DNA of 64,000 nucleotides from Comamonas terrigena NBRC 13299 (lineage in GTDB: Bacteria > Pseudomonadota > Gammaproteobacteria > Burkholderiales > Burkholderiaceae_C): positions 1,693,001-1,757,000 of the forward strand of contig NZ_AP019749.1 in NCBI RefSeq assembly GCF_006740045.1, given 5' to 3'. A program made the position numbers and the translations under genes. Below are positions 1 to 64,000 of the stretch, piece after piece (within the stretch, counting starts at the first letter, position 1; every line of letters starts with the position of its first letter). Under the pieces are notes generated by a model. That model made no database searches. It was not told the origin of the DNA and saw only the letters and a list, made by a program, of their open reading frames with translations.

Positions 1-789
1 AGGCAGACCATTGACCACGGTCGGCACAATGCGCCAGCCACGGTTGTGCTCCAGCTTCGCCCAGCCGATCAGGGCCTTGGCAATGCCGACGCTGCCGCAC
101 AGCGGCCTGGTGATTGCGCTGACCTTGCCGCCGCCATCGGCCACCATCACCGCGTCGCTTGCCAGCACCTGCGCCAATGCGTGGATGTCCCGGGTGCGTA
201 TGGCCTGGGCAAAGGCTGCGGCCAGGCGCTGGCGCTCCTCGTCGGCAACTTCGCAGCGTGCGTAGCCCGCCTTGATGTGCCGGCGTGCCCGGCTGACCAG
301 CTGGCGGCAGGCGTCGGTGCCGCGGTCGAGATGGCGGCCGATCTCTTCGTACTCCAAATCGAACACGTCGTGCAGCAGGAAGGCTGCACGCTCCAGCGGT
401 GACAGGCGCTCCAGCGCCAGCATGAAGGCCACCGAGACGTCCTGGGCAAATTCCGTCTGCCGCTCGGGACTGGGGGCCCAGCCAAACAGCAGGTCGTCCT
501 CGAGCAGCGGCTCGGGCAGCCAGATGCCTATGTACTGTTCGCGCCGCACCGCTGCCGACCCCAGCTTGTCGAGGCACAGATTGGTGGTCAGGCGTGACAG
601 GTAGGCGCCCGGATTGTCGATCCCGCTCTCGTCCACCTCGACCCAGCGCAGCCAGGTGTCCTGCACGATGTCTTCTGCCTCCGCGCGCGAGCCCAGCATG
701 CGATAGGCCAGCGCCCGCAGCCTGCGTGCATGTTCGGCGTCATAGCGGCGTGCGCGTTCGTCGGGAGAGTAGGGATTTTTCTGGATCAC
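1..789 (-). CDS. ECF41-type RNA polymerase sigma factor (SigJ-like), 3' end outside window
   Basis: Extracytoplasmic-function sigma factor that would direct RNA polymerase to a small set of promoters. Reading the minus strand from a GTG at 789 gives 263 open codons to the window edge. The N-terminal part has region 2 (residues about 15-75, with ALAYRMLGSRAEAEDIVQD) and region 4 (about 110-165, LSPLERAAFLLHDVF and a typical HTH). Two hallmarks of the ECF41 group are visible: WLPEPL in the linker after region 2, and DGGGK in a C-terminal SnoaL-like domain that in this family modulates activity in place of an anti-sigma factor. The start is a GTG preceded by GAGA; the region upstream (790-1026) has no gene. 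The C-terminus (expected NPDKL motif) lies beyond base 1, as would the usual DoxX/carboxymuconolactone-type partner gene. Family is well supported; target genes are unknown. Confidence 0.88.
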   Translation of the reverse strand, partial: MIQKNPYSPDERARRYDAEHARRLRALAYRMLGSRAEAEDIVQDTWLRWVEVDESGIDNPGAYLSRLTTNLCLDKLGSAAVRREQYIGIWLPEPLLEDDLLFGWAPSPERQTEFAQDVSVAFMLALERLSPLERAAFLLHDVFDLEYEEIGRHLDRGTDACRQLVSRARRHIKAGYARCEVADEERQRLAAAFAQAIRTRDIHALAQVLASDAVMVADGGGKVSAITRPLCGSVGIAKALIGWAKLEHNRGWRIVPTVVNGLP

Positions 790-1026
790 GGGTGCGGTCT
801 CTCGGCTCGCCCCAAGCGGGCGCACCAGTATGACGACATAGCCTTCATGGGTGTGACATGAACGGCCGCGCTGTGGCTCCGGCGGCCGGGAACAGCTGGC
901 GCATGGCCCTGCGGGGTCAGCAGGCGGAATGCCGACCGGCTGGTGCAGGCTCTTGTCCTGTCCCTCTTTCCCAGAAGCCGTCGCAGGGGCAGGCGAATAG
1001 GTACCACATGAGACAATCGCGCCACC

Positions 1027-2529
1027 ATGAGTGACCAGAACGACAAGATTTCCCCCGATACCGAGTACGCCGCCATGCCCGCCGCCGACCCCAACCTGCC
1101 CGAGGGCTGGCTGGAGGTGGTGTCCATGGACATGGAGGCCAAGGGTGTGGCCCGCAAGCCCGACGGCAAGGTGGTGTTCATTGACGGCGCCCTGCCGACC
1201 GAGCTGGTCACGGCCAATGTGCACCGCAAGAAGAACAACTGGGAAGCCGCCAGCCTGCGCGAGATCCACCGCGAATCCGCGCAGCGGGTGAAGCCCGGCT
1301 GCCCCAACGCCGGCCTGCACGAAGGTGCCTGCGGCGGCTGCAAGATGCAGCACATGCATGTCGCAGCCCAGGTGGCCGTCAAGCAGCGCGTGCTGGAAGA
1401 CAATCTGTGGCACCTGGGCAAGGTGAAGCCTGAAACCCTGTTGCGCCCCATCGAAGGCCCGACCTGGGGCTACCGCTACCGCGCCCGCCTGTCGGTGCGC
1501 TATGTGATCAAGAAGGGCAAGGTGCTGGTGGGCTTCCATGAGCGCAAGAGCCGCTATATTGCCGACATGGAAACCTGCAAGGTGCTGCCGCCCCATGTGG
1601 ATGCCATGCTGATGCCCATGCGGGCACTGATTGCCAGCCTGGATGCGCGCGAGACCTGCCCGCAGATCGAAGTAGCCTGCGGCGACGACGTGACGGCCCT
1701 GGTGCTGCGCCACCTGGAGCCCTTGAGCGACGCCGACCTGCAGCGTTTGCGTGACTTCGGCACGCAGTACGACGTGCAGTGGTGGCTGCAGCCCAAGGGG
1801 CCGGACACCGTGCACCTGATGGAGCAGGGCGGTACCCAGCTGGCGTATTCCCTGCCGGACTTCGGCATCACCATGCCGTTCAAGCCAACCGACTTCACCC
1901 AGGTGAATCCGCACATCAACCGCGTGCTGGTGACGCGTTCGCTGCGCCTGCTGGCGGCGCAGAAGACCGATCGCGTGATTGACTGGTTCTGCGGTCTGGG
2001 CAACTTCACATTGCCGCTGGCGACGATGGCGGGCGAGGTGCTGGGCATTGAAGGCTCGGACGCGCTGGTGCAGCGCTCGCACGAAAACCTGGCGGCCAAC
2101 AATGCGGCCCGCGCCGACGGCGACAAGCTGGCGCCCACCACGTTCGTGGCCCGCAACCTGTTCAATATGACGCCCGCCATCCTGATGGCCGACGGCAATG
2201 CCGACAAATGGCTGGTGGATCCTCCCCGCGAAGGTGCGTTTGCGCTGGCCAAGGCGCTGGCCGACATCCACCAGATCCGCATTGGAGCCAAGCAGACCGG
2301 TGTGGCCACCGAGGAGCAGCCCGATCTGCTGCCGCCGCTGCCCGAAGGCCATGAGAACTGGACGTTCCCCGAGCGCATCGTGTATGTGAGCTGCAGCCCC
2401 GCCACGCTGGCGCGCGATGCCGGCCTGCTGGTGCATCAGGCGGGTTACCGCTGCGTGACGGCGGGCGTGGTGAACATGTTCCCGCACACGGCCCACGTGG
2501 AATCGATGGCGGTGTTCGAGCGCGCTTGA
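1027..2529 (+). CDS. rlmD: 23S rRNA (uracil-1939-C5)-methyltransferase RlmD
   Basis: SAM-dependent RNA m5U methyltransferase of the RumA/RlmD/TrmA family, modifying 23S rRNA in the cytoplasm. The 500-aa product has an N-terminal TRAM-like beta segment (about residues 28-75), a four-cysteine iron-sulfur site (C92, C102, C105 in the GACGGCK stretch, plus a later Cys near residue 187), a Rossmann SAM site around residue 318 ([14 protein letters not shown]) and the catalytic loop near residue 455 ([12 protein letters not shown], nucleophilic Cys in SCSP). Length is slightly above the usual 430-450 because of a short N-terminal extension and an insert before the catalytic loop. ATG at 1027 is the only good start. 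It stands alone, ending about 60 bases before a bidirectional terminator. Confidence 0.93.
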
Positions 2530-2585
2530 GCTTGAGACCGGGCGGGGGCCGGATCGTGTTCCCCGGCACAGGACAGCGCCAGCCA

Positions 2586-2615
2586 CAAAAAAAGCCCCGG
2601 TAACGGGGCTTTTTT
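2586..2615 (+). terminator. Bidirectional rho-independent terminator
   Basis: Ten-base stem AAAAGCCCCG / CGGGGCTTTT with a 4-base loop, flanked by an A-run on the left and a T-run on the right, so it can end transcription of rlmD on the plus strand and of the lipoprotein gene on the minus strand. Confidence 0.9.
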
Positions 2616-2705
2616 GCGTCTGCGGCCGTGCGGCAGGCCATGGGTGACGCCGACAGGATCCCGGCAGGCCGCACGGCGGAAGGTGGCCGCCAGCGTCCGC
2701 GGGCT

Positions 2706-3068
2706 TCAGCTGCGGTCGCGGCTTTCGGTTTCGACGCCGTCGTTGTCCGAGCGGTTGCGGCGTTGCACGGGTTTCTGCGTGAAGACCGAGGGTGTGCCTT
2801 CGATCTTGAATTCGCGCATGTAGCTGTCCATGTCCTTCCAGCCTTCAAACACCAGACCCTTGGGGGACTTGGGGTTCAGGGCGTAGCAGTCTTCCAGTCC
2901 GCGCATGGCGTGGCGGCATGCACCGCCAATGGCGCGGGCTTCGCTTTCCTTGGCGACGGTGCGCGGATCCGGGCCGAGGCCGGGGATTTCATTGCAACCG
3001 GCCAGCAGCGCGCTGAACGCGCACATTGCCAGCAGGGTCGGGCGAAAGGAGTGGTGGATTTGGGGCAT
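2706..3068 (-). CDS. Small hypothetical lipoprotein
   Basis: A 120-aa protein with a basic N-terminus, a hydrophobic segment and the lipobox LLAG-C (residues about 18-22), so it is probably acylated at the Cys and anchored in the cell envelope. The mature part carries GGACRHAMRGLEDCYA, with two cysteines that could pair in the periplasm, followed by GLVFEGWKDMDSYM and a basic tail (VQRRNRS). Start chosen at the ATG at 3068, preceded by GGGGAC, because this places the signal peptide at the very N-terminus; an upstream in-frame ATG at 3194 would add 42 residues in front of it. Similar short lipoproteins of unknown role occur in Comamonadaceae; no function can be assigned. Confidence 0.75.
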   Translation of the reverse strand: MPQIHHSFRPTLLAMCAFSALLAGCNEIPGLGPDPRTVAKESEARAIGGACRHAMRGLEDCYALNPKSPKGLVFEGWKDMDSYMREFKIEGTPSVFTQKPVQRRNRSDNDGVETESRDRS

Positions 3069-3302
3069 CTTGTCCCCATTATCGGCAGCTGCACCGGAAT
3101 ATTGAGTGCTTTTTACATGCTGCAGAGATGGCGCATCAGCAGGTGGCCTGACGGCGATGGAGCCAGCTGACACAGCGGTCAAAAAAAGAGCCACCGGCCA
3201 AGCTGGCCTGGGGATCTTGATCCGGGTGCAGGCCCTGGCGGGTGGCGCTCAGGCGGGGCGGCAGGGCAGGCTGCGTTCAACAGCCTGCCGCAGCAGACCG
3301 AT

Positions 3303-3800
3303 TTACCAGCCCCACAGCAGGCTGCGTGCCACCCAGCCCTGGGTGCCGCTGGGGCTGCGCACCTTGGCCCAGCCGGCACGCTTTTCCAGCGTGCGCACCA
3401 CTTCATGCTGTTCCAGCTTGCCGATCACGCGGTGGTTGGCGCCCGGGCCGTTGCGCAGATTGGCGGTACGGGCCTTGACCACATGGTGGGCCTGCGTGCT
3501 GGTGTTGGGGCGGTAGACCCAGCCCAGGGCGGATTCGTAGTCCCGCACTTTCAGCCAGTTGCCCTGGCGCGCAGTGACCTGCAGCGGGTAGCCCTTGGAC
3601 AGCTCCCATTGGACCTGGGCGCGCGCCTGGGGTTGGGCGCGCACATTGGCGCTGTTGCCCTTGACGCTGACAAACTCCGGTGCCCGGGCGGCACTGGGCA
3701 GGGCGGTCCAGCTGGCGGCCAGGGTGGCAGCCACCAGCAGGGCGTGGGGAAGTGATGAACGGATGGAACGGTGAACGCGGTGTAGGGCGGCGGTGAACAC
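3303..3800 (-). CDS. Secreted protein with two SH3b domains
   Basis: A 165-aa protein with an N-terminal signal peptide (hydrophobic LLVAATLAASWTALP, then SAARA) followed by two bacterial SH3 (SH3_3) domains, about residues 45-100 (VKGNSANVRAQPQ ... GWVYR) and 105-165 (ARTANLRNGPGANHRV ... GWV). SH3b domains bind cell-wall or protein ligands in the periplasm; nothing catalytic is present. The start is a GTG at 3800: AGGAG lies 9 bases upstream, and a longer reading to an ATG at 3920 would put about 40 non-secretory residues ahead of the signal peptide. It lies downstream of cytX on the same strand with a 160-base gap, so co-transcription is possible but not shown. Confidence 0.85.
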   Translation of the reverse strand: MFTAALHRVHRSIRSSLPHALLVAATLAASWTALPSAARAPEFVSVKGNSANVRAQPQARAQVQWELSKGYPLQVTARQGNWLKVRDYESALGWVYRPNTSTQAHHVVKARTANLRNGPGANHRVIGKLEQHEVVRTLEKRAGWAKVRSPSGTQGWVARSLLWGW

Positions 3801-3962
3801 GCGGCAAAGACTCCTGTGCGGGTGGTGCGCGGTGCCGCTGTCTGCCCTCAAGCCAGCCAATCGGGCGCCGCGCTGTGGATGGATGCTGCACCCGCCGGGG
3901 CCATGCCTGCCGGGGTGCATCTCTGGCTGGAGTGCCGCGCTGCGCCGAAAGTTCCCGGAAAT

Positions 3963-5303
3963 TCAGGCGCTGTGGCGCTCTGCGGGGGTGGAGCCTGCTA
4001 TGGAAGTTGTTGCGCGTGTGGTCCAGGCCAGTACAAAGCACAGCGCCAGCGTGGGCAGGGCTGCACCGGTCTGTGGCAGCCAGTGGGCAATGGCGTGGTA
4101 GCAGGCAATGCCGGCCAGCCACAGTCCGATCGACACCGGGTGCAGCGGGCGGGCGCCGGCCATCCAGTGGGCGGCGGCCTGGGCGCGGTCGGCGGCAGAC
4201 TGGAACGCCAGGCGCCCGAGAATGACGCCGAACATGGGCACAAAGATGGAGCTGAGCGTCAGCAGGAACGGCTCGATGCTGTGCATGGGCAGCACCAGGG
4301 CCAGGGCGGTGCACAGGGCGATGAGCAGCAGACCCCAGCGGCGCACGCTCCAGGCCGGCAGCAGGCTGTGCAGCGCCAGGCTGCCGGAATAGGTGTCGCC
4401 ATAGGCGTTGTCCACCTCGTCGATCAGGATCAGTGTCAGCGCAATCAGGCCGCCCTGGGCCAGCAGCAAGGCGGTGAGCAAGTCCTGCGACGGCAGGGTC
4501 AGCGCCACCAGCACGCCCAGGCCATAGCACCAGCAGTTGGCCACGGCAAAGCCCAGCCAGGTGCCGCGCAGCGCGCTGCCGCCGCTTTTGCCATGGCGGG
4601 CGTAGTCGGCCACCAGTGGCAGCCAGGAGATGGGCATGGCAATCACCAGGTCCATGGCCGACAGCCAGGACATGCCGCCTTCGCCCCGGCGTTGCCACAG
4701 GCTGTCCCAGCCGATGGCGCTGGCGCGCTCGGCAAAATGCCAGCTCAGCCACAGCAGCGAGAGCACGACCAGGGGCAGTGCGATGCGTGCAATCAGTTTG
4801 CGCACCAGCTGGATCATGGAGCCGCTGATCATCAGCGCCACCACCGCACCCCACAGGGCCGTGGCGCCCAGCATCCAGCCCAGGCCGGACTGGCCGCTGA
4901 TGGCCAGCGTGGCGTCGCGCATCACCACCAGCTCGAACGTGCCCCAGCCCATCAGCTGGACCAGGTTCAGCGCGATCGGCAGCTTGGCAAAGTGGCTGCC
5001 ATAGACATGGTGCATCAGCGCCGCACTGCCCAGGCCGGTATCGCAGCCGATCTTGGCGACCCAGGCCAGCAGGCCGGCGCCGACGATGGAGCCCAGCACA
5101 ATGGTCCACAGGGCTTCGCGCAGGCCCAGGGCCGGCACCAGATAGGCGCCCACCTGCATCACCAGCAGGCCCACCCCCAGGCTGAACCACAGGGAGGCGT
5201 GGTCGTGGGTGGCGAATACCCGTTCGCTGGCGGCCACCTGCGTGAGTGCCTGGTTGTGCGCCGGACTGTGCCCGGCAGCGTTGGAAGAGGGAGAAGAAGA
5301 CAT
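3963..5303 (-). CDS. cytX: NCS1-family hydroxymethylpyrimidine transporter CytX
   Basis: Inner-membrane permease of the nucleobase:cation symporter-1 family, 446 aa with about 12 hydrophobic segments (for example residues 35-57, 62-80, 108-128 and the last 40 residues). The sequence fits the CytX branch, predicted to import the thiamine precursor 4-amino-5-hydroxymethyl-2-methylpyrimidine. The strongest functional evidence is the TPP riboswitch immediately upstream, so expression should fall when thiamine diphosphate is plentiful. Start at ATG 5303 with GGAG six bases upstream; the open frame continues upstream to 5441, but that part is the riboswitch RNA. No thi biosynthesis genes are adjacent, so this is a stand-alone salvage transporter. 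Confidence 0.88.
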   Translation of the reverse strand: MSSSPSSNAAGHSPAHNQALTQVAASERVFATHDHASLWFSLGVGLLVMQVGAYLVPALGLREALWTIVLGSIVGAGLLAWVAKIGCDTGLGSAALMHHVYGSHFAKLPIALNLVQLMGWGTFELVVMRDATLAISGQSGLGWMLGATALWGAVVALMISGSMIQLVRKLIARIALPLVVLSLLWLSWHFAERASAIGWDSLWQRRGEGGMSWLSAMDLVIAMPISWLPLVADYARHGKSGGSALRGTWLGFAVANCWCYGLGVLVALTLPSQDLLTALLLAQGGLIALTLILIDEVDNAYGDTYSGSLALHSLLPAWSVRRWGLLLIALCTALALVLPMHSIEPFLLTLSSIFVPMFGVILGRLAFQSAADRAQAAAHWMAGARPLHPVSIGLWLAGIACYHAIAHWLPQTGAALPTLALCFVLAWTTRATTSIAGSTPAERHSA

Positions 5304-5401
5304 GGATGCTCCGTATCGATACGAAGCAGGGCGCGTGGCCAGCGTGGTGCGCGGGCGGGCTGCGCAGGGGAGTCCCTGGCGGCTGGCTGGCACCGAGATG
5401 G

Positions 5402-5530
5402 TTCGGCTTCCCTGCGCGAGGATGATCTCGATGCGCACCATCGATCCTCTCGGACCGGTGGTGCGCGAAACAGGTTCAAAGGGTGTGATCTCAGCCCATG
5501 CCCTGCGGCACGGACACCCCTAGCGGTTGC
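5402..5530 (-). promoter_or_regulatory. TPP riboswitch (THI element) controlling cytX
   Basis: On the minus strand the conserved THI-box elements occur in order: CTAGGGGTG, GGCTGAGATCACACCC, TTTGAACCTG, and finally CGCAGGGAA about 75 bases later. The P3 arm between GAACCTG and the final GCAGGGAA is longer than the minimal form and contains its own hairpin (GCGCACCA ... TGGTGCGC). It ends about 100 bases before the cytX start, which fits an expression platform acting on translation or transcription of cytX. Confidence 0.93.
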
Positions 5531-5855
5531 AGTCCGCCAAGACTGCGGCGGCGATTGTACGGGAGCACCCGCGCCGCCCATATATATGGCAACAGGCGCC
5601 GCAGGGGCAGGCCTGGGGAGGATGGGCCTGGCAAGGGCGGGGAGTGCGAGAACAGGCCGCGCAAGCGCATGAACGCAAAAAACAGCGCGCAATTGCAGCG
5701 CGAACCGATTCGGGTCGGAAAACTTGGCTACAATCACGGCTTCGCTTCTGAAGTGTTTCACCCAGTCCCTTGTGCCCTGGGACACCAGGAAAAGACTTCA
5801 AAAGCGGCTTCAAAAAAAGTTGCTGATTTTGTTTTTAGCACTCATTTTTGTAGCG

Positions 5856-5861
5856 TACAAT
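5856..5861 (+). promoter_or_regulatory. Probable -10 box of the tRNA-Pro promoter
   Basis: TACAAT lies 11 bases before the tRNA-Pro 5' end in an AT-rich stretch. A T-rich hexamer (TTTTTA, 5832-5837) sits 18 bases upstream as a weak -35. The remainder of 5531-5850 shows no gene. Confidence 0.5.
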
Positions 5862-5872
5862 CTAGTTTCTGT

Positions 5873-5949
5873 CGGAATGTAGCGCAGCCTGGTAGCGCAC
5901 TTGCATGGGGTGCAAGGGGTCGCGAGTTCGAATCCCGCCATTCCGACCA
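5873..5949 (+). tRNA. tRNA-Pro (anticodon GGG)
   Basis: A 77-base cloverleaf with acceptor CGGAATG / CATTCCG, D arm GCGCAGCCTGGTAGCGC, anticodon stem CTTGC / GCAAG with loop ATGGGGT (anticodon GGG), T arm with GTTCGAATC, and an encoded CCA end. It reads proline codons CCC and CCU. It is followed by an intrinsic terminator. Confidence 0.97.
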
Positions 5950-5960
5950 TTTATAAAAGC

Positions 5961-5996
5961 AAAAGGGCTAGCAACAATGTTGCTGGCCCTTTTGGC
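5961..5996 (+). terminator. Rho-independent terminator after tRNA-Pro
   Basis: Hairpin AAAAGGGCTAGCAAC / GTTGCTGGCCCTTTT with a short AAT loop, ending in T-rich sequence; one mismatch in the stem. Confidence 0.85.
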
Positions 5997-6087
5997 GTCT
6001 GAGACTTGATTTTTTTGTATTGACAACATGGCCAGCAACCGGCCCGTGCCGACCGCTACGCCAACACCCGACGGGTAGTGCATATTT

Positions 6088-6408
6088 ATGATCGAAGGTT
6101 TGATTGCAGGTCGCCTGACGGGTACGCCCGAAGAGCGCACCGACCGTTTTGGCAAGCTGTTCATGGTGGCGCGCATGCGCGCCACAGCCAATGACGGCAG
6201 CAGTCTGTTTGTGAACGTGGTGGCGTTCGATCCCGTGCCGTGCAACCAGCTGCGTGAACTGGAAGAGGGCGACGCCGTGAGCCTGACCGGCCCCATGACC
6301 CCGAAGGTGTGGACCGACCGCCAGGGTGTGAACCACGCCGCGCTGGACGTGGTGGCCTACCGGGTGCTGGCCCTGCCGGTCAAGCAAGCGGTCCAAGACT
6401 ACAACTGA
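6088..6408 (+). CDS. Small single-stranded DNA-binding (SSB-like) OB-fold protein
   Basis: A 106-aa protein resembling the N-terminal OB fold of SSB without the usual acidic C-terminal tail. Beta-strand patterns of the fold are visible: MIEGLIAGRLTG, FGKLFMVARMRA, SSLFVNVVAF, GDAVSLTGPM and NHAALDVVAYRVLAL. The lack of the DDDxPF-type tip suggests it would not recruit replication partners as housekeeping SSB does, so it is more likely an accessory ssDNA-binding protein; this is inference. It stands alone between tRNA-Pro and metQ. Start ATG 6088 is the first in frame; no strong ribosome site is seen. Confidence 0.8.
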   Translation: MIEGLIAGRLTGTPEERTDRFGKLFMVARMRATANDGSSLFVNVVAFDPVPCNQLRELEEGDAVSLTGPMTPKVWTDRQGVNHAALDVVAYRVLALPVKQAVQDYN

Positions 6409-6651
6409 GCGCTCTGCGCTGCGGCGGGCATGGTCCCGCCATGCCAGCGCCGGCATTTTTGCAGGGCATGCAGCACATGCCTGCCGCCGGCAGGCCGCAG
6501 GCGGTTGGCGCAGCCGCAGCGGCCTGTGCTGATGCCTGGGGTGTTCCGGCGCTTTATGCCTTTTATCGATATGCATCGGAAAAAGCATTCTGAGCTGCGG
6601 GCCTGGAAGCGGGGTACATTGCTGGTTTTTCCCAAGCTCTGAGAGATACCC

Positions 6652-7449
6652 GTGAACAAGCGCCATTTCTTCCGCAATGCCCTGGCCGTGGCCGCTGTCG
6701 CCACCCTGTCGCTGGTGGCCCAGGCCCAAGACAAAGTGATCAAGATCGGCGTCACCGCCGGCCCCCATGCCCAGCTGATGGAGCAGGTCAAGAAAGTGGC
6801 CGAGCGCGACGGTCTGAAGCTGCAGGTGGTGGAGTTCAGCGATTACGTGCAGCCCAACGCGGCCCTGGTCTCTGGTGATCTGGATGCCAACAGCTACCAG
6901 CACAAGCCATATCTGGATGCCCAGATCAAGGACCGTGGCTACAAGCTGGTGAGCGTGGCACCCACGGTCAACTTCCCGATCGGCCTGTATTCCAAGAAGG
7001 TCAAGCGCCTGGAAGACCTGAAGTCCGGCGCCAAGTTCGGCATTCCCAACGATCCTACCAACGGCGGCCGCGTGCTGCTGCTGCTGCAGGACAAGGGCCT
7101 GATCAAGCTCAAGCCCAACGTCGGCCTGAAGGCCACGCCGCTGGACGTGGTGGAAAATCCCAAGAAGCTGCGCTTTGTGGAACTGGATGCGGCCCAGCTG
7201 GCGCGTTCGCTGGACGATCTGGATGCCTCGGCCATCAACACCAACTTCGCCATCGCCGCCGGCATGAGCCCGAAGAAGGATGCCATCACGCTGGAGCGCG
7301 CAGACAATCCCTATGTGAACATCATCGTGGTGCGTGAAGCCGACAAGGCCCAGCCCTGGGTGGCCAAGCTGGTCAAGGCCTACCACTCGGATGAAATCCG
7401 CCAGTTCATCGACAAGGAGTTCAAGGGCTCCGTGGCTGCAGGCTTCTGA
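6652..7449 (+). CDS. metQ: MetQ/NlpA-family ABC transporter substrate-binding protein
   Basis: Periplasmic binding protein of the NlpA/MetQ family, normally the D/L-methionine receptor of a MetNIQ importer. The 265-aa product starts at a GTG (GAGAG seven bases upstream) and has a cleavable signal peptide (hydrophobic residues 10-24, AQA cut). There is no lipobox Cys, unlike E. coli MetQ, so it should be soluble. Family signatures include KIGVTAGPHAQLMEQV, LDANSYQHKPYLD, FGIPNDPTNGGRVL and DASAINTNFAIAAG. No metN or metI gene is adjacent, so it must rely on a transporter encoded elsewhere. A terminator follows 70 bases downstream. Confidence 0.88.
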   Translation: MNKRHFFRNALAVAAVATLSLVAQAQDKVIKIGVTAGPHAQLMEQVKKVAERDGLKLQVVEFSDYVQPNAALVSGDLDANSYQHKPYLDAQIKDRGYKLVSVAPTVNFPIGLYSKKVKRLEDLKSGAKFGIPNDPTNGGRVLLLLQDKGLIKLKPNVGLKATPLDVVENPKKLRFVELDAAQLARSLDDLDASAINTNFAIAAGMSPKKDAITLERADNPYVNIIVVREADKAQPWVAKLVKAYHSDEIRQFIDKEFKGSVAAGF

Positions 7450-7520
7450 TCGCGGTCAAGGCCTTCGACGTTCCACTGCCGAATCCCCCCGTCCGCAGCC
7501 GGTCTGCGGCCGAGGAATGA

Positions 7521-7554
7521 AAAAGCTGCCAGGTGCATACCGGGCAGCTTTTTT
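7521..7554 (+). terminator. Rho-independent terminator after metQ
   Basis: Stem AAAAGCTGCC / GGCAGCTTTT with a 12-base loop and a six-base T-run. The low-complexity TGCGTG-rich stretch that follows (7560-7620) contains no gene. Confidence 0.88.
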
Positions 7555-7669
7555 GTGTCTGCGCGCAGCAGCGTGCCTGTGCGTGCGTGAGTGTGTGGGT
7601 GCGTGCGTGCAGGTGGTCGGTGTCTACAGTTTGGTGCTCGTATCCGGCGCTGCCGGTGTGCTCAGGGGT

Positions 7670-8056
7670 TCAGCGCGCGCTGCGTTCCTGGGCGGTGTCG
7701 ATGGCATCGACGATGGCTGCACCGGTGGACTGCACGCCGGGGCGGTCAAAGCCGGGGCCGGGAGTCACGTTGGGATTGGCCAGCAGGCGGGCGCGCACCT
7801 CCTGGGCTTTCTGCATGTCGGCCGGCAGGGGCGGACTGGTGGGGCGGGCCGCCGCCGGGGGGGCTGTGGCGCGGCGGTAGGCATCGAACTGTTGCTGCTG
7901 CTGGCGCTGTTCCTGCGCTTCCTGGCGCCAGTGGTTGCTGAGGAAATAGCCCAGCGCAAACATGCACAGCACGGCCACCAGGCTGATGGAGACCGCGGTC
8001 AGTACCCAGTTCTCATCACTGGCGCGGCGGGGTTTGTGGGCGATGTACTGCGGCAT
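7670..8056 (-). CDS. Hypothetical single-pass membrane protein
   Basis: A 128-aa protein with a short basic cytoplasmic N-terminus (MPQYIAHKPRRAS), one transmembrane helix at about residues 20-42 (VLTAVSISLVAVLCMFALGYFL), a glutamine-rich segment (QEQRQQQQQ) and a Pro/Ala-rich tail. The start at 8056 is chosen because it puts the helix near the N-terminus; an in-frame ATG at 8236 would add 60 low-complexity residues. No known domain is recognised. It is convergent with metQ. Confidence 0.6.
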   Translation of the reverse strand: MPQYIAHKPRRASDENWVLTAVSISLVAVLCMFALGYFLSNHWRQEAQEQRQQQQQFDAYRRATAPPAAARPTSPPLPADMQKAQEVRARLLANPNVTPGPGFDRPGVQSTGAAIVDAIDTAQERSAR

Positions 8057-8573
8057 GGCGATCTCGGGAAAAGCAACTGGTGCGCAACGCGGGCGTGGCA
8101 CGCAACCTAATGTAATTCGAGTTGGAACTGGATTGAATGCCTGGGGTTTGTGCGGCGGATGGGTTGAGGTGGCGTGAGATGGCGCTTGTCTGTGGAAAAA
8201 GCCTGCCACAGGACTGGAAGCGCCGCCTTGATGCATGCCAAGTGGTGGCTTGTGTCATCGCGAACGGCGATGGGTGGGGTGGCCGTGCCGGCGCCGGTGA
8301 CCCCATGGAGATGGGGTGCAGGATCTCTGATGTGTGAGGGTTGTGCCTTCTGTGGCTTCTTTTGTGCGCAAAGATCTATTTCTGCGCGCAAAAAGTGCGT
8401 GGGGTGGCAGCGTGGCGGCAGGAGGCGCGGGCGGAGCCGCTCTGCAGAATTTCCGACGGGTGGCATGAGGCCCGCGTTTGGAGGCCGGCCCCAGGCAAGA
8501 CGCCATCGCGGGTGCAGCGGGCGCTGTCTAGAATTTGCCGCTTCGTATCTGGAGACATACAAGGATTCCCCCC
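8057..8573. other. Intergenic region without a recognisable gene
   Basis: About 515 bases between the divergent hypothetical gene and dctP. No open frame has a ribosome site, codon bias or recognisable product. It should contain both promoters. AAGGA at 8561-8565 is the dctP ribosome-binding site. Confidence 0.6.
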
Positions 8574-9560
8574 ATGAGCATGTTCCGCCGTTCCTTTATC
8601 GCCACCTGCGCGGGTACCGCCCTCGCGCTGTCTGCCGGGGCCGTCATGGCTGCAGGCAAGGAAGTGAAGCTGGGTTACGCCCTGCCGCAAACCTCGCACT
8701 ATGGCGCCGGCGCCAATGGCTGGTCGCAGGCCATCGAGAAGTCGCTGGGCGGCAAGTTCAGCTTCAAGCAGTTCCCCGCCAGCGCCCTGGGTGGCGAGCG
8801 TGAGCTGATCGAAGGCCTGCAGCTGGGCACCGTGGAGGCGGCCATCGTCTCCACCGGCGCCTTGAGCAACTTCGTCAACGAAGTGGGCGTGGTGGACATT
8901 CCCTTCCTGTTCCGTGACACGGCCCATGCCCGTGCGGTGCTGGACGGCAAGTTCGGCCAGGACCTGCTGGCCAAGTTCCAGCAGCGCGGCCTGGTGGCGC
9001 TGGCCTGGGGTGAGCAGGGCTTCCGCCATCTGACCAACAACAAGCACGCCGTCAAGAGCGTGGCGGACATGAAGGGCCTGAAGATCCGCGTGACGGAGAA
9101 CCCGGTGCACATCACCGCTTTCCGCACCCTGGGTGCATCGCCTACGCCCATGAGCTGGCCTGAAGTGATCAGCGCGCTGCAGCAAGGCACCATCGACGGC
9201 CAGGAGAACCCGATCTCGGTGCTGGCCTCCACCAAGCTGTGGGAGGTGCAAAAGCACCTTACACTGACGGCTCACGTGTACGCACCGGTCGTATTCATCA
9301 TGTCGCCCAGCTTCTGGGGCGGCCTGAGCGATGCGGAAAAAGCCGCCTTTACCCAAGGAGCGAAGTCCGGTGCTGCAGCCTCCCGCGCCTTTGTGGACGC
9401 TGTGGAGAAAAAGGGTGTGGAAGAGGCCAAGAGCCATGGCATGCAGGTCGTCGACAAGGTGGACCAGGCTGCTTTCCGCACCGCCCTGGAGCCTGCCTAC
9501 CAGCAGTACGCCAAGAAGTTCGGTCAAAAGACGCTGGACACCATCGCGAACGTGAAGTAA
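8574..9560 (+). CDS. dctP: TRAP transporter solute-binding protein (DctP family)
   Basis: Periplasmic binding protein that delivers an organic acid to the DctQM permease encoded just downstream. The 328-aa product has a signal peptide (MSMFRRSFIATCAG ... VMAAG) and typical DctP features: EVKLGYALP at the mature N-terminus, ALGGERELIEGLQLGTVEAAI, and MKGLKIRV with the arginine that usually contacts the ligand carboxylate, then GTIDGQENP. Start ATG 8574 has AAGGA eight bases upstream; an upstream in-frame ATG at 8535 lacks this. A 197-base gap separates it from dctQ, often a site of mRNA processing that keeps binding protein in excess. The substrate cannot be deduced; C4-dicarboxylate is the family default. 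Confidence 0.92.
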   Translation: MSMFRRSFIATCAGTALALSAGAVMAAGKEVKLGYALPQTSHYGAGANGWSQAIEKSLGGKFSFKQFPASALGGERELIEGLQLGTVEAAIVSTGALSNFVNEVGVVDIPFLFRDTAHARAVLDGKFGQDLLAKFQQRGLVALAWGEQGFRHLTNNKHAVKSVADMKGLKIRVTENPVHITAFRTLGASPTPMSWPEVISALQQGTIDGQENPISVLASTKLWEVQKHLTLTAHVYAPVVFIMSPSFWGGLSDAEKAAFTQGAKSGAAASRAFVDAVEKKGVEEAKSHGMQVVDKVDQAAFRTALEPAYQQYAKKFGQKTLDTIANVK

Positions 9561-9757
9561 GTAGCACGCGCAGTTTGCGACTGCACTGCAGGCCTGCGTC
9601 CTCTGGAAAGAGGGCCGCGGGCTGCATGCGTTGTGGGCTGTGTGTGCAGCGCCGCGGGGCAGGAATGGTCCTGATCCTCCGGCAGTGTTGGACTCCTTAC
9701 GGAACGATGGGACCGGGCGGGCAGCGCAGGCAGCTGGCCGGTTCGTCGTGACTGCAT

Positions 9758-10273
9758 ATGCTCGATCGCATCGAAAAAGGCCTGGTGGCAATCAACCGCT
9801 GGGTACTGATCTTTTTGTTGCTGGCCATGGCCATCATCATTTTCTCCAACGTGGTGCTGCGCTACACCACGGGTGACTCCATTGTCTGGGCCGAAGAAGT
9901 AGCCCGCCACATGATGATCTGGGTGGCGTTCCTGGGCGCAGGCCTGGCGCTGCGTTTTGGTGGCCATGTGGCCATCGACAATCTGCACCGCTCGGTCAGC
10001 ACACGCACGGCACAGTTGCTGCGCGCGCTGGTGCTGCTCTGCCTGGCGCTGTTCTTCATCTTCATGACCATCTCGTCCAGCGACTATGTCTGGCGCACGC
10101 GCTTTCAAAGCACGGCGGCCACGGACATTCCGATTTCCTTTGTCTACGCCGCCATGCCGGTAGGCTTTGTGCTGATGCTGGTGCATCTGCTGTTCATTGC
10201 ACGCGGCTATATCGCCGACGGTTCCTACAAGGAATCCAACGAGATCGACGGCGAAGCCGCCGGCTCGCTGTAA
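9758..10273 (+). CDS. dctQ: TRAP transporter small permease (DctQ family)
   Basis: Inner-membrane subunit with four predicted helices (about residues 17-37, 48-68, 90-110, 130-152), 171 aa, matching the DctQ family. Signature segments are NVVLRYTTGDSIVWAEEVARHMMIWVAFLGAG and SFVYAAMPVGFVLM. It pairs with DctM to form the sodium-coupled translocator. The next gene begins 27 bases after its stop. The ribosome site is weak, which fits coupling to upstream transcription. Confidence 0.92.
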   Translation: MLDRIEKGLVAINRWVLIFLLLAMAIIIFSNVVLRYTTGDSIVWAEEVARHMMIWVAFLGAGLALRFGGHVAIDNLHRSVSTRTAQLLRALVLLCLALFFIFMTISSSDYVWRTRFQSTAATDIPISFVYAAMPVGFVLMLVHLLFIARGYIADGSYKESNEIDGEAAGSL

Positions 10274-10300
10274 ACAGGGCTGAGAGAAAGAAAACACACC

Positions 10301-11584
10301 ATGGCTTTGACCCTGTTTGTTTGTATCGTGCTGCTGATGGTCCTGGGCGTGCCCGTCGCCTTTGCACTCGCCATTTCTTCCGCTGTCGCCATCTTCGTGG
10401 GCGGCAAGTACCCCCAACTGGTGGTGTTCAAGGAAATGTTCACCGGCATCGACAGCTTTCCGCTGATGGCGGTGCCGTTCTTCATCTTCGCGGCCGAGCT
10501 GATGTCCGGCGGCGCGCTCACCCATGTGCTGCTGCGCTTTGCTGCGCAGTTTGTCGGCCATCTGCGTGGCGGTCTGGGCTATGCCAATGTGGGCTCGTCC
10601 ATGCTGTTCTCGGGCATCTCCGGCTCGGCCCTGGCCGATGCGGCCGGTCCTGGCGCGATGATGGTCAAGATGATGCAAAAGGCCGGCTACGACCGCCCTT
10701 ATGCGGCAGCCCTGTCGGCCAACGCCGCCATCATGGGGCCCATCATCCCGCCGTCGATCAGCATGATCATTTACGCGCTGCAGGATGAGAACGTGTCGGT
10801 GGGCGGGCTGTTCATTGCCGGCTTCATTCCCGGCCTGTTGATCGCTGCCGCGCTGTGCGTGGTGAACTGGTATGTCAGCAAGAAGCGCGACTACCGCTCC
10901 ACCGATGCACGCCCCTCGGGCCGCGAAATGCTGGTCAACACCATCAAGGCGCTGCCGGCTCTGGGCCTGGTGGTGCTTATCATCGTGGGCATTCGTTTTG
11001 GCATCTTCACCCCCACCGAAGCTTCGGTGGTGGCCGTGGTCTATGCCTTCGTCTGCGGCAAGTGGGTCTACCGCACGCTGCGCTGGGATGCCATTCCGGC
11101 GCTGACCTCGCGCTCGGCGCTGCTCACCGCTTCGGTGCTGCTGGTGATGGCGGCGTCCCAGCCATTCGCCTGGATTCTGACGGTGGAGGGCATTCCACAG
11201 TACCTGTCCGAGCTGATCATCAGCTGGGAGCTGTCGCCCATCATGTTCCTGATTGCGGTGAATGTGCTGCTGCTGCTGTTCGGCATCTTCATGGAGCCGC
11301 TGCCGGGCATCATGATTCTGGTGCCTATCCTGGCGCCCATTGCCAATGCCCTGGGCATTGATCCCATCCAGTTTGCGATGGTGGTGGTGGTCAATCTGAC
11401 GCTGGGCATGATCACGCCACCGGTCGGTGGCCTGCTGTTTGTGACCTGTGTGGCCACCAAGACCACGCTGAGCGAGCTGAACAAGGAACTGCCGCTGTTC
11501 CTGCTGGCGCAGTTTGTAGTGCTGATGCTACTGACCTTCATTCCCGCACTGTCCACCTGGCTGCCGCATGCACTGGGCTTCTGA
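10301..11584 (+). CDS. dctM: TRAP transporter large permease (DctM family)
   Basis: Main translocation subunit, 427 aa with 11-12 hydrophobic segments across its length. DctM signatures are present: FPLMAVPFFIFAAELM, GGLGYANVGSSMLFSGISGSALADAAGPG, ANAAIMGPIIPPSISMIIY and GMITPPVGGLLFV. GAGAGAAAG-type spacing is absent, but GAGAAAG ribosome-site sequence (GAGAGAAAG) lies 10 bases upstream of the ATG. It completes the dctPQM operon. The first good terminator is about 160 bases after the stop. Confidence 0.95.
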   Translation: MALTLFVCIVLLMVLGVPVAFALAISSAVAIFVGGKYPQLVVFKEMFTGIDSFPLMAVPFFIFAAELMSGGALTHVLLRFAAQFVGHLRGGLGYANVGSSMLFSGISGSALADAAGPGAMMVKMMQKAGYDRPYAAALSANAAIMGPIIPPSISMIIYALQDENVSVGGLFIAGFIPGLLIAAALCVVNWYVSKKRDYRSTDARPSGREMLVNTIKALPALGLVVLIIVGIRFGIFTPTEASVVAVVYAFVCGKWVYRTLRWDAIPALTSRSALLTASVLLVMAASQPFAWILTVEGIPQYLSELIISWELSPIMFLIAVNVLLLLFGIFMEPLPGIMILVPILAPIANALGIDPIQFAMVVVVNLTLGMITPPVGGLLFVTCVATKTTLSELNKELPLFLLAQFVVLMLLTFIPALSTWLPHALGF

Positions 11585-11742
11585 GCGCCGTGAAAACTGC
11601 GCTGCAGCACCGTTTGGTGCAGCGGATGTGCTGCCTGCAGCGCACATCCTGCCTCGGGGCAGTTAACCGGCGATTTGCTGGGCCTGTCAGAGGCCATCAA
11701 GGCGGAGGGGAGCCAGCCTAAGAGGGCGAACTTCCTCCACGT

Positions 11743-11783
11743 AATAAAGCCCGCGATGTCGTTCGGGGGCTTTATTTATTTTG
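11743..11783 (+). terminator. Rho-independent terminator (end of TRAP operon)
   Basis: Perfect 10-base stem AATAAAGCCC / GGGCTTTATT with a 14-base loop, followed by TATTTT. The 158 bases between the dctM stop and this hairpin hold no gene, only a hairpin GCTGCAGCACC / GGTGCAGC near 11602 without a T-run. Confidence 0.85.
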
Positions 11784-11880
11784 GGAATGAAGATTTTTTC
11801 TTTTATTTCCTGTGGTACTATACGTCTGTCGGGAAATGATTGACTCCACGAAGTAGGAGTTGGTCCCCGACGCGAAATAC

Positions 11881-11957
<77 letters not shown>

Positions 11958-11961
11958 AAGA

Positions 11962-12000
11962 CAAAGCCCTGGTCAGCAATGACCGGGGCTTTTGTTTTTC
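11962..12000 (+). terminator. Rho-independent terminator after tRNA-fMet
   Basis: Long stem CAAAGCCCTGGTCA / TGACCGGGGCTTTG with loop GCAA (one T:G pair), followed by TTTTT. Confidence 0.88.
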
Positions 12001-12059
12001 TGCACTGCATGGCAACTCTGCCATGAAATTGTCACACCGCAGTGGCAGGATACATGGTG

Positions 12060-12152
12060 CTGGGAACCGGTGAAGCCGTTGGAACACTGCTTTGCCCCTG
12101 GCGCTAATTTCGAAGCTTGCGAAGCCCCGGCCTGCACCGCCGGGGCTTTTTT
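12060..12152 (+). ncRNA. Possible small RNA ending in a strong terminator
   Basis: A perfect terminator (AAGCCCCGGC / GCCGGGGCTT plus TTTTTT, 12122-12152) lies 150 bases after the previous terminator with no protein gene in between. A promoter-like pair TTGTCA (12029-12034) and TACATG (12051-12056), 16-base spacer, would start a transcript of roughly 90 bases ending here. The terminator is directly seen; the promoter and RNA are inference. It could instead be a second-chance terminator for tRNA-fMet. Confidence 0.3.
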
Positions 12153-12285
12153 GTATGGAAAGTTAAACAAGCCCTTGCCTGACGGCAGCACGCTGGGGCA
12201 GACGATGGCCATTGCGTGGCATCCGCTGAAGACTGGAGGCAGCCAGGGCATTGGTGCCCTGGCACATGTTTCCAAGGAGAGGCAG

Positions 12286-12645
12286 ATGAACACCAACAAA
12301 GCAGACCACTTCGCACACACGCCGACCGACCCCGATCTGCGCGAGCAGGCGCAACCCGGGCACGGCGTTCCTTCGCAAGACCCCGAGGACGCGGCCCAGG
12401 TGGGCCTGACGCCGGAGGAGGCTGCGCGGGAAACCAAGTCCTCCTGGGTCGGCGGCGGGGTGATTGCCGGAGTGGCCGCGGGCGCGGCAACGGGCGCTGC
12501 CGTGGGTGGGCCGGTCGGGGTGGTGGTGGGCAGTGCCGTCGGTGCGGTGGCCGGGGCCCTGGGAGGATCGGCTGCGGGCGCGGCGGTCAAGCCCGATCAG
12601 GCCCAGGCAGACGCCGACTCAGAGACCCGGCAGGGCCCGAAGTGA
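12286..12645 (+). CDS. Glycine-zipper domain protein
   Basis: A 119-aa protein with a hydrophilic N-terminal half (proline- and glutamate-rich, HTPTDPDLREQAQPGHG) and a C-terminal glycine-zipper membrane segment (about residues 53-100, repeated GxxxG/AxxxG: VAAGAATGAAVGGPVG). Such proteins insert in or associate with membranes and are often linked to envelope stress; the function here is unknown. Start at 12286 is supported by AAGGAG seven bases upstream; the open frame runs back to 11992 through the terminator and is not coding there. It sits near two other small stress-type genes (12782-13037 and 13243-13785). Confidence 0.8.
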   Translation: MNTNKADHFAHTPTDPDLREQAQPGHGVPSQDPEDAAQVGLTPEEAARETKSSWVGGGVIAGVAAGAATGAAVGGPVGVVVGSAVGAVAGALGGSAAGAAVKPDQAQADADSETRQGPK

Positions 12646-12781
12646 GCCCTTTGCGGCGGGCTGTCCACGGGGCATTAGGCCGGAACGGGCTGCAGACATC
12701 CGATGCGTTGCCAGCCATGTAGCCAGTCAACCAGACATCCCGGCAACTAGAGCGGTCCTGGTCCAGGGCTAGGGCTAGGGG

Positions 12782-13037
12782 TTATCTGGTGGGAATCTTG
12801 CTTCCCAGCGGCTTTCCGTCCGCACCGCGGGCATCCGCATCCTTGAGGCCGCGCTTCAGATCCTGATGTGCCTGCTTCATTTCCGGGGGGCGCTTTGCCA
12901 TCCGTCATGTCCACCGACTGGTCGCGCTCATGCGGCAGCTTGGCGGCGGCTCCCGGGTCGGAAGGCTGCTGCTTGCGTGTGGTGTTGATCGTGGTTTCCG
13001 CGGGGGTGCCCTGGGGGGCTTTGGGTTGAGGTGTCAT
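12782..13037 (-). CDS. Small hypothetical protein, frameshifted at a G6 run
   Basis: Minus-strand gene starting at ATG 13037 with AGGAG nine bases upstream. It reads MTPQPKAPQG ... AKLPHERDQSVDMTDGKAPP, a type of short protein common in Burkholderiales (conserved LPHERDQS.DMTDG). At the six-G run 12885-12890 the frame as given moves into a Gly/Arg-rich tail that ends at 12747. Removing one base in the run restores EMKQAHQDLKRGLKDADARG ... PTR and a TAA at 12782, giving 84 aa with the expected KQA.QDLKRGL..TD segment. Function unknown; often found near stress proteins. Confidence 0.7.
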
Positions 13038-13242
13038 GTGTCACTCCTGTATCGGATCAGTGTGGATGGACACCGCAGGAGGGTGTGTAGGCCAGTTGCC
13101 TGCTTCTGAATTGTGTAGAAATGCATGTGGGGGCTTGTCTCACAGACAGGGGGCGCTGGGCGGCCTATGTTGGGGAGGTCTCGCACACGGTGTGCAGACA
13201 CCAGACACCTGCCCACAGCAGGTGCCCATAAAGGAACCCACG

Positions 13243-13785
13243 ATGACGGAAGCAAAAACGACCAAGTTGGCCCTGGATCAAAAGCGCCTGAATGCTGCCA
13301 AGCGCAGCCTGGACAAAGGCGCGGTGGTGCCGGACTTCAGTCCCTACCGTGAAGACATCATCAAGTTGCTGAACGATGCGCTGGCCACGGAATGGGTGTG
13401 CATCCTGCGTTACAAGCGCCACCATTTCACGGCTTCGGGCCTGGAGTCTCCCGCCATAGCCGAGGAATTTCTGGTGCACGCCAATGAGGAGCAGGCCCAC
13501 GCCGACCGCATTGCCACACGCATCGTGCAACTGGGTGGCGAGCCCAACCTGGACCCCGACACCCTGACCCGGCGCAGCCATGCCGATTACAACGCGGATC
13601 TGGATCTGCACGCCATGATCCGCGCCAACCTGGTGGCCGAGCGCGTGGCCATTGAGGCCTATACCCAGATGGTCGACTTGATCGGCGACAAGGACCACAC
13701 CACGCGCCGCATGATCGAACAGATTCTGGAGCAGGAGCAGGAGCATGCCGACGAACTGTCGGACTGGATGAAAAAGGCCCGATAA
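13243..13785 (+). CDS. Bacterioferritin-like ferritin-domain protein
   Basis: Four-helix-bundle protein of the bacterioferritin/ferritin-like superfamily, 180 aa. The di-iron ligands are in place: Glu in ALATEWVCIL, E..H in NEEQAHADRI, Glu in LVAERVAIEAY, and E..H in EQEQEHADE. It therefore probably oxidises and stores iron or protects against peroxide. A basic N-terminal extension of about 25 residues (KTTKLALDQKRLNAAKRSLDKG) precedes the bundle. Start ATG 13243 has AAGGA nine bases upstream; the open frame continues upstream to 13036 without support. It is divergent from the frameshifted small gene. Confidence 0.85.
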   Translation: MTEAKTTKLALDQKRLNAAKRSLDKGAVVPDFSPYREDIIKLLNDALATEWVCILRYKRHHFTASGLESPAIAEEFLVHANEEQAHADRIATRIVQLGGEPNLDPDTLTRRSHADYNADLDLHAMIRANLVAERVAIEAYTQMVDLIGDKDHTTRRMIEQILEQEQEHADELSDWMKKAR

Positions 13786-13953
13786 GCCGCGCCAGGCGAT
13801 CACGTCCACCGTGCTGCGGTGGCTCACCCGTCTGTGCCGACGGGCGCGGATCGGGTGATTTTTGTGCGCAAGGCCTTCAGAATCGCTCCAGGCTGCCGAT
13901 AACAGGCAGAGAGGCCGCATGGTTGCAGCCTGTAGCAAGGAGCGAAACTGGCT

Positions 13954-15438
13954 GTGAGCACTATTTCTGCAATCCGAACCGGCGTGTTGGCGGGGGACGT
14001 CAACCAGGGTGTGACGGTTTCGCCCAGCACTGCGGCAGTGAAAAGCGTGGCCGTTAGCACCACACCGGCGCGCTCTACCGTGGTGAGCGTGGATACGCGC
14101 GTCGCCTCGGACGTCACCTATGCCAAGTCGGCCTCCCTGTCCCAGAACCGGCAGGCATGGTCCAACCCGGTACAGGACGATGTGAGCGCCATCATGGTCC
14201 GCAACAGTGCGCGCCGCCAGTCCGACGGCCTGGCAGCGCAGTGGCGCGGGCTTGGCAGTGCCGTGCTCAGCCAGTTTGCGGCCACCGGCACGGCCTACCG
14301 GCAGACGCTGGTGAACTACGACGCCGCGGGCATGGGCGCCGGATCTGCGAAAGAGCTGGATCAGGCGGCGCTGGACAGTTTCAGCAGCACGGTGGCAAAG
14401 GCCAGCCTCACGGTCCAGACGCGCTCGGGCACGACGGTCGAGCTCACCCTGGCGGTGGACCGGGGCGGCGTTCTGGGCCGCAATGGTTTGCAGGTGGAGA
14501 TCAAGGCTTCCGGTTCGCTGAGCAGTGCGGAAAAGCGGGCGCTGGCCCAGCTGGCGCAGGGTTTTGACAAGGCGCTGGAAGGCTTGGGGCAAGCCGACCA
14601 GCCCCGCATGGACATTGCGGACCTGGCCAATTTCGACCGGAACGTGCTCAAAAGCGTGGACCTTTCGGTCAAGAACCCGGGCGAGGGCGAGCTGCTTTCC
14701 TCCTTCGACCTGCACCTGGGCGCAGACCGCAATGCGATTGCCTATGCCGGCGCGCTGGGCAAGGTCGACGTGGATGTGAACGCACAGATGCCGCTGGGAC
14801 GGACGGACGACAAGCAGCGGCAAGCGTCCATCACCGAACTGCTGCGCCAAGTGGATGCCGCAGCGCAGCGCAGCCATGCAGACAGCCGTCTGGTGACGCT
14901 GTTCAAGGACGCATTCAGCCAGTTGCACAGCGCCACGGGCGCCACGGGCGCACGGATTGCGGCATTGTCTGGCAACCCGCTGTCGGGCCGTATCGATCCG
15001 ATGCTCAGCGGCCTGGCGGACTTCAACGCCAGCTTCAGCGGCGCCTTTGAGCGCACGGGGCGCTTCGGGGCCGTGGTGGAAACAGGCACGGCCTCCTACC
15101 TGCTCAGCCAGGAGACGACCTTGGTGCCCAGTGCCCAGGCCGATACCTGGAAACTCGACCAAAAGCAAAGCGAGAGCCTGGTGGCCCAGTACGTGAAGTC
15201 GCGCGGCGACGTCATGCTGGACATGAGTTCCGGGAACTACGATGTCTTTACCGTGAACGACAGCACCGAGAAGCGGACCACGGTCTCCGTGGTGGAGGGC
15301 CGGGTGAGCGATGCCCAGCGGACCACCGAGCAGAACCTGCTGCAGACCATGAAGAAGCTGGTCAACTTCAAGGTGGAAGAAGAGCAAGAAACCCCGGTGA
15401 ACCGCAGCCAGCTGGAAATCCTGCAGCCCAACGCCTGA
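13954..15438 (+). CDS. Hypothetical protein, 494 aa, unknown family
   Basis: Large orphan protein beginning at a GTG at 13954 (AAGGAG 11 bases upstream). There is no signal peptide and no transmembrane segment. The N-terminal 80 residues are Ser/Thr/Val-rich and probably disordered; the middle (about 130-270) has a beta-rich stretch (ASLTVQTRSGTTVELTLAVDR, GLQVEIKASG) followed by an amphipathic helix region (SSAEKRALAQLAQGFDKALE) and DLSVKNPGEGELLSSFDLHLG. Similar proteins of unknown role occur in Pseudomonas and Burkholderiales. The Ser-rich start and mixed alpha/beta core are compatible with a secreted or surface-associated protein, but nothing proves it. Ends before a good terminator; transcribed alone. 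Confidence 0.75.
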   Translation: MSTISAIRTGVLAGDVNQGVTVSPSTAAVKSVAVSTTPARSTVVSVDTRVASDVTYAKSASLSQNRQAWSNPVQDDVSAIMVRNSARRQSDGLAAQWRGLGSAVLSQFAATGTAYRQTLVNYDAAGMGAGSAKELDQAALDSFSSTVAKASLTVQTRSGTTVELTLAVDRGGVLGRNGLQVEIKASGSLSSAEKRALAQLAQGFDKALEGLGQADQPRMDIADLANFDRNVLKSVDLSVKNPGEGELLSSFDLHLGADRNAIAYAGALGKVDVDVNAQMPLGRTDDKQRQASITELLRQVDAAAQRSHADSRLVTLFKDAFSQLHSATGATGARIAALSGNPLSGRIDPMLSGLADFNASFSGAFERTGRFGAVVETGTASYLLSQETTLVPSAQADTWKLDQKQSESLVAQYVKSRGDVMLDMSSGNYDVFTVNDSTEKRTTVSVVEGRVSDAQRTTEQNLLQTMKKLVNFKVEEEQETPVNRSQLEILQPNA

Positions 15439-15490
15439 AGCCGCCGGGCGCAGCGTGCCTGCTGCGCGCAGCGCCAAAGGGAACCCGAAG

Positions 15491-15524
15491 AAGCCTGCCT
15501 GGCCATTGCACGGTGGGCTTTTTT
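15491..15524 (+). terminator. Rho-independent terminator after the 494-aa orphan gene
   Basis: Nine-base stem AAGCCTGCC / GGTGGGCTT (two G:T pairs) with an 11-base loop and a TTTTTT tail. Confidence 0.8.
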
Positions 15525-15645
15525 GCATCGTCTGGCGTGGCCCGGTAGGGCGTGATGCCAGGGCGGTCCAGCCGTGTCGGCCTGTCGCCTCTACGTTGGG
15601 CGCCAAAAGCTTGGCGCGTGAAGTCGCCCGCCACACAATTTCGCC

Positions 15646-16215
15646 ATGACCTCCCTCGCTCTTGCGGCGTTCATCGCCCAGGCCACCAGCCGCAGTCGCC
15701 TGCAGCCGGATGCTGCCGACTGCGTGCTAGCCCTTGCACCGCTGATGCTGGACCTGATCGATCAGGCGGGCTCCTTTCTGGAGCCGCAGCACTACCGCAG
15801 CAATGCCGCGGGCTACACCCGCAACCTCATCTTTGATGCGCCGGATGCCAGCCTCTCGCTGTATGCCATTGTCTGGCTTCCAGGCCAGTGGACCCCGGTG
15901 CACGACCATGGCAGCTGGGGCGTGGTCGGCGTGGTCGAGGGCGTGCTGGAAGAGCGCAGCTATGTGCGGCTGTCACCGGATCGCGGGGCGAATGCCGGGA
16001 TTGATCTGGCACGCGGCGGCACGGTGCTGCTGCGGCATGGTGCGGTCACCAGCTTTGTGCCCAATCCGGCTCACATCCATGTGACGGGCGTGCCCGCAGA
16101 GCGTTCCCGTGCCGTCAGCCTGCACCTGTACGGCAGGACCATGAGCAACTTCAACATCTACGATGTGGCGGCCCGCACCCGGCAGCGGATCGAGGTTGTC
16201 CACAACGAAAGCTGA
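15646..16215 (+). CDS. Cysteine dioxygenase / 3-mercaptopropionate dioxygenase family protein
   Basis: Non-haem iron thiol dioxygenase with a cupin fold, 189 aa. The iron-binding signature PVHDHGSWGVVGVVEG (two His) and a third His late in the chain (AVSLHLYGRTM) give the 3-His site, and ERSYVRL follows the first motif. Bacterial members oxidise cysteine or 3-mercaptopropionate to the sulfinate using O2; the sequence leans toward the 3-mercaptopropionate group of Burkholderiales, but the substrate cannot be fixed by eye. ATG 15646 follows CGCC with no strong ribosome site. No rhodanese-domain partner is adjacent. Confidence 0.82.
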   Translation: MTSLALAAFIAQATSRSRLQPDAADCVLALAPLMLDLIDQAGSFLEPQHYRSNAAGYTRNLIFDAPDASLSLYAIVWLPGQWTPVHDHGSWGVVGVVEGVLEERSYVRLSPDRGANAGIDLARGGTVLLRHGAVTSFVPNPAHIHVTGVPAERSRAVSLHLYGRTMSNFNIYDVAARTRQRIEVVHNES

Positions 16216-16303
16216 GCGGGGCCTTAGGCAACCGCCGCCACCGTCCGTTGCCGAAGCTGCGCCCGCACCATGGTGGCTTCACTCCTGTGTGCAAGACCCC
16301 CAC

Positions 16304-16341
16304 ACCAAAAACAACAAAGCCCGCGCGGCGTGGGCCGGGCT
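16304..16341 (-). terminator. Rho-independent terminator, minus strand
   Basis: On the minus strand AGCCCG ... CGGGCT is followed by TTGTTGTTTTT. It lies just downstream of the 84-aa gene that ends at 16367. Confidence 0.7.
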
Positions 16342-16366
16342 GGCTGAGGATGCGGCTGGGCGGAAT

Positions 16367-16621
16367 CTATTTGGGAATATGCTGGATATTCTTGGAATAT
16401 CTGTCGAGGTGCTCCAGCAGGCGTTCGTACAGCTCGTCGGTGGCCATGGAGTTCAGCAGCTCGGTTTTGGCTTCTTCTGCATGGTGTTCGAACCGCTCCA
16501 GCAGGCCACTGCGTTGCACCGGCTCCAGCGTTTCGATGACGGAGAACAACAGCGCTTCCTGCGCCAGGAGCTGGCTTTTCATTTTTCTCAGCTCAGTGGG
16601 CTGGTTTCCGAGGAAATCCAT
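16367..16621 (-). CDS. Small hypothetical helical protein
   Basis: An 84-aa, highly charged, helix-forming protein (LRKMKSQLLAQEALLFSVIETLEPVQRSGLLERFEHHAEEAKTELL cut here into overlapping amphipathic heptads), with no signal peptide and no membrane segment. Start ATG 16621 is preceded by CGGAG at ideal distance, and a minus-strand terminator follows, so it is a real transcription unit. Family and function not recognised; a coiled-coil or regulatory role is possible. Confidence 0.65.
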   Translation of the reverse strand: MDFLGNQPTELRKMKSQLLAQEALLFSVIETLEPVQRSGLLERFEHHAEEAKTELLNSMATDELYERLLEHLDRYSKNIQHIPK

Positions 16622-16725
16622 ATATCTCCGTTTTCTTTTCCATGCGGATTATGAGCTTCCAAATACGCATGCATTGGCGTTCGGAGAAATAAATCAGCAC
16701 CCGGCTACTCCCTTAGACTTACGCC

Positions 16726-17055
16726 ATGGCCAACATCTACGATGCAATGGTCGCCGCGCTGCGCGAGCACTGGGATGCCCATGCAGGTGCATCGCCGCGA
16801 CGGTTCGAACTGACTCAGAAAGCGTTCAATGCGTTGACGGATGCCCGCAAGGCGGTGATGTCCGTCGGAAGCTACTGTCCCCCTCCGGGGTGGGAGGCGG
16901 TTTTCCACGGCATTCCGGTATCGGTGGTGGAAGGTGCCGACTGCCATGTGGTGGACAAGAATGGCCAGCGCACCTCCCTGGGCATAGCGCCGCTGTACTG
17001 GGATGCGGATGGCCGGCAGGACCGCCGCCACACGCCCAAAAGCCAGGGTTCCTGA
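16726..17055 (+). CDS. Hypothetical protein, 109 aa
   Basis: Small soluble protein with an N-terminal helix (MANIYDAMVAALREHWDAH), a basic middle (RRFELTQKAFNAL) and a beta-type C-terminal half (GWEAVFHGIPVSVVEGADCHVVDKNG). It ends in a charged tail. Codon bias matches the neighbours. No family recognised. It is divergent from the 84-aa gene, with about 100 AT-rich bases between the two starts that probably hold both promoters. Confidence 0.6.
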   Translation: MANIYDAMVAALREHWDAHAGASPRRFELTQKAFNALTDARKAVMSVGSYCPPPGWEAVFHGIPVSVVEGADCHVVDKNGQRTSLGIAPLYWDADGRQDRRHTPKSQGS

Positions 17056-17291
17056 AAGCGGGCCTGACCAGGCTGGCGCCACGCGCTGCGGCGCGATTCT
17101 GCTTGTTTGATAGCACCAAACAATTGGAATCAAATCGTCAATAAAAATTTATCGTAGCGTCAATTACACTCTTTGACATTGCTGCAGCGGATCATTTCTT
17201 GCTCAGTGAAATCGCCCAAATCTTGCCCGGGTATCACGTTCAGCCTGTCTGGTGGGTGCCTGGGTGACAAGTTGGTGGCCGGAGGTGCTGC

Positions 17292-18269
17292 ATGAATGAT
17301 GTTTCCGCATGGGGTCAGAGTGATGCTGTCTACAAAACACTGTTGGAATCCACCAAGGCCATACCGTGGAAGATTGACTGGGCGACCAAGAAGTTTGCCT
17401 ATATAGGCCCCCAGATAGAGCCTTTGCTGGGCTGGCCCCAGGACAGCTGGCAGACGGTAGAGGACTGGGTCATGCGCATGCACCCGGATGACCGGGATTA
17501 CGTGGTGAATTTCTGCGTGTCGCAATCCCAGGCCGGCATTGACCATGAGGCGGATTACCGGGCACTGACGGCCGAAAACGGCTATGTCTGGATCCGGGAT
17601 GTGGTGCATGTGATGCGCTTTCCGGACGGCAGCCCCGAGGCCCTGGTCGGGTTCATGTTCGACATCACCGAGCGCAAGAAAACCGAGGAAAAGCTCCTGG
17701 TCCTGCAGCGTGAGCTGGAAGCGCTTTCGTTCAAGGATGGGCTGACCGGCATTGCCAACCGGCGCCGGTTCGATGCGTGCTTTGCCATGGAATGGGACCG
17801 GGCACTCAGCGATGGCGCACCGCTGTCCGTGCTCTTGTTCGACATCGACTGCTTCAAGCAGTACAACGACGAGTATGGGCATATCCAGGGGGACAAATGC
17901 CTGGTGGATATCGCCAGCACCCTGAGTCTGGCCGTGGACGGCCCCCATGACCTGGTGGCCCGCTATGGCGGGGAGGAGTTCGTCATCCTGCTGCCGCGCA
18001 CCGATGCCGCGACGGCGCTGAAAGTGGCCAACCGCTGCCAGCGGCTGATCCAGAAGCGGTCGATTCCGCACGCGCAGTCTCCGATCCGGGAGCATGTGAC
18101 GGTCAGCATTGGTGCGGGGACCATCACTCCGGATGCAGACGTCGAGCCTTCGGCGTTTCTGGACGATGTGGACAAGCAGCTGTACGCCGCCAAGAAGAGC
18201 GGAAAAAACCGCATCGTGGCCATGCACAGCGCCCCCAGTCTGGCCCCCAGTCCGCTGGACGCCAAATAG
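17292..18269 (+). CDS. Diguanylate cyclase with N-terminal PAS domain
   Basis: Makes the second messenger c-di-GMP. The 325-aa product has a PAS fold with PAC tail (about residues 15-130: DWATKKFAYIGPQIEPLLGW ... GFMFDITERKKTEEKL), a short linker helix, and a GGDEF domain (about 140-315) with the active-site loop GGEEF near residue 226 and DGLTGIANRRRF at its start. The inhibitory I-site RxxD that normally stands five residues before the loop is replaced by GPHD, so product feedback is probably lost. No membrane helices, so it senses a cytoplasmic signal. Ends with a Pro/Ser-rich tail. No neighbouring phosphodiesterase. Confidence 0.92.
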   Translation: MNDVSAWGQSDAVYKTLLESTKAIPWKIDWATKKFAYIGPQIEPLLGWPQDSWQTVEDWVMRMHPDDRDYVVNFCVSQSQAGIDHEADYRALTAENGYVWIRDVVHVMRFPDGSPEALVGFMFDITERKKTEEKLLVLQRELEALSFKDGLTGIANRRRFDACFAMEWDRALSDGAPLSVLLFDIDCFKQYNDEYGHIQGDKCLVDIASTLSLAVDGPHDLVARYGGEEFVILLPRTDAATALKVANRCQRLIQKRSIPHAQSPIREHVTVSIGAGTITPDADVEPSAFLDDVDKQLYAAKKSGKNRIVAMHSAPSLAPSPLDAK

Positions 18270-18509
18270 ACGCCAAATAGCTTCCGTCGCGTGGGATCTT
18301 TGCGGCGGAGGTGGTTGCGGCCGCGCCAGCCCGCCAGCCCTCTAGCAGGGTTGGCCAGGGCAGCGTGCCAGCGCCGCTGCTGACACCGCTTTCCATGCCG
18401 TGGCTTCGCCGGGCATGCCCAGGGAGCCGTAGCCGTGTGTATGCAGCGTGCAGCAACGCCCCAGCGGTTGCCGGGGTGGCGCATGCAGCACGCAGCGGCG
18501 CTCAAGCGC

Positions 18510-19067
18510 TCAGAAGGTGTTCACGCGGTAGCTGCAGCCCACCAGCACCTTGCCGGGGTGGGTGACCACGGTGGACACCTCATGGCTGATGACCGTGTTG
18601 ATGGTGCTGCTGCCCACTTTTTCCTGGGTGTGGTGGGCCACGCGCATGGCCATGTATTTGAAGCTGTCATCGCGCAGAGCTTCTTCGATGCCGAGCTTGT
18701 GGGCCACTTCCTGCGGCTTCACGTTGTCCAGCACCGCCATCAGCGCGCCGGAAGCCAGCGCCACGCGCTGCGTGCGGTAGCCCAGTACCTCCACCGGTGC
18801 GGCCAGGTCGTACTCGTGCATGAAGGGGTTGGATTCATCCGCAATCCGTGTCAGCCCCATTCCAGCAGCCCCTTCACCCGCGGTGCCCAGGGCCATGGCG
18901 TATTCGTTGTAGGTGGGCACGTCGTACCTGCAGGCCAGCATGGTGGCCACATCCACCTTCTGGGGATCGGACTGCCGCTGCTGGCGCTCTGCGGCGCCAG
19001 CCACCAGGGCAGCACCCGCTGCCATCACCACCACTGAACGCACCGCCGTCGAAAAACAAAATCGCAT
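18510..19067 (-). CDS. Hypothetical secreted protein
   Basis: A 185-aa protein with a signal-peptide-like N-terminus (MRFCFSTAVRSVVVMAAGAALVAGA). The mature part begins with polar ERQQRQSDPQKVD and contains ACRYDVPTYNEYAMALG and a C-terminal beta-rich segment (VGSSTINTVISHEVSTVVTHPGKVLVGCSYRV) with Cys residues that could pair in the periplasm. Start at 19067 is chosen to place the signal first; an in-frame ATG lies at 19094. No family recognised. Convergent with the diguanylate cyclase. Confidence 0.65.
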   Translation of the reverse strand: MRFCFSTAVRSVVVMAAGAALVAGAAERQQRQSDPQKVDVATMLACRYDVPTYNEYAMALGTAGEGAAGMGLTRIADESNPFMHEYDLAAPVEVLGYRTQRVALASGALMAVLDNVKPQEVAHKLGIEEALRDDSFKYMAMRVAHHTQEKVGSSTINTVISHEVSTVVTHPGKVLVGCSYRVNTF

Positions 19068-19612
19068 TACTGGTATCTCAGCCAAAACGGTCATCCTATT
19101 TCAGCGGTGCGGCGCTTCTGGAGTCGCTTTTTGACGTGGATCACCGGGCCAGATGCCAGTGCAGGCCACCCAGGCCGAATGTTCTGGCGACACAACGGAG
19201 TGGCTTTCTGCCCCCACTGGCATGGGTAATGGGGATATCTCATGCAAGGCAGGCACAAAAAAATCCCCAGCAATGCCGGGGGAAGTCCTCTCATTCACGT
19301 GTGAGAGGAGGGAGATTTGATGCTCTCATTATGGGAGCGGCTGCCTGCTATTGCCCCACGCCCTCGGATGAATGGCATGCACGCTGGACAAAAGGCGCAT
19401 ACCCTTCACACAGGTAAAGCAATGCGGGTGGGAGCAGGAGCAGCCATGGGTTGCTGGATAAATACCAGCCACTTCATCCATCAGGCTGCCGGGCTTGCGG
19501 CATAACCCGACTTGTCCCGCGCCAGAAGGTGCGTGCGGGCCGCCAGCAGGCGGCGGTCTTTCTGTATCTCCCCCAAACCATATTGGCCCAGGTTTTTCCC
19601 GCGGCACCGGCA
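19068..19612. other. Intergenic region with one unexplained minus-strand terminator
   Basis: About 545 bases with no convincing protein gene. It holds the terminator at 19257-19283, a hairpin CCTCTCA / TGAGAGG at about 19286-19307, and a plus-strand 61-codon open frame from 19320 with a GGAGG site but poor amino-acid composition. Confidence 0.5.
19257..19283 (-). terminator. Rho-independent terminator, minus strand, with no gene upstream
   Basis: On the minus strand CCCC(G)GC ATT GC(T)GGGG is followed by seven T (plus-strand A-run 19257-19263). The H-NS gene to the right already has its own terminator at 19613-19637, so this one may end an unannotated transcript. Confidence 0.7.
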
Positions 19613-19637
19613 TAAAAAAGCCCGCATGCAGCGGGCT
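19613..19637 (-). terminator. Rho-independent terminator of the H-NS-family gene
   Basis: Seven-base stem AGCCCGC / GCGGGCT, loop ATGCA, and a minus-strand T-run (19613-19618), 24 bases after the gene's stop codon. Confidence 0.88.
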
Positions 19638-19660
19638 CATTGGGGCGGGTGCGCATTCAC

Positions 19661-19957
19661 TCAGATGGCATATGCGGCACGGTCTTTGCCCTTGATCCAG
19701 ACGGGTTCCCGGCCACGACCAGTCCAGGTGGCGCCGGTGGCCGGATCCCGGTACTTGGGCGCCACCGTCGCGCGCGCGCCTGCAGTGCGGGCGCCCGTAG
19801 TGTTCTTTTTGCCAAACACATCGTCGACATTCAGACCATATTGGTCGACCAGCGCGCGTGCCTGCGCCACAGCCTGGGACTTTTCACGGTGCTGGGCCTC
19901 GGCGATCAGGGTGTCCAGTTCGGATTTCTGTTGAAGCAGACTTTGGTAGGTACTCAT
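19661..19957 (-). CDS. H-NS histone-family nucleoid protein
   Basis: A 98-aa H-NS-family DNA-binding protein. The N-terminal half (MSTYQSLLQQKSELDTLIAEA) is a dimerising helix; the C-terminal half holds the DNA-binding core YRDPATGATWTGRGREPVW, i.e. the conserved TWTGxGRxPxW loop that enters the minor groove of AT-rich DNA. It should silence low-GC DNA such as the patches near 25.5 kb and 51 kb of this window (inference). A linker rich in Ala/Thr/Arg is typical of the short betaproteobacterial type. The promoter region upstream (19958-20140) is distinctly AT-rich, fitting the self-regulation known for the family. Confidence 0.92.
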   Translation of the reverse strand: MSTYQSLLQQKSELDTLIAEAQHREKSQAVAQARALVDQYGLNVDDVFGKKNTTGARTAGARATVAPKYRDPATGATWTGRGREPVWIKGKDRAAYAI

Positions 19958-20297
19958 GGTGCAGATCCCTTCAGTGTGATGGTGCAGTGGCCGTGGATGG
20001 ACTGCGGATATGGCGTTTACGAAGGTTTTACCCCGGGTACCAATACCTGGTAATCAGTGCCCGTTGATTGATTGTCAATGGTATGGAGATATTTTTGATT
20101 GCTGGAATGTAAATCAATTTATATGGTGGCCATTTTCTACCACAGCGCATTCATATTGCGTGCTGATCAGGTGTGGGTTGCCTGCACAGATCCAGGGGCA
20201 GGGCCGCCACGGGCTGTACACCGTTTTACCGTTTTGGGCCAATGTGGCGGAGGGCGGCGACAGGGCGTTAGGATGCAGTGCCCAACTTGGAGCAAGC
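19958..20297. other. AT-rich intergenic region upstream of the H-NS gene
   Basis: About 340 bases between divergent genes. The part 20060-20160 is markedly AT-rich (GATATTTTTGATTGCTGG, AATCAATTTATATGG), a plausible target for H-NS autoregulation. No gene or RNA is recognised. Confidence 0.5.
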
Positions 20298-20516
20298 ATG
20301 GAAAAGTACCGGTTCAATGTGTTTGGCGACATCCTGGCCATAGAGCGCCATGGCCCGGCCTGGCGCTGTTTTGCCATCGGGGGTGATGGAAAGCGTGGCC
20401 CGGTGGATCTGGCCATTCCGCCGGAGGTCAGCCATGCCGAGCTGCCCCAGTACCTCTACGACATCTACCACGAGCAGGCGGTGATGTCGGATGTGGACAT
20501 CTTCGAGATCCGCTAA
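20298..20516 (+). CDS. Small DUF7661-like protein
   Basis: A 72-aa soluble protein. It begins MEKYRFNVFGDILAIERHG and ends with LPQYLYDIYHEQAVMSDVDIFEI, matching a family of about 70-residue proteins (xxFNVFGR.LAVER... GKRRP...IP....ELxxYL.DLxHE) catalogued as a domain of unknown function, DUF7661 by recall. Start at 20298 with GGAG seven bases upstream; the open frame continues left to 20010 without support. Function unknown. Confidence 0.75.
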   Translation: MEKYRFNVFGDILAIERHGPAWRCFAIGGDGKRGPVDLAIPPEVSHAELPQYLYDIYHEQAVMSDVDIFEIR

Positions 20517-20632
20517 GCCGCTCCTGCGCACCGCCGCCCCAGTCGCCCATATCTGCAGCGCCGGTCTGCGCGCCATTGGAGGCATGGGGGGGCGCTGTTT
20601 TCGAATGGTGCCAGCCTGCAGCTGTACAGGGC

Positions 20633-21010
20633 TCAGCCTTCAGGCTGTACCCAGTTGATGCTAAACCGCCCGGTTTTGAATATCTTGATGTCGACGGCCT
20701 TCCATTGCTGTGCATTTTCAGGAAGGGTGGCGCTGAGTTTTTCGACCAACATCGCAGGAATCAGGGGTCTGCACGGCTCCAGCCTGTTCGTCACACCGCC
20801 GGCACTCACGCGGTGGGTCACCGACACTTGATTGAGGCCTTTGTCATCCTTTCCATTGCGGGCGTAATGCACAGAAAGTTCATCCCAATTGCCTGGTGCA
20901 TTTTCCACCAGGCAAGAGGCCAGGACCTGCACGATGTCCTTTTCGGCGTCGGCCCAGGCAGGGCTTGTAAAGCCCATGGCAATCAAGGCAGGCAAGAGAA
21001 GTTTCTTCAT
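20633..21010 (-). CDS. Hypothetical secreted protein, 125 aa
   Basis: Signal peptide at the N-terminus (MKKLLLPALIAMGFTSPAWA, cut after AWA), then a small mature domain with two Cys residues (LASCLVENAP and LEPCRPLIP) likely to form a disulfide in the periplasm. Its C-terminal strand WKAVDIKIFKTGRFSINW resembles the last strand of several small alpha/beta proteins, but no family can be named. Start at 21010 gives a perfect signal peptide; the ribosome site is weak. Confidence 0.65.
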   Translation of the reverse strand: MKKLLLPALIAMGFTSPAWADAEKDIVQVLASCLVENAPGNWDELSVHYARNGKDDKGLNQVSVTHRVSAGGVTNRLEPCRPLIPAMLVEKLSATLPENAQQWKAVDIKIFKTGRFSINWVQPEG

Positions 21011-21294
21011 CTGTTTTTCAGAAGCTATTGGGTTTATGGCGAGCTGCAAAGCAGCAAGGGGTCTGAAGTTCACCGACTGTAAAAGAGGCAGAGCTATTTG
21101 CAGTGAAGGTCTGCTTCAGCGTTGCAAACGCGATTCTCAATATGTCGTTACTCAGTCAAGCCTGGGTGGCGAGCGGGGAGGGCGCAGCCCAGTCAGGCGT
21201 GGTTCGCTAATTTCCCGTTGCAGGCCGCTGTGATGGCTGCGCGAACACACTGCCTGTGCCCGCCACGGTGACGTCCGCCTGGGGCGGGATTGGT

Positions 21295-21834
21295 TCACCG
21301 CACGATCAGGACCGGCATCTTGGCCAGGCGCAGCACCTTGCAGGCCACGGAGCCCAGCAGCACGGCTTCGGCGGCCGTCCACCCGTGGGAGCCGATGCAG
21401 ATACCCAGGCTGTCCAGTGATTCGGCCAGTTCCACGATGGCGGCGGCATCCTCTCCCATCAGCACATGCAGTTGCCAGGGCGTGGCGGATGCTTGCAGCA
21501 ACTGGCGCGCCTGGGCGGTGGCGGCCCAGCCGCGCCGTGCCAGTTCGCACTCTGCGGCTTCCTTGCTCAGCCAGGGCTGGACGTTCACCAGATCCAGCAC
21601 ATCCCCTTGCCCCATCGCCACCAGGTGCGCGGCGGCGGTCACCGCGCGCAGAGAGCACGCGGAACCGTCCACGGCCACCAGCCAGCGCGTGCTGGTGGTG
21701 GCGGCGCGGGTCTGGCCGCCGAACCAGGCCAGGGATGTCAGCCTGCCCAGGTTGTCGCGCCGCTCCAGATCCGGTGCCGGCATACAGGACGGGACAGAGG
21801 CCGAGATGGTGGCCGGTGTGGCTGCATCGCTCAT
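21295..21834 (-). CDS. Universal stress protein (UspA superfamily), ATP-binding type
   Basis: A 179-aa cytoplasmic Usp-domain protein. After a 45-residue leader the Usp fold starts at RWLVAVDGSACSLRA and ends with PVLIVR. The ATP-binding signature G-2x-G-9x-G-S is intact (GSHG, nine residues, GSVACKVL), so it belongs to the nucleotide-binding group. Its ATG overlaps the TGA of the TerC gene by four bases (ATGA), showing translational coupling. GGGG precedes the start at 10 bases. Together with the second Usp gene upstream of terC it forms a three-gene stress unit. Confidence 0.88.
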   Translation of the reverse strand: MSDAATPATISASVPSCMPAPDLERRDNLGRLTSLAWFGGQTRAATTSTRWLVAVDGSACSLRAVTAAAHLVAMGQGDVLDLVNVQPWLSKEAAECELARRGWAATAQARQLLQASATPWQLHVLMGEDAAAIVELAESLDSLGICIGSHGWTAAEAVLLGSVACKVLRLAKMPVLIVR

Positions 21835-22805
21835 ACAAGCCCCTTGGACGGTTTGCGGGCGGAGAGCTTCACGCTGAGCCACACGGAGACCAGCACGATC
21901 GATCCCACAATCGCCAGCGACCAGTGCGCCGGCATATGGAACCAGGGCATGGCCAGCATCTTGCCCCCGATGTAGATCAGCACCAGGGCCAGGCCGTACT
22001 TCAGCAGATAAAAGCGCTCCGCCATGTCTGCCAGCAGAAAGTACAAGGCCCGCAAACCCAGTATCGCGAAGATGTTGGAGGTGAAGACAATGAAGGGGTC
22101 GGTGGTCACCGCAAAGATGGCCGGGATGCTGTCGACGGCAAAGACCAGATCACTGGCCTCGATCATCAGCAGCACCAGGAACATGGGCGTTGCATGGCGC
22201 ACCCCGTCGATACGCACGAAGAACGCCTGGCCGTGAAAGCCCGTAGCCACCCGCATGTGGCTGCGCAACCAGCGCAGCAGGGGGTTCTGTTCCAGATCGG
22301 GCTGGTGCCCGTGCATGAACAGCATCTTGCCCCCGGTGACGACCAGCAGCAGCCCGAACAGATAGAGCACCCAGGCAAACTCGGATACCAGCCAGATGCC
22401 TCCCAGAATCATGATGGCGCGCATGGCGATGGCGCCCACCACGCCGTACAGCAGCACCCGGCGCTGCAGCTCCGCCGGGACGGCGAAGTAGGTGAAGATC
22501 ATCACGAATACAAACATGTTGTCGACCGACAGCGCCTGTTCGATCAGGTAGCCGGTAAAGAACTCCAGCGCCTTGCGGTTGGCGATGTCGCGGCCGGCCG
22601 TGGCATCCAGATACCACCACAGCAGAACGCCGAATGTGGTGGCCAGCGTCATCCAGGTGACGGTCCAGCCTGCGGCCTCCCGCACCGACACCTTGTGTGC
22701 CTTGTTGCCGCCCAGCACGAACAGGTCCAGGGCCAGCATGGCGCACACAAAGGTGATGAAGCCGATCCACATCGGGCCGGTGGCCAGGGTGTCAATGGTG
22801 TGCAT
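21831..22805 (-). CDS. TerC/Alx-family integral membrane protein
   Basis: A 324-aa inner-membrane protein with about nine helices, matching the TerC family; the E. coli member Alx exports manganese. Conserved acidic residues of the family lie in helices: LALDLFVLG, QALSVDNMFVFVMIF and EASDLVFAVDSIPAIFA (the DN and DS pairs likely bind the cation). Start ATG 22805 has GGAG ten bases upstream. The downstream usp gene overlaps its stop. No yybP-ykoY manganese riboswitch is visible in the 125 bases upstream, unlike alx in E. coli. Confidence 0.9.
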   Translation of the reverse strand: MHTIDTLATGPMWIGFITFVCAMLALDLFVLGGNKAHKVSVREAAGWTVTWMTLATTFGVLLWWYLDATAGRDIANRKALEFFTGYLIEQALSVDNMFVFVMIFTYFAVPAELQRRVLLYGVVGAIAMRAIMILGGIWLVSEFAWVLYLFGLLLVVTGGKMLFMHGHQPDLEQNPLLRWLRSHMRVATGFHGQAFFVRIDGVRHATPMFLVLLMIEASDLVFAVDSIPAIFAVTTDPFIVFTSNIFAILGLRALYFLLADMAERFYLLKYGLALVLIYIGGKMLAMPWFHMPAHWSLAIVGSIVLVSVWLSVKLSARKPSKGLV

Positions 22806-22930
22806 GCCAAGGCTCCAGGCGGGGTGTGCCGTTTATGCGGTGTATGTCGTCAGGGCCGCTTTGGCCGGGATGCCCGGGCGGGCCGGGTGCGCTCATGGCG
22901 GTCGCGCCCCGGCCGCAGGCGCGGACAGGG

Positions 22931-23443
22931 TCAGCTGGAGGCCATCCACAAGGCGACCAGGCCCGCGCCGGCGCCAACGCCTGCGGGAATGCCAAAGCGT
23001 TCCAGCCTGGTGGCAGCTTCCCCCGCAATCACCTCCACGGGCACGCTGGTGCGCGCCAGCACCTGGTTGGTCACCGAGTTTTCGACCAGGCGCACCAGCG
23101 CGCTCTTGCGCGCCGTGCTCATCACAATGCCGTCACAGCCCAGCCGGCGCGCGGTGTCCACAATGCAGTCCACGGTGTTGCCGACTTCCGTGTGCACGGT
23201 GTAGGGAATGGCCGCCGCATCCAGCAGCTGCCGGGTGCCGGCCAGCGCGGATGCGGCCTGCTCCTGGTGGAACTCCATCAGGTCGCCCCTGCTGGCGTAA
23301 TCGGTGAAAAGCTGCGGAAAGGGTGGCTGCACGTTCAGCAGGTGGATGTCCAGGCTGGGCTGCGTCTGGTACTGCTGGATCACATGGCGCACGGCGTAGT
23401 GCGCATTGGCGGAGCCATCGGACGGGACAAGAACTTTCAGCAT
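22931..23443 (-). CDS. Universal stress protein (UspA superfamily), motif-less type
   Basis: A 170-aa Usp-domain protein (KVLVPSDGSANAHYAVRHV at the N-terminus, TSVPVEVI at the end of the fold). Unlike the second Usp in this operon it lacks the glycines of G-2x-G-9x-G-S (MSTARKSALVRLVENSV instead), so it probably does not bind ATP, like E. coli UspA. A 25-residue C-terminal extension ends in a hydrophobic stretch (GVGAGAGLVALWMA) that may touch the membrane. Start at 23443 with AGGAG eight bases upstream. First gene of the usp-terC-usp set. Confidence 0.88.
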   Translation of the reverse strand: MLKVLVPSDGSANAHYAVRHVIQQYQTQPSLDIHLLNVQPPFPQLFTDYASRGDLMEFHQEQAASALAGTRQLLDAAAIPYTVHTEVGNTVDCIVDTARRLGCDGIVMSTARKSALVRLVENSVTNQVLARTSVPVEVIAGEAATRLERFGIPAGVGAGAGLVALWMASS

Positions 23444-23685
23444 GGTCTTTCTCCTGGCAGTTGCACGGTGTGTGCCACAGCGGATGGCGGTGCATGCCTG
23501 CGCCATGGCCGCATGGGTCCTGGGTTCGCAGCGGGTGGGGCGGGCCGCTGCCCGGCATCCTTCCCAGGTATCCCTCCCCGTTCTTCCCCTTGGTGTTTCC
23601 CTGCATGCGATGTCCCCAACGATAGCCATGCAGCCGGTTTGTAGAAGCAGATAATCAGGAAGCCACAGCTCTGAAAAACCGAACC

Positions 23686-24570
23686 ATGGGTCCAGGCTTC
23701 AGTTACCGGCACCTCTACTATTTCTGGGTAGTCGCCAAGGAAGGCGGCATGGCCCGTGCTGCGGAACGCCTGGGCATGGCGGTGCAGACCGTCAGCACCC
23801 AGGTGCGCGAGCTGGAACGGTCCCTGGGCTATGCCCTGCTCAAGCCCGCCGGGCGGGGGCTGGTGCTGACGGATGCGGGGCTGGCCGCGATGCGGCAGGC
23901 CGAGCAGATCTTTCAGCTGGGCGAGCAACTGCCTGCGGTGGTGCACGATGCCGTGGGTACGCCGACGGTGCGCCTGGTGGTAGGCATTGCCGACGAACTG
24001 CCCAAGCTGGCGGTGCGCAGCCTGATGCAGCCCGTGATGCAGGAACCCCATCTGCGGCTGCTGTGCCTGGTGGACGAGTTTGCGGATCTGCTGGGGGACC
24101 TGGCGCTGCACCGGCTGGATGTGGTGTTGGCAGACCGCGCTGCCCCGCCCAACCCCAATCTAAAGGTTTACAGCCACCTGCTGTGCGCGTCACCCATCTC
24201 TTGGTATGCGCCGGCCTCGCTCTACGCCGCAGCCCGGCGGGGCTTTCCGCAGTCGCTGGCCAAGGTGCCGGTGCTGCTGCCCACCACCCACGCCGCGGTG
24301 CGCGCCAGGCTGGACCAGTGGTTTGAGCGCGAAGGCATACAGCCCCATGTGACCGGAGAGTTCGAGGACAGCGCCTTGCTCAAGACCTTTGGCGCGGCGG
24401 GCATGGGCGTCTTTCCCATGGCAAGCCTGGTGCACGACGAACTGACGACCCGCTACGGCGTGAAGCGCCTGGGCGATTGCGCGGGGGTGGAGGAGCAGTT
24501 CTTTGCGATCGGCGCCAGCCGCAAGCTGCTGCACCCGCTGGTGCAAAAGCTGTTTCCCGCTGGGGGTTAG
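23686..24570 (+). CDS. LysR-family regulator, NhaR type
   Basis: A 294-aa LysR-type regulator whose N-terminus (FSYRHLYYFWVVAKEGGMARAAERLGMAVQTVSTQVRELE) matches NhaR, the sodium/pH-responsive activator of the nhaA antiporter gene in E. coli. The winged HTH covers residues about 7-65, the LysR substrate domain the rest. No nhaA is adjacent; instead it is divergent from the usp-terC-usp set across 240 bases, so regulation of that set is a reasonable hypothesis. Confidence 0.87.
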   Translation: MGPGFSYRHLYYFWVVAKEGGMARAAERLGMAVQTVSTQVRELERSLGYALLKPAGRGLVLTDAGLAAMRQAEQIFQLGEQLPAVVHDAVGTPTVRLVVGIADELPKLAVRSLMQPVMQEPHLRLLCLVDEFADLLGDLALHRLDVVLADRAAPPNPNLKVYSHLLCASPISWYAPASLYAAARRGFPQSLAKVPVLLPTTHAAVRARLDQWFEREGIQPHVTGEFEDSALLKTFGAAGMGVFPMASLVHDELTTRYGVKRLGDCAGVEEQFFAIGASRKLLHPLVQKLFPAGG

Positions 24571-24625
24571 CTCGGCCTTGCCAGTGGCTCAAGCCACTGG
24601 CCGTGAGCCACTCCCACCGCGTGCC

Positions 24626-25141
24626 TCAATGTGCAGAGGGCGTGCCCCAGTTCAGTTCCATGGCCTGCGCCACCAAGGCAGAGCCTGCGCGCAGCGGCTC
24701 CGGCTGTCCCACCGGGGCAAAACCATGTGATCGGTACAACTGCATGGCCGGGGAGTCTGCGACCGTTACCCCCAGTCGGACACGCTGTGCTCCCCGGCTT
24801 TTGGCCCAGGCCAGAGCATGGTCCAGCAAGGCCCGTCCGGCTCCCAGGCCACGGGCAGTGGGCGCCACCCACATCTGGTAGATATCGGCCACGCCAGGCT
24901 CTGCGACGGACAGCTTGCACCAGACCAGGCCACACACCGTCCCCCCATTGACGGCAAAAAGTGCCCGGTCCGTATCGCTTGCGGCTGCCGCTGCCATCCG
25001 CGTGGACCAATGCTCATCCGCCTGCGTTGCTTCCGCCGCCCAGCTGCTGCCAAAGGCATCGGGGGCATCCTGCAGCGCTTGCAGACGGATATCCCGGTAC
25101 TTCTGCCATTCATGCGGGGCGATGGGACGAACGGAAATCAA
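24626..25141 (-). CDS. GNAT-family N-acetyltransferase
   Basis: A 171-aa acetyltransferase using acetyl-CoA. The fold is complete: strand 1-helix 1 (ISVRPIAPHEWQKYRDIRLQAL), the motif with strand 4 (VADIYQMWVAPTARGLGAGRALLDHAL) whose RGLGAG forms the pyrophosphate-binding loop, and the C-terminal motif (VTVADSPAMQLYRSHGFAPVG). The acceptor is unknown. ATG 25141 is followed by a clean frame to 24626. Convergent with the NhaR-like gene. Confidence 0.88.
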   Translation of the reverse strand: MISVRPIAPHEWQKYRDIRLQALQDAPDAFGSSWAAEATQADEHWSTRMAAAAASDTDRALFAVNGGTVCGLVWCKLSVAEPGVADIYQMWVAPTARGLGAGRALLDHALAWAKSRGAQRVRLGVTVADSPAMQLYRSHGFAPVGQPEPLRAGSALVAQAMELNWGTPSAH

Positions 25142-25506
25142 GGTGCATCCTTGGCTGCTGGTGGTCGGCAGCCATTCTCACATCTCATTGCAGCGGGTTC
25201 AAACGGCAGGGGGCGAAAGTCGGGAAGCTTTGTATCCGGTTACCTCAAAACGTGCATTGATGGGAGCAATGACTGCAAAGCAGCGGGTGCCGCCATCCGC
25301 GGTCGAAAGCCGGGATCACGGTCTGGGACATGAAGCCGACATCGGTACGCCTGTTGCAGCGCCGAGAACGATGACCGCTGACCAGGGTGAAGCAGTCATT
25401 CAGCCGGTCTGGCCGGTACTCGGCGCACCAACCCCCTAGGAATGTCTGTTGCCCGTGCGGCCGAAATGGCGCTCTCGGCCAGAAGCGGAATTTCGAACTA
25501 CTTGTT
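25142..25506. other. Intergenic region at the edge of a lower-GC patch
   Basis: About 365 bases with no gene supported by codon bias or a ribosome site. It marks the passage from high-GC DNA to the lower-GC DUF2750 gene. Confidence 0.5.
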
Positions 25507-25908
25507 TCACTCTAAGTGAGATAGTTCCTCTTCAATATCCCTTTGCAACTGGCGCGGTGAAACGATTACCCCCTGCATTGTTGGCGTTGGGAATACTGCC
25601 GCAAGCATGCCGTCCTTTTCCATACCGGGAAGCCAACGACTCAAGAAATGGTGAATCTCAATGCTCGCTGGGGAATTTCCTGCCCACTCGCTACCTGCGC
25701 AAGCAGTTGCATAATCGGGATGTGGCCAAAAAGGGGACACAAGATTTCCACTGTTGTCTGAGGCTGTCACCCATCCATCTTCATTTCTCAGTCCCCACAC
25801 AAATTCCCAGTCGGATACTCGACCGATGAAATGTCGATAACGCTGATGACTAGCAAGTGCCGATATAGCTTGGAACTGTTGCCGATTGAGTGAATAAGAC
25901 TTTTCCAT
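25507..25908 (-). CDS. DUF2750-family protein
   Basis: A 133-aa soluble protein with the DUF2750 signature: SDWEFVWGLRNEDGWV, then SPFWPHPDYATACAGSEWAG, then IEIHHFLSRWLPGMEKDGMLAAVFPTPTMQGVIVSP. The family is widespread, of unknown function, and shows a pattern also seen in small immunity-like proteins. GC is about 50% in sampled lines against about 65-70% for the neighbours, suggesting transfer. No partner gene that would make a toxin-immunity pair is seen next to it. Confidence 0.8.
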   Translation of the reverse strand: MEKSYSLNRQQFQAISALASHQRYRHFIGRVSDWEFVWGLRNEDGWVTASDNSGNLVSPFWPHPDYATACAGSEWAGNSPASIEIHHFLSRWLPGMEKDGMLAAVFPTPTMQGVIVSPRQLQRDIEEELSHLE

Positions 25909-26085
25909 ATGGGAATTGGCGCTGGATTAGTGAGGCATTCTGTCACCAAGTTACAGCCGGAGGTCTAGTCGTTCTAGAAATGATGAATTGACGGTAGCAC
26001 CGATGCGTAGGACTGCTGTGGGTCGATCAAGGTCATCGGAGAGTGTTGGCCGACCGGCCGGGGGGCATCCCTTATAGTGCCGCCG

Positions 26086-26757
26086 ATGACGAATCGACTG
26101 CAAGACGAAGTACTCCGACTGTTCCCGCCGCCGCTGCCGGACGGGAGCGTGCGGGCGCTTTGCATCGAGCTGGCCGGCCCGGCCGACTGGAGTTCGCTCG
26201 GGGCGCTGTGGCGCGGCGTTCAGGCCGAGCTGGACCTGCCGGCGCCGGGCATTGCCATCAATGGACGCCACGGCTATCAGCTGTGGTTCTCTACGGCCGT
26301 GCCAGTTGCTGCGACCGAGGCCGAGTCCTTCGCCGCGGCGCTACGCCGGCGCTGGCTGGCTCAAGCGGCCCCGCAACGCGTCCGCGTGCTGACGGCCAAT
26401 CTCGAGGTCATCCTGCCCCCGCAGCAGGTGGCCGTCGAGCAATGGGCCGCCTTCGTGGCCCCAGACCTCGCCCCGGTGTTCGAGGACACGCCCTGGCTCG
26501 ATGTGGAGCCCGGCGCGGAAGGACAGGCGGATCTGCTGGCCCGGCAGCAGACGATCCTGCTCGATGCCTGGCAGGAGGCGATGCGACGGCTCGGCGCGGC
26601 GCCTGTACCCGCGCAGCCCGGCGCGCCTGCTGTGACAACCGCACCGCTCGTCAGCCAAGAGAGCGATCCGCACGCCTTCCTGCTGCGTGTGATGAATGAT
26701 CCGCATGTGGATATGTCGCTGCGCATCGAGGCCGCCAAGGCGTTGCTCTCAAATTGA
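26086..26757 (+). CDS. Hypothetical protein, 223 aa
   Basis: Soluble protein starting MTNRLQDEVLRLFPPPLPDGSVRALCIELAGPADW (given here in overlapping part only), with IAINGRHGYQLWFSTAVPV, a proline/alanine-rich linker, and a C-terminal segment FLLRVMNDPHVDMSLRIEAAKALLSN of the kind seen at the end of small terminase-like or DNA-associated proteins. High GC and good coding bias. Similar proteins of unknown function are found in mobile or accessory regions of Burkholderiales by recall. Start at ATG 26086; a GTG at 26077 would add three residues. Confidence 0.6.
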   Translation: MTNRLQDEVLRLFPPPLPDGSVRALCIELAGPADWSSLGALWRGVQAELDLPAPGIAINGRHGYQLWFSTAVPVAATEAESFAAALRRRWLAQAAPQRVRVLTANLEVILPPQQVAVEQWAAFVAPDLAPVFEDTPWLDVEPGAEGQADLLARQQTILLDAWQEAMRRLGAAPVPAQPGAPAVTTAPLVSQESDPHAFLLRVMNDPHVDMSLRIEAAKALLSN

Positions 26758-27055
26758 AATGTGCCTCTGGGGGCGATGCTCCAGAACCCGCCGGAGCAGT
26801 TTCCAGCCCGACTGACCAGTAATTCGCCCGCGCACCACCAGCCACTGATCGCCGTGCACCCGCTCTCGGAAGCAAACCAGTCATAGGAGCAGCCAGCCGT
26901 CGAATGCCCGGTGACAGCCTCCGCAGTCGTTCAGCGGGTCACCCGCGTCTGACTCAGACCAGCCTAAGCCCGCCGCTAGCGCGGATGCTTTAGACAGCTG
27001 CAGGCAGGCAACTGTTTTCCGTTGATGCATGCCCGCCTATACCCATAATCACGGC
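26758..27055. other. Intergenic region, no gene seen
   Basis: About 300 bases between the 223-aa orphan and the acetyltransferase. The open frames here lack coding bias and conserved sequence. With 25142-25506 it flanks a two-gene accessory patch. Confidence 0.5.
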
Positions 27056-27511
27056 ATGACTGCAATACGAATGTCCCGGCCAAATGACGGCGCGCGCGCC
27101 GTGGAAATTTGGCGTGATGCTGTGGATGCGACCCATGACTTTTTGACCCGCGAAGACCGGGTGGCGCTGGATGCCATGGTCTGCGGTTTTCTGCTCAGCG
27201 CCCCGCTGTGGCTGGCGGTGGACGGGAACGACCGGCCGCTGGCGTTCATGCTGATCGACAACGGCCACATGGAAGCGTTGTTTGTGGACCCTGCTGTCAG
27301 AGGCCAAGGCATTGGCGCAGCGCTGGTGCGCCACGGGCTGGCGCTGCATGCCGGCATGACCACTGATGTCAACGAGCAGAACGCTCAGGCGGTAGGCTTT
27401 TACGAAAGCATGGGTTTTCAGCGCACAGGCCGTTCTGCGCTGGATGGGCAAGGGCGTCCTTACCCGCTGATCCATCTGCAACACGGTACGCCGGGGGCTG
27501 AAGGGCGGTAA
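27056..27511 (+). CDS. GNAT-family N-acetyltransferase (YjaB-like)
   Basis: A 151-aa acetyltransferase resembling E. coli YjaB. Diagnostic segments: EIWRDAVDATHDFLTREDR, PLAFMLIDNGHMEALFVDPAVRGQGIGAALV (CoA-binding RGQGIG), DVNEQNAQAVGFYESMGFQRTGRS. The start at 27056 (MTAIRMSRPND) fits the family; an upstream ATG at 27029 adds nine residues. Substrate unknown; transcribed alone. Confidence 0.87.
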   Translation: MTAIRMSRPNDGARAVEIWRDAVDATHDFLTREDRVALDAMVCGFLLSAPLWLAVDGNDRPLAFMLIDNGHMEALFVDPAVRGQGIGAALVRHGLALHAGMTTDVNEQNAQAVGFYESMGFQRTGRSALDGQGRPYPLIHLQHGTPGAEGR

Positions 27512-27724
27512 GGGCCGCCAGGGGGCGGGCGGCGCACAGCGCCCGACTGCTGCCCCTTTGTCTCACCAACAGACTCTGCATTCAGACGCGCCGAGAGCAC
27601 GCATCGACCGGGTGGCTCGCCATGGGGTGGTCCGCTGTTTACCTGCTTTGAAAGTTGCCGGCAGCCCTGGCACACGGGCCGCTACGCCGGTCAGCCGGGC
27701 TTGGCTCCCGGGAAGTGCTCTGCG

Positions 27725-28195
27725 TCACTTGTCGGCAAAGACAAACACCGGTTCGTAGGTGATGGGGAAGTTCACCGAGCGGGCGATGAAGCAGACTTCG
27801 TGAATGCGGCCATGGATGGCGTGGGCCACGTCCACATTGCTGCCTGGTTGCAGCGTGATCTTTGGGTGCAGCGTGGCACTGGCAAACCTGCCGGCACCGC
27901 CTGGGCCCAGTTCTGCGATCCCCACCGGCGTGTCCTGGTAGTCCAGCACCACCACCCCGTCCACGGCGGCATAGTGCAGGTACCACAGCATGTGGCAGGC
28001 GGCCAGCGCAGACAGCAACAGATCTTCGGGGTTCATCTTGGCGGGATCGCCGCCCAGCAGGGGGTCGTTGGAGCAATGGATGACCGGCTTGCCTTCGATC
28101 GCGATGTCCCAGGTGCGGTCATAGGAGCGGTAGCCGGAGGTGCCTTCTCCACGGTTGCCGGTCCACACAATGTGCGATTGGTACTGGTGCGTCAT
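27725..28195 (-). CDS. OsmC-family protein
   Basis: A 156-aa member of the OsmC/Ohr superfamily. Two cysteines in the expected positions, one in LLLSALAACHMLW and one in HEVCFIARSVNFP, are the peroxidatic and resolving residues in organic hydroperoxide reductases, so thiol-dependent peroxide removal is likely. NPEDLLLSA and ITYEPVFVF support the fold. Start MTHQYQSH at 28195 is chosen because the preceding in-frame residues (to 28378) are low complexity. Downstream of metE on the same strand with a 214-base gap. Confidence 0.85.
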   Translation of the reverse strand: MTHQYQSHIVWTGNRGEGTSGYRSYDRTWDIAIEGKPVIHCSNDPLLGGDPAKMNPEDLLLSALAACHMLWYLHYAAVDGVVVLDYQDTPVGIAELGPGGAGRFASATLHPKITLQPGSNVDVAHAIHGRIHEVCFIARSVNFPITYEPVFVFADK

Positions 28196-28409
28196 GGTTT
28201 TTTTGCTGCTGAGTTCTTGCTGCTGAAGAGGGCTTGTATTTTGCCCATGCTGCAAGACGGTTCCCGAAGGTCCGCCGCCCAGGGCTTCCACGGTCGGCAT
28301 GGTGGCCTGTGGCGGCGGAGGGGCGAGCCAGTGAGAGGTGAGACCACGCTGTCCCTGCATGGCTCGCCTGCTCGCCAACTGCCGGCCACCGTCACACCAG
28401 CACCGCTGC

Positions 28410-30718
28410 TTACGCCGCCTGTGCGGCCAACCGGGGATCGGAGCGCAGGCTGCGGGCGGCGGCCACCATGTGCTGCAGTGCCGGAATCACTTCGGCCCAC
28501 TGGCGCGTTTTCAGCCCGCAGTCGGGGTTGACCCACAGGCGCTCGGCGGGGATGCGCTCTGCCGCCTTGTGCATCAGGCTGACGATGTGCTGCTGGGTGG
28601 GGATGTTGGGCGAGTGGATGTCATACACCCCGGGGCCGATCTCGTTGGGGTACTGGAAGTGTTCGAAGGCGTCCAGCAGTTCCATGTCCGAGCGTGAGGT
28701 CTCGATGGTGATCACGTCCGCATCCATGTCCGCAATCGAGGCCATGATGTCGTTGAACTCCGAATAGCACATGTGGGTGTGGATCTGGGTGGTATCCGCC
28801 ACGCCGTTGGCCGTGATGCGGAAGGACTCCACCGCCCAGTGCAGATAGTGCTGCCACTGGGATTTGCGCAGCGGCAGGCCTTCGCGCAGTGCGGCCTCGT
28901 CGATCTGGATGATCTGCACGCCGGCCCGCTCCAGGTCCAGCACTTCCTCGCGGATGGCCAGGGCCAGCTGGTAGCAGGAATCGGCGCGGGGCTGGTCATC
29001 CCGGACAAAGGACCAGTTCAGGATGGTGACCGGGCCGGTCAGCATGCCTTTCATGGGGCGCGCGGTGAGCGACTGGGCATAGCGTATCCATTCCACCGTC
29101 ATGGCGCGGGGGCGGCTGATGTCGCCAAACAGAATGGGCGGCTTGACGCAGCGCGAGCCATAGGACTGCACCCAGCCGAACTGGCTGAAGGCATAGCCGT
29201 CAAGCTGTTCACCGAAGTATTCGACCATGTCGTTGCGTTCGGCCTCGCCGTGCACCAGCACGTCCAGACCCAGGGCCTCCTGTTCACGGACGCTGCGTTC
29301 GATCTCGGCGCGCATCGCCGCCTGGTAGCTGGCGCTGTCCAGCCGTCCGGCCTTGAAGGCGCTGCGGGCCTGGCGGATTTCTGCCGTCTGCGGGAAGGAA
29401 CCGATGGTGGTGGTGGGGAAGGCCGGCAGCTTCAGCAGCGCCGCCTGCTTGGCGGCACGCACGCTGTAGGCACTTTGGCGTTGGCCCAGTTGGGCGCTGA
29501 TGCGGGCCACGGCGGCACGCACGGCCGGGTTGTGCACGCGCGGCGAGGTGCGGCGGGCGGCCAGTGCGGCGGCGTTGTCTGCCAGTTCGGCACTGACGGC
29601 AGCGCGGCCTTGCGTGAGCGCCTGGCCCAGCACGCGCAATTCGCCCAGCTTCTGCAGCGCATAGGCCAGCCAGGATTTGACGTCGGCATCCAGCTTGTGC
29701 TCGCTGTTCAGGTCCACGGGCACATGCAGCAGGGAGCAGCTGGGGGCAATCCACAGGCGATCGCCCAGGCGTTCGGCCAATGGCTCCAGCCAGTCCAGTA
29801 CCGACGCCAGGTCCGTCTTCCAGATGTTGCGGCCATTGATCACGCCCAGCGACAGCACCTTGTGCGGGGGCAGCAGGCCCAGCAGTTGCTGTACATCGTC
29901 GCGGCCGGTGGTGACATCGATGTGCAGGCCGGCCACGGGCAGGTTGGCGGCCAGGTATTTGTTGTCGCCCAGTTCGCCAAAATAGGTGGCCAGCAGAATC
30001 TTGAGGCGGCTGGCCTTCAGGTGGTGGTAGGCCAGGTTGAAGGCGTGCTGCCAGTCGGCGTCCAGCTCGGTCACCAGCACGGGCTCGTCGATCTGCACCC
30101 ATTGCACGCCCTGTGCAGCCAGCGTCTCCAGCAGCTCGGCATAGACCGGAAGCAGGCGCTGCAGCAGGTCCAGCTTGTTGCTGTTGTCCTTGGCCTTGCC
30201 GATGGACAGGTAGGTGATGGGGCCGATGATGACGGGCTTGGCGTTCACGTTCTGTGCCCGGGCTTCGGCAAGCTGTTCCAGCAGGCGCCAGGCGTCCAGC
30301 TGAAAGGTGGTGGCGGCCGTGAACTCCGGCACGATGTAGTGGTAGTTGGTGTCGAACCACTTGGTCATCTCTCCGGCGGCCACGCCGCCGCAGCACAGGG
30401 CATGCGCTTCCATACCCTGGACGGAACGGCCCCGGGCCACGCGGAAGTAGTTGTCCAGCGGGTCGCCATGGAAGTCCTGCACCCGCTCGGGCAGGTTGCC
30501 CAGGGTGAAGCTCATGTCCAGCACCTGGTCGTAGAAGGCGAAGTCGCCCACGGGGACCAGGTCCAGGCCTTGCTGGCCCAGTGGCGTGCGCGCAGTTCGG
30601 CGCCCAGCTGTTTCAGTGCATCGCGGGAGGATTCGCCTTTCCAGTAGGACTCCAGCGCGAACTTGAGTTCACGCTGGGCGCCGATGCGCGGAAAGCCGAG
30701 GTTGTGGATGGTGGTCAT
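28410..30718 (-). CDS. metE: Cobalamin-independent methionine synthase MetE, frameshifted near its N-terminus
   Basis: Transfers a methyl group from 5-methyltetrahydropteroyltriglutamate to homocysteine in the last step of methionine synthesis. The N-terminus (ATG 30718: [20 protein letters not shown]) reads for about 49 codons to RARHWAS, then the frame is lost; the rest, [17 protein letters not shown] onward to 28410, is in another frame. One base missing near 30574-30580 (GGGCCCAG read as GGGCCAG) explains it, and the corrected product is 769 aa, the normal size. Zinc and homocysteine ligands are intact: HMC in [10 protein letters not shown], Glu in ETSRSDMEL, Cys in [10 protein letters not shown]. 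It is divergent from metR, its known activator, with 116 bases between. Confidence 0.9.
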
Positions 30719-30780
30719 GGAATGCTGCTCCTGTCGTCAAGCGTTGTGCGTTCAAGCAATGGGGCGAATGCTAGAGACCG

Positions 30781-30831
30781 ATATCCATGAAGTAAAATGG
30801 TTAAATCTCACATATCCATGAGTTGTATTCA
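30781..30831 (+). promoter_or_regulatory. MetR-site candidates: direct repeat ATATCCATGA and TGAGTTGTATTCA
   Basis: ATATCCATGA occurs at 30781-30790 and again at 30812-30821, start-to-start 31 bases (three helical turns). The 13-base TGAGTTGTATTCA at 30819-30831 matches the MetR consensus TGAANNNNNTTCA at 7 of 8 fixed positions. Both lie between metE and metR and near the metR start, fitting metE activation and metR autoregulation. Confidence 0.6.
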
Positions 30832-30834
30832 TTC

Positions 30835-31728
30835 ATGCTGGAGCGCATCCATCTCGCCATCCTCCAAGAGGTTGAAAAACAAGGCTCTTTGACCGCAGCG
30901 GCCGATGTGCTGTGCGTCACGCAGTCGGCGCTGAGCCACAGTATGAAAAAGCTCGAAGGCCAGCTGGGCACCGATATCTGGCTGCGCGAAGGCCGCAGCC
31001 TGCGGCTGACGCAGGCCGGGCAGTACCTGCTGGCCGTGGCCAATCGCGTGCTGCCGCAGCTGGACCTGGCCGAAGCCCGGCTCAAGCAGTTCGCCCAGGG
31101 AGAGCGGGGGGCGCTGCGCATCGGTATGGAATGCCACCCCTGCTACCAGTGGCTGCTGAAGATCGCCTCGCCCTATCTGGCGGCCTGGCCCGATGTGGAA
31201 GTGGACGTGAAACAGAAGTTCCAGTTTGGCGGCATTGGCGCGCTGTTCGGCTACGAGATCGACCTGCTGGTCACGCCGGACCCGCTGTACAAGCCGGGCC
31301 TGGAGTTTGTGCCGGTGTTCGATTACGAGCAGGTGCTGGTGGTCTCCAGCCAGCACCCGCTGGCGCAGGCGGACTATGTGCTGCCCCGGCAACTGGGCAG
31401 CGAGGTGCTGATCACCTACCCGGTGGCCACCGACCGGCTGGACATCTACAACCAGTTTCTGCTGCCCGCAGGCATTGCGCCGCGCCGGCACAAGACCATT
31501 GAGACCACCGACATCATGCTGCAGATGGTGGCCAGCGGCCGGGGCGTGGCGGCGCTGCCGCGCTGGCTGGCGCTGGAGTACGCCGGCAAGATGCCGGTGG
31601 TGCCCGTGCGCCTGGGCAAGAAAGGCATTGCCAAGCAGATCCACCTGGGCGCGCGCGAGGCGGACATGGACATCGACTACCTGCAGGCCTTTATTGCGCT
31701 GGCGCGCGAGCCGTTCAGCGCGGTCTGA
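30835..31728 (+). CDS. metR: LysR-family regulator MetR
   Basis: Homocysteine-responsive activator of metE and related genes. The 297-aa product has the LysR HTH at residues about 1-60 (LERIHLAILQEVEKQGSLTAAADVLCVTQSALSHSMKKLE, quoted in part) and a substrate domain with MECHPCYQWLLKI, characteristic of MetR. Start ATG 30835 is chosen over an upstream TTG at 30823. Divergent placement next to metE is the classical metR-metE layout. Confidence 0.93.
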   Translation: MLERIHLAILQEVEKQGSLTAAADVLCVTQSALSHSMKKLEGQLGTDIWLREGRSLRLTQAGQYLLAVANRVLPQLDLAEARLKQFAQGERGALRIGMECHPCYQWLLKIASPYLAAWPDVEVDVKQKFQFGGIGALFGYEIDLLVTPDPLYKPGLEFVPVFDYEQVLVVSSQHPLAQADYVLPRQLGSEVLITYPVATDRLDIYNQFLLPAGIAPRRHKTIETTDIMLQMVASGRGVAALPRWLALEYAGKMPVVPVRLGKKGIAKQIHLGAREADMDIDYLQAFIALAREPFSAV

Positions 31729-31742
31729 GCGTCAGCGGTGCC

Positions 31743-32603
31743 TTACTGGTATTTCTGCTCCAGCCCGTCCCAGAAGTCCTTGTTCACCAGACGCTGGCGT
31801 TCCAGGAAGGGGGCCACGATGGCGGGGTCTTCATCCACCTGGTGCGCATCGCGCAGCACGGTCAGGCATTTCTGCATGCCGGCCACGGCGCCTTGCAGGG
31901 CGGCGTTGGCGTAGAGCACAAAGCCAAAGCCCAGCTGGCCCAGCGCATCGGCATTGAACAGCGGGGTCTTGCCGCCGATGACCATGTTCATCAGCTGCGG
32001 GGCGTGCAGGCGCTGGGGCAGGGCGCGCACTTCTTCGGCGCGGGTGACGGCTTCGACAAACAGGATGTCGGCACCGGCTTCCTCAAACGCCTGGGCGCGT
32101 TCGATGGCAGCTTCAAAGCCGTGCACGGCTGCGGCGTCGGTGCGGGCCATGATGAGGGTGCCGCTGTCGCGGCGGGCGTCGACGGCGGCCTTGATCTTGC
32201 CCAGCATCTCGCTGGTCTCGATCACCTGCTTGCCGTTGAAGTGGCCGCAGCGCTTGGGCGAGACCTGGTCTTCCAGCTGGATGCAGTCGGCCCCGGCACG
32301 CTCCAGGGTGCGCACGGCGTGGTAGGTGTTGACGGCATTGCCAAAGCCGGTGTCGGCGTCCACCAGCAGCGGCACTTCCACCGCGTCGCGGATGCGGGCG
32401 GTGTGGTCGGCAATGTCGCTCAGGCCCATGAAGCCCTGGTCGGGCATGCCGAACCACATATTGGTGACACCGGCGCCCGTGACGTAAATGGCTTCAAAGC
32501 CCAGGTCGGCAATGAGCCGGGCCGACAGGGCGTTGAAGGCGCCGGGCACCAGGACGCCGCGGCGGGCCAGGGCCAGGGCTGCGAGTTGTTGCTTGGGGTT
32601 CAT
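31743..32603 (-). CDS. Isocitrate lyase/PEP mutase-family lyase (PrpB-like)
   Basis: A 286-aa (beta/alpha)8 enzyme with the superfamily signatures VDADTGFGN (Mg-binding aspartates) and KRCGHF (catalytic Cys), and IMARTDAAAV. Position after prpF suggests it cleaves 2-methylisocitrate to pyruvate and succinate. However NMVIGGKTP stands where canonical PrpB has NITEFG, and the sequence looks closer to the dimethylmalate lyase / oxaloacetate decarboxylase branch. It may substitute for PrpB, or a true prpB may be elsewhere. A 151-base gap separates it from prpF. Ends 14 bases from the metR stop, convergent. Confidence 0.85.
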   Translation of the reverse strand: MNPKQQLAALALARRGVLVPGAFNALSARLIADLGFEAIYVTGAGVTNMWFGMPDQGFMGLSDIADHTARIRDAVEVPLLVDADTGFGNAVNTYHAVRTLERAGADCIQLEDQVSPKRCGHFNGKQVIETSEMLGKIKAAVDARRDSGTLIMARTDAAAVHGFEAAIERAQAFEEAGADILFVEAVTRAEEVRALPQRLHAPQLMNMVIGGKTPLFNADALGQLGFGFVLYANAALQGAVAGMQKCLTVLRDAHQVDEDPAIVAPFLERQRLVNKDFWDGLEQKYQ

Positions 32604-32754
32604 GTGTATATGGGTTCCGGTGGTTGCTTCGGCGCCCGCTTTGTCCGGGGTTGTTGCGGTTGCTTCTGCGTTGACTGGGTACGGTGGGGTGTGCCGGTCC
32701 GGGCCGCCGGGCCGGTGGCGCGAGGGATCTTGGGATCGGTTGTGCAGCGCGGTT

Positions 32755-34026
32755 TCAGCGGGCGTTCAGTACGTCACCCGGCACGCGCACCCAGCCTTCC
32801 ATCAGGATGCGGGCGCTGCGGCTCATCAAGGCCTTGGTGACCTGCCAGCTGCCGTTGGTGCATTGCGCCTCGGCGCCCACGCGCAGCGTGCCGCTGGGGT
32901 GGCCAAAGCGCACGGCGTTGCGTGCGCCGCCGCCTGCCGCCTGGTTGACCAGGGTGCCGGGCACGGCGGCGGCCGTGGCAATGGCAACGGCTGCGGTGCC
33001 CATCATGGCGTGGTGCAGCTTGCCCATGGACAGGGCGCGTACGAGCAGGTTGATGTCGCTGGCGGCAATGGCTTTGCCGCTGGATGCCGTGTAGCTTTGT
33101 GCAGGGGCCACCAGCGCAATCTTGGGGGTGTGCTGGCGCGTGGCGGCGTCTTCCAGGCGCTGGATCAGGCCCATGCGCAGGGCGCCGTGGGCACGGATGG
33201 TCTCAAACCGGGCCAGTGCGGCGGGGTCGTTGTTGATGGCGTCCTGCAGCTCGCAGCCGGTGTAGCCCAGGTCTGCGGCGTTGAGAAAGATGGTGGGGAT
33301 GCCGGCGTTGATCAGGGTGGCGGCCAGGCGGCCCACGCCGGGGACATCCAGGCTGTCGACCAGATGGCCGGTGGGGAACATGGCGCCGCCGCTGTCTGCG
33401 CCATCGTTCGCACCTTCATCCGCAGGGTCCAGAAACTCCAGCGCCACCTCGGCCGCGGGGAAGGTCACCCCGTCCAGGGTAAAGCCGCCGGTTTCCTGCA
33501 CCTGGCCGTCCGTGATGGGCACATAGGCCACGATGGTCTTGCCGATGTTCGCCTGCCAGATGCGGATGGTGGCCATGCCCTGGTGCGGAATCCGGGCCTG
33601 GTCGATCAGGCCCATGTGGATGGCGCAGGGGCCGACGGCGGCGCTCAGGTTGCCGCAGTTGCCGCTCCAGTCCACAAAGGCCTGGTCGATGGCCACCTGG
33701 CCAAACAGATAGTCCACATCGTGGTCCGGGTGGCTGCTGGGGCTGAGGATCACGGCCTTGCTGGTGGAGGAGGAGGCATTGCCCATGCCATCGATCTGTT
33801 TGCCATAGGGGTCGGGGCTGCCCAGCGTGCGCAGCAGGATGGCATCGCGCACGGGGCCGGGTTGTTGGGCGGCTTCGGGCAGGTCCTGCAGGCGGAAGAA
33901 CACGCCCTTGCTGGTGCCGCCGCGCAGGTAGGTGGCGGGAATACGGATCTGCGGCGCAAACCGCTGTGGGTCACGGGGACTGTCCGGCAGGGTGCCGCTG
34001 GTGCTGTCGTTCATGCTGTGGTTCAT
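32755..34026 (-). CDS. prpF: 2-methylaconitate cis-trans isomerase PrpF
   Basis: Isomerises trans- to cis-2-methylaconitate made by AcnD, in the methylcitrate route of propionate breakdown. The 423-aa product has the PrpF hallmarks: IPATYLRGGTSKGVFF near the N-terminus (catalytic-loop region), SGNCGNLSAAVGP with the catalytic Cys, and MGKLHHAMMGTAAVAIATAAA. Start ATG 34026 (GAGACACC upstream); a second ATG at 34014 is possible. Follows acnD after 35 bases. Confidence 0.92.
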   Translation of the reverse strand: MNHSMNDSTSGTLPDSPRDPQRFAPQIRIPATYLRGGTSKGVFFRLQDLPEAAQQPGPVRDAILLRTLGSPDPYGKQIDGMGNASSSTSKAVILSPSSHPDHDVDYLFGQVAIDQAFVDWSGNCGNLSAAVGPCAIHMGLIDQARIPHQGMATIRIWQANIGKTIVAYVPITDGQVQETGGFTLDGVTFPAAEVALEFLDPADEGANDGADSGGAMFPTGHLVDSLDVPGVGRLAATLINAGIPTIFLNAADLGYTGCELQDAINNDPAALARFETIRAHGALRMGLIQRLEDAATRQHTPKIALVAPAQSYTASSGKAIAASDINLLVRALSMGKLHHAMMGTAAVAIATAAAVPGTLVNQAAGGGARNAVRFGHPSGTLRVGAEAQCTNGSWQVTKALMSRSARILMEGWVRVPGDVLNAR

Positions 34027-34061
34027 GGTGTCTCTGGCGCGGTGTCTCGGTAGTGCTGTGC

Positions 34062-36692
34062 TTATACGGCGGCGGCAGCTTCCCGTTGGCGGGTGTTTTC
34101 GGCAAGGAAGTCCTGGGCAAAGCGCTGCAGCACCCCGCCGGCTTCGTAGATGCTGACTTCTTCTGCTGTATCGAGGCGGCAGGTCACCGGTACCTCGGTG
34201 CGTGCGCCGGTGGTGCGGTGGATGTGCAGTGTCAGCTGCGCACGCGGCTGGCGCTGGCCCAGCACATCAAAGGTCTCCGTACCGTCCAGCCCCAGGGTGT
34301 GGCGGGTGGTGCCGGGCAGGAACTCCAGCGGCAGCACCCCCATGCCGATCAGGTTGGTGCGGTGGATGCGCTCAAAGCCTTCGGCCACGATCGCTTCCAC
34401 CCCTGCCAGGCGCACGCCCTTGGCGGCCCAGTCGCGGCTGGAGCCCTGGCCGTAGTCGGCCCCCGCAATGATGAGCAGCGGTTGCCGGCGCTGCATATAG
34501 GTTTCGATCGCCTCCCACATGCGCATGGTTGTGCCCTCGGGCTCGACCCGCGCGAGCGACCCCTGGCGGACCTTGCCCGCCGCGTCCAGCACCATTTCGT
34601 TGAACAGCTTGGGGTTGGCGAAGGTGGCGCGCTGGGCCGTCAGGTGGTCGCCACGGTGGGTGGCATAGGAGTTGAAGTCTTCCTCGGGCAGGCCCATGGC
34701 GTGCAGGTACTCCCCGGCGGCCGAGTCCAGCAGGATGGCGTTGGAGGGCGAGAGGTGGTCGGTGGTGATGTTGTCCGGCAGGATGGCCAGCGGCCGCATG
34801 CCACGCAGCGTGCGCGCACCGGCCAGCGCGCCTTCCCAGTACGGCGGGCGGCGGATGTAGGTGGATTGCGGGCGCCAGTTATAGAGCGCTGCTTCCCGGG
34901 CCCCGTGATCGGGCTGGATGGCAAACATGGGTTCGTACACCGCACGGAACTGCTCGGGCCGGACGGCGGCCTTGGCCACGGCGTCGATTTCGGCATCGCT
35001 GGGCCAGATGTCCTTGAGGCGGATCTCGCGCCCCTGGAACACGCCGAGCACATCGTTTTCGATATCGAAGCGGATGGTGCCCGCAATGGCATAGGCCACC
35101 ACCAGCGGGGGCGACGCCAGAAAGGCCTGCCGTGCTTGGGGGTGGATGCGGCCGTCGAAGTTGCGGTTGCCCGAGAGCACGGCGGTGGTGTAGAGGTCGC
35201 GGTCGATGATCTCCTGCTGGATGGCGGGTTCCAGCGCGCCGCTCATGCCGTTGCAGGTGGTGCAGGCAAACGCCACCACGCCGAAGCCCAGCGCTTCCAG
35301 GTCATGCAGCAGGCCGGCCTGCTGCAGGTACAGCGGCACGGTCTTGGAGCCAGGGGCCAGCGAGGTCTTGACCCAGGGCTTGCGTGCCAGCCCCAGATTG
35401 CGCGCATTGCGCGCCAGCAGGCCGGCGGCGATCACATTGCGCGGGTTGCTGGTGTTGGTGCAGCTGGTGATGGCGGCAATGATGACCGCGCCGTCGGGCA
35501 TCTGGCCTTCGGTCTGCGTCCAGGGCCCGGCAATGCCTTGGGCCGCCAGGTCGGTGGTGGCCAGGCGCGCATGCGGGTTGGACGGGCCGGCGATGTTGCG
35601 CACCACGCTGGACAGGTCAAAGTGCAGGGTGCGTTCGTATTCGGCGTGCGCCAGGGTATCGGCCCAGAGGCCGGCCTGCCTGGCATAGGTTTCGACCAGC
35701 TGCACCTGGGCCGGTTCGCGGCCGGTCAGGCGCAGGTAGTCGATGGTCTGCTCGTCGATGGCGAACATGGCGGCGGTGGCTCCGTACTCGGGCGCCATGT
35801 TGGAGATGGTGGCGCGGTCGCCAATGGTCAGGCTGCGTGCGCCTGCGCCAAAGAATTCCAGGTAGGCGCCCACCACTTTCTGCTGGCGCAGGAACTGCGT
35901 CAGGGCCAGCACCACGTCGGTGGCGGTGACGCCGCCGGGGCGCTGGCCGGTGAGTTGCACGCCAACGATCTCGGGCAGGCGCATCCAGGAGGCGCGGCCC
36001 AGCATCACGTTCTCTGCCTCCAGCCCGCCCACGCCCACGGCGATCACGCCCAGGGCATCCACATGGGGGGTGTGGCTGTCGGTGCCCACCAGGGTGTCGG
36101 GGTAGGCTTCGCCATTGACGGCGTGGACCACGGGGCTCATCCGCTCCAGATTGATCTGGTGCATGATGCCGTTGCCCGGGGGGATCACTTCGACGTTCTG
36201 GAACGCGCGCTTGCACCAGTCGATGAAGTGAAAGCGGTCCTCGTTGCGGCGGTCTTCGATGGCGCGGTTTCTGGCGAAGGCCTGCGGGTCATCGCCCCCG
36301 CATTCCACGGCCAGCGAGTGGTCCACGATGAGCTGCACGGGCACCACCGGATTCACGGCCGCCGGATCACCCCCTTGCGCCGCAATCGCGTCGCGCAGAC
36401 CGGCCAGGTCCACCAGCGCGGTCTGGCCCAGGATGTCATGGCAGACCACACGGGCCGGGAACCAGGGAAAGTCGCGCTGGCGCTGGCGGTGGACGATCTG
36501 TCCCAGGCATTCGGTGAGGATGGCCGGGTCGCAGCGGCGCACCAGATTTTCGGCATGCACGCGGCTGGTGTAGGGCAGGGTGGCCCAGGCGCCGGGGCGG
36601 ATGGCTTCCACGGCGGCCTGCGCGTCAAAGTAATGCAGTGCGGTGCCGGGCAGCGGTTGGCGGTAGGGGTTGGGGCTTTGGGGCGTGCTCAT
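34062..36692 (-). CDS. acnD: Fe/S-dependent 2-methylisocitrate dehydratase AcnD
   Basis: Aconitase-family enzyme dehydrating 2-methylcitrate to trans-2-methylaconitate. At 876 aa it has the expected AcnD size. The [4Fe-4S] ligands are seen in SCTNTSNP and ACTTCNGMSG, aconitase signatures in VGTDSHTPHVDALGV and GADYGQGSSRDWAAKG. Start at 36692 (MSTPQSPNPYRQPLPGT); the frame stays open upstream through gntR but that part is antisense noise. The ribosome site is weak, consistent with coupling to gntR 23 bases away. Works with PrpF because AcnD yields the trans isomer. Confidence 0.93.
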   Translation of the reverse strand: MSTPQSPNPYRQPLPGTALHYFDAQAAVEAIRPGAWATLPYTSRVHAENLVRRCDPAILTECLGQIVHRQRQRDFPWFPARVVCHDILGQTALVDLAGLRDAIAAQGGDPAAVNPVVPVQLIVDHSLAVECGGDDPQAFARNRAIEDRRNEDRFHFIDWCKRAFQNVEVIPPGNGIMHQINLERMSPVVHAVNGEAYPDTLVGTDSHTPHVDALGVIAVGVGGLEAENVMLGRASWMRLPEIVGVQLTGQRPGGVTATDVVLALTQFLRQQKVVGAYLEFFGAGARSLTIGDRATISNMAPEYGATAAMFAIDEQTIDYLRLTGREPAQVQLVETYARQAGLWADTLAHAEYERTLHFDLSSVVRNIAGPSNPHARLATTDLAAQGIAGPWTQTEGQMPDGAVIIAAITSCTNTSNPRNVIAAGLLARNARNLGLARKPWVKTSLAPGSKTVPLYLQQAGLLHDLEALGFGVVAFACTTCNGMSGALEPAIQQEIIDRDLYTTAVLSGNRNFDGRIHPQARQAFLASPPLVVAYAIAGTIRFDIENDVLGVFQGREIRLKDIWPSDAEIDAVAKAAVRPEQFRAVYEPMFAIQPDHGAREAALYNWRPQSTYIRRPPYWEGALAGARTLRGMRPLAILPDNITTDHLSPSNAILLDSAAGEYLHAMGLPEEDFNSYATHRGDHLTAQRATFANPKLFNEMVLDAAGKVRQGSLARVEPEGTTMRMWEAIETYMQRRQPLLIIAGADYGQGSSRDWAAKGVRLAGVEAIVAEGFERIHRTNLIGMGVLPLEFLPGTTRHTLGLDGTETFDVLGQRQPRAQLTLHIHRTTGARTEVPVTCRLDTAEEVSIYEAGGVLQRFAQDFLAENTRQREAAAAV

Positions 36693-36715
36693 TTTTTTGG
36701 GTCTGGTGGCAGCGT

Positions 36716-37255
36716 TCACAGCGCGGTACTCGGGAGCGGCTGCGGCTCTGGTTGTTGCTGCGTGGGTGGCTGTGGCGGCAGCTGTGGGGTGGGGATGTGC
36801 GGAAAGACCGAAGCCGGGAGCGGCGCAGTGCCGGGTGGCCGACCGAAGGCCTGGCCCCATGGCGCACCACCTGCGTGACCTTGCGCCAGCCGCAGCCGGG
36901 CTTGCGCCACGGCGTGCAGCTGGCGGGTCAGCACGGTGCTGGCGGCATGGGGCTGGCGCTCCAGCTGGGCCAGGTGAGCGGCCAGCAGGCTGCACAGCTG
37001 CTGGGCTTCCAGCACCTGGGCGGGCGTGAGCTGTGTCACGCGCATGCCGCGCCGGGGCACGGCAGTCAGCAGGCCTTCCTGGCACAGCAGCTTCATGGCT
37101 TCCCGCACGGGGGTGCGGCTCACACCAAACTCCTGGGCCAGCGCGCCGTCGTTGATGTCGCTGCCGGGCGGGATCTGGTGGCTCAGAATGCGCTCGCGCA
37201 GTTTGCCGGCAATGGCGATGCACAACGAATGGGGCTGGATGGTCTGGGAGGTCAT
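36716..37255 (-). CDS. GntR-family regulator inside the prp operon, short C-terminal domain
   Basis: A 179-aa regulator with a complete GntR winged HTH (about residues 12-72: LRERILSHQIPPGSDINDG, VSRTPVREAMKLL, GLLTAVPRRGMRV). The C-terminal part starts like a FadR/FCD helix bundle (LEAQQLCSLLAAHLAQLE) but then passes into a Pro/Gln-rich tail (PPTQQQPEPQPLP) instead of completing the ligand domain; FadR-type members usually have 220-240 residues. The metal/ligand residues of FCD are therefore probably absent. Between prpC and acnD with 23-base gaps each side. An auto- or pathway-regulator is likely. Confidence 0.85.
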   Translation of the reverse strand: MTSQTIQPHSLCIAIAGKLRERILSHQIPPGSDINDGALAQEFGVSRTPVREAMKLLCQEGLLTAVPRRGMRVTQLTPAQVLEAQQLCSLLAAHLAQLERQPHAASTVLTRQLHAVAQARLRLAQGHAGGAPWGQAFGRPPGTAPLPASVFPHIPTPQLPPQPPTQQQPEPQPLPSTAL

Positions 37256-37278
37256 GGTGTGCGCGCAGGGTGCAGGGC

Positions 37279-38466
37279 TTATCGTCGTTCGTCGATGGGG
37301 ACAAACTGCAGATCGTCCGGGCCGGTGTAGTGGGCGCTGGGGCGGATGATCTTGTTGTCCTGGCGCTGCTCGATGATGTGGGCCGCCCAGCCGCTGGTGC
37401 GGGCAATCACGAACAGCGGGGTGAACATGGCGGTGGGCACTCCCATCATGTGGTAGCTGACGGCGCTGAACCAGTCGAGGTTGGGGAACATGTTCTTCAC
37501 CTCCCACATCACCGATTCCAGGCGCGCGGCGATGTCGTACATCTTGGTGCTGCCCGCTTCTTCGGAGAGCCGTTGGGCCACGCCCTTGATGACCACATTG
37601 CGCGGGTCGCTCACGGTGTAGACGGGGTGGCCGAAGCCGATCACCACTTCCTTGGCTTCCACGCGGCGGCGGATGTCGCCTTCGGCTTCATCGGCGTTGT
37701 CGTAGCGCTTCTGGATTTCAAAGGCGACTTCGTTCGCTCCGCCATGTTTGGGGCCGCGCAGCGCGCCGATGGCGCCGGTGATGGCCGAATACATGTCACT
37801 GCCGGTGCCTGCCACCACGCGGGCCGTGAAGGTGGAGGCATTGAATTCATGCTCGGCATACAGATTGAGCGAGGTGTGCATGGCGCGCACCCAGCTCTCG
37901 GAAGGGCTGGTGCCGTGCAGCAGGTGCAGGAAGTGGCCGCCGATGGAGTCGTCGTCGGTCTCCACCTCGATGCGGCGGCCCGAATTGCTGAAGTGGTACC
38001 AGTACAACAGCATGCTGCCCAGTGAGGCCATCAGGCGGTCGGCAATGTCGCGTGCGCCGGGCAGGTTGTGGTCGTCCTTCTCGGGCAGGGCGCAGCCCAG
38101 CGCCGAGACACCGGTGCGCATCACATCCATGGGGTGGCTGGCGGCGGGCAATTGCTCCAGTGCCAGTTTCACGCTGGTGGGCAGGCCGCGCAGTGCCTTG
38201 AGCCGGGTCTTGTAGGCCTTGAGTTCGGAGCGCGTGGGCAGCTTGCCGTGCACCAGCAGGTGGGCGATTTCCTCAAACTCGCAGACTTCGGCAATGTCCA
38301 GAATGTCATAGCCACGGTAGTGCAGATCGTTGCCGGTCTTGCCCACCGTGCACAGCGCCGTGTTGCCGGCGGTCACGCCGGCGAGGGCCACGGACTTCTT
38401 GGGTTTGAACGCGGCTGGGGCAGCCGCAGCGGCGGGTGGGGTGGGGATGGGGGCCACGGTGCTCAT
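37279..38466 (-). CDS. prpC: 2-methylcitrate synthase PrpC
   Basis: Condenses propionyl-CoA with oxaloacetate to 2-methylcitrate, the first step of the pathway. The 395-aa product has the citrate synthase fold with the three active-site residues: His in NSGRR..EVE-type region/[12 protein letters not shown], His in GFGHPVY, Asp in the late helix. PrpC-type features are [11 protein letters not shown] and [14 protein letters not shown]. First gene of the prpC-gntR-acnD-prpF operon. A divergent ScfR-type regulator gene starts 221 bases away. Confidence 0.93.
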
Positions 38467-38530
38467 GCAGGTCTCCTGAAATATGGGGCAGGCAGATCCA
38501 GTGCTGGGGGCCGGCTGTGATCTGCCATAC

Positions 38531-38630
38531 TTCGCAATCTACGCATTTGCTTGACACGGTGGTAGGCCTGAATTGGCGAATCATTGCGAAGCAAAGTGCG
38601 AAATTTTGCGAATCTTGCGAAGTCCACGAA
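38531..38630. promoter_or_regulatory. Cluster of TTGCGAA repeats between prpC and the ScfR-type gene
   Basis: Exact TTGCGAA at 38584-38590, 38606-38612 and 38615-38621; near-copies TTGGCGAA (38573-38580) and GTGCGAA (38596-38602); an inverted TTCGCAA at 38531-38537. RamB/ScfR regulators bind short TTTGCAAA-like sites, so this is the probable operator controlling prpC and the regulator itself. TTGACA at 38551-38556 is a possible -35 box. Confidence 0.75.
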
Positions 38631-38687
38631 GTTAGACCATCTGCCAAGGCCGATGGACTGCAGGACCAGCACACGGAGACAGGAACC

Positions 38688-40148
38688 ATGGCCAAGACCT
38701 TCATGGGCGTGCGGCTGCGCAGCCTGCGCGCCGAACGCGGCATGACGCAGGCGGCGCTGGCCCAGGCGCTGGGGCTGTCGCCGAGCTATCTGAACCAGAT
38801 CGAACAGGATCAGCGACCGCTGACGGTGGCCGTGCTGCTGAAGATCCACAAGGTGCTGGGGGTGGATATCCAGCAGTTCTCGGAAGACGAAGAAGCCCGG
38901 TTGCTGGCCCAGCTGCGCGATGCGTTGGCGGCCATGCCCCAGCCCACGGTGGCTGTGCCCCTGCCCGAGCTGCGCGAAGTCGCCACCCGGCTGCCACAGC
39001 TGGCGCAGGCGCTGCTGGCCATGCACCAGCGCCATGTGGCTGATGTCGAGCGGTTGGAAGCGCTGACGGCCCGCCTGGGCGATGGTCGCGCCGAATTAGC
39101 AGAAGGGGGCGGCAGCACCAGCGCGCTGCTGGCCGAGCCGCCACGCCAGATGCCGTTTGAAGCGGTGCGTGATTTCTTCTTTGCCCACCGTAACCACTTT
39201 GATGCGCTGGACCGTGCGGCCGAAACCCTGGCCACCCAGGCCAGGGAGCAGACCAGCGCGCAGGGCGGCAGCCTGCAGGAATGGCTGCAGTTCCGGCTGC
39301 AGGCCAGGCACCAGGTGCTGGTGCTGCGCGGCAGCCAGGGCGGGGCGCACAGCCACCGCCGCTTTGATGCCGCCACACGCACCCTCTACGTTGCGCCGCA
39401 GCTGCGCCCGGCCCAGCAGGCTTTTCAGCTGGCCACGCAACTGGCGCTGCTGGAGTTTGATGCGCTGATCGAGGACGCGCTGAAGTCCACCCTCTGGCAG
39501 GACGATGCCACGCGGCGCCTGGCCCGCATGGGCCTGGCCAACTATGTGGCCGGAGCCTTTGTGCTGCCGTATGGCGAATTTCTGCAGGCTGCCGAAAGCC
39601 TGCAGTACGACGTGGACCTGCTGGCCCGCCGCTTTGGGGTGGGGTTCGAGACGGTGTGCCACCGGCTTTCCACCTTGCAGCGGGCGGAGGCGCCGGGTGT
39701 GCCGTTCTTCTTCATCCGGGTGGACCGGGCCGGCAATATCAGCAAGCGCCAGTCGGCCACGCATTTCCACTTCTCCAAGACTGGGGGCACCTGCCCGTTG
39801 TGGGTGGTGTACGAGGCCTTCACCCAGCCGGGCCGCATCGTGCCCCAGCTGGCCAGCATGCCCGACGGGCGGGTCTACCTCTGGATTGCCCGCACCATCA
39901 GCCGGGCAGGGCACGGCTGGGGGGCGCCAGGCAAGACCTTTTCCATCGGCATGGGCTGCGACCTGCAGCATGCGGCGCGGCTGGTGTATTCCAAGGGCCT
40001 GGATCTGCGCAATCTGGACGCGGCGACCCCCATCGGCATGGGCTGCAAGGTCTGCGAGCGCAATGCCTGCCCGCAACGGGCCTTCCCCTTTGTGGGCAAG
40101 CCGCTGCGCGTGAACGAACATGAAAGCGGGTTTGTGCCGTACGGCTGA
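38688..40148 (+). CDS. XRE-family short-chain fatty-acyl regulator (ScfR/RamB type)
   Basis: A 486-aa regulator with an XRE HTH at residues 6-62 (GVRLRSLRAERGMTQAALAQAL ... LSPSYLNQIEQDQRPLT, quoted in part), a central IrrE-like/ImmA-like region and a C-terminal DUF2083-type domain with a cysteine motif CxxCxxxxC (GMGCKVCERNACP). RamB and PrpR of actinobacteria and ScfR homologues in proteobacteria sense acyl-CoA and control propionate/acetate genes. ATG 38688 has AGGA six bases upstream. Divergent from prpC. Confidence 0.9.
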   Translation: MAKTFMGVRLRSLRAERGMTQAALAQALGLSPSYLNQIEQDQRPLTVAVLLKIHKVLGVDIQQFSEDEEARLLAQLRDALAAMPQPTVAVPLPELREVATRLPQLAQALLAMHQRHVADVERLEALTARLGDGRAELAEGGGSTSALLAEPPRQMPFEAVRDFFFAHRNHFDALDRAAETLATQAREQTSAQGGSLQEWLQFRLQARHQVLVLRGSQGGAHSHRRFDAATRTLYVAPQLRPAQQAFQLATQLALLEFDALIEDALKSTLWQDDATRRLARMGLANYVAGAFVLPYGEFLQAAESLQYDVDLLARRFGVGFETVCHRLSTLQRAEAPGVPFFFIRVDRAGNISKRQSATHFHFSKTGGTCPLWVVYEAFTQPGRIVPQLASMPDGRVYLWIARTISRAGHGWGAPGKTFSIGMGCDLQHAARLVYSKGLDLRNLDAATPIGMGCKVCERNACPQRAFPFVGKPLRVNEHESGFVPYG

Positions 40149-40281
40149 CCCGCGACCAGCTATTCCCGGGGCCGTTGTTGGCGGTGCGACGCAGCGATAG
40201 CAGGACGATGGCGGCGGCGGAGGCAGGGTTACTGCCGGTTGCGCGCATCTGCACTGCTGCCGTGATCGCAGCCCAGCTTGC

Positions 40282-40318
40282 AAAGAGGTCGCAGGGAGGC
40301 CGTAGGCGCGGCCTCTTT
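40282..40318 (+). terminator. Terminator-like hairpin after the ScfR-type gene
   Basis: Eleven-base stem AAAGAGGTCGC / GCGGCCTCTTT (one T:G pair) with a 15-base loop; no T-run follows on the plus strand, so efficiency is uncertain. Confidence 0.45.
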
Positions 40319-40361
40319 ATCATCGGCCTGCCGCCAGTTTTTTTGGCGATGGAAATGCCTG

Positions 40362-41297
40362 ATGTCACGACTGCTGCGGCTGACCACAGCCTTGTTCTCC
40401 ACCACCATGTTGCTGCCCTGGGGCGCGCACGCCGAGGAGTTCCCGGCCGACTGGCACGCCGCCACCTTGCGCGGCACCCTGCAATTCGAGATGGCTTCGC
40501 GCCACACCGGCGCCCGCTATGTCATTCAGGTGGGTTTGCCGCACGCACCGGCACCTGTCGGCGGCTATCCGGTGCTGTGGATGCTGGACGGCAATGCAAG
40601 CTATCCGCTGACCAGCTTTGTCCGGCCCCATGCGGATGACACCCGCCAGGGAAGCCGCCGCGAAGCGCCGCGCACATCCCGTCCGGCCGGTGTGATTGTG
40701 GCCATTGCCTCCGCAAACGACAGCCCTTTCGATGTCGACGGCCGTGCCCGCGACTACACCCCGGTGCCCGATGCGGCAACCGGCGATCGCCTGTCCCCCC
40801 GCTTTGGCGGCGCTGCCGCATTCCGCCAGTTCCTGGTTGAAGAACTGCGCCCACGGATCGCCCAGCAATTTCCTCTGAACTCACTGGCGAACACGCTGTT
40901 CGGGTTCTCGTACGGCGGGCTCTTCACGGTCGATACCTTGCTCACGGATTCCCGCCATTTCCAGCGCTACTGGGCGGCCAGCCCTTCACTCTGGTTCAGC
41001 GATGCACTGCTGGCACGCAGACTGGCAAGCAGCGCGCAGATCAACGCCGGGGCTGGGACCAAGGTGGTGCTGACGGTCGGGGAGGACGAGCAATACCCTG
41101 CGACTCCGGTGCCCGCCGCACGCCAGGAGCACCTGAACCAGCGCGCCATCGTCGACCATGTGCGCAGGGCTGGGGCCGCACTGGCTGCCGCCAACCCGGA
41201 TGCCAGCGTGACCACCGTGGTGGCGCGCGACCACGACCATTTCGACATGCTGATGCACGGGACCCGCAGGGTGGTGGAGTTCGCTTTTGCGTCCTGA
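40362..41297 (+). CDS. Secreted alpha/beta-hydrolase, ferric-enterobactin-esterase type
   Basis: A 311-aa hydrolase with a signal peptide (MSRLLRLTTALFSTTMLLPWGAHA). The catalytic serine lies in FGFSYGG (GxSxGG), with ARDHDHFDM giving the His near the C-terminus. The fold fits the esterase D/IroE/Fes-like family whose members hydrolyse siderophore esters or other acyl esters in the periplasm. No siderophore genes are adjacent, so the substrate is open. Start at 40362 puts the signal at the N-terminus. Confidence 0.83.
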   Translation: MSRLLRLTTALFSTTMLLPWGAHAEEFPADWHAATLRGTLQFEMASRHTGARYVIQVGLPHAPAPVGGYPVLWMLDGNASYPLTSFVRPHADDTRQGSRREAPRTSRPAGVIVAIASANDSPFDVDGRARDYTPVPDAATGDRLSPRFGGAAAFRQFLVEELRPRIAQQFPLNSLANTLFGFSYGGLFTVDTLLTDSRHFQRYWAASPSLWFSDALLARRLASSAQINAGAGTKVVLTVGEDEQYPATPVPAARQEHLNQRAIVDHVRRAGAALAAANPDASVTTVVARDHDHFDMLMHGTRRVVEFAFAS

Positions 41298-41344
41298 AGG
41301 GGGAGTGGTTCTCCAATCCCGCTTTTCAGCAAGGCTGGGTGGGA

Positions 41345-42235
41345 TCAGCTGAACACAAACACCCGGGCGCACAGGTAATCCACCAGGGCCCGGACCTTGG
41401 GGGCGACATGCCTGCCCGCAGGCCACAGGATGTGGAAGACCCCTTCGCGCTGCGCCTGCCCGGGCATGACGCGCACCAGCCGGCCGTCGGCCAGCGGTTC
41501 GCGGATGGCAAAGTCCGGAAGGCAGGCAATGCCGCGCCCCTGCAGGGCGAAGCAGGCGCGGGTCTCGATGTTGTTGCAGACCATGGAGACCGGGACCGTG
41601 GGGGGCTCGCCGTCCGCCCCCGGCGGAAGCGGCCACGCCTCCAGCTTGCCGCTGTGGGGCCAGCGGAAATGCAGGCAGCGGTGGGACTGCAGGTCCTGCA
41701 CATTGCGCGGCGTGCCGTGTGCGGCCAGGTACTCCGGCGACGCGACCAGCACCATCTGGAAATGGCCGAGCTTGCGTGCCGTCAGCCGGGAATCGGCAGG
41801 CTCGCCGGTGCGGACCACGGCATCGAAACCTTCATCGATCACGTCGACCAGGCGGTCTGAAAAATCCAGGTCCAGCTGGATCTCCGGATACTCCCGCATG
41901 AAATCGGCTAGCACTGGCAGAACCAGGGTGCTGACCAGCGGCAGGCTGACACGCAGCCGCCCCCGTGGGGCCGACGAGGCCTGGGACAGTTCCGTCTGGG
42001 CCGCTTCGATCTCGGCCAGGATGCGCCGGCTGCGCTCCAGCAGCAGCAGGCCTTCGGCCGTGGGGGTGATGCTGCGGGTGCTGCGATGGAACAGGCGCAC
42101 GCCCAGCTTCTCTTCCAAGCGTGCCACGCTTTTGCCCACGGCGGAAGCGGAGACCCCCAGCAGGCGGCCGGCCGCGACGAAGCTGCGGGTTTCGGCGACC
42201 TGGACAAACACCACGAATGCGTTGAGGCTGTCCAT
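41345..42235 (-). CDS. LysR-family transcriptional regulator
   Basis: A 296-aa LysR regulator of the CrgA/PA2220-like group: HTH at residues 1-60 (MDSLNAFVVFVQVAETRSF, VSASAVGKSVARLEEKLG, LFHRSTRSITPT), then a substrate-binding domain. Divergent from the serine hydrolase-MFS pair across 174 bases, so those genes are its most likely targets. ATG 42235 is preceded by GGAAC. Product ends 48 bases from the convergent esterase. Confidence 0.9.
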   Translation of the reverse strand: MDSLNAFVVFVQVAETRSFVAAGRLLGVSASAVGKSVARLEEKLGVRLFHRSTRSITPTAEGLLLLERSRRILAEIEAAQTELSQASSAPRGRLRVSLPLVSTLVLPVLADFMREYPEIQLDLDFSDRLVDVIDEGFDAVVRTGEPADSRLTARKLGHFQMVLVASPEYLAAHGTPRNVQDLQSHRCLHFRWPHSGKLEAWPLPPGADGEPPTVPVSMVCNNIETRACFALQGRGIACLPDFAIREPLADGRLVRVMPGQAQREGVFHILWPAGRHVAPKVRALVDYLCARVFVFS

Positions 42236-42409
42236 GTGTTCCGGCCTTCGTCTCTGGGTGCATCTATCGATGCGTTGCTGCGAGTGCCGCTGCATGCACT
42301 GCTGGATTGCGGACATATATGTCCTGGAAGTGCGGAACTCTATCCTACTTTTTCTCGGATGGCAGGCCCCATAAGGTCACGGTGTCTGAGCAAAGAGAGC
42401 AGCGATCCG

Positions 42410-43606
42410 ATGACTTTTTCACTTTCTTGCCCGCCCGCCACCGGCGCGCGGCATTCTATTTCCGGGCTAGAGGCGCAGGTGGCACACGCCGTGCACAGCG
42501 CCCTGGCAGACCAGCGCCTGGTGGGCGCGGTGGTACTGGTCTACCAGCACGGTCAGGCGCTGTGCCGCATGGCCGCAGGCTGGGCCGACCGTGAAGCCCG
42601 CAGTGCGATGGAAGAGGACACGGTGCTCCGCTGGGCTTCGGCCAGCAAGCCGGTGGTCAGCGCCGCCGTGCTGCGGCTGGTGGCCCAGGGGCGGGTGGCC
42701 CTGGACGACCCCATCACGGCCTGGCTGCCGGACTTTCGCCCGCGCTTGCCGGATGGCCGCGAAGCGTGCATCACGGTGCGCCAGTTGCTGAGCCACACTG
42801 CAGGCCTGGGCTACCGTTTTCTGGAGCCCGACGGGCAGGGCGCGTACGCCCAAGCCGGGGTGTCCGATGGCATGGATGCCAGCGGGATCGACCTGGGAGA
42901 AAACCTGCGCCGCATTGCCAGCGTGCCGCTGCTGTATGCGCCGGGCACGGCTTGGGGCTATTCCCTGGCGGTGGATGTGCTGGGTGGCGTGGTGGAGGCG
43001 TTGTGCGGCATGGCCTTGCCACAGGCCGTGGAGGCACTGGTGACGCGCCCCCTGGGCATGGCCGATGCCGGCTTTGTCTGCCGGGATGCGGCGCGCCTGG
43101 CGACGGCCTATGTCAACGGCAGTCCAGCACCCCACCGCTTGCAGGAGGGCGAGGTGGTGGCGCCGTTCGAGGGGACCGTGGGCATTCCCTACAGCCCGGC
43201 GCGCGCCTTGGATGCCGGCGCGTATCCTTCCGGCGGCGCCGGCATGGTGGGTACGGCCGATGATTTGCGGCACCTGCTGGAGGCCTTGCGCACCGGCCAG
43301 GGCGGCTGGATGCCCGAGCACCTGATTGCCGAAATGGGACGGGACCAGACACCAGGGCAGGAGCTGGCAGCCGGCCCCGGCCTGGGGTTTGGCCTGGGCT
43401 TTTCCGTGTTGCGTGACCCGGCACTGGCCCGGTCACCTGAATCCCCAGGCACCTGGCGCTGGGGCGGCGCCTACGGCCATGCCTGGTGGGTGGACCGGGC
43501 CCGGGGGTTGACGGTGGTGGCCATGACCAACACCTTGTATGAGGGCATGTCGGGGCGCTTTGTCACCGATCTGCGGGATGCGGTGTACCAGGGCCTGCAA
43601 GCATGA
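42410..43606 (+). CDS. Beta-lactamase-fold serine hydrolase (EstB type)
   Basis: A 398-aa class-C-like serine hydrolase/esterase. The SxxK nucleophile motif is S77-A-S-K80, the Tyr is in GYSLAVDVLG, and the third element is WGGAYGHAW. The family includes EstB esterases and lipases rather than resistance enzymes. There is no obvious signal peptide, so cytoplasmic. ATG 42410 with AGAGAG upstream. Its stop overlaps the start of the MFS gene by four bases (ATGA), so the two are translated together: hydrolase plus transporter suggests an efflux or uptake-linked modification of a small molecule. Confidence 0.88.
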   Translation: MTFSLSCPPATGARHSISGLEAQVAHAVHSALADQRLVGAVVLVYQHGQALCRMAAGWADREARSAMEEDTVLRWASASKPVVSAAVLRLVAQGRVALDDPITAWLPDFRPRLPDGREACITVRQLLSHTAGLGYRFLEPDGQGAYAQAGVSDGMDASGIDLGENLRRIASVPLLYAPGTAWGYSLAVDVLGGVVEALCGMALPQAVEALVTRPLGMADAGFVCRDAARLATAYVNGSPAPHRLQEGEVVAPFEGTVGIPYSPARALDAGAYPSGGAGMVGTADDLRHLLEALRTGQGGWMPEHLIAEMGRDQTPGQELAAGPGLGFGLGFSVLRDPALARSPESPGTWRWGGAYGHAWWVDRARGLTVVAMTNTLYEGMSGRFVTDLRDAVYQGLQA

Positions 43607-44800
43607 CGTCTTCAGCCTTGGAAAATCGTCTGCCCTGGACCAGCCTGCTGGCCTTGAGCATGGGCGCGTTCATCACCATCCTGACCGAAGCCTTGCCTGC
43701 CGCGCTGCTGCCGCAGATGGCGGGGGATCTGGGGGTGTCGCAAGCCTGGATCGGCCAGACCGTGACTGCATACGCCGTGGGCTCGCTGGTGGCAGCCATC
43801 CCGTTGGTGACGGCAACGCGCAGCATGCGCCGGCGCCCGCTGCTGATGGCGGCGGTGCTGGGGTTTGCGGTGGCCAACAGCGTGACCGCGCTGTCGGGCA
43901 ATTTCACCCTCACCATGGCCGCACGCGTGGTGGCCGGCATGGCCGCCGGGCTGCTGTGGGCGCTGCTGGCGGGCTATGCCACGCGTCTGGTGGCGCCGCA
44001 GCTTCATGGCCGCGCCATCGCCGTGGCCATGGTCGGCACGCCGCTGGCATTGTCCCTGGGCGTGCCGGCCGGAGGGTGGCTGGGCTTGGCCCTGGGCTGG
44101 CGCTGGTGCTTTGGCCTGGCCAGCGTGTTGGCGCTGCTGCTGTGGGTCTGGATGGGGCTGCGGCTGCCGGATTTCCCGGGGCAGGCCCAGCGCCAGCGCA
44201 TGCCCATGGCCGCGGTGCTGCGCACGCCCGGGGTGAGATCAGTGCTGATGGTGGTGCTGTTCTATGTACTGGCCCACAACATTCTGTATACCTACATCGC
44301 GCCGTTTCTGGCGGCCAACGGGGTGCATGTCCGCATCGACCTGGCGTTGCTGGTTTTCGGTGTTGCGGCGCTGCCGGGCATCTGGTTGACGGGGTTGTTC
44401 GTGGATCGGCATCTGTACCGCATGTCGATGGCCAGCATCCTGCTGTTCTGCGGTGCCGTCCTGATGCTGGGGGCGAGCTGGGGCGGCCCCCCCCTGGCCC
44501 TGGCGGCATTGGCCGTCTGGGGATTTGCCTTCGGCGGCTCCGCCACCTTGTTCCAGACAGCGCTGGCGCAGGTGGCCGGGGAGCAGGTCGACATGGCCCA
44601 GTCCCTGCTGGTGACGACGTGGAACACCGCCATCGCCGGTGGCGGCCTGGTGGGCGGGCTGCTGATCGTGAGCTGGGGGGGCTGGGGTCTTTGCGCCGGT
44701 GCTGCTGGTGTTGCTGGGCGTGGCGGTGGTCTGTCAGCGGCAGCTTGCGGGGCCAGGCAGCAGCAGCCTTGCGGTACCGCAGCCGGATGGCAAGTGCTGA
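43603..44800 (+). CDS. MFS transporter, frameshifted near its C-terminus at a G7 run
   Basis: Drug:H+ antiporter/sugar-efflux-type MFS protein with about 12 helices. It reads correctly from ATG 43603 (overlapping the hydrolase stop) to LLIVSWGG, then at the seven-G run 44675-44681 the frame as given goes to a Gly/Ala/Arg tail ending at 44859. Removing one G gives SWGAGVFAPVLLVLLGVAVVCQRQL, a proper last helix, and a stop at 44800 (398 aa). Motif A-like features: GSLVAAIPLVTATRSMRRRPLL. Substrate unknown; regulated perhaps by the divergent LysR gene. Confidence 0.85.
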
Positions 44801-44845
44801 AGTCTGCAGCGGGCCGAACTGCGGTTGTCGCAGTTCGGCCAGACT
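44801..44845 (+). terminator. Strong hairpin terminating the hydrolase-MFS operon
   Basis: Perfect 12-base arms GGCCGAACTGCG (44812-44823) and CGCAGTTCGGCC (44829-44840), loop GTTGT, with an outer AGTCT / AGACT pair. No long T-run follows, so it may act as an mRNA-stabilising or rho-assisted end. It lies just after the corrected MFS stop at 44800, which itself supports the frame correction. Confidence 0.65.
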
Positions 44846-44965
44846 TTGACCTATTCTAGGAGCGGAGGGGGTTCGTTCTGGGGGCACCACGGAGACAGCC
44901 ATGGGACCAGCGGCGCTGCTGAAGGTTAACGCCCGCTGGCCCGCGACGCCAGCGCCCGCCAAGCG

Positions 44966-46129
44966 CTAGGGGGTCATTACGGGGACTGCCCGGACGAGCT
45001 CCATCCGGTCTCGTCCCTTGCGCTTCGATGCGTATAGGGCTTGGTCGGCCCGCTTGAGCCAGTGCGACAGCTCCTTGTCGGGCTGCTCGAACAAGGTGGC
45101 ACCGATGCTCAGGGACACGGGTTCCGGTGTCTCAAACATGGTGCGCGCTTGTTGCGCGAACGATTCGCGCAGGCCCTGGCCCAGCGCCTGTGCGGCTGGG
45201 CCGGAGACGTTGCGCAGCAGAATCACGAACTCGTCCCCGCCCAGCCGTGCGGCCAGTGCGCCGTGGGGCAACACGATGCGGATGAGGTCGCTCAGGGTCA
45301 TCAGCAGGCGGTCGCCGGCATCGTGACCGTGCAGGTCGTTGACCTGCTTGAAGTGGTCGATGTCAATCAACAGCAGCGCGCCCGGGCTGGCCGGCGACGC
45401 TTTCGCCAGCAACTCCGGCGCACGCAGATAGAGTGCGCGGCGGTTGTCCAGGGCGGTCAGGGGGTCGCGGGCGGCAATTTCCGCGATACGCTCCTCGCGG
45501 CGATGGCGTTCGGTGCCGGTCATGGACATCGCAAGCAGCATGATGGCCATCACGCCTTCCACCAGCGAGACCACAATCACCTCGCCCCGGAAATTGTTCA
45601 GGTTGATGAAGGCGTCCGGCGCTACGACCGACCCGGCCTTGGCGAGGTAGAACAGACCGTGCGCCAGCAGGACGAAGCGCAGCTGTGCGGCGCCCACGCT
45701 CAGCGTGCCGCCCTGCGGGCGCAGCAGCAGGCCGGCGCGCAAGCTGATGACGGCGATGAGCGGCGACTGGGTCCCCATCATCGCCTTGGACCACCACGGC
45801 CGGTCGGGCAGAAACAGCATGGCCAGCCAGACGACGACCACAAGCCACCAGGCGCGCGACAGCCGGGTGCGTGTGCAGCTGGCAACGCCGGCCAGGAACA
45901 GCCAGTGGGCGGAGATCAGCAGGCCATTGGGGAACCAGATGCCGAACAGCACATAGCCACGGGAGCGCAGCAGGGCCAGCACGCAGCCCACGGAGATGAT
46001 GGCAAACCCCCCGCTCCAGAGCAGCAGCGAGCGTTCGCGCACGCTGCTCCATTCCGCGGCCAGGTACATCGCCGAGGCGGCTGCCATGGCCGAAGTGAGG
46101 ACGAGCAGGGTGAAGGGGTCGAGAACCAT
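44966..46129 (-). CDS. Membrane-bound diguanylate cyclase
   Basis: A 387-aa c-di-GMP synthase. The N-terminal 200 residues form six to seven transmembrane helices (for example 5-27, 38-55, 65-82, 93-110, 145-165, 185-203), acting as the sensor; the GGDEF domain follows (about 215-380) with DPLTALDNRRALYL and the active loop GGDEF near residue 297. The I-site RxxD position reads PHGA, so product inhibition is probably lost, as in the other cyclase at 17.3-18.3 kb. The ATG at 46129 lacks a clear ribosome site. Stands alone. Confidence 0.92.
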   Translation of the reverse strand: MVLDPFTLLVLTSAMAAASAMYLAAEWSSVRERSLLLWSGGFAIISVGCVLALLRSRGYVLFGIWFPNGLLISAHWLFLAGVASCTRTRLSRAWWLVVVVWLAMLFLPDRPWWSKAMMGTQSPLIAVISLRAGLLLRPQGGTLSVGAAQLRFVLLAHGLFYLAKAGSVVAPDAFINLNNFRGEVIVVSLVEGVMAIMLLAMSMTGTERHRREERIAEIAARDPLTALDNRRALYLRAPELLAKASPASPGALLLIDIDHFKQVNDLHGHDAGDRLLMTLSDLIRIVLPHGALAARLGGDEFVILLRNVSGPAAQALGQGLRESFAQQARTMFETPEPVSLSIGATLFEQPDKELSHWLKRADQALYASKRKGRDRMELVRAVPVMTP

Positions 46130-46659
46130 GGACGAGATGGATGTGTCAGCGCGGGCGGGCTTCGCGCGAGGCGGATTGTCGCAGGATGCGGGTGCTCAGG
46201 CATGTCGTGTGGGGCGGTCTGCCGGGAGAAAGTAAGGGATTGAGCTATTCGCGAGGAGAGGATGCCCGGCGCCGCTCCGGCGGCGATCTGCAGACGGTCC
46301 TTGTTGACCCGCCGCTGCCGTGGCCTTCACTACGTGACCTTGCCGGCACGGCTGCGGAGTCACGCAGCAAAAAACACGCCTGTGACCCACTCGGTGGTGG
46401 CAGGTGTGCGCCGATCCATTGCCGCAGCGAGCGACTTGCACGCCGTTTGTCGCTGGTTGCGGGCGTTCGTGGCCAAAGTTGGCCGCGGAGAGGCCACTTT
46501 CGCGGCAGCGCAGGCAGCCGCCATGCGGCCCGAGCTTGCGCTGTGGAAGGTGGGCAGCAGAAAGTTGGCCTTGGGCGGCCGTTCGCGGGGGCTGTCCTCG
46601 GCCCGCCGCAGCCATGTGATGCACGCGCATGTGCATGCATCACATGGCGGGAGCGTGCG
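46130..46659. other. Intergenic region with a long perfect inverted repeat
   Basis: About 530 bases between two minus-strand genes. No open frame has a ribosome site or recognisable product. The only structure is the 13-base inverted repeat at 46611-46648. Confidence 0.5.
46611..46648. repeat. Perfect 13-base inverted repeat downstream of nimT-like gene
   Basis: GCCATGTGATGCA (46611-46623) and TGCATCACATGGC (46636-46648) with a 12-base spacer that itself folds (GCAC / GTGC). It begins 12 bases after the stop of the MFS gene read on the minus strand. No T-run follows, so it is not a classical terminator. Confidence 0.8.
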
Positions 46660-47841
46660 TCACGCGTCGGTGTGTACGTTGCGTCCCGCAAAGATACCCA
46701 CCACGGCGGCGGTGAAGGCCAGAGCGGCACAACCGAGCAAGGGGATCTGCCACCCACCGAGCAGGTCGTGGAGCCAACCCGCGGCCATAGGCCCCACGGC
46801 GGCCAGCAGATAGCCCACGCACTGCGCCATGCCTGACAGCGAAGCTGCCTGGTGGGCGTTCTGCGTGCGCATGCCGATAAAGGCCAGCCCGAGGATGAAA
46901 TGCGCCCCTGCGCCCAGCCCGAACAGCGTGGCCCAGGCGAAGGCGAGCTGCGGCGCAAGCTGGAATCCCATCAGCGCCACGCCAGACAGCGCGGCGACGC
47001 TGGCCGCCGCCCAGCGCTGGTCCTGGAGCCGTCGCAGAACAGGGCCGAGCAGCAGGCCCGGGACGGCCGTAGCCAGTTGCATCACCCCGTGCAGCGAACC
47101 TGCCTGTTCGGCGGACAAGCCGGCATCAGTCAGGATCAGGGGCAACCAGCCGATGACGATGTAGTAGATGGTCGAGTTCAGGCCCAGGTACAGCGTCACC
47201 TGCCAGGCCAGGGCTGAGTGCCATATTTTTTTGCCTTGGGGCGGGGTGGCGGTAGTGGCGGCCGGCTGCGTGCGGGAACGAAGCTGGGGCAGCCACATCG
47301 CCAGTGCCGCCAGGGGCAGCACAAGAAAGGCAAGCAGCGCCGGTTGCCAGCCCCACACGGTTGTCAACGGCACCACCGCAATGGAGGCCAGCGCTGCCAC
47401 CACACCCATGGCCAGCGCAAAGGCACCGGTGACGCTGGCTATGCTGCTTGGGAAATCCCGCTTCACCAGGCTGGGTAGGAGGACGTTGCTCACCGCAATG
47501 CCCATGCCGATGACGGCGGTTCCCACATACAGCGTCCACACCGTGCCCGTGGAGCGCAGCGCAATCCCCGCGGCAATGGCGAGCAAGGCAGCGAACAAGG
47601 TCCGCTCCAGCCCGTATGACTGGGCAAAACGCGCGCTGAACGGGGACAGCAGTGCAAAAGCCAGCAAAGGCAGAGTCGTCAGGGCGCCAGCCGCCGTGGT
47701 GCTGAGCGCAAAGCTGTCCCGGACCAGGCCGAGAACGGGCGGCAGGCCGGTGACCGGCGCGCGGAGGTTGGCCGCGATGAGAAGAATGCCGATAAGCAGC
47801 GCTGCGCGGGTGCCGGCGCGCTGGTGAGTCAGTGAAGTCAT
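46660..47841 (-). CDS. nimT: MFS transporter of the CynX/NimT family
   Basis: A 393-aa inner-membrane transporter with 12 helices of the cyanate-transporter-like (CynX/YeaN) family. AANLRAPVTGLPPVLG at the first helix is diagnostic. E. coli NimT (YeaN) exports 2-nitroimidazole and is controlled by the adjacent AraC regulator NimR; the same divergent pairing is seen here, which supports the name. Other members handle different small molecules, so substrate is provisional. ATG 47841 precedes a clean frame. Confidence 0.82.
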   Translation of the reverse strand: MTSLTHQRAGTRAALLIGILLIAANLRAPVTGLPPVLGLVRDSFALSTTAAGALTTLPLLAFALLSPFSARFAQSYGLERTLFAALLAIAAGIALRSTGTVWTLYVGTAVIGMGIAVSNVLLPSLVKRDFPSSIASVTGAFALAMGVVAALASIAVVPLTTVWGWQPALLAFLVLPLAALAMWLPQLRSRTQPAATTATPPQGKKIWHSALAWQVTLYLGLNSTIYYIVIGWLPLILTDAGLSAEQAGSLHGVMQLATAVPGLLLGPVLRRLQDQRWAAASVAALSGVALMGFQLAPQLAFAWATLFGLGAGAHFILGLAFIGMRTQNAHQAASLSGMAQCVGYLLAAVGPMAAGWLHDLLGGWQIPLLGCAALAFTAAVVGIFAGRNVHTDA

Positions 47842-47923
47842 GCAATGTCCTTGGGAATGACCTCGACTCTAAAAAGCTGGCGTTTGACTTGATATGGAAG
47901 CAGTGACAATCTATCTCTAAATC

Positions 47924-48718
47924 ATGCCAATTTCCTCCAAACTCACCCAGGCCCTGTGCGGCTTCGATCCGGACACCGACGCGCGCCCGGCGAACGCCCT
48001 GCTGCTGGAGGTGGAAGACCACGATGCCGAGCAGCCGGTGCATTTCCATCGAAAGGGGCAGCTGGTGCTGGCTGCACGGGGAGGGGTGACCTGTGAGGTG
48101 CCCAAGGCCCTGTGGATGGTCCCGCCGCAGCATGCGGTCTGGATACCAGGTGGCATGCCGCACAGCAACCGCGCCACCGAGAATGCGCAGATCTACTTTC
48201 TGTTCATCGAGCCCGGCGCAGTTGCCATGCCGTCGGAATGCTGCACGCTGGCCGTGAGTCCTGTCGTGCGCGAGATGATCCGGCTGCTTGCCGCACAAGG
48301 GGGCGCATACGAACCCGACGATGCGACGGGCCGCCTGGTCTCGGTACTGCTGGAGCAGGTCGCACTCTCCCCGGTCGAGCAGCTGCATTTGCCGATTTCC
48401 GGGCACCCCAAGCTGCGGCACATCGCGGATGCACTTTCCGTGGACCCTGCCGACCGCACCACACTGCCGGAGTGGGCGGCGCGCCTGGCCATGAGCGAAC
48501 GGTCGCTTGCCCGGCTGGTGGTGCGGGAGACCGGGCTGACCTTTGGCCGCTGGCGGCAGCAGTTCCACCTCATCGTGGCGGTGCGCAGCCTTTCCTCAGG
48601 ATTGGCGGTTCAGGACGTCGCGAGCACGCTGGGCTACGACTCCGTCACTGCGTTCATCACCATGTTCAAGAAAGCGCTGGGCCAGTCGCCGGCCCGCTAC
48701 ATCTCACAGCTGCGGTAG
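47924..48718 (+). CDS. nimR: AraC-family regulator, NimR type
   Basis: A 264-aa regulator with an N-terminal cupin sensor (PVHFHRKGQLVLAARGGVTCEV, then WIPGGMPHSNRA) and a C-terminal AraC HTH (about residues 170-260: LPEWAARLAMSERSLARLVVRETGLTFGRWRQQ, quoted in part, and YDSVTAFITMFKKALGQSP). Divergent from the nimT-like gene over 82 bases, the arrangement in which NimR represses nimT. TTGACT at 47884 is a possible -35 element. Confidence 0.85.
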   Translation: MPISSKLTQALCGFDPDTDARPANALLLEVEDHDAEQPVHFHRKGQLVLAARGGVTCEVPKALWMVPPQHAVWIPGGMPHSNRATENAQIYFLFIEPGAVAMPSECCTLAVSPVVREMIRLLAAQGGAYEPDDATGRLVSVLLEQVALSPVEQLHLPISGHPKLRHIADALSVDPADRTTLPEWAARLAMSERSLARLVVRETGLTFGRWRQQFHLIVAVRSLSSGLAVQDVASTLGYDSVTAFITMFKKALGQSPARYISQLR

Positions 48719-48757
48719 AACACCAGGGCCTGGCCCCGGTGGCACCGCGCTGTGTCT

Positions 48758-49000
48758 TCAGGGGAGGTTCAAGTCCATACCCAGCTTGCTGGCCAGGGTG
48801 AAGGTCAGGAACAGCACCGTCAGCAGCGCCAGCATGAACAGGGCTGCCACCTTGCCGCACGTGCGCAGCAGCGTGCGCCGGTCCGTCTTGTTGCCCCCTT
48901 TCTTGCCCTGGTCGTAGTGCCACTTGATGGCGAAGAACATGCAGGTGCCGAAGATGAGCACCTTGAACGTGACGAAGACTATGGGGGTCCAATCGGTCAT
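48758..49000 (-). CDS. Small hypothetical membrane protein
   Basis: An 80-aa protein with two hydrophobic helices (about residues 6-22, PIVFVTFKVLIFGTCMFF, and 50-70, VAALFMLALLTVLFLTFTLA) separated by a basic loop (HYDQGKKGGNKTDRR) on the cytoplasmic side. Start at 49000 has GGAA nine bases upstream; an in-frame ATG at 49066 would add 22 polar residues. Unknown family. Divergent from the MocR gene. Confidence 0.65.
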   Translation of the reverse strand: MTDWTPIVFVTFKVLIFGTCMFFAIKWHYDQGKKGGNKTDRRTLLRTCGKVAALFMLALLTVLFLTFTLASKLGMDLNLP

Positions 49001-49157
49001 TTGAGAATTTCCAGCCTGTAACTTGACTTGCCTCCAAGGAGAGAGAGGCAAAAACGCCAGCGACATCCATACAAGAATGGAGGCTGCTACACGTTCGGGG
49101 GCATACTACTTAAAAGCAATTTCCATACATCGGGCGCAGACGCCGCCGTTGAAAACC

Positions 49158-50540
49158 ATGCAAGACGACAATGCGCCCCTCTGGTTGCCGCGATTGGCCA
49201 GGCAGGGCGGACCACGCTTTTTGCAGATCGCCGATGCCTTGCAGGCGGCGGTGGCAGACGGATCGCTGAAGCCGGGTGACCGCCTGCCGCCGCAGCGCCA
49301 CCTGGCGGCGCTGCTGGACGTCGACCTGACGACGGTCACGCGCGCCTACGATGAAGCCCGACGCCGCCACCTGCTGGAGGGCCGCGGCGCGCGCGGCACG
49401 TATGTGGCGGCGCCGAAGGTCGAACTGACCTCGGTCCTCGATTTGAGCATGAATACCCCGCCACCGCCGGAGGGGGTGGATTTTGACGACTTGCTGAAGC
49501 AAGGCTTGTCCCAGGTATTGATGCGGGCCGATGCGGAATTGCTGATGACCTACCACCTGGGCGGAGGCAGCGACTCCGACCGCAAGGCCGGAGCCCACTG
49601 GCTGGCGCCGATGTTTGGAGCGCTGGATGCAGGGCAGATGGTGGTCTGTCCGGGGGCACAGGCGGCGATTGCCGCGTTGATTCTTGCACTGACGGAGCCG
49701 GGCGATGTGATCCTGGCCGAGCCCGTCAGCTACCCCGGTTTGCGTGCCGCAGCGACCCAGTTTGGTCGGCGCATCATTGCGGTGGAAGCGGACCAGCACG
49801 GGATGGTGCCCGAGAGGCTGGAGCAGGCGTGCCGCCAGCACCAGCCCGGGTTGGTCTACCTCAACCCGACCTTGCAGAACCCGACCGCCATCACCATGGG
49901 CGAACGCCGGCGCAAGGAGATCGCCAGCATCGCCAGGCGCTGCCGTGTGCGCATTGTCGAGGACGATCCCTACTGGCTGCTGGCCGATGCCCCGCCGCCA
50001 CCGATTGCGACCTGGGCCCCGGAACAGGTGTACTACATCTCCACCCTGTCGAAGTGCCTGACACCCGGCTTGCGCGTGGCCTTTGTGCTCATCCGTGACC
50101 CGCATGAACGGGAGCGCTTTCTGGTGGCGCTGCGCTCCTTTGCGCTGATGGTTGCGCCCTTGACGGCCGCACTGGCCACGCAGTGGATTCTGGACGGCTC
50201 GGCTGATGGATTGATGGAAGGCGTGCGCAAGGAGGCGCGCCTGCGCCACCGGATGGCCAGGGATATTCTGGCGGGGCGGTACAGCGGCGCCGGAGACGGC
50301 CTGCATGTCTGGCTGGAGTTGCCGGGGTATTGGAGCTCCGCCCAGCTTGCGCGTGCAGCCGGCAGCGAGGGCATCGCCGTCACCCCGGCGGAGGCATTTT
50401 CCACGGGCAGCGAATCCGTGAATGCCATCCGGATCTCTTTGGGCAGCATCAAGGACCGTTCACGTCTGAAGGCGGGTCTGCAACGCCTGTCCCATCTGCT
50501 TGCGCGTCGGCCCGAGCCGTTCAGTGCTGCGGTGGTGTAG
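49158..50540 (+). CDS. MocR-family regulator (GntR HTH fused to aminotransferase fold)
   Basis: A 460-aa protein with a GntR winged HTH at residues about 10-75 (FLQIADALQAAVADGSLKPGDRLPP, DLTTVTRAYDEARR) fused to a fold-type-I aminotransferase domain (110-450). The PLP lysine lies in ISTLSKCLTPGLRVAF, and YLNPTLQNPTAITM and EDDPYWLL mark the cofactor pocket. MocR proteins use PLP or an amino compound as effector. The target gene is not evident: the small membrane protein is divergent from it. Start MQDDNAPLWL fits the family; the frame stays open upstream. Confidence 0.9.
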   Translation: MQDDNAPLWLPRLARQGGPRFLQIADALQAAVADGSLKPGDRLPPQRHLAALLDVDLTTVTRAYDEARRRHLLEGRGARGTYVAAPKVELTSVLDLSMNTPPPPEGVDFDDLLKQGLSQVLMRADAELLMTYHLGGGSDSDRKAGAHWLAPMFGALDAGQMVVCPGAQAAIAALILALTEPGDVILAEPVSYPGLRAAATQFGRRIIAVEADQHGMVPERLEQACRQHQPGLVYLNPTLQNPTAITMGERRRKEIASIARRCRVRIVEDDPYWLLADAPPPPIATWAPEQVYYISTLSKCLTPGLRVAFVLIRDPHERERFLVALRSFALMVAPLTAALATQWILDGSADGLMEGVRKEARLRHRMARDILAGRYSGAGDGLHVWLELPGYWSSAQLARAAGSEGIAVTPAEAFSTGSESVNAIRISLGSIKDRSRLKAGLQRLSHLLARRPEPFSAAVV

Positions 50541-51067
50541 TGGTGCAGAACCCAGGGCGCGGCATGCCGGCGTTTTCTCCAAGTGGTGGGGCACGAAGTG
50601 GCAGCTTGGTGTTTATGCCGCGTGAGATCAGGGCCCCTTGATACCCATTGCTTGGGCTCTTCGCTGCCTGTCGAGTCCGGAGCAATGGGAGTCCGTTGGC
50701 GAGCACTGGCCCGTCTGTGGTTCCCGTGTGGACCATATCAATGAATGCCATGCCATGGTTCTCGGGGAAGGTAGGCACAAATTCCTTGCCAGGAGCCGCG
50801 ATATGTCAAAGGCGCAATTGATAGTGCCATCAATGAATGGAGCGATTCCTGCTGTGCTTGTCTTGATCTTGCGCATCAAATGCGTACATCAGGCTGAGCA
50901 GGATCGCTGCACACGCATTCTGTGGCGCGAGCGCAGTGTGTTACTGGCTCCATTTTTCCGTGCTGCCGTGCTGTCATGAGGCGATAGGTGTGGGGTGGAA
51001 TAACCTATCGACGCCGCGCGATGGCTGAGTGTTATTTGTGCAACAAAAACGGAGTGGCCCGCAGGAG
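50541..51067. other. Transition region from high to low GC, no gene
   Basis: About 530 bases without a convincing gene. The open frames on both strands (50628-50979) have poor composition and no ribosome site. GC falls toward the right and continues low through the next gene, suggesting the left border of transferred DNA. Confidence 0.5.
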
Positions 51068-51146
51068 GTGACAACGCCAACTGTAAAAATATAGAATCAC
51101 GAAAATTTTAGCCATGCCTATACACATTTTGGCATGTGCGTTTTTT
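51068..51146 (+). promoter_or_regulatory. Promoter and attenuator-like leader of the low-GC orphan gene
   Basis: GTGACA (51068-51073) and TATAGA (51090-51095) with a 16-base spacer form a good promoter. Between it and the gene start (51174) lies a hairpin CATGCC (51113-51118) / GGCATG (51131-51136) followed by TTTTTT (51141-51146), the form of an intrinsic terminator inside the leader. It could attenuate expression; this is inference. Confidence 0.45.
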
Positions 51147-51173
51147 ACTGAATAACTGATTCTTGGTGGTTGC

Positions 51174-52097
51174 ATGAATATTTTTGGTGTTTCATCTCAT
51201 TCATCTATTGGCTATCGTGTAGAAGATAGAGGCGCCAAGTCTTCGGCGAAGGCTCCAGATGCTGAGGCTGGAACATCAAATGCTGCAGTTTCTGTGAATA
51301 TCAGTGGCAAGGCTTTGCTGTACTCTCGTATCTTCAGGACGACAGACCTGTCGAAAGAGCTTCATGTTGAGACGGAAGTGGGGACTACCAAAAGCCTGAC
51401 TACCAGTAAATATGATTATTTATCGAGAGATGACCGGGAGCTGTTGGCGTCTATTTATGACTACGCATCTGACAATAACATTGATCTCAGGCATGTAGAT
51501 ATTTTCGCTGATGAATTGGCTGGTTTTCGTCAGTCGGGCTGGGTGCCTGCTGGAGATCTATATACATTGGATGGAAGAAAAATCACTGCCGATTTCAATT
51601 CAGCAGACAAAGAGGTGGCCAATAGAATAAAAGATTCCAAAGAATTTTCATCTACCAAGATTGATAAGGCCTTTCTCAATAGAATTCTGGACAGCAGCAG
51701 ACCAGTCCATGCGGTGGATTTTGAATTTTTAGAGCATCTGGTTTCTGCTTTTTCAGCTGATGGAGTGCCCAGTAATTCTGCTGAAAAGTTCGCCACTTAT
51801 GACAACAAGCCTGGCTCGTGGGTGACGCATATTTCCGATGAAGTGGATGCAAGATTTATCCCGGAGGAGCCTGACCTGATCAGTATCAATGGTGGGCCAT
51901 ACTTCAAAAATCCGAAGAAAGACACATTGTCTAATGACGAATTTTTGAAAAGCATTGATGTGAATCTGGTATCAAAATACTTGTCCGAGTTTGTCGATTC
52001 ATCGTTTAAAAAAACAGATTCTGCCAAGGCAACCTCGGAAGACAATAATTGGATCGGAGGCCTTTACCAAGGCGTAAAGAAGATGATTGGCGGGTGA
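51174..52097 (+). CDS. Low-GC orphan protein, 307 aa
   Basis: GC about 40-45% in sampled lines against 65-70% around it, so almost certainly transferred. The protein has no signal peptide or membrane helix. The N-terminal 45 residues are Ser/Ala-rich and probably disordered, followed by VSVNISGKALLYSRIF, then DYLSRDDRELLASIYDYASDNNIDLRHVD, and a long alpha-rich rest ending NWIGGLYQGVKKMIGG. Proteins with the LLYSR.F start and D....IYDYA..N.IDL.HVD pattern are recalled from pseudomonads and other proteobacteria without known function. A disordered start and low GC are typical of secreted effectors or cargo, but no secretion signal is proven. Confidence 0.75.
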   Translation: MNIFGVSSHSSIGYRVEDRGAKSSAKAPDAEAGTSNAAVSVNISGKALLYSRIFRTTDLSKELHVETEVGTTKSLTTSKYDYLSRDDRELLASIYDYASDNNIDLRHVDIFADELAGFRQSGWVPAGDLYTLDGRKITADFNSADKEVANRIKDSKEFSSTKIDKAFLNRILDSSRPVHAVDFEFLEHLVSAFSADGVPSNSAEKFATYDNKPGSWVTHISDEVDARFIPEEPDLISINGGPYFKNPKKDTLSNDEFLKSIDVNLVSKYLSEFVDSSFKKTDSAKATSEDNNWIGGLYQGVKKMIGG

Positions 52098-52198
52098 TGC
52101 ACCGCCTTAGTCGCGATATCCGTTCTCAACTCATTGTTTGTCGCCGACCGTGTGATGGCGACTCGCCTCTGCACTGAGCCGCGCTGCCCTCCGTCGTA

Positions 52199-52537
52199 TC
52201 ACACAGCCGCCAAAGCGGCCAGGTGACTGTCCGCATTGCTTCCAGTGCTGGCGGCATTCACGTGGTCGAAATAGCCGTACCAGCCGCTGGCCTGGATGCC
52301 GGCCAGCAAGGCGTCCCGCGCGGCCAAGGTAGGGAAGCGCCAGATGCCAAGAAATCGGTGTGCGCTGCCCTGGTCGATGCCGGGATCGGTTTCTGCCAGT
52401 GAGAGGACTTCGACCCCCACGCTGGACAGCTGGGCAAGGGCACTTCCGATGTGGCCCAGAAACTGCTGGCGCTGTGTGGCGGGCAGTGCGTGCCAGGCGG
52501 CGTTGGGCGTATAGAGTTCCACGAGGTAATGGGACAT
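52199..52537 (-). CDS. Small DUF6616-like protein
   Basis: A 112-aa protein that reads MSHYLVELYTPNAAWHALP, then QFLGHIGSALAQLSSVGVEVLSLAE, then HRFLGIWRFPTLAARDALLAGIQASGWYGYFDHVNAA: a ferredoxin-like alpha/beta fold similar to small antibiotic-monooxygenase/YCII-type proteins, recalled as DUF6616. Start 52537 with AAGGAAG upstream. It is the third gene after marR and the alkD-like gene, with a 25-base gap, so it is probably in that operon. Confidence 0.72.
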   Translation of the reverse strand: MSHYLVELYTPNAAWHALPATQRQQFLGHIGSALAQLSSVGVEVLSLAETDPGIDQGSAHRFLGIWRFPTLAARDALLAGIQASGWYGYFDHVNAASTGSNADSHLAALAAV

Positions 52538-52562
52538 GGTGCTTCCTTGGTATCGGTGTTGT

Positions 52563-53336
52563 TCAGCGGAGATTGCGCAGGGCGCGTTGGCAGATGCGCT
52601 GTGTGGCGCCGGTGGGGGCGTGTTCCAGCCATTGGGCGCAGGTGGCGCGCACCCAGTCGGGCTGATCCTTGGCTGCGTCATTGAGCCAGTTGGCGACCGA
52701 GTCCTGCACATAGGCGGATGGGTCGGCACGCAGCGCAGACAGCAACGGCAGCGCTTGGCCGGGCATCTTTTTGAGCGCGTCGATGTGGGTGCTCCACACG
52801 CCGCGGGGGCGCAGCACCTCGCACGCGAAACGCCGGATGCGCTCCGACGGGGCCTGCGTCCATGGCATCAGATGGGCCAGGGCTGTAGGTAACTCTGCCA
52901 CCAGGTACGGCCGCACGGCCATCCAGGCCCATTCGCGCACCCCAAAATGCGCGTCATCTGCCAGCGGGCGGATGGCGGCTAGCCGAGCTTTCACATCCAG
53001 TCCGGGCTGAGCGCCGATCATGAAGCACGCCCAGCCGCGCACCATGTCCGCGCCGTGTGCCTGGCACTGGGTGAGACCCTCTGTGCCCAGCGCCTCCAGC
53101 AGGATTGCACCGATGCGGGCCATGCGCTTGAGCACGCCCAGTTGGCAGGCGGCATCAATGGCGTGCAGCGCAGAAGGCGCCAGCCCCGGAAAGACCGCCC
53201 GTGCCAGCACGGCCTGATCGATGGCCAGGCATTCCGCCAAGGTGGCGCTTTCCAATTCCCCATGCGAGAGCGCATGCAGCATATCCCGGGGAATGTCGGC
53301 CGCGCGCGTTGCGCCGGTTCGGATGGTCTGGCTCAT
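52563..53336 (-). CDS. DNA alkylation repair protein, AlkD-like HEAT repeats
   Basis: A 257-aa, all-helical HEAT-repeat protein related to AlkC/AlkD DNA glycosylases, which remove alkylated bases. Helical repeat units are visible at LARIGAILLEALG, ARLAAIRPLADDAHFGVREWAWMAVRPYL, IRRFACEVLRPRGVW and LLSALRADPSAYVQDSVANWLNDAAKDQP, the last two close to the conserved Trp/Asp pattern. Its ATG overlaps the marR stop by four bases (ATGA). Start 53336 chosen for this coupling. Confidence 0.82.
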   Translation of the reverse strand: MSQTIRTGATRAADIPRDMLHALSHGELESATLAECLAIDQAVLARAVFPGLAPSALHAIDAACQLGVLKRMARIGAILLEALGTEGLTQCQAHGADMVRGWACFMIGAQPGLDVKARLAAIRPLADDAHFGVREWAWMAVRPYLVAELPTALAHLMPWTQAPSERIRRFACEVLRPRGVWSTHIDALKKMPGQALPLLSALRADPSAYVQDSVANWLNDAAKDQPDWVRATCAQWLEHAPTGATQRICQRALRNLR

Positions 53337-53827
53337 GGTGCGGTACTCGCCAGACGGCCCGCCACCTTGCCCAGCAAGCTGGTCAGCTGCTGGCGTTCGG
53401 TGGTGGACAGGTGGCCGAACAGGCTGGCGATCCATTGGCCATGCTGGGCGATGACGGTGCTGGCCAGCTGCTTGCCTTTGGGAGTCAGCCGGATGCACAG
53501 TGCGCGGCGGTCCTTGGCATTGGCGTGGCGTGCAACCAGTTGCTCGCGCTCCAGCCCGTCGAGCAGGCCGGTCACGGTGGCACGGGTGACCCCGGCGCGT
53601 TCGGCCAGCACGTTGGGTGCGAGCCCGTCAGGTGCCGCATCCAGCAGGAACAGCAGCACAAACCGCCCCTCGGACAGGCCATGGGGGGCGAGCAGGGTTG
53701 CACAGTCCCGGTCGATATGGGCCGACAGCGACAGCACCTGGAAGCACAGCTGGATGCCATCCACATCCGGCAGCTTGCGCCTTTGCGCTTCGTCGATGAG
53801 TGCCAGGTACTTCTGCTCCAGCTGCAT
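53333..53827 (-). CDS. MarR-family regulator
   Basis: A 164-aa MarR-type winged-helix repressor (VLSLSAHIDRDCATLLAPHGLS, then ERAGVTRATVTGLLDGLEREQLVARHANAKDRRALCIRLTPKG, quoted in part). It is the first gene of a three-gene set with the alkD-like and DUF6616-like genes, so a signal such as an alkylating or oxidising chemical may induce base repair. Start at 53827; a longer frame to 53866 is possible. The sequence upstream carries an inverted repeat typical of a MarR operator. Confidence 0.88.
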   Translation of the reverse strand: MQLEQKYLALIDEAQRRKLPDVDGIQLCFQVLSLSAHIDRDCATLLAPHGLSEGRFVLLFLLDAAPDGLAPNVLAERAGVTRATVTGLLDGLEREQLVARHANAKDRRALCIRLTPKGKQLASTVIAQHGQWIASLFGHLSTTERQQLTSLLGKVAGRLASTAP

Positions 53828-53829
53828 GG

Positions 53830-53856
53830 TTAGTCTGTAAATAATAAGGTGACTAA
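53830..53856. promoter_or_regulatory. Inverted repeat, probable MarR operator
   Basis: TTAGTC (53830-53835) and GACTAA (53851-53856) are inverted copies with a 15-base AT-rich spacer (TGTAAATAATAAGGT), immediately upstream of the marR start. AT-rich palindromes of this size are usual for MarR autorepression. Confidence 0.55.
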
Positions 53857-53975
53857 TTATATGCATGAAGCACGCTATGTGATCCAGTGGTTGACTGCCA
53901 CAAGTGCCTGAAGGCGAAGCGGGGATTTCGTCTCCAAGCCTTCGGAGTGCCGCAAGTGCCGCGAGAATCTGCCGA

Positions 53976-54809
53976 ATGTCCGACGTCCATCTCTTCGCAC
54001 CCTATCTCCAACGTTGGAGCGTAGAGGTGGCTGGTGATCCTTTCTCCACCCACACCAGTGATCTGCTGCCGGTGCGTCTCACAGGGGCGGGGCCAGGACG
54101 GCCTGCGATGATCAAAATCACGCGCAGCCTGGACGAGCAGATCGGCGGCCAAGTGCTGCAATGGTGGGGCGGTGAAGGCGCGGCGCGGGTCTATGCCCGT
54201 GACGAAGACACGGGAACGCTGCTGATGGAGCGTGCCATCGGCTCCAGGCATTTGCTGCGCATGGCTTTGGAAGGCGAGGATGATGCCGCGACGGCCAACA
54301 TCTGTTACGTCATAGGCCAGTTGCATGCCCAGAGATGCTCAGCACCGACGGACCAGCTGCAGTCGCTGGGACAGTTCTTCAGATCGCTGGCACCGATGGC
54401 ACAGCAGGAGGGGGGCCTGATGGCCGAATGTGCCATGGTGGCCGATGCGCTGCTGAGTGAACCACGGGAGCAGGTTGTGCTGCACGGCGATGCGCACCAC
54501 AGCAACATCCTCGATTTTGGCGGGCGTGGATGGCTGGCGATAGATCCCAAGTGCGTCATTGGGGAGCGGTACTACGACTACGCCAATGTGCTGTGCAACC
54601 CGGATCTCAAGACTTGTACCGACCCGCTGCGCTTTGCCCGGCAGCTCGATTTAGTCACCGGTGTCGGTGGTTTGGAATGCCAGCGCTTGCTCAGATGGGT
54701 GATGGCCCAGGCCGCGCTGTCGGCAGCCTGGTTCCTGGAAGACGGAGGGCGCCCCCAGGGCGAAAAGCAGTTGGCCGTTGCACGTCTGGCTCAATTGGCC
54801 CTGCGCTGA
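53976..54809 (+). CDS. Aminoglycoside 6-phosphotransferase / hydroxyurea kinase-family protein
   Basis: A 277-aa small-molecule kinase with the APH(6)/streptomycin-kinase family signatures: the catalytic loop VLHGDAHHSNIL (HGDxHxxN), and LAIDPKCVIGERYYDYANVL, in which the Asp binds metal. The N-terminal lobe contains PAMIKITRS with the ATP lysine and LLMERAIGS. Chromosomal members often phosphorylate streptomycin or hydroxyurea but many have unknown substrates, so resistance is not proven. No mobile element is seen near it. ATG 53976 chosen; divergent from marR. Confidence 0.82.
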   Translation: MSDVHLFAPYLQRWSVEVAGDPFSTHTSDLLPVRLTGAGPGRPAMIKITRSLDEQIGGQVLQWWGGEGAARVYARDEDTGTLLMERAIGSRHLLRMALEGEDDAATANICYVIGQLHAQRCSAPTDQLQSLGQFFRSLAPMAQQEGGLMAECAMVADALLSEPREQVVLHGDAHHSNILDFGGRGWLAIDPKCVIGERYYDYANVLCNPDLKTCTDPLRFARQLDLVTGVGGLECQRLLRWVMAQAALSAAWFLEDGGRPQGEKQLAVARLAQLALR

Positions 54810-55027
54810 GTCCCCTGTTCTGCCAACTGCATGGCCCTTTGTGGCTCTACACGGCGGGTGTTGCGCGTGCAGTAGTGGCGCAGACCCTGAAGGCGGCCAA
54901 GAAATGTCGTCATAAAGGCCGCCATAGAGGCCTGCGTTGGGTGGCTGTGAGCCATGGCTTCGGCAGGCTGTGGCTGGCGCGGCCCGTTGAAAATTTGGAC
55001 CGCGACCAAGAAGGGGGCGGCACCTCT

Positions 55028-56029
55028 TTACTTGATCTGCACCACGACTTTGCCTTTGGCGCGGCCTTGCGCAAGATACGCCAAGGCCTGCTGGGCCTGC
55101 TCCCATGGAAACACCTTGTCGATGACCGGGCTGATATGCCCGGCGCTGAGCAGTTCCCCAATCCTGTCCAGTTGCTCACCGTCCGGCCGCACAAACAGGA
55201 AGGAGTAGCCCACGCCATGCGCAGATGCCTTGCGGATGATCTTCCGGCTCATCAGGCCAAAAATCAGCCGGAGCACAAAGTTCAACTCCCGGGTGCGCGC
55301 AAAGGCGGCGTCCAGAGGGCCGATGAGCGAGATGATTTGCCCGCCCGGCTTCAGGATGCCGACCGATTTTTCCAGCGCATCCCCGCGGATGGTTCCCAGG
55401 ACCACGTGGTATCCGCGCAGTACTTGCTCGAACGCCTGGTTTGTGTAGTCAACCACTTCGTCTGCGCCCAGGTGCGTGACCAGGGGGACGTTTCCGGTGC
55501 TGGTGGTGGTGCCCACGTGGGCGCCCAGGTGCTTGGCCAGCTGAATCGCAAACGTACCAATGCCGCCGGAGCCGGCAGGAATAAACACCTTCTGACCTTG
55601 CTTCAGCTGGGCGCGCTCTTTCAGCGCTTGCCAGGAGGTTAGCCCCACCATCGGAACCGATGCGGCCTGCACGAAATCGAGATTGGCAGGTTTGGGTGCG
55701 GCCAGGTTTTGGGGGACCACCGCAAATTCGGCGAGCGATCCGGTTCCCTGGTCAAAGATGCTGGCAAACACTGCATCGCCGGGCTTGAAGCGCGTGACGT
55801 CGCGGCCCACTTCCACCACCACGCCCGCCAGATCGCTGCCCATGGTAGCGGGCAGCTGGAATGGGAGTACGGCTTTGAAGATGCCGGTCGTAATCATGTT
55901 GTCGATGGGGTTCAGTCCGGCTGCATGTACTTGGACCAGCAGCTCGTCGGGCTGTAGCGTGGGGCGGGGCAGCTCGGTGATGCCGATCTCTGGCGACTTG
56001 CCATAGCGTTGGAAGGTGAGGGCTTTCAT
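55028..56029 (-). CDS. NADP-dependent quinone-oxidoreductase-like enzyme (zinc-free MDR)
   Basis: A 333-aa medium-chain dehydrogenase/reductase of the zeta-crystallin/QOR type. The N-terminal GroES-like part begins MKALTFQRYGKSPEIGI, the cofactor site reads PAGSGGIGTFAIQLAKHLGAHV (Rossmann GxGGxG), and KVVVQIK closes the chain. The zinc ligands of alcohol dehydrogenases are absent. It probably reduces quinones or enones with NADPH. Starts 56029 (GGAACACC upstream). Apparently monocistronic; next to nemA-type reductase genes on the same strand. Confidence 0.88.
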   Translation of the reverse strand: MKALTFQRYGKSPEIGITELPRPTLQPDELLVQVHAAGLNPIDNMITTGIFKAVLPFQLPATMGSDLAGVVVEVGRDVTRFKPGDAVFASIFDQGTGSLAEFAVVPQNLAAPKPANLDFVQAASVPMVGLTSWQALKERAQLKQGQKVFIPAGSGGIGTFAIQLAKHLGAHVGTTTSTGNVPLVTHLGADEVVDYTNQAFEQVLRGYHVVLGTIRGDALEKSVGILKPGGQIISLIGPLDAAFARTRELNFVLRLIFGLMSRKIIRKASAHGVGYSFLFVRPDGEQLDRIGELLSAGHISPVIDKVFPWEQAQQALAYLAQGRAKGKVVVQIK

Positions 56030-56142
56030 GGTGTTCCAGCAGGTGGGTTGCAGAGGCTGCAGATGGGGAGGCACATGTGCGGCCTCCTACTTGGGCCGGT
56101 CTTCGGCGCCCTGGTGTTCCGGTTGGGGGCATCGGAGGGTTG

Positions 56143-56448
56143 TCACCGCACGAGGAGGGCGAGCACTTTCGGGACGAAGTCCTTGTGGCACGGGAAGATC
56201 ACTCGGTGGTCTGTATCGGGATAAAACTGTCGCTGGCGCTGGGCAGGCGTTTGGCCGGTTTGTACGGCGTACCCCTTGGCCAGGGCACGGGCCGCATCAG
56301 GCACACACAGCGCTGCGTGCTGCGTGCTGCGCGCGCCCATGGCACGGTTGCCGCCCACACGCCCACACGCCCACACGCCCACACGCCCACACGCCCACAC
56401 GCCCACACGCCCACACGCCCACACGCCCACACGCCCGCAGCATGGCAA
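56143..56448 (-). CDS. Doubtful ORF spanning the 8-base repeat array
   Basis: Minus-strand frame of 101 codons. Its first half is translated repeat (GRVGVWACGRVGVWAC), its last 55 codons give CVPDAARALAKGYAVQTG ... YPDTDHRVIFPCHKDFVPKVLALLVR, which reads like a real protein end, but GC at third positions is only about 70%, lower than in neighbours. It may be a remnant gene into which the repeat expanded, or chance. No ribosome site. Confidence 0.25.
   Translation of the reverse strand: MPCCGRVGVWACGRVGVWACGRVGVWACGRVGGNRAMGARSTQHAALCVPDAARALAKGYAVQTGQTPAQRQRQFYPDTDHRVIFPCHKDFVPKVLALLVR
56353..56436. repeat. Tandem array of 8-base unit GCCCACAC, about 10.5 copies
   Basis: Ten perfect copies from 56353 to 56432 plus four bases of an eleventh, in the intergenic region between the SDR gene (stop 56481) and the MDR gene (start 56029). 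The unit length is not a multiple of three, so any slippage would change a reading frame crossing it. Confidence 0.95.
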
Positions 56449-56480
56449 GCTGTTGCGGCGCGGGGCGGTGGAGAGCAGGA

Positions 56481-57269
56481 TCAGGCCTGTGGCTGGTAAC
56501 GCTCTGCGGCATGGGCCTGGCGGATGTCGGACATCAGGCCCTGGCGCGCCTGGTTCAGTCCATCCCAGCGCTGCGCGACATGCAGTGGTGGAATGGTCAC
56601 CAGTTCCTTGCGGTCAAAGCCCACGAGTGCTGCGTCCACAAGCTCACCGACTTCCATCACCTCCGGCAGGGTGTTGATGTCAACGCCGGAGCGGCTCCAG
56701 ATTTCCGTGCGGGTGGCGGCCGGCAGCACCGCCTGCACGTAGACGCCCTTGGCGCCCAGTTCCACATGCAACCCCTGTGACAGGAACAGCACAAAGGCCT
56801 TGGTGGCGCCGTAGATGGTCATGCCCAGCTCCGGCGCGAAGCCCACGACCGATCCGATGTTGACGATGGCGCCCTGGCCCGCTTGTGCAAAACGCGGCGC
56901 GACAGCGGCCGCCAGCCGGGTTGGCACGGTGGTGTTGAGCATCACCAGGCGGTCGATGCTGTCGGGGCTTTGCTGGACGAAGGCGCCGGATTGCCCCATG
57001 CCCGCGTTGTTGACCAGGATGCCGATGGAGGCGTCTTCGCGCAGGCGCGCCTCCACCCTGGCCAGGTCGGCTTGCTGGGTGAGGTCGGCGGGCAGCACAT
57101 CGACCGCGACCTGGGCTTCTGCGCGCAGGCGGGTGGCCAGCAGTTCCATGCGGGCCTGGTCGCGGGCCACCAGCACAAGCGGATGGCCGCGGCGGGCAAA
57201 GCGTTCTGCGTAGGTGGCGCCGATGCCGGAGGATGCGCCGGTGATGAGGACGGTAGGCAGGGTGGTCAT
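56481..57269 (-). CDS. Short-chain dehydrogenase/reductase (SDR)
   Basis: A 262-aa classical SDR: cofactor motif TGASSGIG at residues 10-17, NNAG in ILVNNAGMGQSG, catalytic Ser in NIGSVVG, and YxxxK in IYGATKAF. Rossmann fold; reduces or oxidises a carbonyl/alcohol with NAD(P)H. ATG 57269; no strong ribosome site. Lies downstream of nemA on the same strand (245-base gap), so it may share control with it. Confidence 0.92.
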   Translation of the reverse strand: MTTLPTVLITGASSGIGATYAERFARRGHPLVLVARDQARMELLATRLRAEAQVAVDVLPADLTQQADLARVEARLREDASIGILVNNAGMGQSGAFVQQSPDSIDRLVMLNTTVPTRLAAAVAPRFAQAGQGAIVNIGSVVGFAPELGMTIYGATKAFVLFLSQGLHVELGAKGVYVQAVLPAATRTEIWSRSGVDINTLPEVMEVGELVDAALVGFDRKELVTIPPLHVAQRWDGLNQARQGLMSDIRQAHAAERYQPQA

Positions 57270-57514
57270 GGTGGGATACCTGAGTGGGAGGGAAAGGACA
57301 AAGAACAGACCGGCTATCAGGTGCTTGTGCGATCAGACGGTCTGCTGGCGGCGAAGAAGTACGGTGGGCGGGCAGCACCCTTCCGCGCCACAGCGGCGGG
57401 CGCTGTAGCGGAGGGTGCTCCTGCGAGCGTTGCTGTAGTGGAGAGGGGCGTAGCGGGCAGGGACCCGGAGGCGGGTTCCTGCCGTGTGCTGCGTCGTACT
57501 GCCTGGGCCTGGGA

Positions 57515-58609
57515 TCAGGCCGTGGCTGTGGCTGTGTGTGCGGGGTAGTCGGTGTAGCCTGCCGCGCCGCCGCCGTAGAGCGTGGCCATGTGCATCGGGG
57601 CCAGGGGGGCGCCAGACTGCAGGCGCTCCACCAGATCCGGGTTGGCAATGTAGTCATGGCCGAATGCGACCAGGTCCAGCTTGCCTTGCTGCAGCCGGGC
57701 TTCGGCCAGATCGCGGGTGTAGCCGTTGTTGGCCATGTAGGTGTGCTTGAAGCGTGTGCGCAGAGCGTCGTAGTCGAACGGGGCGACATCGCGCGGACCG
57801 CCGGTGGCACCTTCGATCACATGCAAGTAGACGATGCCCAGTGCGCTGAGCTGTTCCACGATGTAGTTGTACTGGGGCTGCGGGTCGCTGATGGAGATGC
57901 CATTGGCCGGTGACACCGGCGAGATACGCACGCCGGTGCGCTGGGGGCCGATTTCCTTGGCCACGGCAGCCGTCACTTCCAGCAGCAGCCGGGCGCGGTT
58001 TTCCACGGTGCCGCCATAGGCGTCGGTACGGTGGTTGGCGCCGTCCTTGACGAATTGCTCCAGCAGGTAGCCGTTGGCACCATGCACTTCCACACCATCA
58101 AAGCCTGCGGCCATGGCGTTGGCGGCGGCCTGGCGGAAGCTTTCCACAATGCCGGGGATTTCATCCAGTGCCAGTGCGCGGGGTTCGGACACTTCCACGA
58201 AGCCATTGTTCACAAAGGTCTTGGTCTGGGCACGGATGGCGGAGGGCGCCACGGGCGCAGCGCCGGCGGGCTGCACGGACACGTGGGACACGCGGCCCAC
58301 ATGCCACAGCTGCACAAAGATCTTGCCGCCCTGGGCGTGCACCGCATCGGTGACGGCGCGCCAGCCGGCGATCTGCGCGGGCGTGTACAGACCGGGGGTG
58401 TCCTGGTAGCCCTGGGCCTGGGCCGAGACCTGGGTGGCTTCCGCAATGATCAGGCCTGCCGAGGCGCGCTGCGCGTAGTAGGTGGCCGCCAGCGGGCTGG
58501 GTACCAGGCCTTCGCCAGCGCGGTTGCGGGTCAGCGGGGCCATCACGATGCGGTTGGCCAGCGCCAGATCGCCCAGAACATACGGTTGGAAAAGCGATTT
58601 CTCAGTCAT
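57515..58609 (-). CDS. nemA: Old yellow enzyme-family alkene/N-ethylmaleimide reductase NemA
   Basis: FMN-dependent reductase of electrophilic C=C and nitro compounds, 364 aa, TIM-barrel. Diagnostic segments are IVMAPLTRNRAGEGLVP, FVQLWHVGRVSH, and the substrate-binding HGAN pair in VEVHGANGYLLEQF, then GAGG-free VRISPVSPANGI. A divergent TetR-family gene with a palindrome between them matches the nemR-nemA arrangement, where NemR releases DNA on electrophile or hypochlorite stress. ATG 58609. Confidence 0.9.
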   Translation of the reverse strand: MTEKSLFQPYVLGDLALANRIVMAPLTRNRAGEGLVPSPLAATYYAQRASAGLIIAEATQVSAQAQGYQDTPGLYTPAQIAGWRAVTDAVHAQGGKIFVQLWHVGRVSHVSVQPAGAAPVAPSAIRAQTKTFVNNGFVEVSEPRALALDEIPGIVESFRQAAANAMAAGFDGVEVHGANGYLLEQFVKDGANHRTDAYGGTVENRARLLLEVTAAVAKEIGPQRTGVRISPVSPANGISISDPQPQYNYIVEQLSALGIVYLHVIEGATGGPRDVAPFDYDALRTRFKHTYMANNGYTRDLAEARLQQGKLDLVAFGHDYIANPDLVERLQSGAPLAPMHMATLYGGGAAGYTDYPAHTATATA

Positions 58610-58676
58610 GTTGCATCTGCTCCAGGGGTGAAGAAGTTGTAATGATGATGAGCATAATCTAAATTGTCAAGACTTT

Positions 58677-58692
58677 GATGATGGTCATCATC
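58677..58692. promoter_or_regulatory. Palindrome GATGATG-GT-CATCATC, probable TetR operator
   Basis: Perfect 7-base arms at 58677-58683 and 58686-58692, spacer GT, between divergent nemA and the tetR gene. A partial second copy (AATGATGATGAGCAT) lies at 58641-58655. Confidence 0.75.
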
Positions 58693-58741
58693 TATGTATA
58701 GTCAAGGCATTTCCTGCAGGTGTACACCTTAGGGCAAAGCC

Positions 58742-59335
58742 ATGAAAACCAGCAAGGCACAGGCACAGGACAACCGGGCGCATGTCGTGCAGACAGCGTC
58801 CGCGTTGTTTCGCGAACGCGGCTACGACGGCGTGAGTGTGGCCGAGCTGATGGCGGCCGCAGGCTTTACCCATGGGGGCTTCTACAAGCAGTTCCGCTCC
58901 AAGGCGGATCTGATGGCCGAATCTGCGGCCTGTGGCATGGCACAGACCGCTGCACTGGCGGCGGGCATGGACCGGCCGGCCTTTGTGCGCAGCTACCTGT
59001 CGCGTGCGCACCGCGACACGCGTGCAGCGGGTTGCACCATGGCCGCCCTGGGGGCGGATGCGGCACGCCAGCCCAAAGCAGTCAGAGCCGCATTTGCCGA
59101 GGGCATCGAGCACCTGCTGCAGGCCCTGGAGAAAGAGGTTTCTGCGCCGGAGCAGACCGGGCCGGGCGTGGCGGGCGAAATGGGCGAGGTGCGTGCCCAT
59201 GCCATCGACACCCTGGCACACGCGGTCGGGGCTCTGGTCCTGTCGCGGGCCTGCCCGGATGATTCGCCTTTGGCCGACGAGATCCTGTCGGTGTGCCGGG
59301 ACCGGATGCTGCAGAGGCTGGCTGCGGCACCCTAA
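58742..59335 (+). CDS. TetR/AcrR-family regulator
   Basis: A 197-aa repressor with the TetR HTH at residues 12-60 (HVVQTASALFRERGYDGVSVAELMAAAGFTHGGFYKQFRSK, quoted in part) and a C-terminal ligand domain containing AGCTMAALGAD. A Cys in AAGCTM could sense electrophiles, as in some NemR-type repressors. Divergent from nemA; ATG 58742. Confidence 0.9.
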   Translation: MKTSKAQAQDNRAHVVQTASALFRERGYDGVSVAELMAAAGFTHGGFYKQFRSKADLMAESAACGMAQTAALAAGMDRPAFVRSYLSRAHRDTRAAGCTMAALGADAARQPKAVRAAFAEGIEHLLQALEKEVSAPEQTGPGVAGEMGEVRAHAIDTLAHAVGALVLSRACPDDSPLADEILSVCRDRMLQRLAAAP

Positions 59336-59431
59336 AAACCACCCAAGCCGCCATTCAAGACAAGGTCTGCGGCAGTGCGCGCCTCGGAGCCTCGCTGAGC
59401 ACCTGCCGGGCGGGGTAGCTACCGCCTGCGG

Positions 59432-59893
59432 TCAGGCGGCTGGCGCATCGTCCAACGCTTCATCGTCACCCAGCAGTTCGATGCAGGAGTCCAGCAGCGC
59501 ATGCAGCGCCACCACGCGTTCGCTGCCCAGTTGTTCGTTCAGCGCCAGCTGGGCGGCCTTCCAGGTCTGCTGCGCCTGGGTCTGCTTGGCGATGCCGGCT
59601 TCTGTGGCGCTGACCAGGCGGCTGCGTGCGTCCGCGCCGGCTCCCACGGTCAGCAAGCCAAGGGCCGCCAGCGGCTGGAGGTTGCGCGTCAGCGTGGAGG
59701 CATCCATCTGCATGCGCCGGGCCAGATCCCCCGGGCGTATAGGCCCGAGTTTGACCACATGGGACAGCAGCGAGTACTGCGTGATCTTCAAGCCCACGTC
59801 GGCGACAAAGCTGTCGTAGTGGCGCGTCACGATGCGGCTGAGCTGGCGCAGCTTGAGGTTGGTGCATCCCTGGGGCTTGATGGCGTTCTTCAT
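59432..59893 (-). CDS. MarR-family regulator
   Basis: A 153-aa MarR-type regulator: CTNLKLRQLSRIVTRHYDSF, then GDLARRMQMDASTLTRNLQPLAALGLL (recognition helix), then RLVSATEAG. The N-terminal Cys in QGCTN is positioned as in redox-sensing MarR/OhrR proteins, but this is only a suggestion. Start ATG 59893; the sequence upstream has two perfect palindromes shared with the divergent thioesterase gene. Confidence 0.88.
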   Translation of the reverse strand: MKNAIKPQGCTNLKLRQLSRIVTRHYDSFVADVGLKITQYSLLSHVVKLGPIRPGDLARRMQMDASTLTRNLQPLAALGLLTVGAGADARSRLVSATEAGIAKQTQAQQTWKAAQLALNEQLGSERVVALHALLDSCIELLGDDEALDDAPAA

Positions 59894-59901
59894 TTGATAT
59901 A

Positions 59902-59928
59902 TTGTAGATACAACAGTTGCAATTGCAA
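59902..59928. promoter_or_regulatory. Tandem perfect palindromes, probable MarR operator
   Basis: TTGTAGATACAA (59902-59913, two-base centre GA) and TTGCAATTGCAA (59917-59928, perfect) lie end to end, 15 bases apart start-to-start, between divergent marR and the thioesterase gene. The two differ in centre but share the TTGYA...TRCAA frame. Confidence 0.7.
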
Positions 59929-59952
59929 GTTTAAGCAATCAAGGAGACCGTC

Positions 59953-60498
59953 ATGACCATGGAACAGGTGATCGAACGCTGGCAGGTGGAGGAAGCTGCG
60001 GTACGCGCGCGTCTGGGGGAGGTGGGGACAGCGGCCCCCAGCGATGTGGCCCAGCGCTCAGGTATGGAAGTATTTGACGCCATCTTTGCCGGGGAACTGC
60101 CTCCGCCGCCCATTGGATTGACGCTGGATTTTGTGCCCATCCATGTGGCGCCAGGGGAGGCCGTGTTTCAGGGTAGCCCCAAGCGCCGCCACTACAACCC
60201 GCTGGGCACGGTGCATGGCGGTTGGTTTGCCACCTTGCTGGATTCTGCCGTGGGCTGCGCCATCCACGCGAGTTTGCCCGCAGGCAAGGCCTTCACCACG
60301 CTGGAGCTGAAGGTGAACATGGTGCGCGCACTGACCGATGGCGTGCCGCTGGTGCGGGCAGAAGGAAAGGTGATCCATGTGGGCCGCCAGGTGGCCACCG
60401 CAGAAGGGCGCATCGTGGGGCCCGATGGCAAGCTGTACGCGCATGCGACCACGACCTGCCTGATCTTTGACCATCCGGTTGGCAAGCAGCCGTCCTGA
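59953..60498 (+). CDS. PaaI-family (hotdog) thioesterase
   Basis: A 181-aa hotdog-fold acyl-CoA thioesterase. The family motif is HYNPLGTVHGGWFATLLDSAVGCAI, with the HGG active-site turn, and SLPAGKAFTTLELKVNMVRAL follows as the next strand. A long N-terminal helix precedes the domain. AAGGAG is well placed before the ATG. Regulated probably by the divergent MarR. Substrate unknown; phenylacetyl-CoA-like or medium acyl-CoAs are typical. Confidence 0.88.
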   Translation: MTMEQVIERWQVEEAAVRARLGEVGTAAPSDVAQRSGMEVFDAIFAGELPPPPIGLTLDFVPIHVAPGEAVFQGSPKRRHYNPLGTVHGGWFATLLDSAVGCAIHASLPAGKAFTTLELKVNMVRALTDGVPLVRAEGKVIHVGRQVATAEGRIVGPDGKLYAHATTTCLIFDHPVGKQPS

Positions 60499-61147
60499 AC
60501 TGCGCTCCAAGAGGGGGCTGCTGAAGGTGTGGACTAGAAAAAGCTGCCCGCCCAGTGGCACAAACGGCCTTGCGAGCCCGTACGCCGCGAAACGCGCCAT
60601 CGACCGCTCCATGCTTATGGGGGGCGCCTGTTCAGGGCAGGCAACGTTCCACGCTGGTGTTGGTCGCTGCTGTTGTTGCTGCTCAGGCGCTGGAGCGGGA
60701 AGGACTCTGCCCAGCCAGCAGCCACCATCTACAGAACCCGCTGCTAGCACGGCTTGTGGACGGATGCAGCCGACGCCGTCGGCGGCCACCAGCGGACTGG
60801 GCGGCGATCGCCGGCGCAGGCGTGCACTCCACCAAAATGCGCAGCGGGCACTCTGCAGGCTGGCTACAGCGCGAGCAGATGCTCGCAATCCATCTCTGAT
60901 TGGCTTGCTCCATAGCCTGCAACCCTGCCTGCCCTAGGCTTGGGGGAAGGATATGGGGGGCGTGGCGCTATGGCAATCTGCACTGCTCGCGCGTGCGGTT
61001 GCCCGTGGATAATGGAAACTCGAATAGAGCGGGTTGGACAGCGCGGGCAGCCTGGGGAACGACTCTGGGTGCAGAGGCCTTTTCAGTGGTCTGGACCCGG
61101 GCAGCTTGTTGTTTCTTTCCTGTATGCAAGAGATCATCTAGCCATCC
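60499..61147. other. Long intergenic region without a recognisable gene
   Basis: About 650 bases between the thioesterase and the efflux operon. Open frames exist in most phases because of high GC but none has a ribosome site, conserved sequence or normal composition. It presumably contains the efflux operon promoter; GATAAT near 61012 is a possible -10 box. Confidence 0.5.
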
Positions 61148-62563
61148 ATGAAATTCAGCCGCTTTCCCCTGACCTTGTGCCTGCTGGTGATGGCGGCGTC
61201 GCCAGCCAAGTCACAGACGGTTCACAACGCGATGAGCTTCGAGCAGGCCAGGGCGGCGTTCCTGGAACGGTCGGAGCAATTGGCTGCATCGATCAAGTCG
61301 GTGGACAGTGCCCGTTTGCGCCGGGAAGGCATGGAGGGGCTTGGCGGACCTTCGGTCTCCATCACCGGCATGGCGTATCGCTATTCGGCCAATGTCGACG
61401 TGGATCTGGATCCCGCACGGCGTGCGCTCGGTAACGGTATCTCGCTTTTGCCGCCCCAACTGGGCGGCGCGGTCGCGCAATTGCCCAGCCTGCCGAGCAA
61501 CTACGATCTGCAGCGCAAGAGCAATGTAGGCTCGGCCAGCCTGGCCGCCGTCTGGCCTGTCTATATAGGGGGACTGGGCGACGCCGTACGCGGCGAACTG
61601 GATGCCATGACCGACGAAGCGGTTGCCGATGCGGCCAGCAGTCGTGCGCAGCTTCAGACCCTGCTGGTGCAGCGTTACTTCACGGCGCAACTGGCCGATC
61701 GGAATGCGTCTTTGCGCCGCCGCGCCCTGGAAGGCGTTCGGGCGCATGATGACGCGGCCCAGCGCATGCTCAAGGCCGGCGTTATTTCCCAGGTCGAACG
61801 CCTGCAAGCCAGTGCAGCCCTGGCCGACGCCCAGCAGCAGTCGCGCAAGGCCGATGACGATGCCCGGCTGGCACACAGTGCGCTGGCGCGGACGGTGCAT
61901 GCCGGCGCTGCGGTGCGCCCCAGCTCCCCTTTGTTTGTCAGCAGTGAAGCCTTGCCGCCGCTGCTGCAGTTTCTGGATTCCGCACTGAACCATCACCCTG
62001 GGCTCAGCCAGGTCGCGGCCAAGCAGCGTCAGGCCGCTTCGCTGCACGATGCATCCGAGGCGCTGCGCAAGCCGCAGGTTCTGGCCTTTGGCCTGCGCGA
62101 GGTGAATACCACGGGCAAGCCCAGCTGGGTCGCGGGTGTGGCGGTGCGCTGGACGCTGTGGGACAGCATTGACCGCGACAAGCTTTCGGCGGCAGGCCTG
62201 CGCAAGGTGGAGCAGGCCGAGCTGATGGATGCCCAGGTGCGCTCCGACATCGGATTGCTGGTCGAGAAGAACTGGCTTGCCGTGGAACAGTCGCGCACCC
62301 AGTACCTGGCAGGACAGGCCCAGGAAAATCTGGCGCGTGAACTGCTTCGCCTGCGCCAGGCGGGCCTGAAAGAGGGCACCAGCACCACACTCGACCTGAT
62401 TGATGCGCAGCTCAATCTTGCCAAGGTGCAGACGGAACGCGCCTTGGTGGCCAACCAGTATGTGCAGGCTCTGGCCGCCCTGCTGGAGAGCACGGGGCAG
62501 AGCGACGAATTCAGCCGCTACATGGCACGTGCCGACATTCAGATCACCGCAGACACACCATGA
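61148..62563 (+). CDS. TolC-family outer-membrane efflux protein
   Basis: A 471-aa outer-membrane factor with a signal peptide (MKFSRFPLTLCLLVMAASPAKS) and two copies of the long alpha-barrel helices characteristic of TolC/OprM, for example AQRMLKAGVISQVERLQASAALADAQQQSRKADDD (quoted in part) and ELLRLRQAGLKEGTSTTLDLIDAQLNLAKVQ. No lipobox Cys near the signal cut. First gene of an efflux operon: its TGA overlaps the ATG of the HlyD gene by four bases (ATGA). Confidence 0.92.
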   Translation: MKFSRFPLTLCLLVMAASPAKSQTVHNAMSFEQARAAFLERSEQLAASIKSVDSARLRREGMEGLGGPSVSITGMAYRYSANVDVDLDPARRALGNGISLLPPQLGGAVAQLPSLPSNYDLQRKSNVGSASLAAVWPVYIGGLGDAVRGELDAMTDEAVADAASSRAQLQTLLVQRYFTAQLADRNASLRRRALEGVRAHDDAAQRMLKAGVISQVERLQASAALADAQQQSRKADDDARLAHSALARTVHAGAAVRPSSPLFVSSEALPPLLQFLDSALNHHPGLSQVAAKQRQAASLHDASEALRKPQVLAFGLREVNTTGKPSWVAGVAVRWTLWDSIDRDKLSAAGLRKVEQAELMDAQVRSDIGLLVEKNWLAVEQSRTQYLAGQAQENLARELLRLRQAGLKEGTSTTLDLIDAQLNLAKVQTERALVANQYVQALAALLESTGQSDEFSRYMARADIQITADTP

Positions 62564-63609
62564 ACACACCTGAACCTGCCTCTTCTGCCGCAAGCCCTGG
62601 CCCCATGGTCAGAAAGCCCAAGCGGCCGCCTGTTGCGGCGCTGCTTGCCGTGGCTGCGGTGCTGATCTTCATCGTCTGGGGGTTCTGGCAGTCTGCCCAG
62701 CCTGCTGCTCCATTCTTCCAGGGACAGATGGAGGCGCGTGAATCCGATATTGCAGCCAAGGTCACCGCGCGTATCTCCAAGGTGCATGTGACCGAGGGGC
62801 AGCGTATCCAGCCTGGCGATCTGCTGGTGGAAATGGACAGCCCGGAGGTGCAGGCCAAGCTGGCACAGGCCCAGGCTGCGCGTGATGCGGCCCAGGCCGT
62901 GGCCACCAAGGCCAGCAACGGTGCGCGTCCAGAGGAAGTGCAGATGGCGCGCCTGGGCTGGGAGCGTGCCCAGGCGGCGGCGAGTCTGGCCAAGACTTCG
63001 TACGACCGGGTGCAGAGCCTGTTCAACCAAGGCCTGGTTTCCGCCCAGAAACGCGACGAAGCGCTGACGAACTGGCGTGCTTCGGATGCGCAGGCACGCG
63101 CCGCCAAGGCCCAATACGACATGGCGGCCAGCGGCGCGCGTGCGGAAGACAAAAGCGCAGCGGCCGCGCAGGTGCGCCAGGTCGATGGTGTCATCGCGGA
63201 AGCCAAGGCCGCTGAAGCTGAAACCCAGTTGCGCAGCCCGGTGGGCGGAGAGGTGGCGAATGTGCTGGCCAAGCAGGGCGAGCTTTCGCCCCAGGGCGTT
63301 GCGGTGGTGACGGTGGTGGACCTGAGCGACCAGTGGCTGGTGCTCCATGTGCGGGAGGACCAGCTGCAGCGCTTTGCCATGAAAAGCCGCTTTACCGGTC
63401 GGTTGCCGGCGCTGGGAAACCGGCAGGCCGAGTTCGAGGTGAGCTTTCTCGGCGTACTGCCGGACTTTGCCACCTGGCGCACCACGCGTGGCAGCCAGGG
63501 TTTTGATGCGCGTACCTTCGAAGTGAGAGCCAAGCCGGTTCAGGTGATCGACGGTGCGCGCCCAGGCATGAGCGTGATCGTCGAAGGGGCTGCCGGAGCG
63601 GGTGCATGA
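62560..63609 (+). CDS. HlyD-family periplasmic adaptor
   Basis: A 349-aa membrane-fusion protein with one N-terminal helix (PPVAALLAVAAVLIFIVWGFW), a biotinyl-like domain (ARESDIAAKVTARISKVHVTEGQRIQPGDLLVEM), a long coiled hairpin (KLAQAQAARDAAQAV ... ARAEDKSAAAAQVRQ, quoted in part) and a barrel domain (QLRSPVGGEVANVLAKQGE). It joins the inner-membrane transporter to TolC. Coupled at both ends by ATGA overlaps. Confidence 0.92.
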   Translation: MNTPEPASSAASPGPMVRKPKRPPVAALLAVAAVLIFIVWGFWQSAQPAAPFFQGQMEARESDIAAKVTARISKVHVTEGQRIQPGDLLVEMDSPEVQAKLAQAQAARDAAQAVATKASNGARPEEVQMARLGWERAQAAASLAKTSYDRVQSLFNQGLVSAQKRDEALTNWRASDAQARAAKAQYDMAASGARAEDKSAAAAQVRQVDGVIAEAKAAEAETQLRSPVGGEVANVLAKQGELSPQGVAVVTVVDLSDQWLVLHVREDQLQRFAMKSRFTGRLPALGNRQAEFEVSFLGVLPDFATWRTTRGSQGFDARTFEVRAKPVQVIDGARPGMSVIVEGAAGAGA

Positions 63610-64000
63610 GTGTGCTGACCGCCAGCTTGCGCCGTGAATGGGGCCGGCTGCGGGCGAGTCCCTGGGACTGGGCCATGGTCAGCTGGGTGCCCATGCTGGT
63701 GCTTGCGCTGATGTGCTGGATTTTTTCGGCGGGCCAGCCATATCGCCTGCCCATTGCCGTCTGGAGCGAAGACAGCTCTGCGCTGTCGCGCCAGCTGGTG
63801 CGCATGCTGCAGGCCACTCCCGGGCTGGAAGTGCGCCAGACCGTGCTCAACCGGGAAGAGGCAGCGGATGCGTTGCTACGCAGGGAGGTCTACGGGGTGG
63901 TCCATATTCCTCTGGATCTGGAGACCCATGTCAAGCAGGGGCGTGGCGGCGCGGTGACCTTGCTGCACAACGCACAGTTGGCCACGGCATCCAGTCTGCT
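63606..64000 (+). CDS. ABC-2 type permease (YhhJ-like), cut by window end
   Basis: The first 131 codons are present. ATG 63606 overlaps the HlyD stop. One helix is visible near residues 25-45 (WAMVSWVPMLVLALMCWIF), followed by a large periplasmic loop (RLPIAVWSEDSSALSRQLVRMLQATPG, quoted in part), the layout of ABC-2 permeases that work with HlyD and TolC proteins. The ATPase gene is expected downstream, outside the window. Substrate unknown. Confidence 0.82.
   Translation, partial: MSVLTASLRREWGRLRASPWDWAMVSWVPMLVLALMCWIFSAGQPYRLPIAVWSEDSSALSRQLVRMLQATPGLEVRQTVLNREEAADALLRREVYGVVHIPLDLETHVKQGRGGAVTLLHNAQLATASSL

Follow-up and report, generated by a model that had tools for sequence, protein, structure and literature searches.

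The locus and its low-GC gene

The window analyzed here, a stretch of 64,000 nucleotides from the Comamonas terrigena NBRC 13299 genome (4.67 Mb, single contig), contains an intact open reading frame of 307 amino acids at positions 51174-52097 on the plus strand that stands out by its base composition. Its GC content is 0.433 and its GC3 0.425. The other 49 window ORFs that reach 150 aa, a greedy, mechanically picked set that may include false ORFs, average 0.648 in GC content (sd 0.034, minimum 0.546) and 0.706 in GC3 (minimum 0.544). In a GC profile of 64 blocks of 1 kb, the block 51001-52000 was the lowest (0.433), followed by a block at 0.545. A finer profile placed the low-GC block at about 51050 to 52100, near the 51068-52097 given in an earlier note on this DNA, so that it hardly exceeds the gene and its leader.

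The left neighbor (49023-50540, plus strand), which we take to be a MocR/aminotransferase-like gene, is conserved in the genus, while the content to its right varies. The gene on the right flank (52566-53339, minus strand), presumably encoding an alkylation-repair (HEAT)-like protein, was present in 24 of the 53 genus genomes. Neither the 307-aa gene nor the right-hand genes of the window were found within 1.5 kb to the right of the left neighbor at 29 loci of other species. Four genomes were seen to have the two flank genes on a single contig and less than 25 kb from each other; there they share a strand and are separated by about 11-24 kb, compared with 2.0 kb and opposite strands in the window. 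The insertion place of the gene is variable, and no flanking repeats were found around it. Further along the window, a perfect 8-bp tandem repeat, CGCCCACA, is present in 10.6 copies at 56352-56436 between the minus-strand ORFs 55028-56074 and 56481-57269, and its copy number could vary by slippage.

In a search over 100 genomes, 53 of them from the genus, the 307-aa gene was carried only by its own genome and was absent from all 52 other genus genomes. Horizontal acquisition is well supported by the composition, by the lack of the gene in these other genomes and by the variable neighborhood. Two claims of the earlier note, namely that the base composition of the gene lies sharply below that of its surroundings and that the gene was acquired, are borne out by these data.

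Promoter candidate and leader hairpin

The same note had described a good promoter followed by a hairpin and T-run ahead of the start codon, and both elements are present in the sequence. The sigma-70-like promoter candidate GTGACA-N18-TAGAAT (51068-51097, plus strand) matches the consensus at 10 of 12 positions with a spacer of 18. Chance alone would produce such sites in DNA of this length: two were found in 2.1 kb versus 1.8 +/- 1.6 in shuffled sequences. A comparison was possible with the 73%-identical relative P0002, whose predicted protein carries 89 additional residues ahead of the family start, which allowed its leader to be compared as degenerate, back-translated DNA. Positions 51070-51101 of the window matched this leader with a score of 19.4, and none of 100 mononucleotide shuffles scored above 16.1. 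The match, in the one relative compared, favors a promoter element that may be active in the host.

The hairpin with its run of six T residues (51111-51146, plus strand) consists of a stem at 51111-51118 and 51131-51139 with one bulge, a 12-nt loop and the T-run at 51141-51146. A standard terminator scan listed no plus-strand terminator in 50500-52600; it missed this hairpin because its loop limit is 8. The folding energy of 51098-51180 was average for its composition (z -0.09, with 83 of 200 shuffles at least as stable), and under a looser hairpin/T-run rule, set after the site had been seen, 9 of 1000 leader shuffles and 26 of 2412 window tiles qualified. The match to the P0002 leader stops short of the hairpin. 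No choice of codons for the last 29 residues of the P0002 extension gives more than three consecutive T residues; as far as one relative tells, the terminator is therefore no conserved feature. The hairpin exists as described in the earlier note and would constitute a weak, unproven attenuator or terminator.

A sparse protein family

A search with the single sequence returned eight proteins, comprising the window protein's own cluster and seven relatives to which it is 44-73% identical with many invariant columns. Searching plasmids by tblastn gave matches in Pantoea and an IncP plasmid. A ten-sequence profile extended the set to 50 proteins, including representatives from Pantoea, Yersinia enterocolitica, Serratia symbiotica, Rahnella, Kosakonia, Citrobacter and Achromobacter, and a wider profile, with scoring limited to the top 7997 candidates, brought in Pseudoalteromonas and Psychrosphaera. 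With its own cluster included, the family found by these sequence and profile searches comprises at least 64 proteins. The term orphan, used for this protein before, does not hold in its strict sense given the 63 further related clusters recovered by these searches. The window protein matches the core profile and carries the SGxxLMxSRLF-like helix as well as the FLTxxDR...DLxxVD...R motifs of the family, its own sequence being one row of the profiles used for this assignment.

Carriage is rare, with two of 394 genomes in the order of Pantoea anthophila (the P. anthophila genome included) and four of 399 in the order of the window (own genome included). In the tree, the window protein paired with P0003 (support 99/81) and then with P0004 and P0005; where long branches meet, several of the groupings are uncertain. 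P0001, P0002, P0024, P0029, P0034 and P0050 were left out of the tree, and the same six together with P0010 and P0044 were left out of the N-terminal statistics below; these rows are mostly truncated, extended or from the own cluster, and P0034 was dropped without good reason.

Searches of the domain libraries gave the window protein no name: the best Pfam hit had an E-value of 0.015 (15.4 bits versus a cut-off of 27), NCBIfam and PADLOC returned no match, and the best PHROGs E-value was 0.026. Among 41 members scanned against Pfam, no Pfam family was matched by more than two, again with a best E-value of 0.015. The 307-aa protein appears to be a member of a widespread but sparse, partly plasmid-borne and apparently undescribed family.

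These findings bear on a reading close to that of the earlier note, in which the gene is a decayed or selfish passenger, functionless in its host and silent under H-NS-type control combined with the leader terminator. The low GC content, the lack of an adjoining partner gene and the hairpin with its T-run are what one would expect of such a passenger, but the reading frame is intact, the protein shares its invariant columns with the seven relatives, the promoter-like segment is matched in P0002 and the leader of that relative allows no T-run above three. We regard this explanation as improbable.

Predicted protein architecture

The AlphaFold model of the window protein has a mean pLDDT of 69.6. 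Residues 1-39 (51174-51290), a Ser-rich N-terminus, have pLDDT values under 50 and are probably disordered; they are followed by the conserved helix SGKALLYSRIF (residues 44-54, 51303-51335; family consensus about SGxxLMxSRLF) and by a conserved, mainly helical core at about residues 80-220 (51411-51833), which is predicted with high confidence and is the most confident part of the model. The disordered Ser-rich start and the alpha-rich, conserved-looking body noted earlier from the sequence are both recovered in this prediction. The model of a distant relative, P0056 (mean pLDDT 72.3), agrees with it over about residues 1-125, where low-confidence start (1-39), short SGxxLMxSRLF helix and helix-rich core follow one another in both. 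The two-helix module of the core occurs twice in the G656-type proteins, P0056 among them, with 15 of 44 residues identical in the pair compared; in P0056 the helices at 254-299 repeat the pattern of 79-125.

In 57 family proteins, Ser and Thr together made up on average 34% of residues 2-43 versus 16% of residues 81-220, a segment that is not equivalent to the core in members with long N-terminal extensions, while acidic residues made up 5% versus 15%. The start was richer in Ser and Thr than residues 81-220 in 56 of the 57, and the window protein, with 21% Ser and Thr in its N-terminal segment, is milder in this respect than the family mean. No Sec-like hydrophobic segment was detected within the first 60 residues, where the top 15-residue Kyte-Doolittle mean averaged 0.65 with a maximum of 1.5.

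A disordered Ser-rich start ahead of a folded core would also suit an effector-like substrate of a type III export apparatus, either flagellar or of the injectisome kind. Besides the N-terminal composition, the low GC content here, the patchy distribution of the family and two FlhA-like genes in the host genome speak for such a substrate. Both FlhA/FlhB-like loci (C1:448000-462000 and 276000-292000), however, look on visual inspection like two flagellar systems. The injectisome markers stayed below their curated cut-offs in this genome, with a best score of 573.9 bits versus 692.25 for the SctV/HrcV-type marker (TIGR01399) and a best score of 92.5 versus 238.45 for the SctC/YscC-type marker (TIGR02516); no control genome exceeded these cut-offs, so both searches are without positive control. 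A different type of exporter adjoins the family gene in six of the 15 loci described below, and a type III substrate is in our judgment a rather unlikely identity for this protein.

Small Sec-type proteins and exporter genes at family loci

Fifteen family loci were compared (L002, L003, L005, L006, L013, L014, L024-L027, L058-L061 and the window), with the near-identical L004 counted with L003, and L009 and L010, from the same species, counted with L005. L024 contains the family gene in three tandem copies (8858-12329). The GC content of the family gene was more than 0.03 below that of its flanks in ten of the 15 loci, about equal in two (L002 and L059) and above it in three (L013, L014 and L026); given these differences, low GC is no fixed trait of the family.

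In nine of the 15 loci the family gene lies beside a gene for a small protein with a Sec-type signal, as judged by eye, and two cysteines that are invariant in the seven sequences of profile A6. Seven of these nine small proteins supplied the profile that finds them, and L024 and L061 are the independent, partial matches. Exporter genes, comprising an ABC ATPase, a MacB-type permease, TolC and HlyD, were present in six loci, all of them among the nine, as five sets, one of which is interrupted, and one ATPase start. Small protein and exporter were found together in L003 (Pantoea CFBP8756; Pfam MacB_PCD/FtsX), L059 (Citrobacter RHB35-C17), L058 (Rahnella H145, exporter set interrupted by an insertion), L060 (Deefgea D17, exporter on the opposite strand) and L024 (G656, small-protein frame without signal; Pfam OEP, HlyD and ABC_tran), while L061 (Rahnella S2-A69) has a small-protein fragment and the first part of an ATPase, where the record ends. 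The exporter names come from Pfam for the domains just given in L003 and L024, from ORF translation for L061 and from record annotation for the rest. The small protein without exporter genes was seen in L025 (G656), L014 (G344) and L027 (G750, on the opposite strand). The remaining six loci, the window among them, lacked the small protein, and nine of the 15 lacked exporter genes.

The family is linked to the small Sec-type protein in a good share of the loci and to a MacB-type exporter in fewer, and the exporter operon was mostly plasmid-borne in the loci seen. In Deefgea piscis D17 (L060), the small protein, family gene and exporter genes account for a large part of a 15.6-kb plasmid. No description of a link between this family and a mobile exporter operon was encountered in the titles and opening parts of abstracts covered by our literature search.

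On plasmid pALTS33 (L006), a different small Sec-type protein occurs together with a 791-aa fusion that includes two copies of a companion domain. This domain, NPFxGxSRxxL...YDDSGxYTxNERxAA, was observed in L006, L024, L058 and L062, either as separate proteins (in the G656, Rahnella and Shewanella loci) or fused to the family of the 307-aa protein, and the members scanned had no Pfam match above cut-off. The companion proteins in L006, L024, L060 and L062 have similar Ser/Thr-rich starts, as judged by eye.

The direct adjacency of family and small-protein genes in operons can also be read as that of a cytosolic immunity or resistance factor acting against the small exported protein or another product of the pump, in which case the window copy would be an orphan immunity gene. 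Layouts of toxin, immunity and exporter genes are common, the family protein has no Sec-like signal, three tandem copies follow a single, probably truncated small-protein frame in G656, and several loci hold copies without the small protein. Against this, the proteins are large (300-450 aa) and, in pALTS33 and P0047-P0049, carry additional fused domains, a Ser/Thr-rich disordered start would be odd for an immunity protein, and to our knowledge no inhibitory activity of the small protein has been described. An immunity function seems unlikely, if less so than the passenger and type III readings.

The solo copy and its interpretation

No match to the small protein was obtained in a six-frame search of the window with A6, and neither exporter nor small-protein ORFs lie beside the gene. 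Elsewhere in its own genome, A6 and the poorer profile A4 gave zero matches to the small partner and the companion domain gave none, in searches that had no positive-control genome. The window copy resembles an isolated component of a mobile secretion module.

The reading we prefer, still tentatively, is that the gene was acquired horizontally and by itself, belongs to a mobile family with links to an exporter, and most likely encodes an exported accessory or effector protein, where both export and function are conjectural. Some of the relatives have a short operon for the small protein, the family protein and a MacB-type tripartite exporter. The small protein would enter the periplasm by Sec, form a disulfide and leave via a MacB-HlyD-TolC pump, with the family protein as its presumed functional partner, which would most likely be exported too, as a further accessory or effector protein. 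As the family protein has no Sec-like signal and MacB pumps load from the periplasm, the adjoining exporter is not expected to carry it; the Ser/Thr-rich start, similar to that of the companion proteins, might point to another export route or to targeting. The window copy may have been acquired alone with its own promoter candidate and would have to act alone or borrow an export route of the host.

A bolder and more doubtful version is a plasmid-spread, so far undescribed module in which the small disulfide protein and the large protein with the Ser/Thr-rich start are both exported via a dedicated MacB-HlyD-TolC pump, and which includes the companion NPFxGxSRxxL...YDDSGxYTxNER proteins sharing this type of start. 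Solo copies would then represent effectors or protective genes that were acquired singly. If the proteins of the module are exported together, they would represent a further class of MacB-linked protein secretion. What had been an anonymous low-GC orphan becomes a member of a recognizable family tied to a recurrent exporter operon, whose central protein carries no name in any library searched.

Comparison with known systems

One of the seven small partner proteins weakly matches the flagellar protein FlhE (PF06366; E-value 0.0023, 18.4 bits), below the gathering score of 25 bits and in this one member only. Parallels are also found among MacB-type pumps. In E. coli, heat-stable enterotoxin II reaches the periplasm by Sec and is exported from there by MacAB-TolC, and the Aat pump is a relative of MacB-type pumps (PMC7943197, PMC8277102). 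The six of 15 loci in which such exporter genes occur close to the small Sec-type protein with its cysteine pair, or to a fragment of that protein, resemble this arrangement, with the MacB kinship resting on Pfam for the one permease of L003. Unlike MacAB-TolC, the loci of the relatives encode ATPase and permease as separate genes and have a family gene without Sec signal beside or between the exporter genes, while the window copy has no exporter. By analogy, the small cysteine-paired protein fits the role of a MacB-type pump substrate. The Aat system of enteroaggregative E. coli secretes Aap/CexE, which is moved out of the periplasm by a MacB-like ABC transporter working with an adaptor and a homologue of TolC (PMC7943197). 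The operons of the relatives differ from it in that their annotation tables name no AatD-like acyltransferase, but would share with it the secretion of a periplasmic substrate by a MacB-like transporter, adaptor and TolC homologue.
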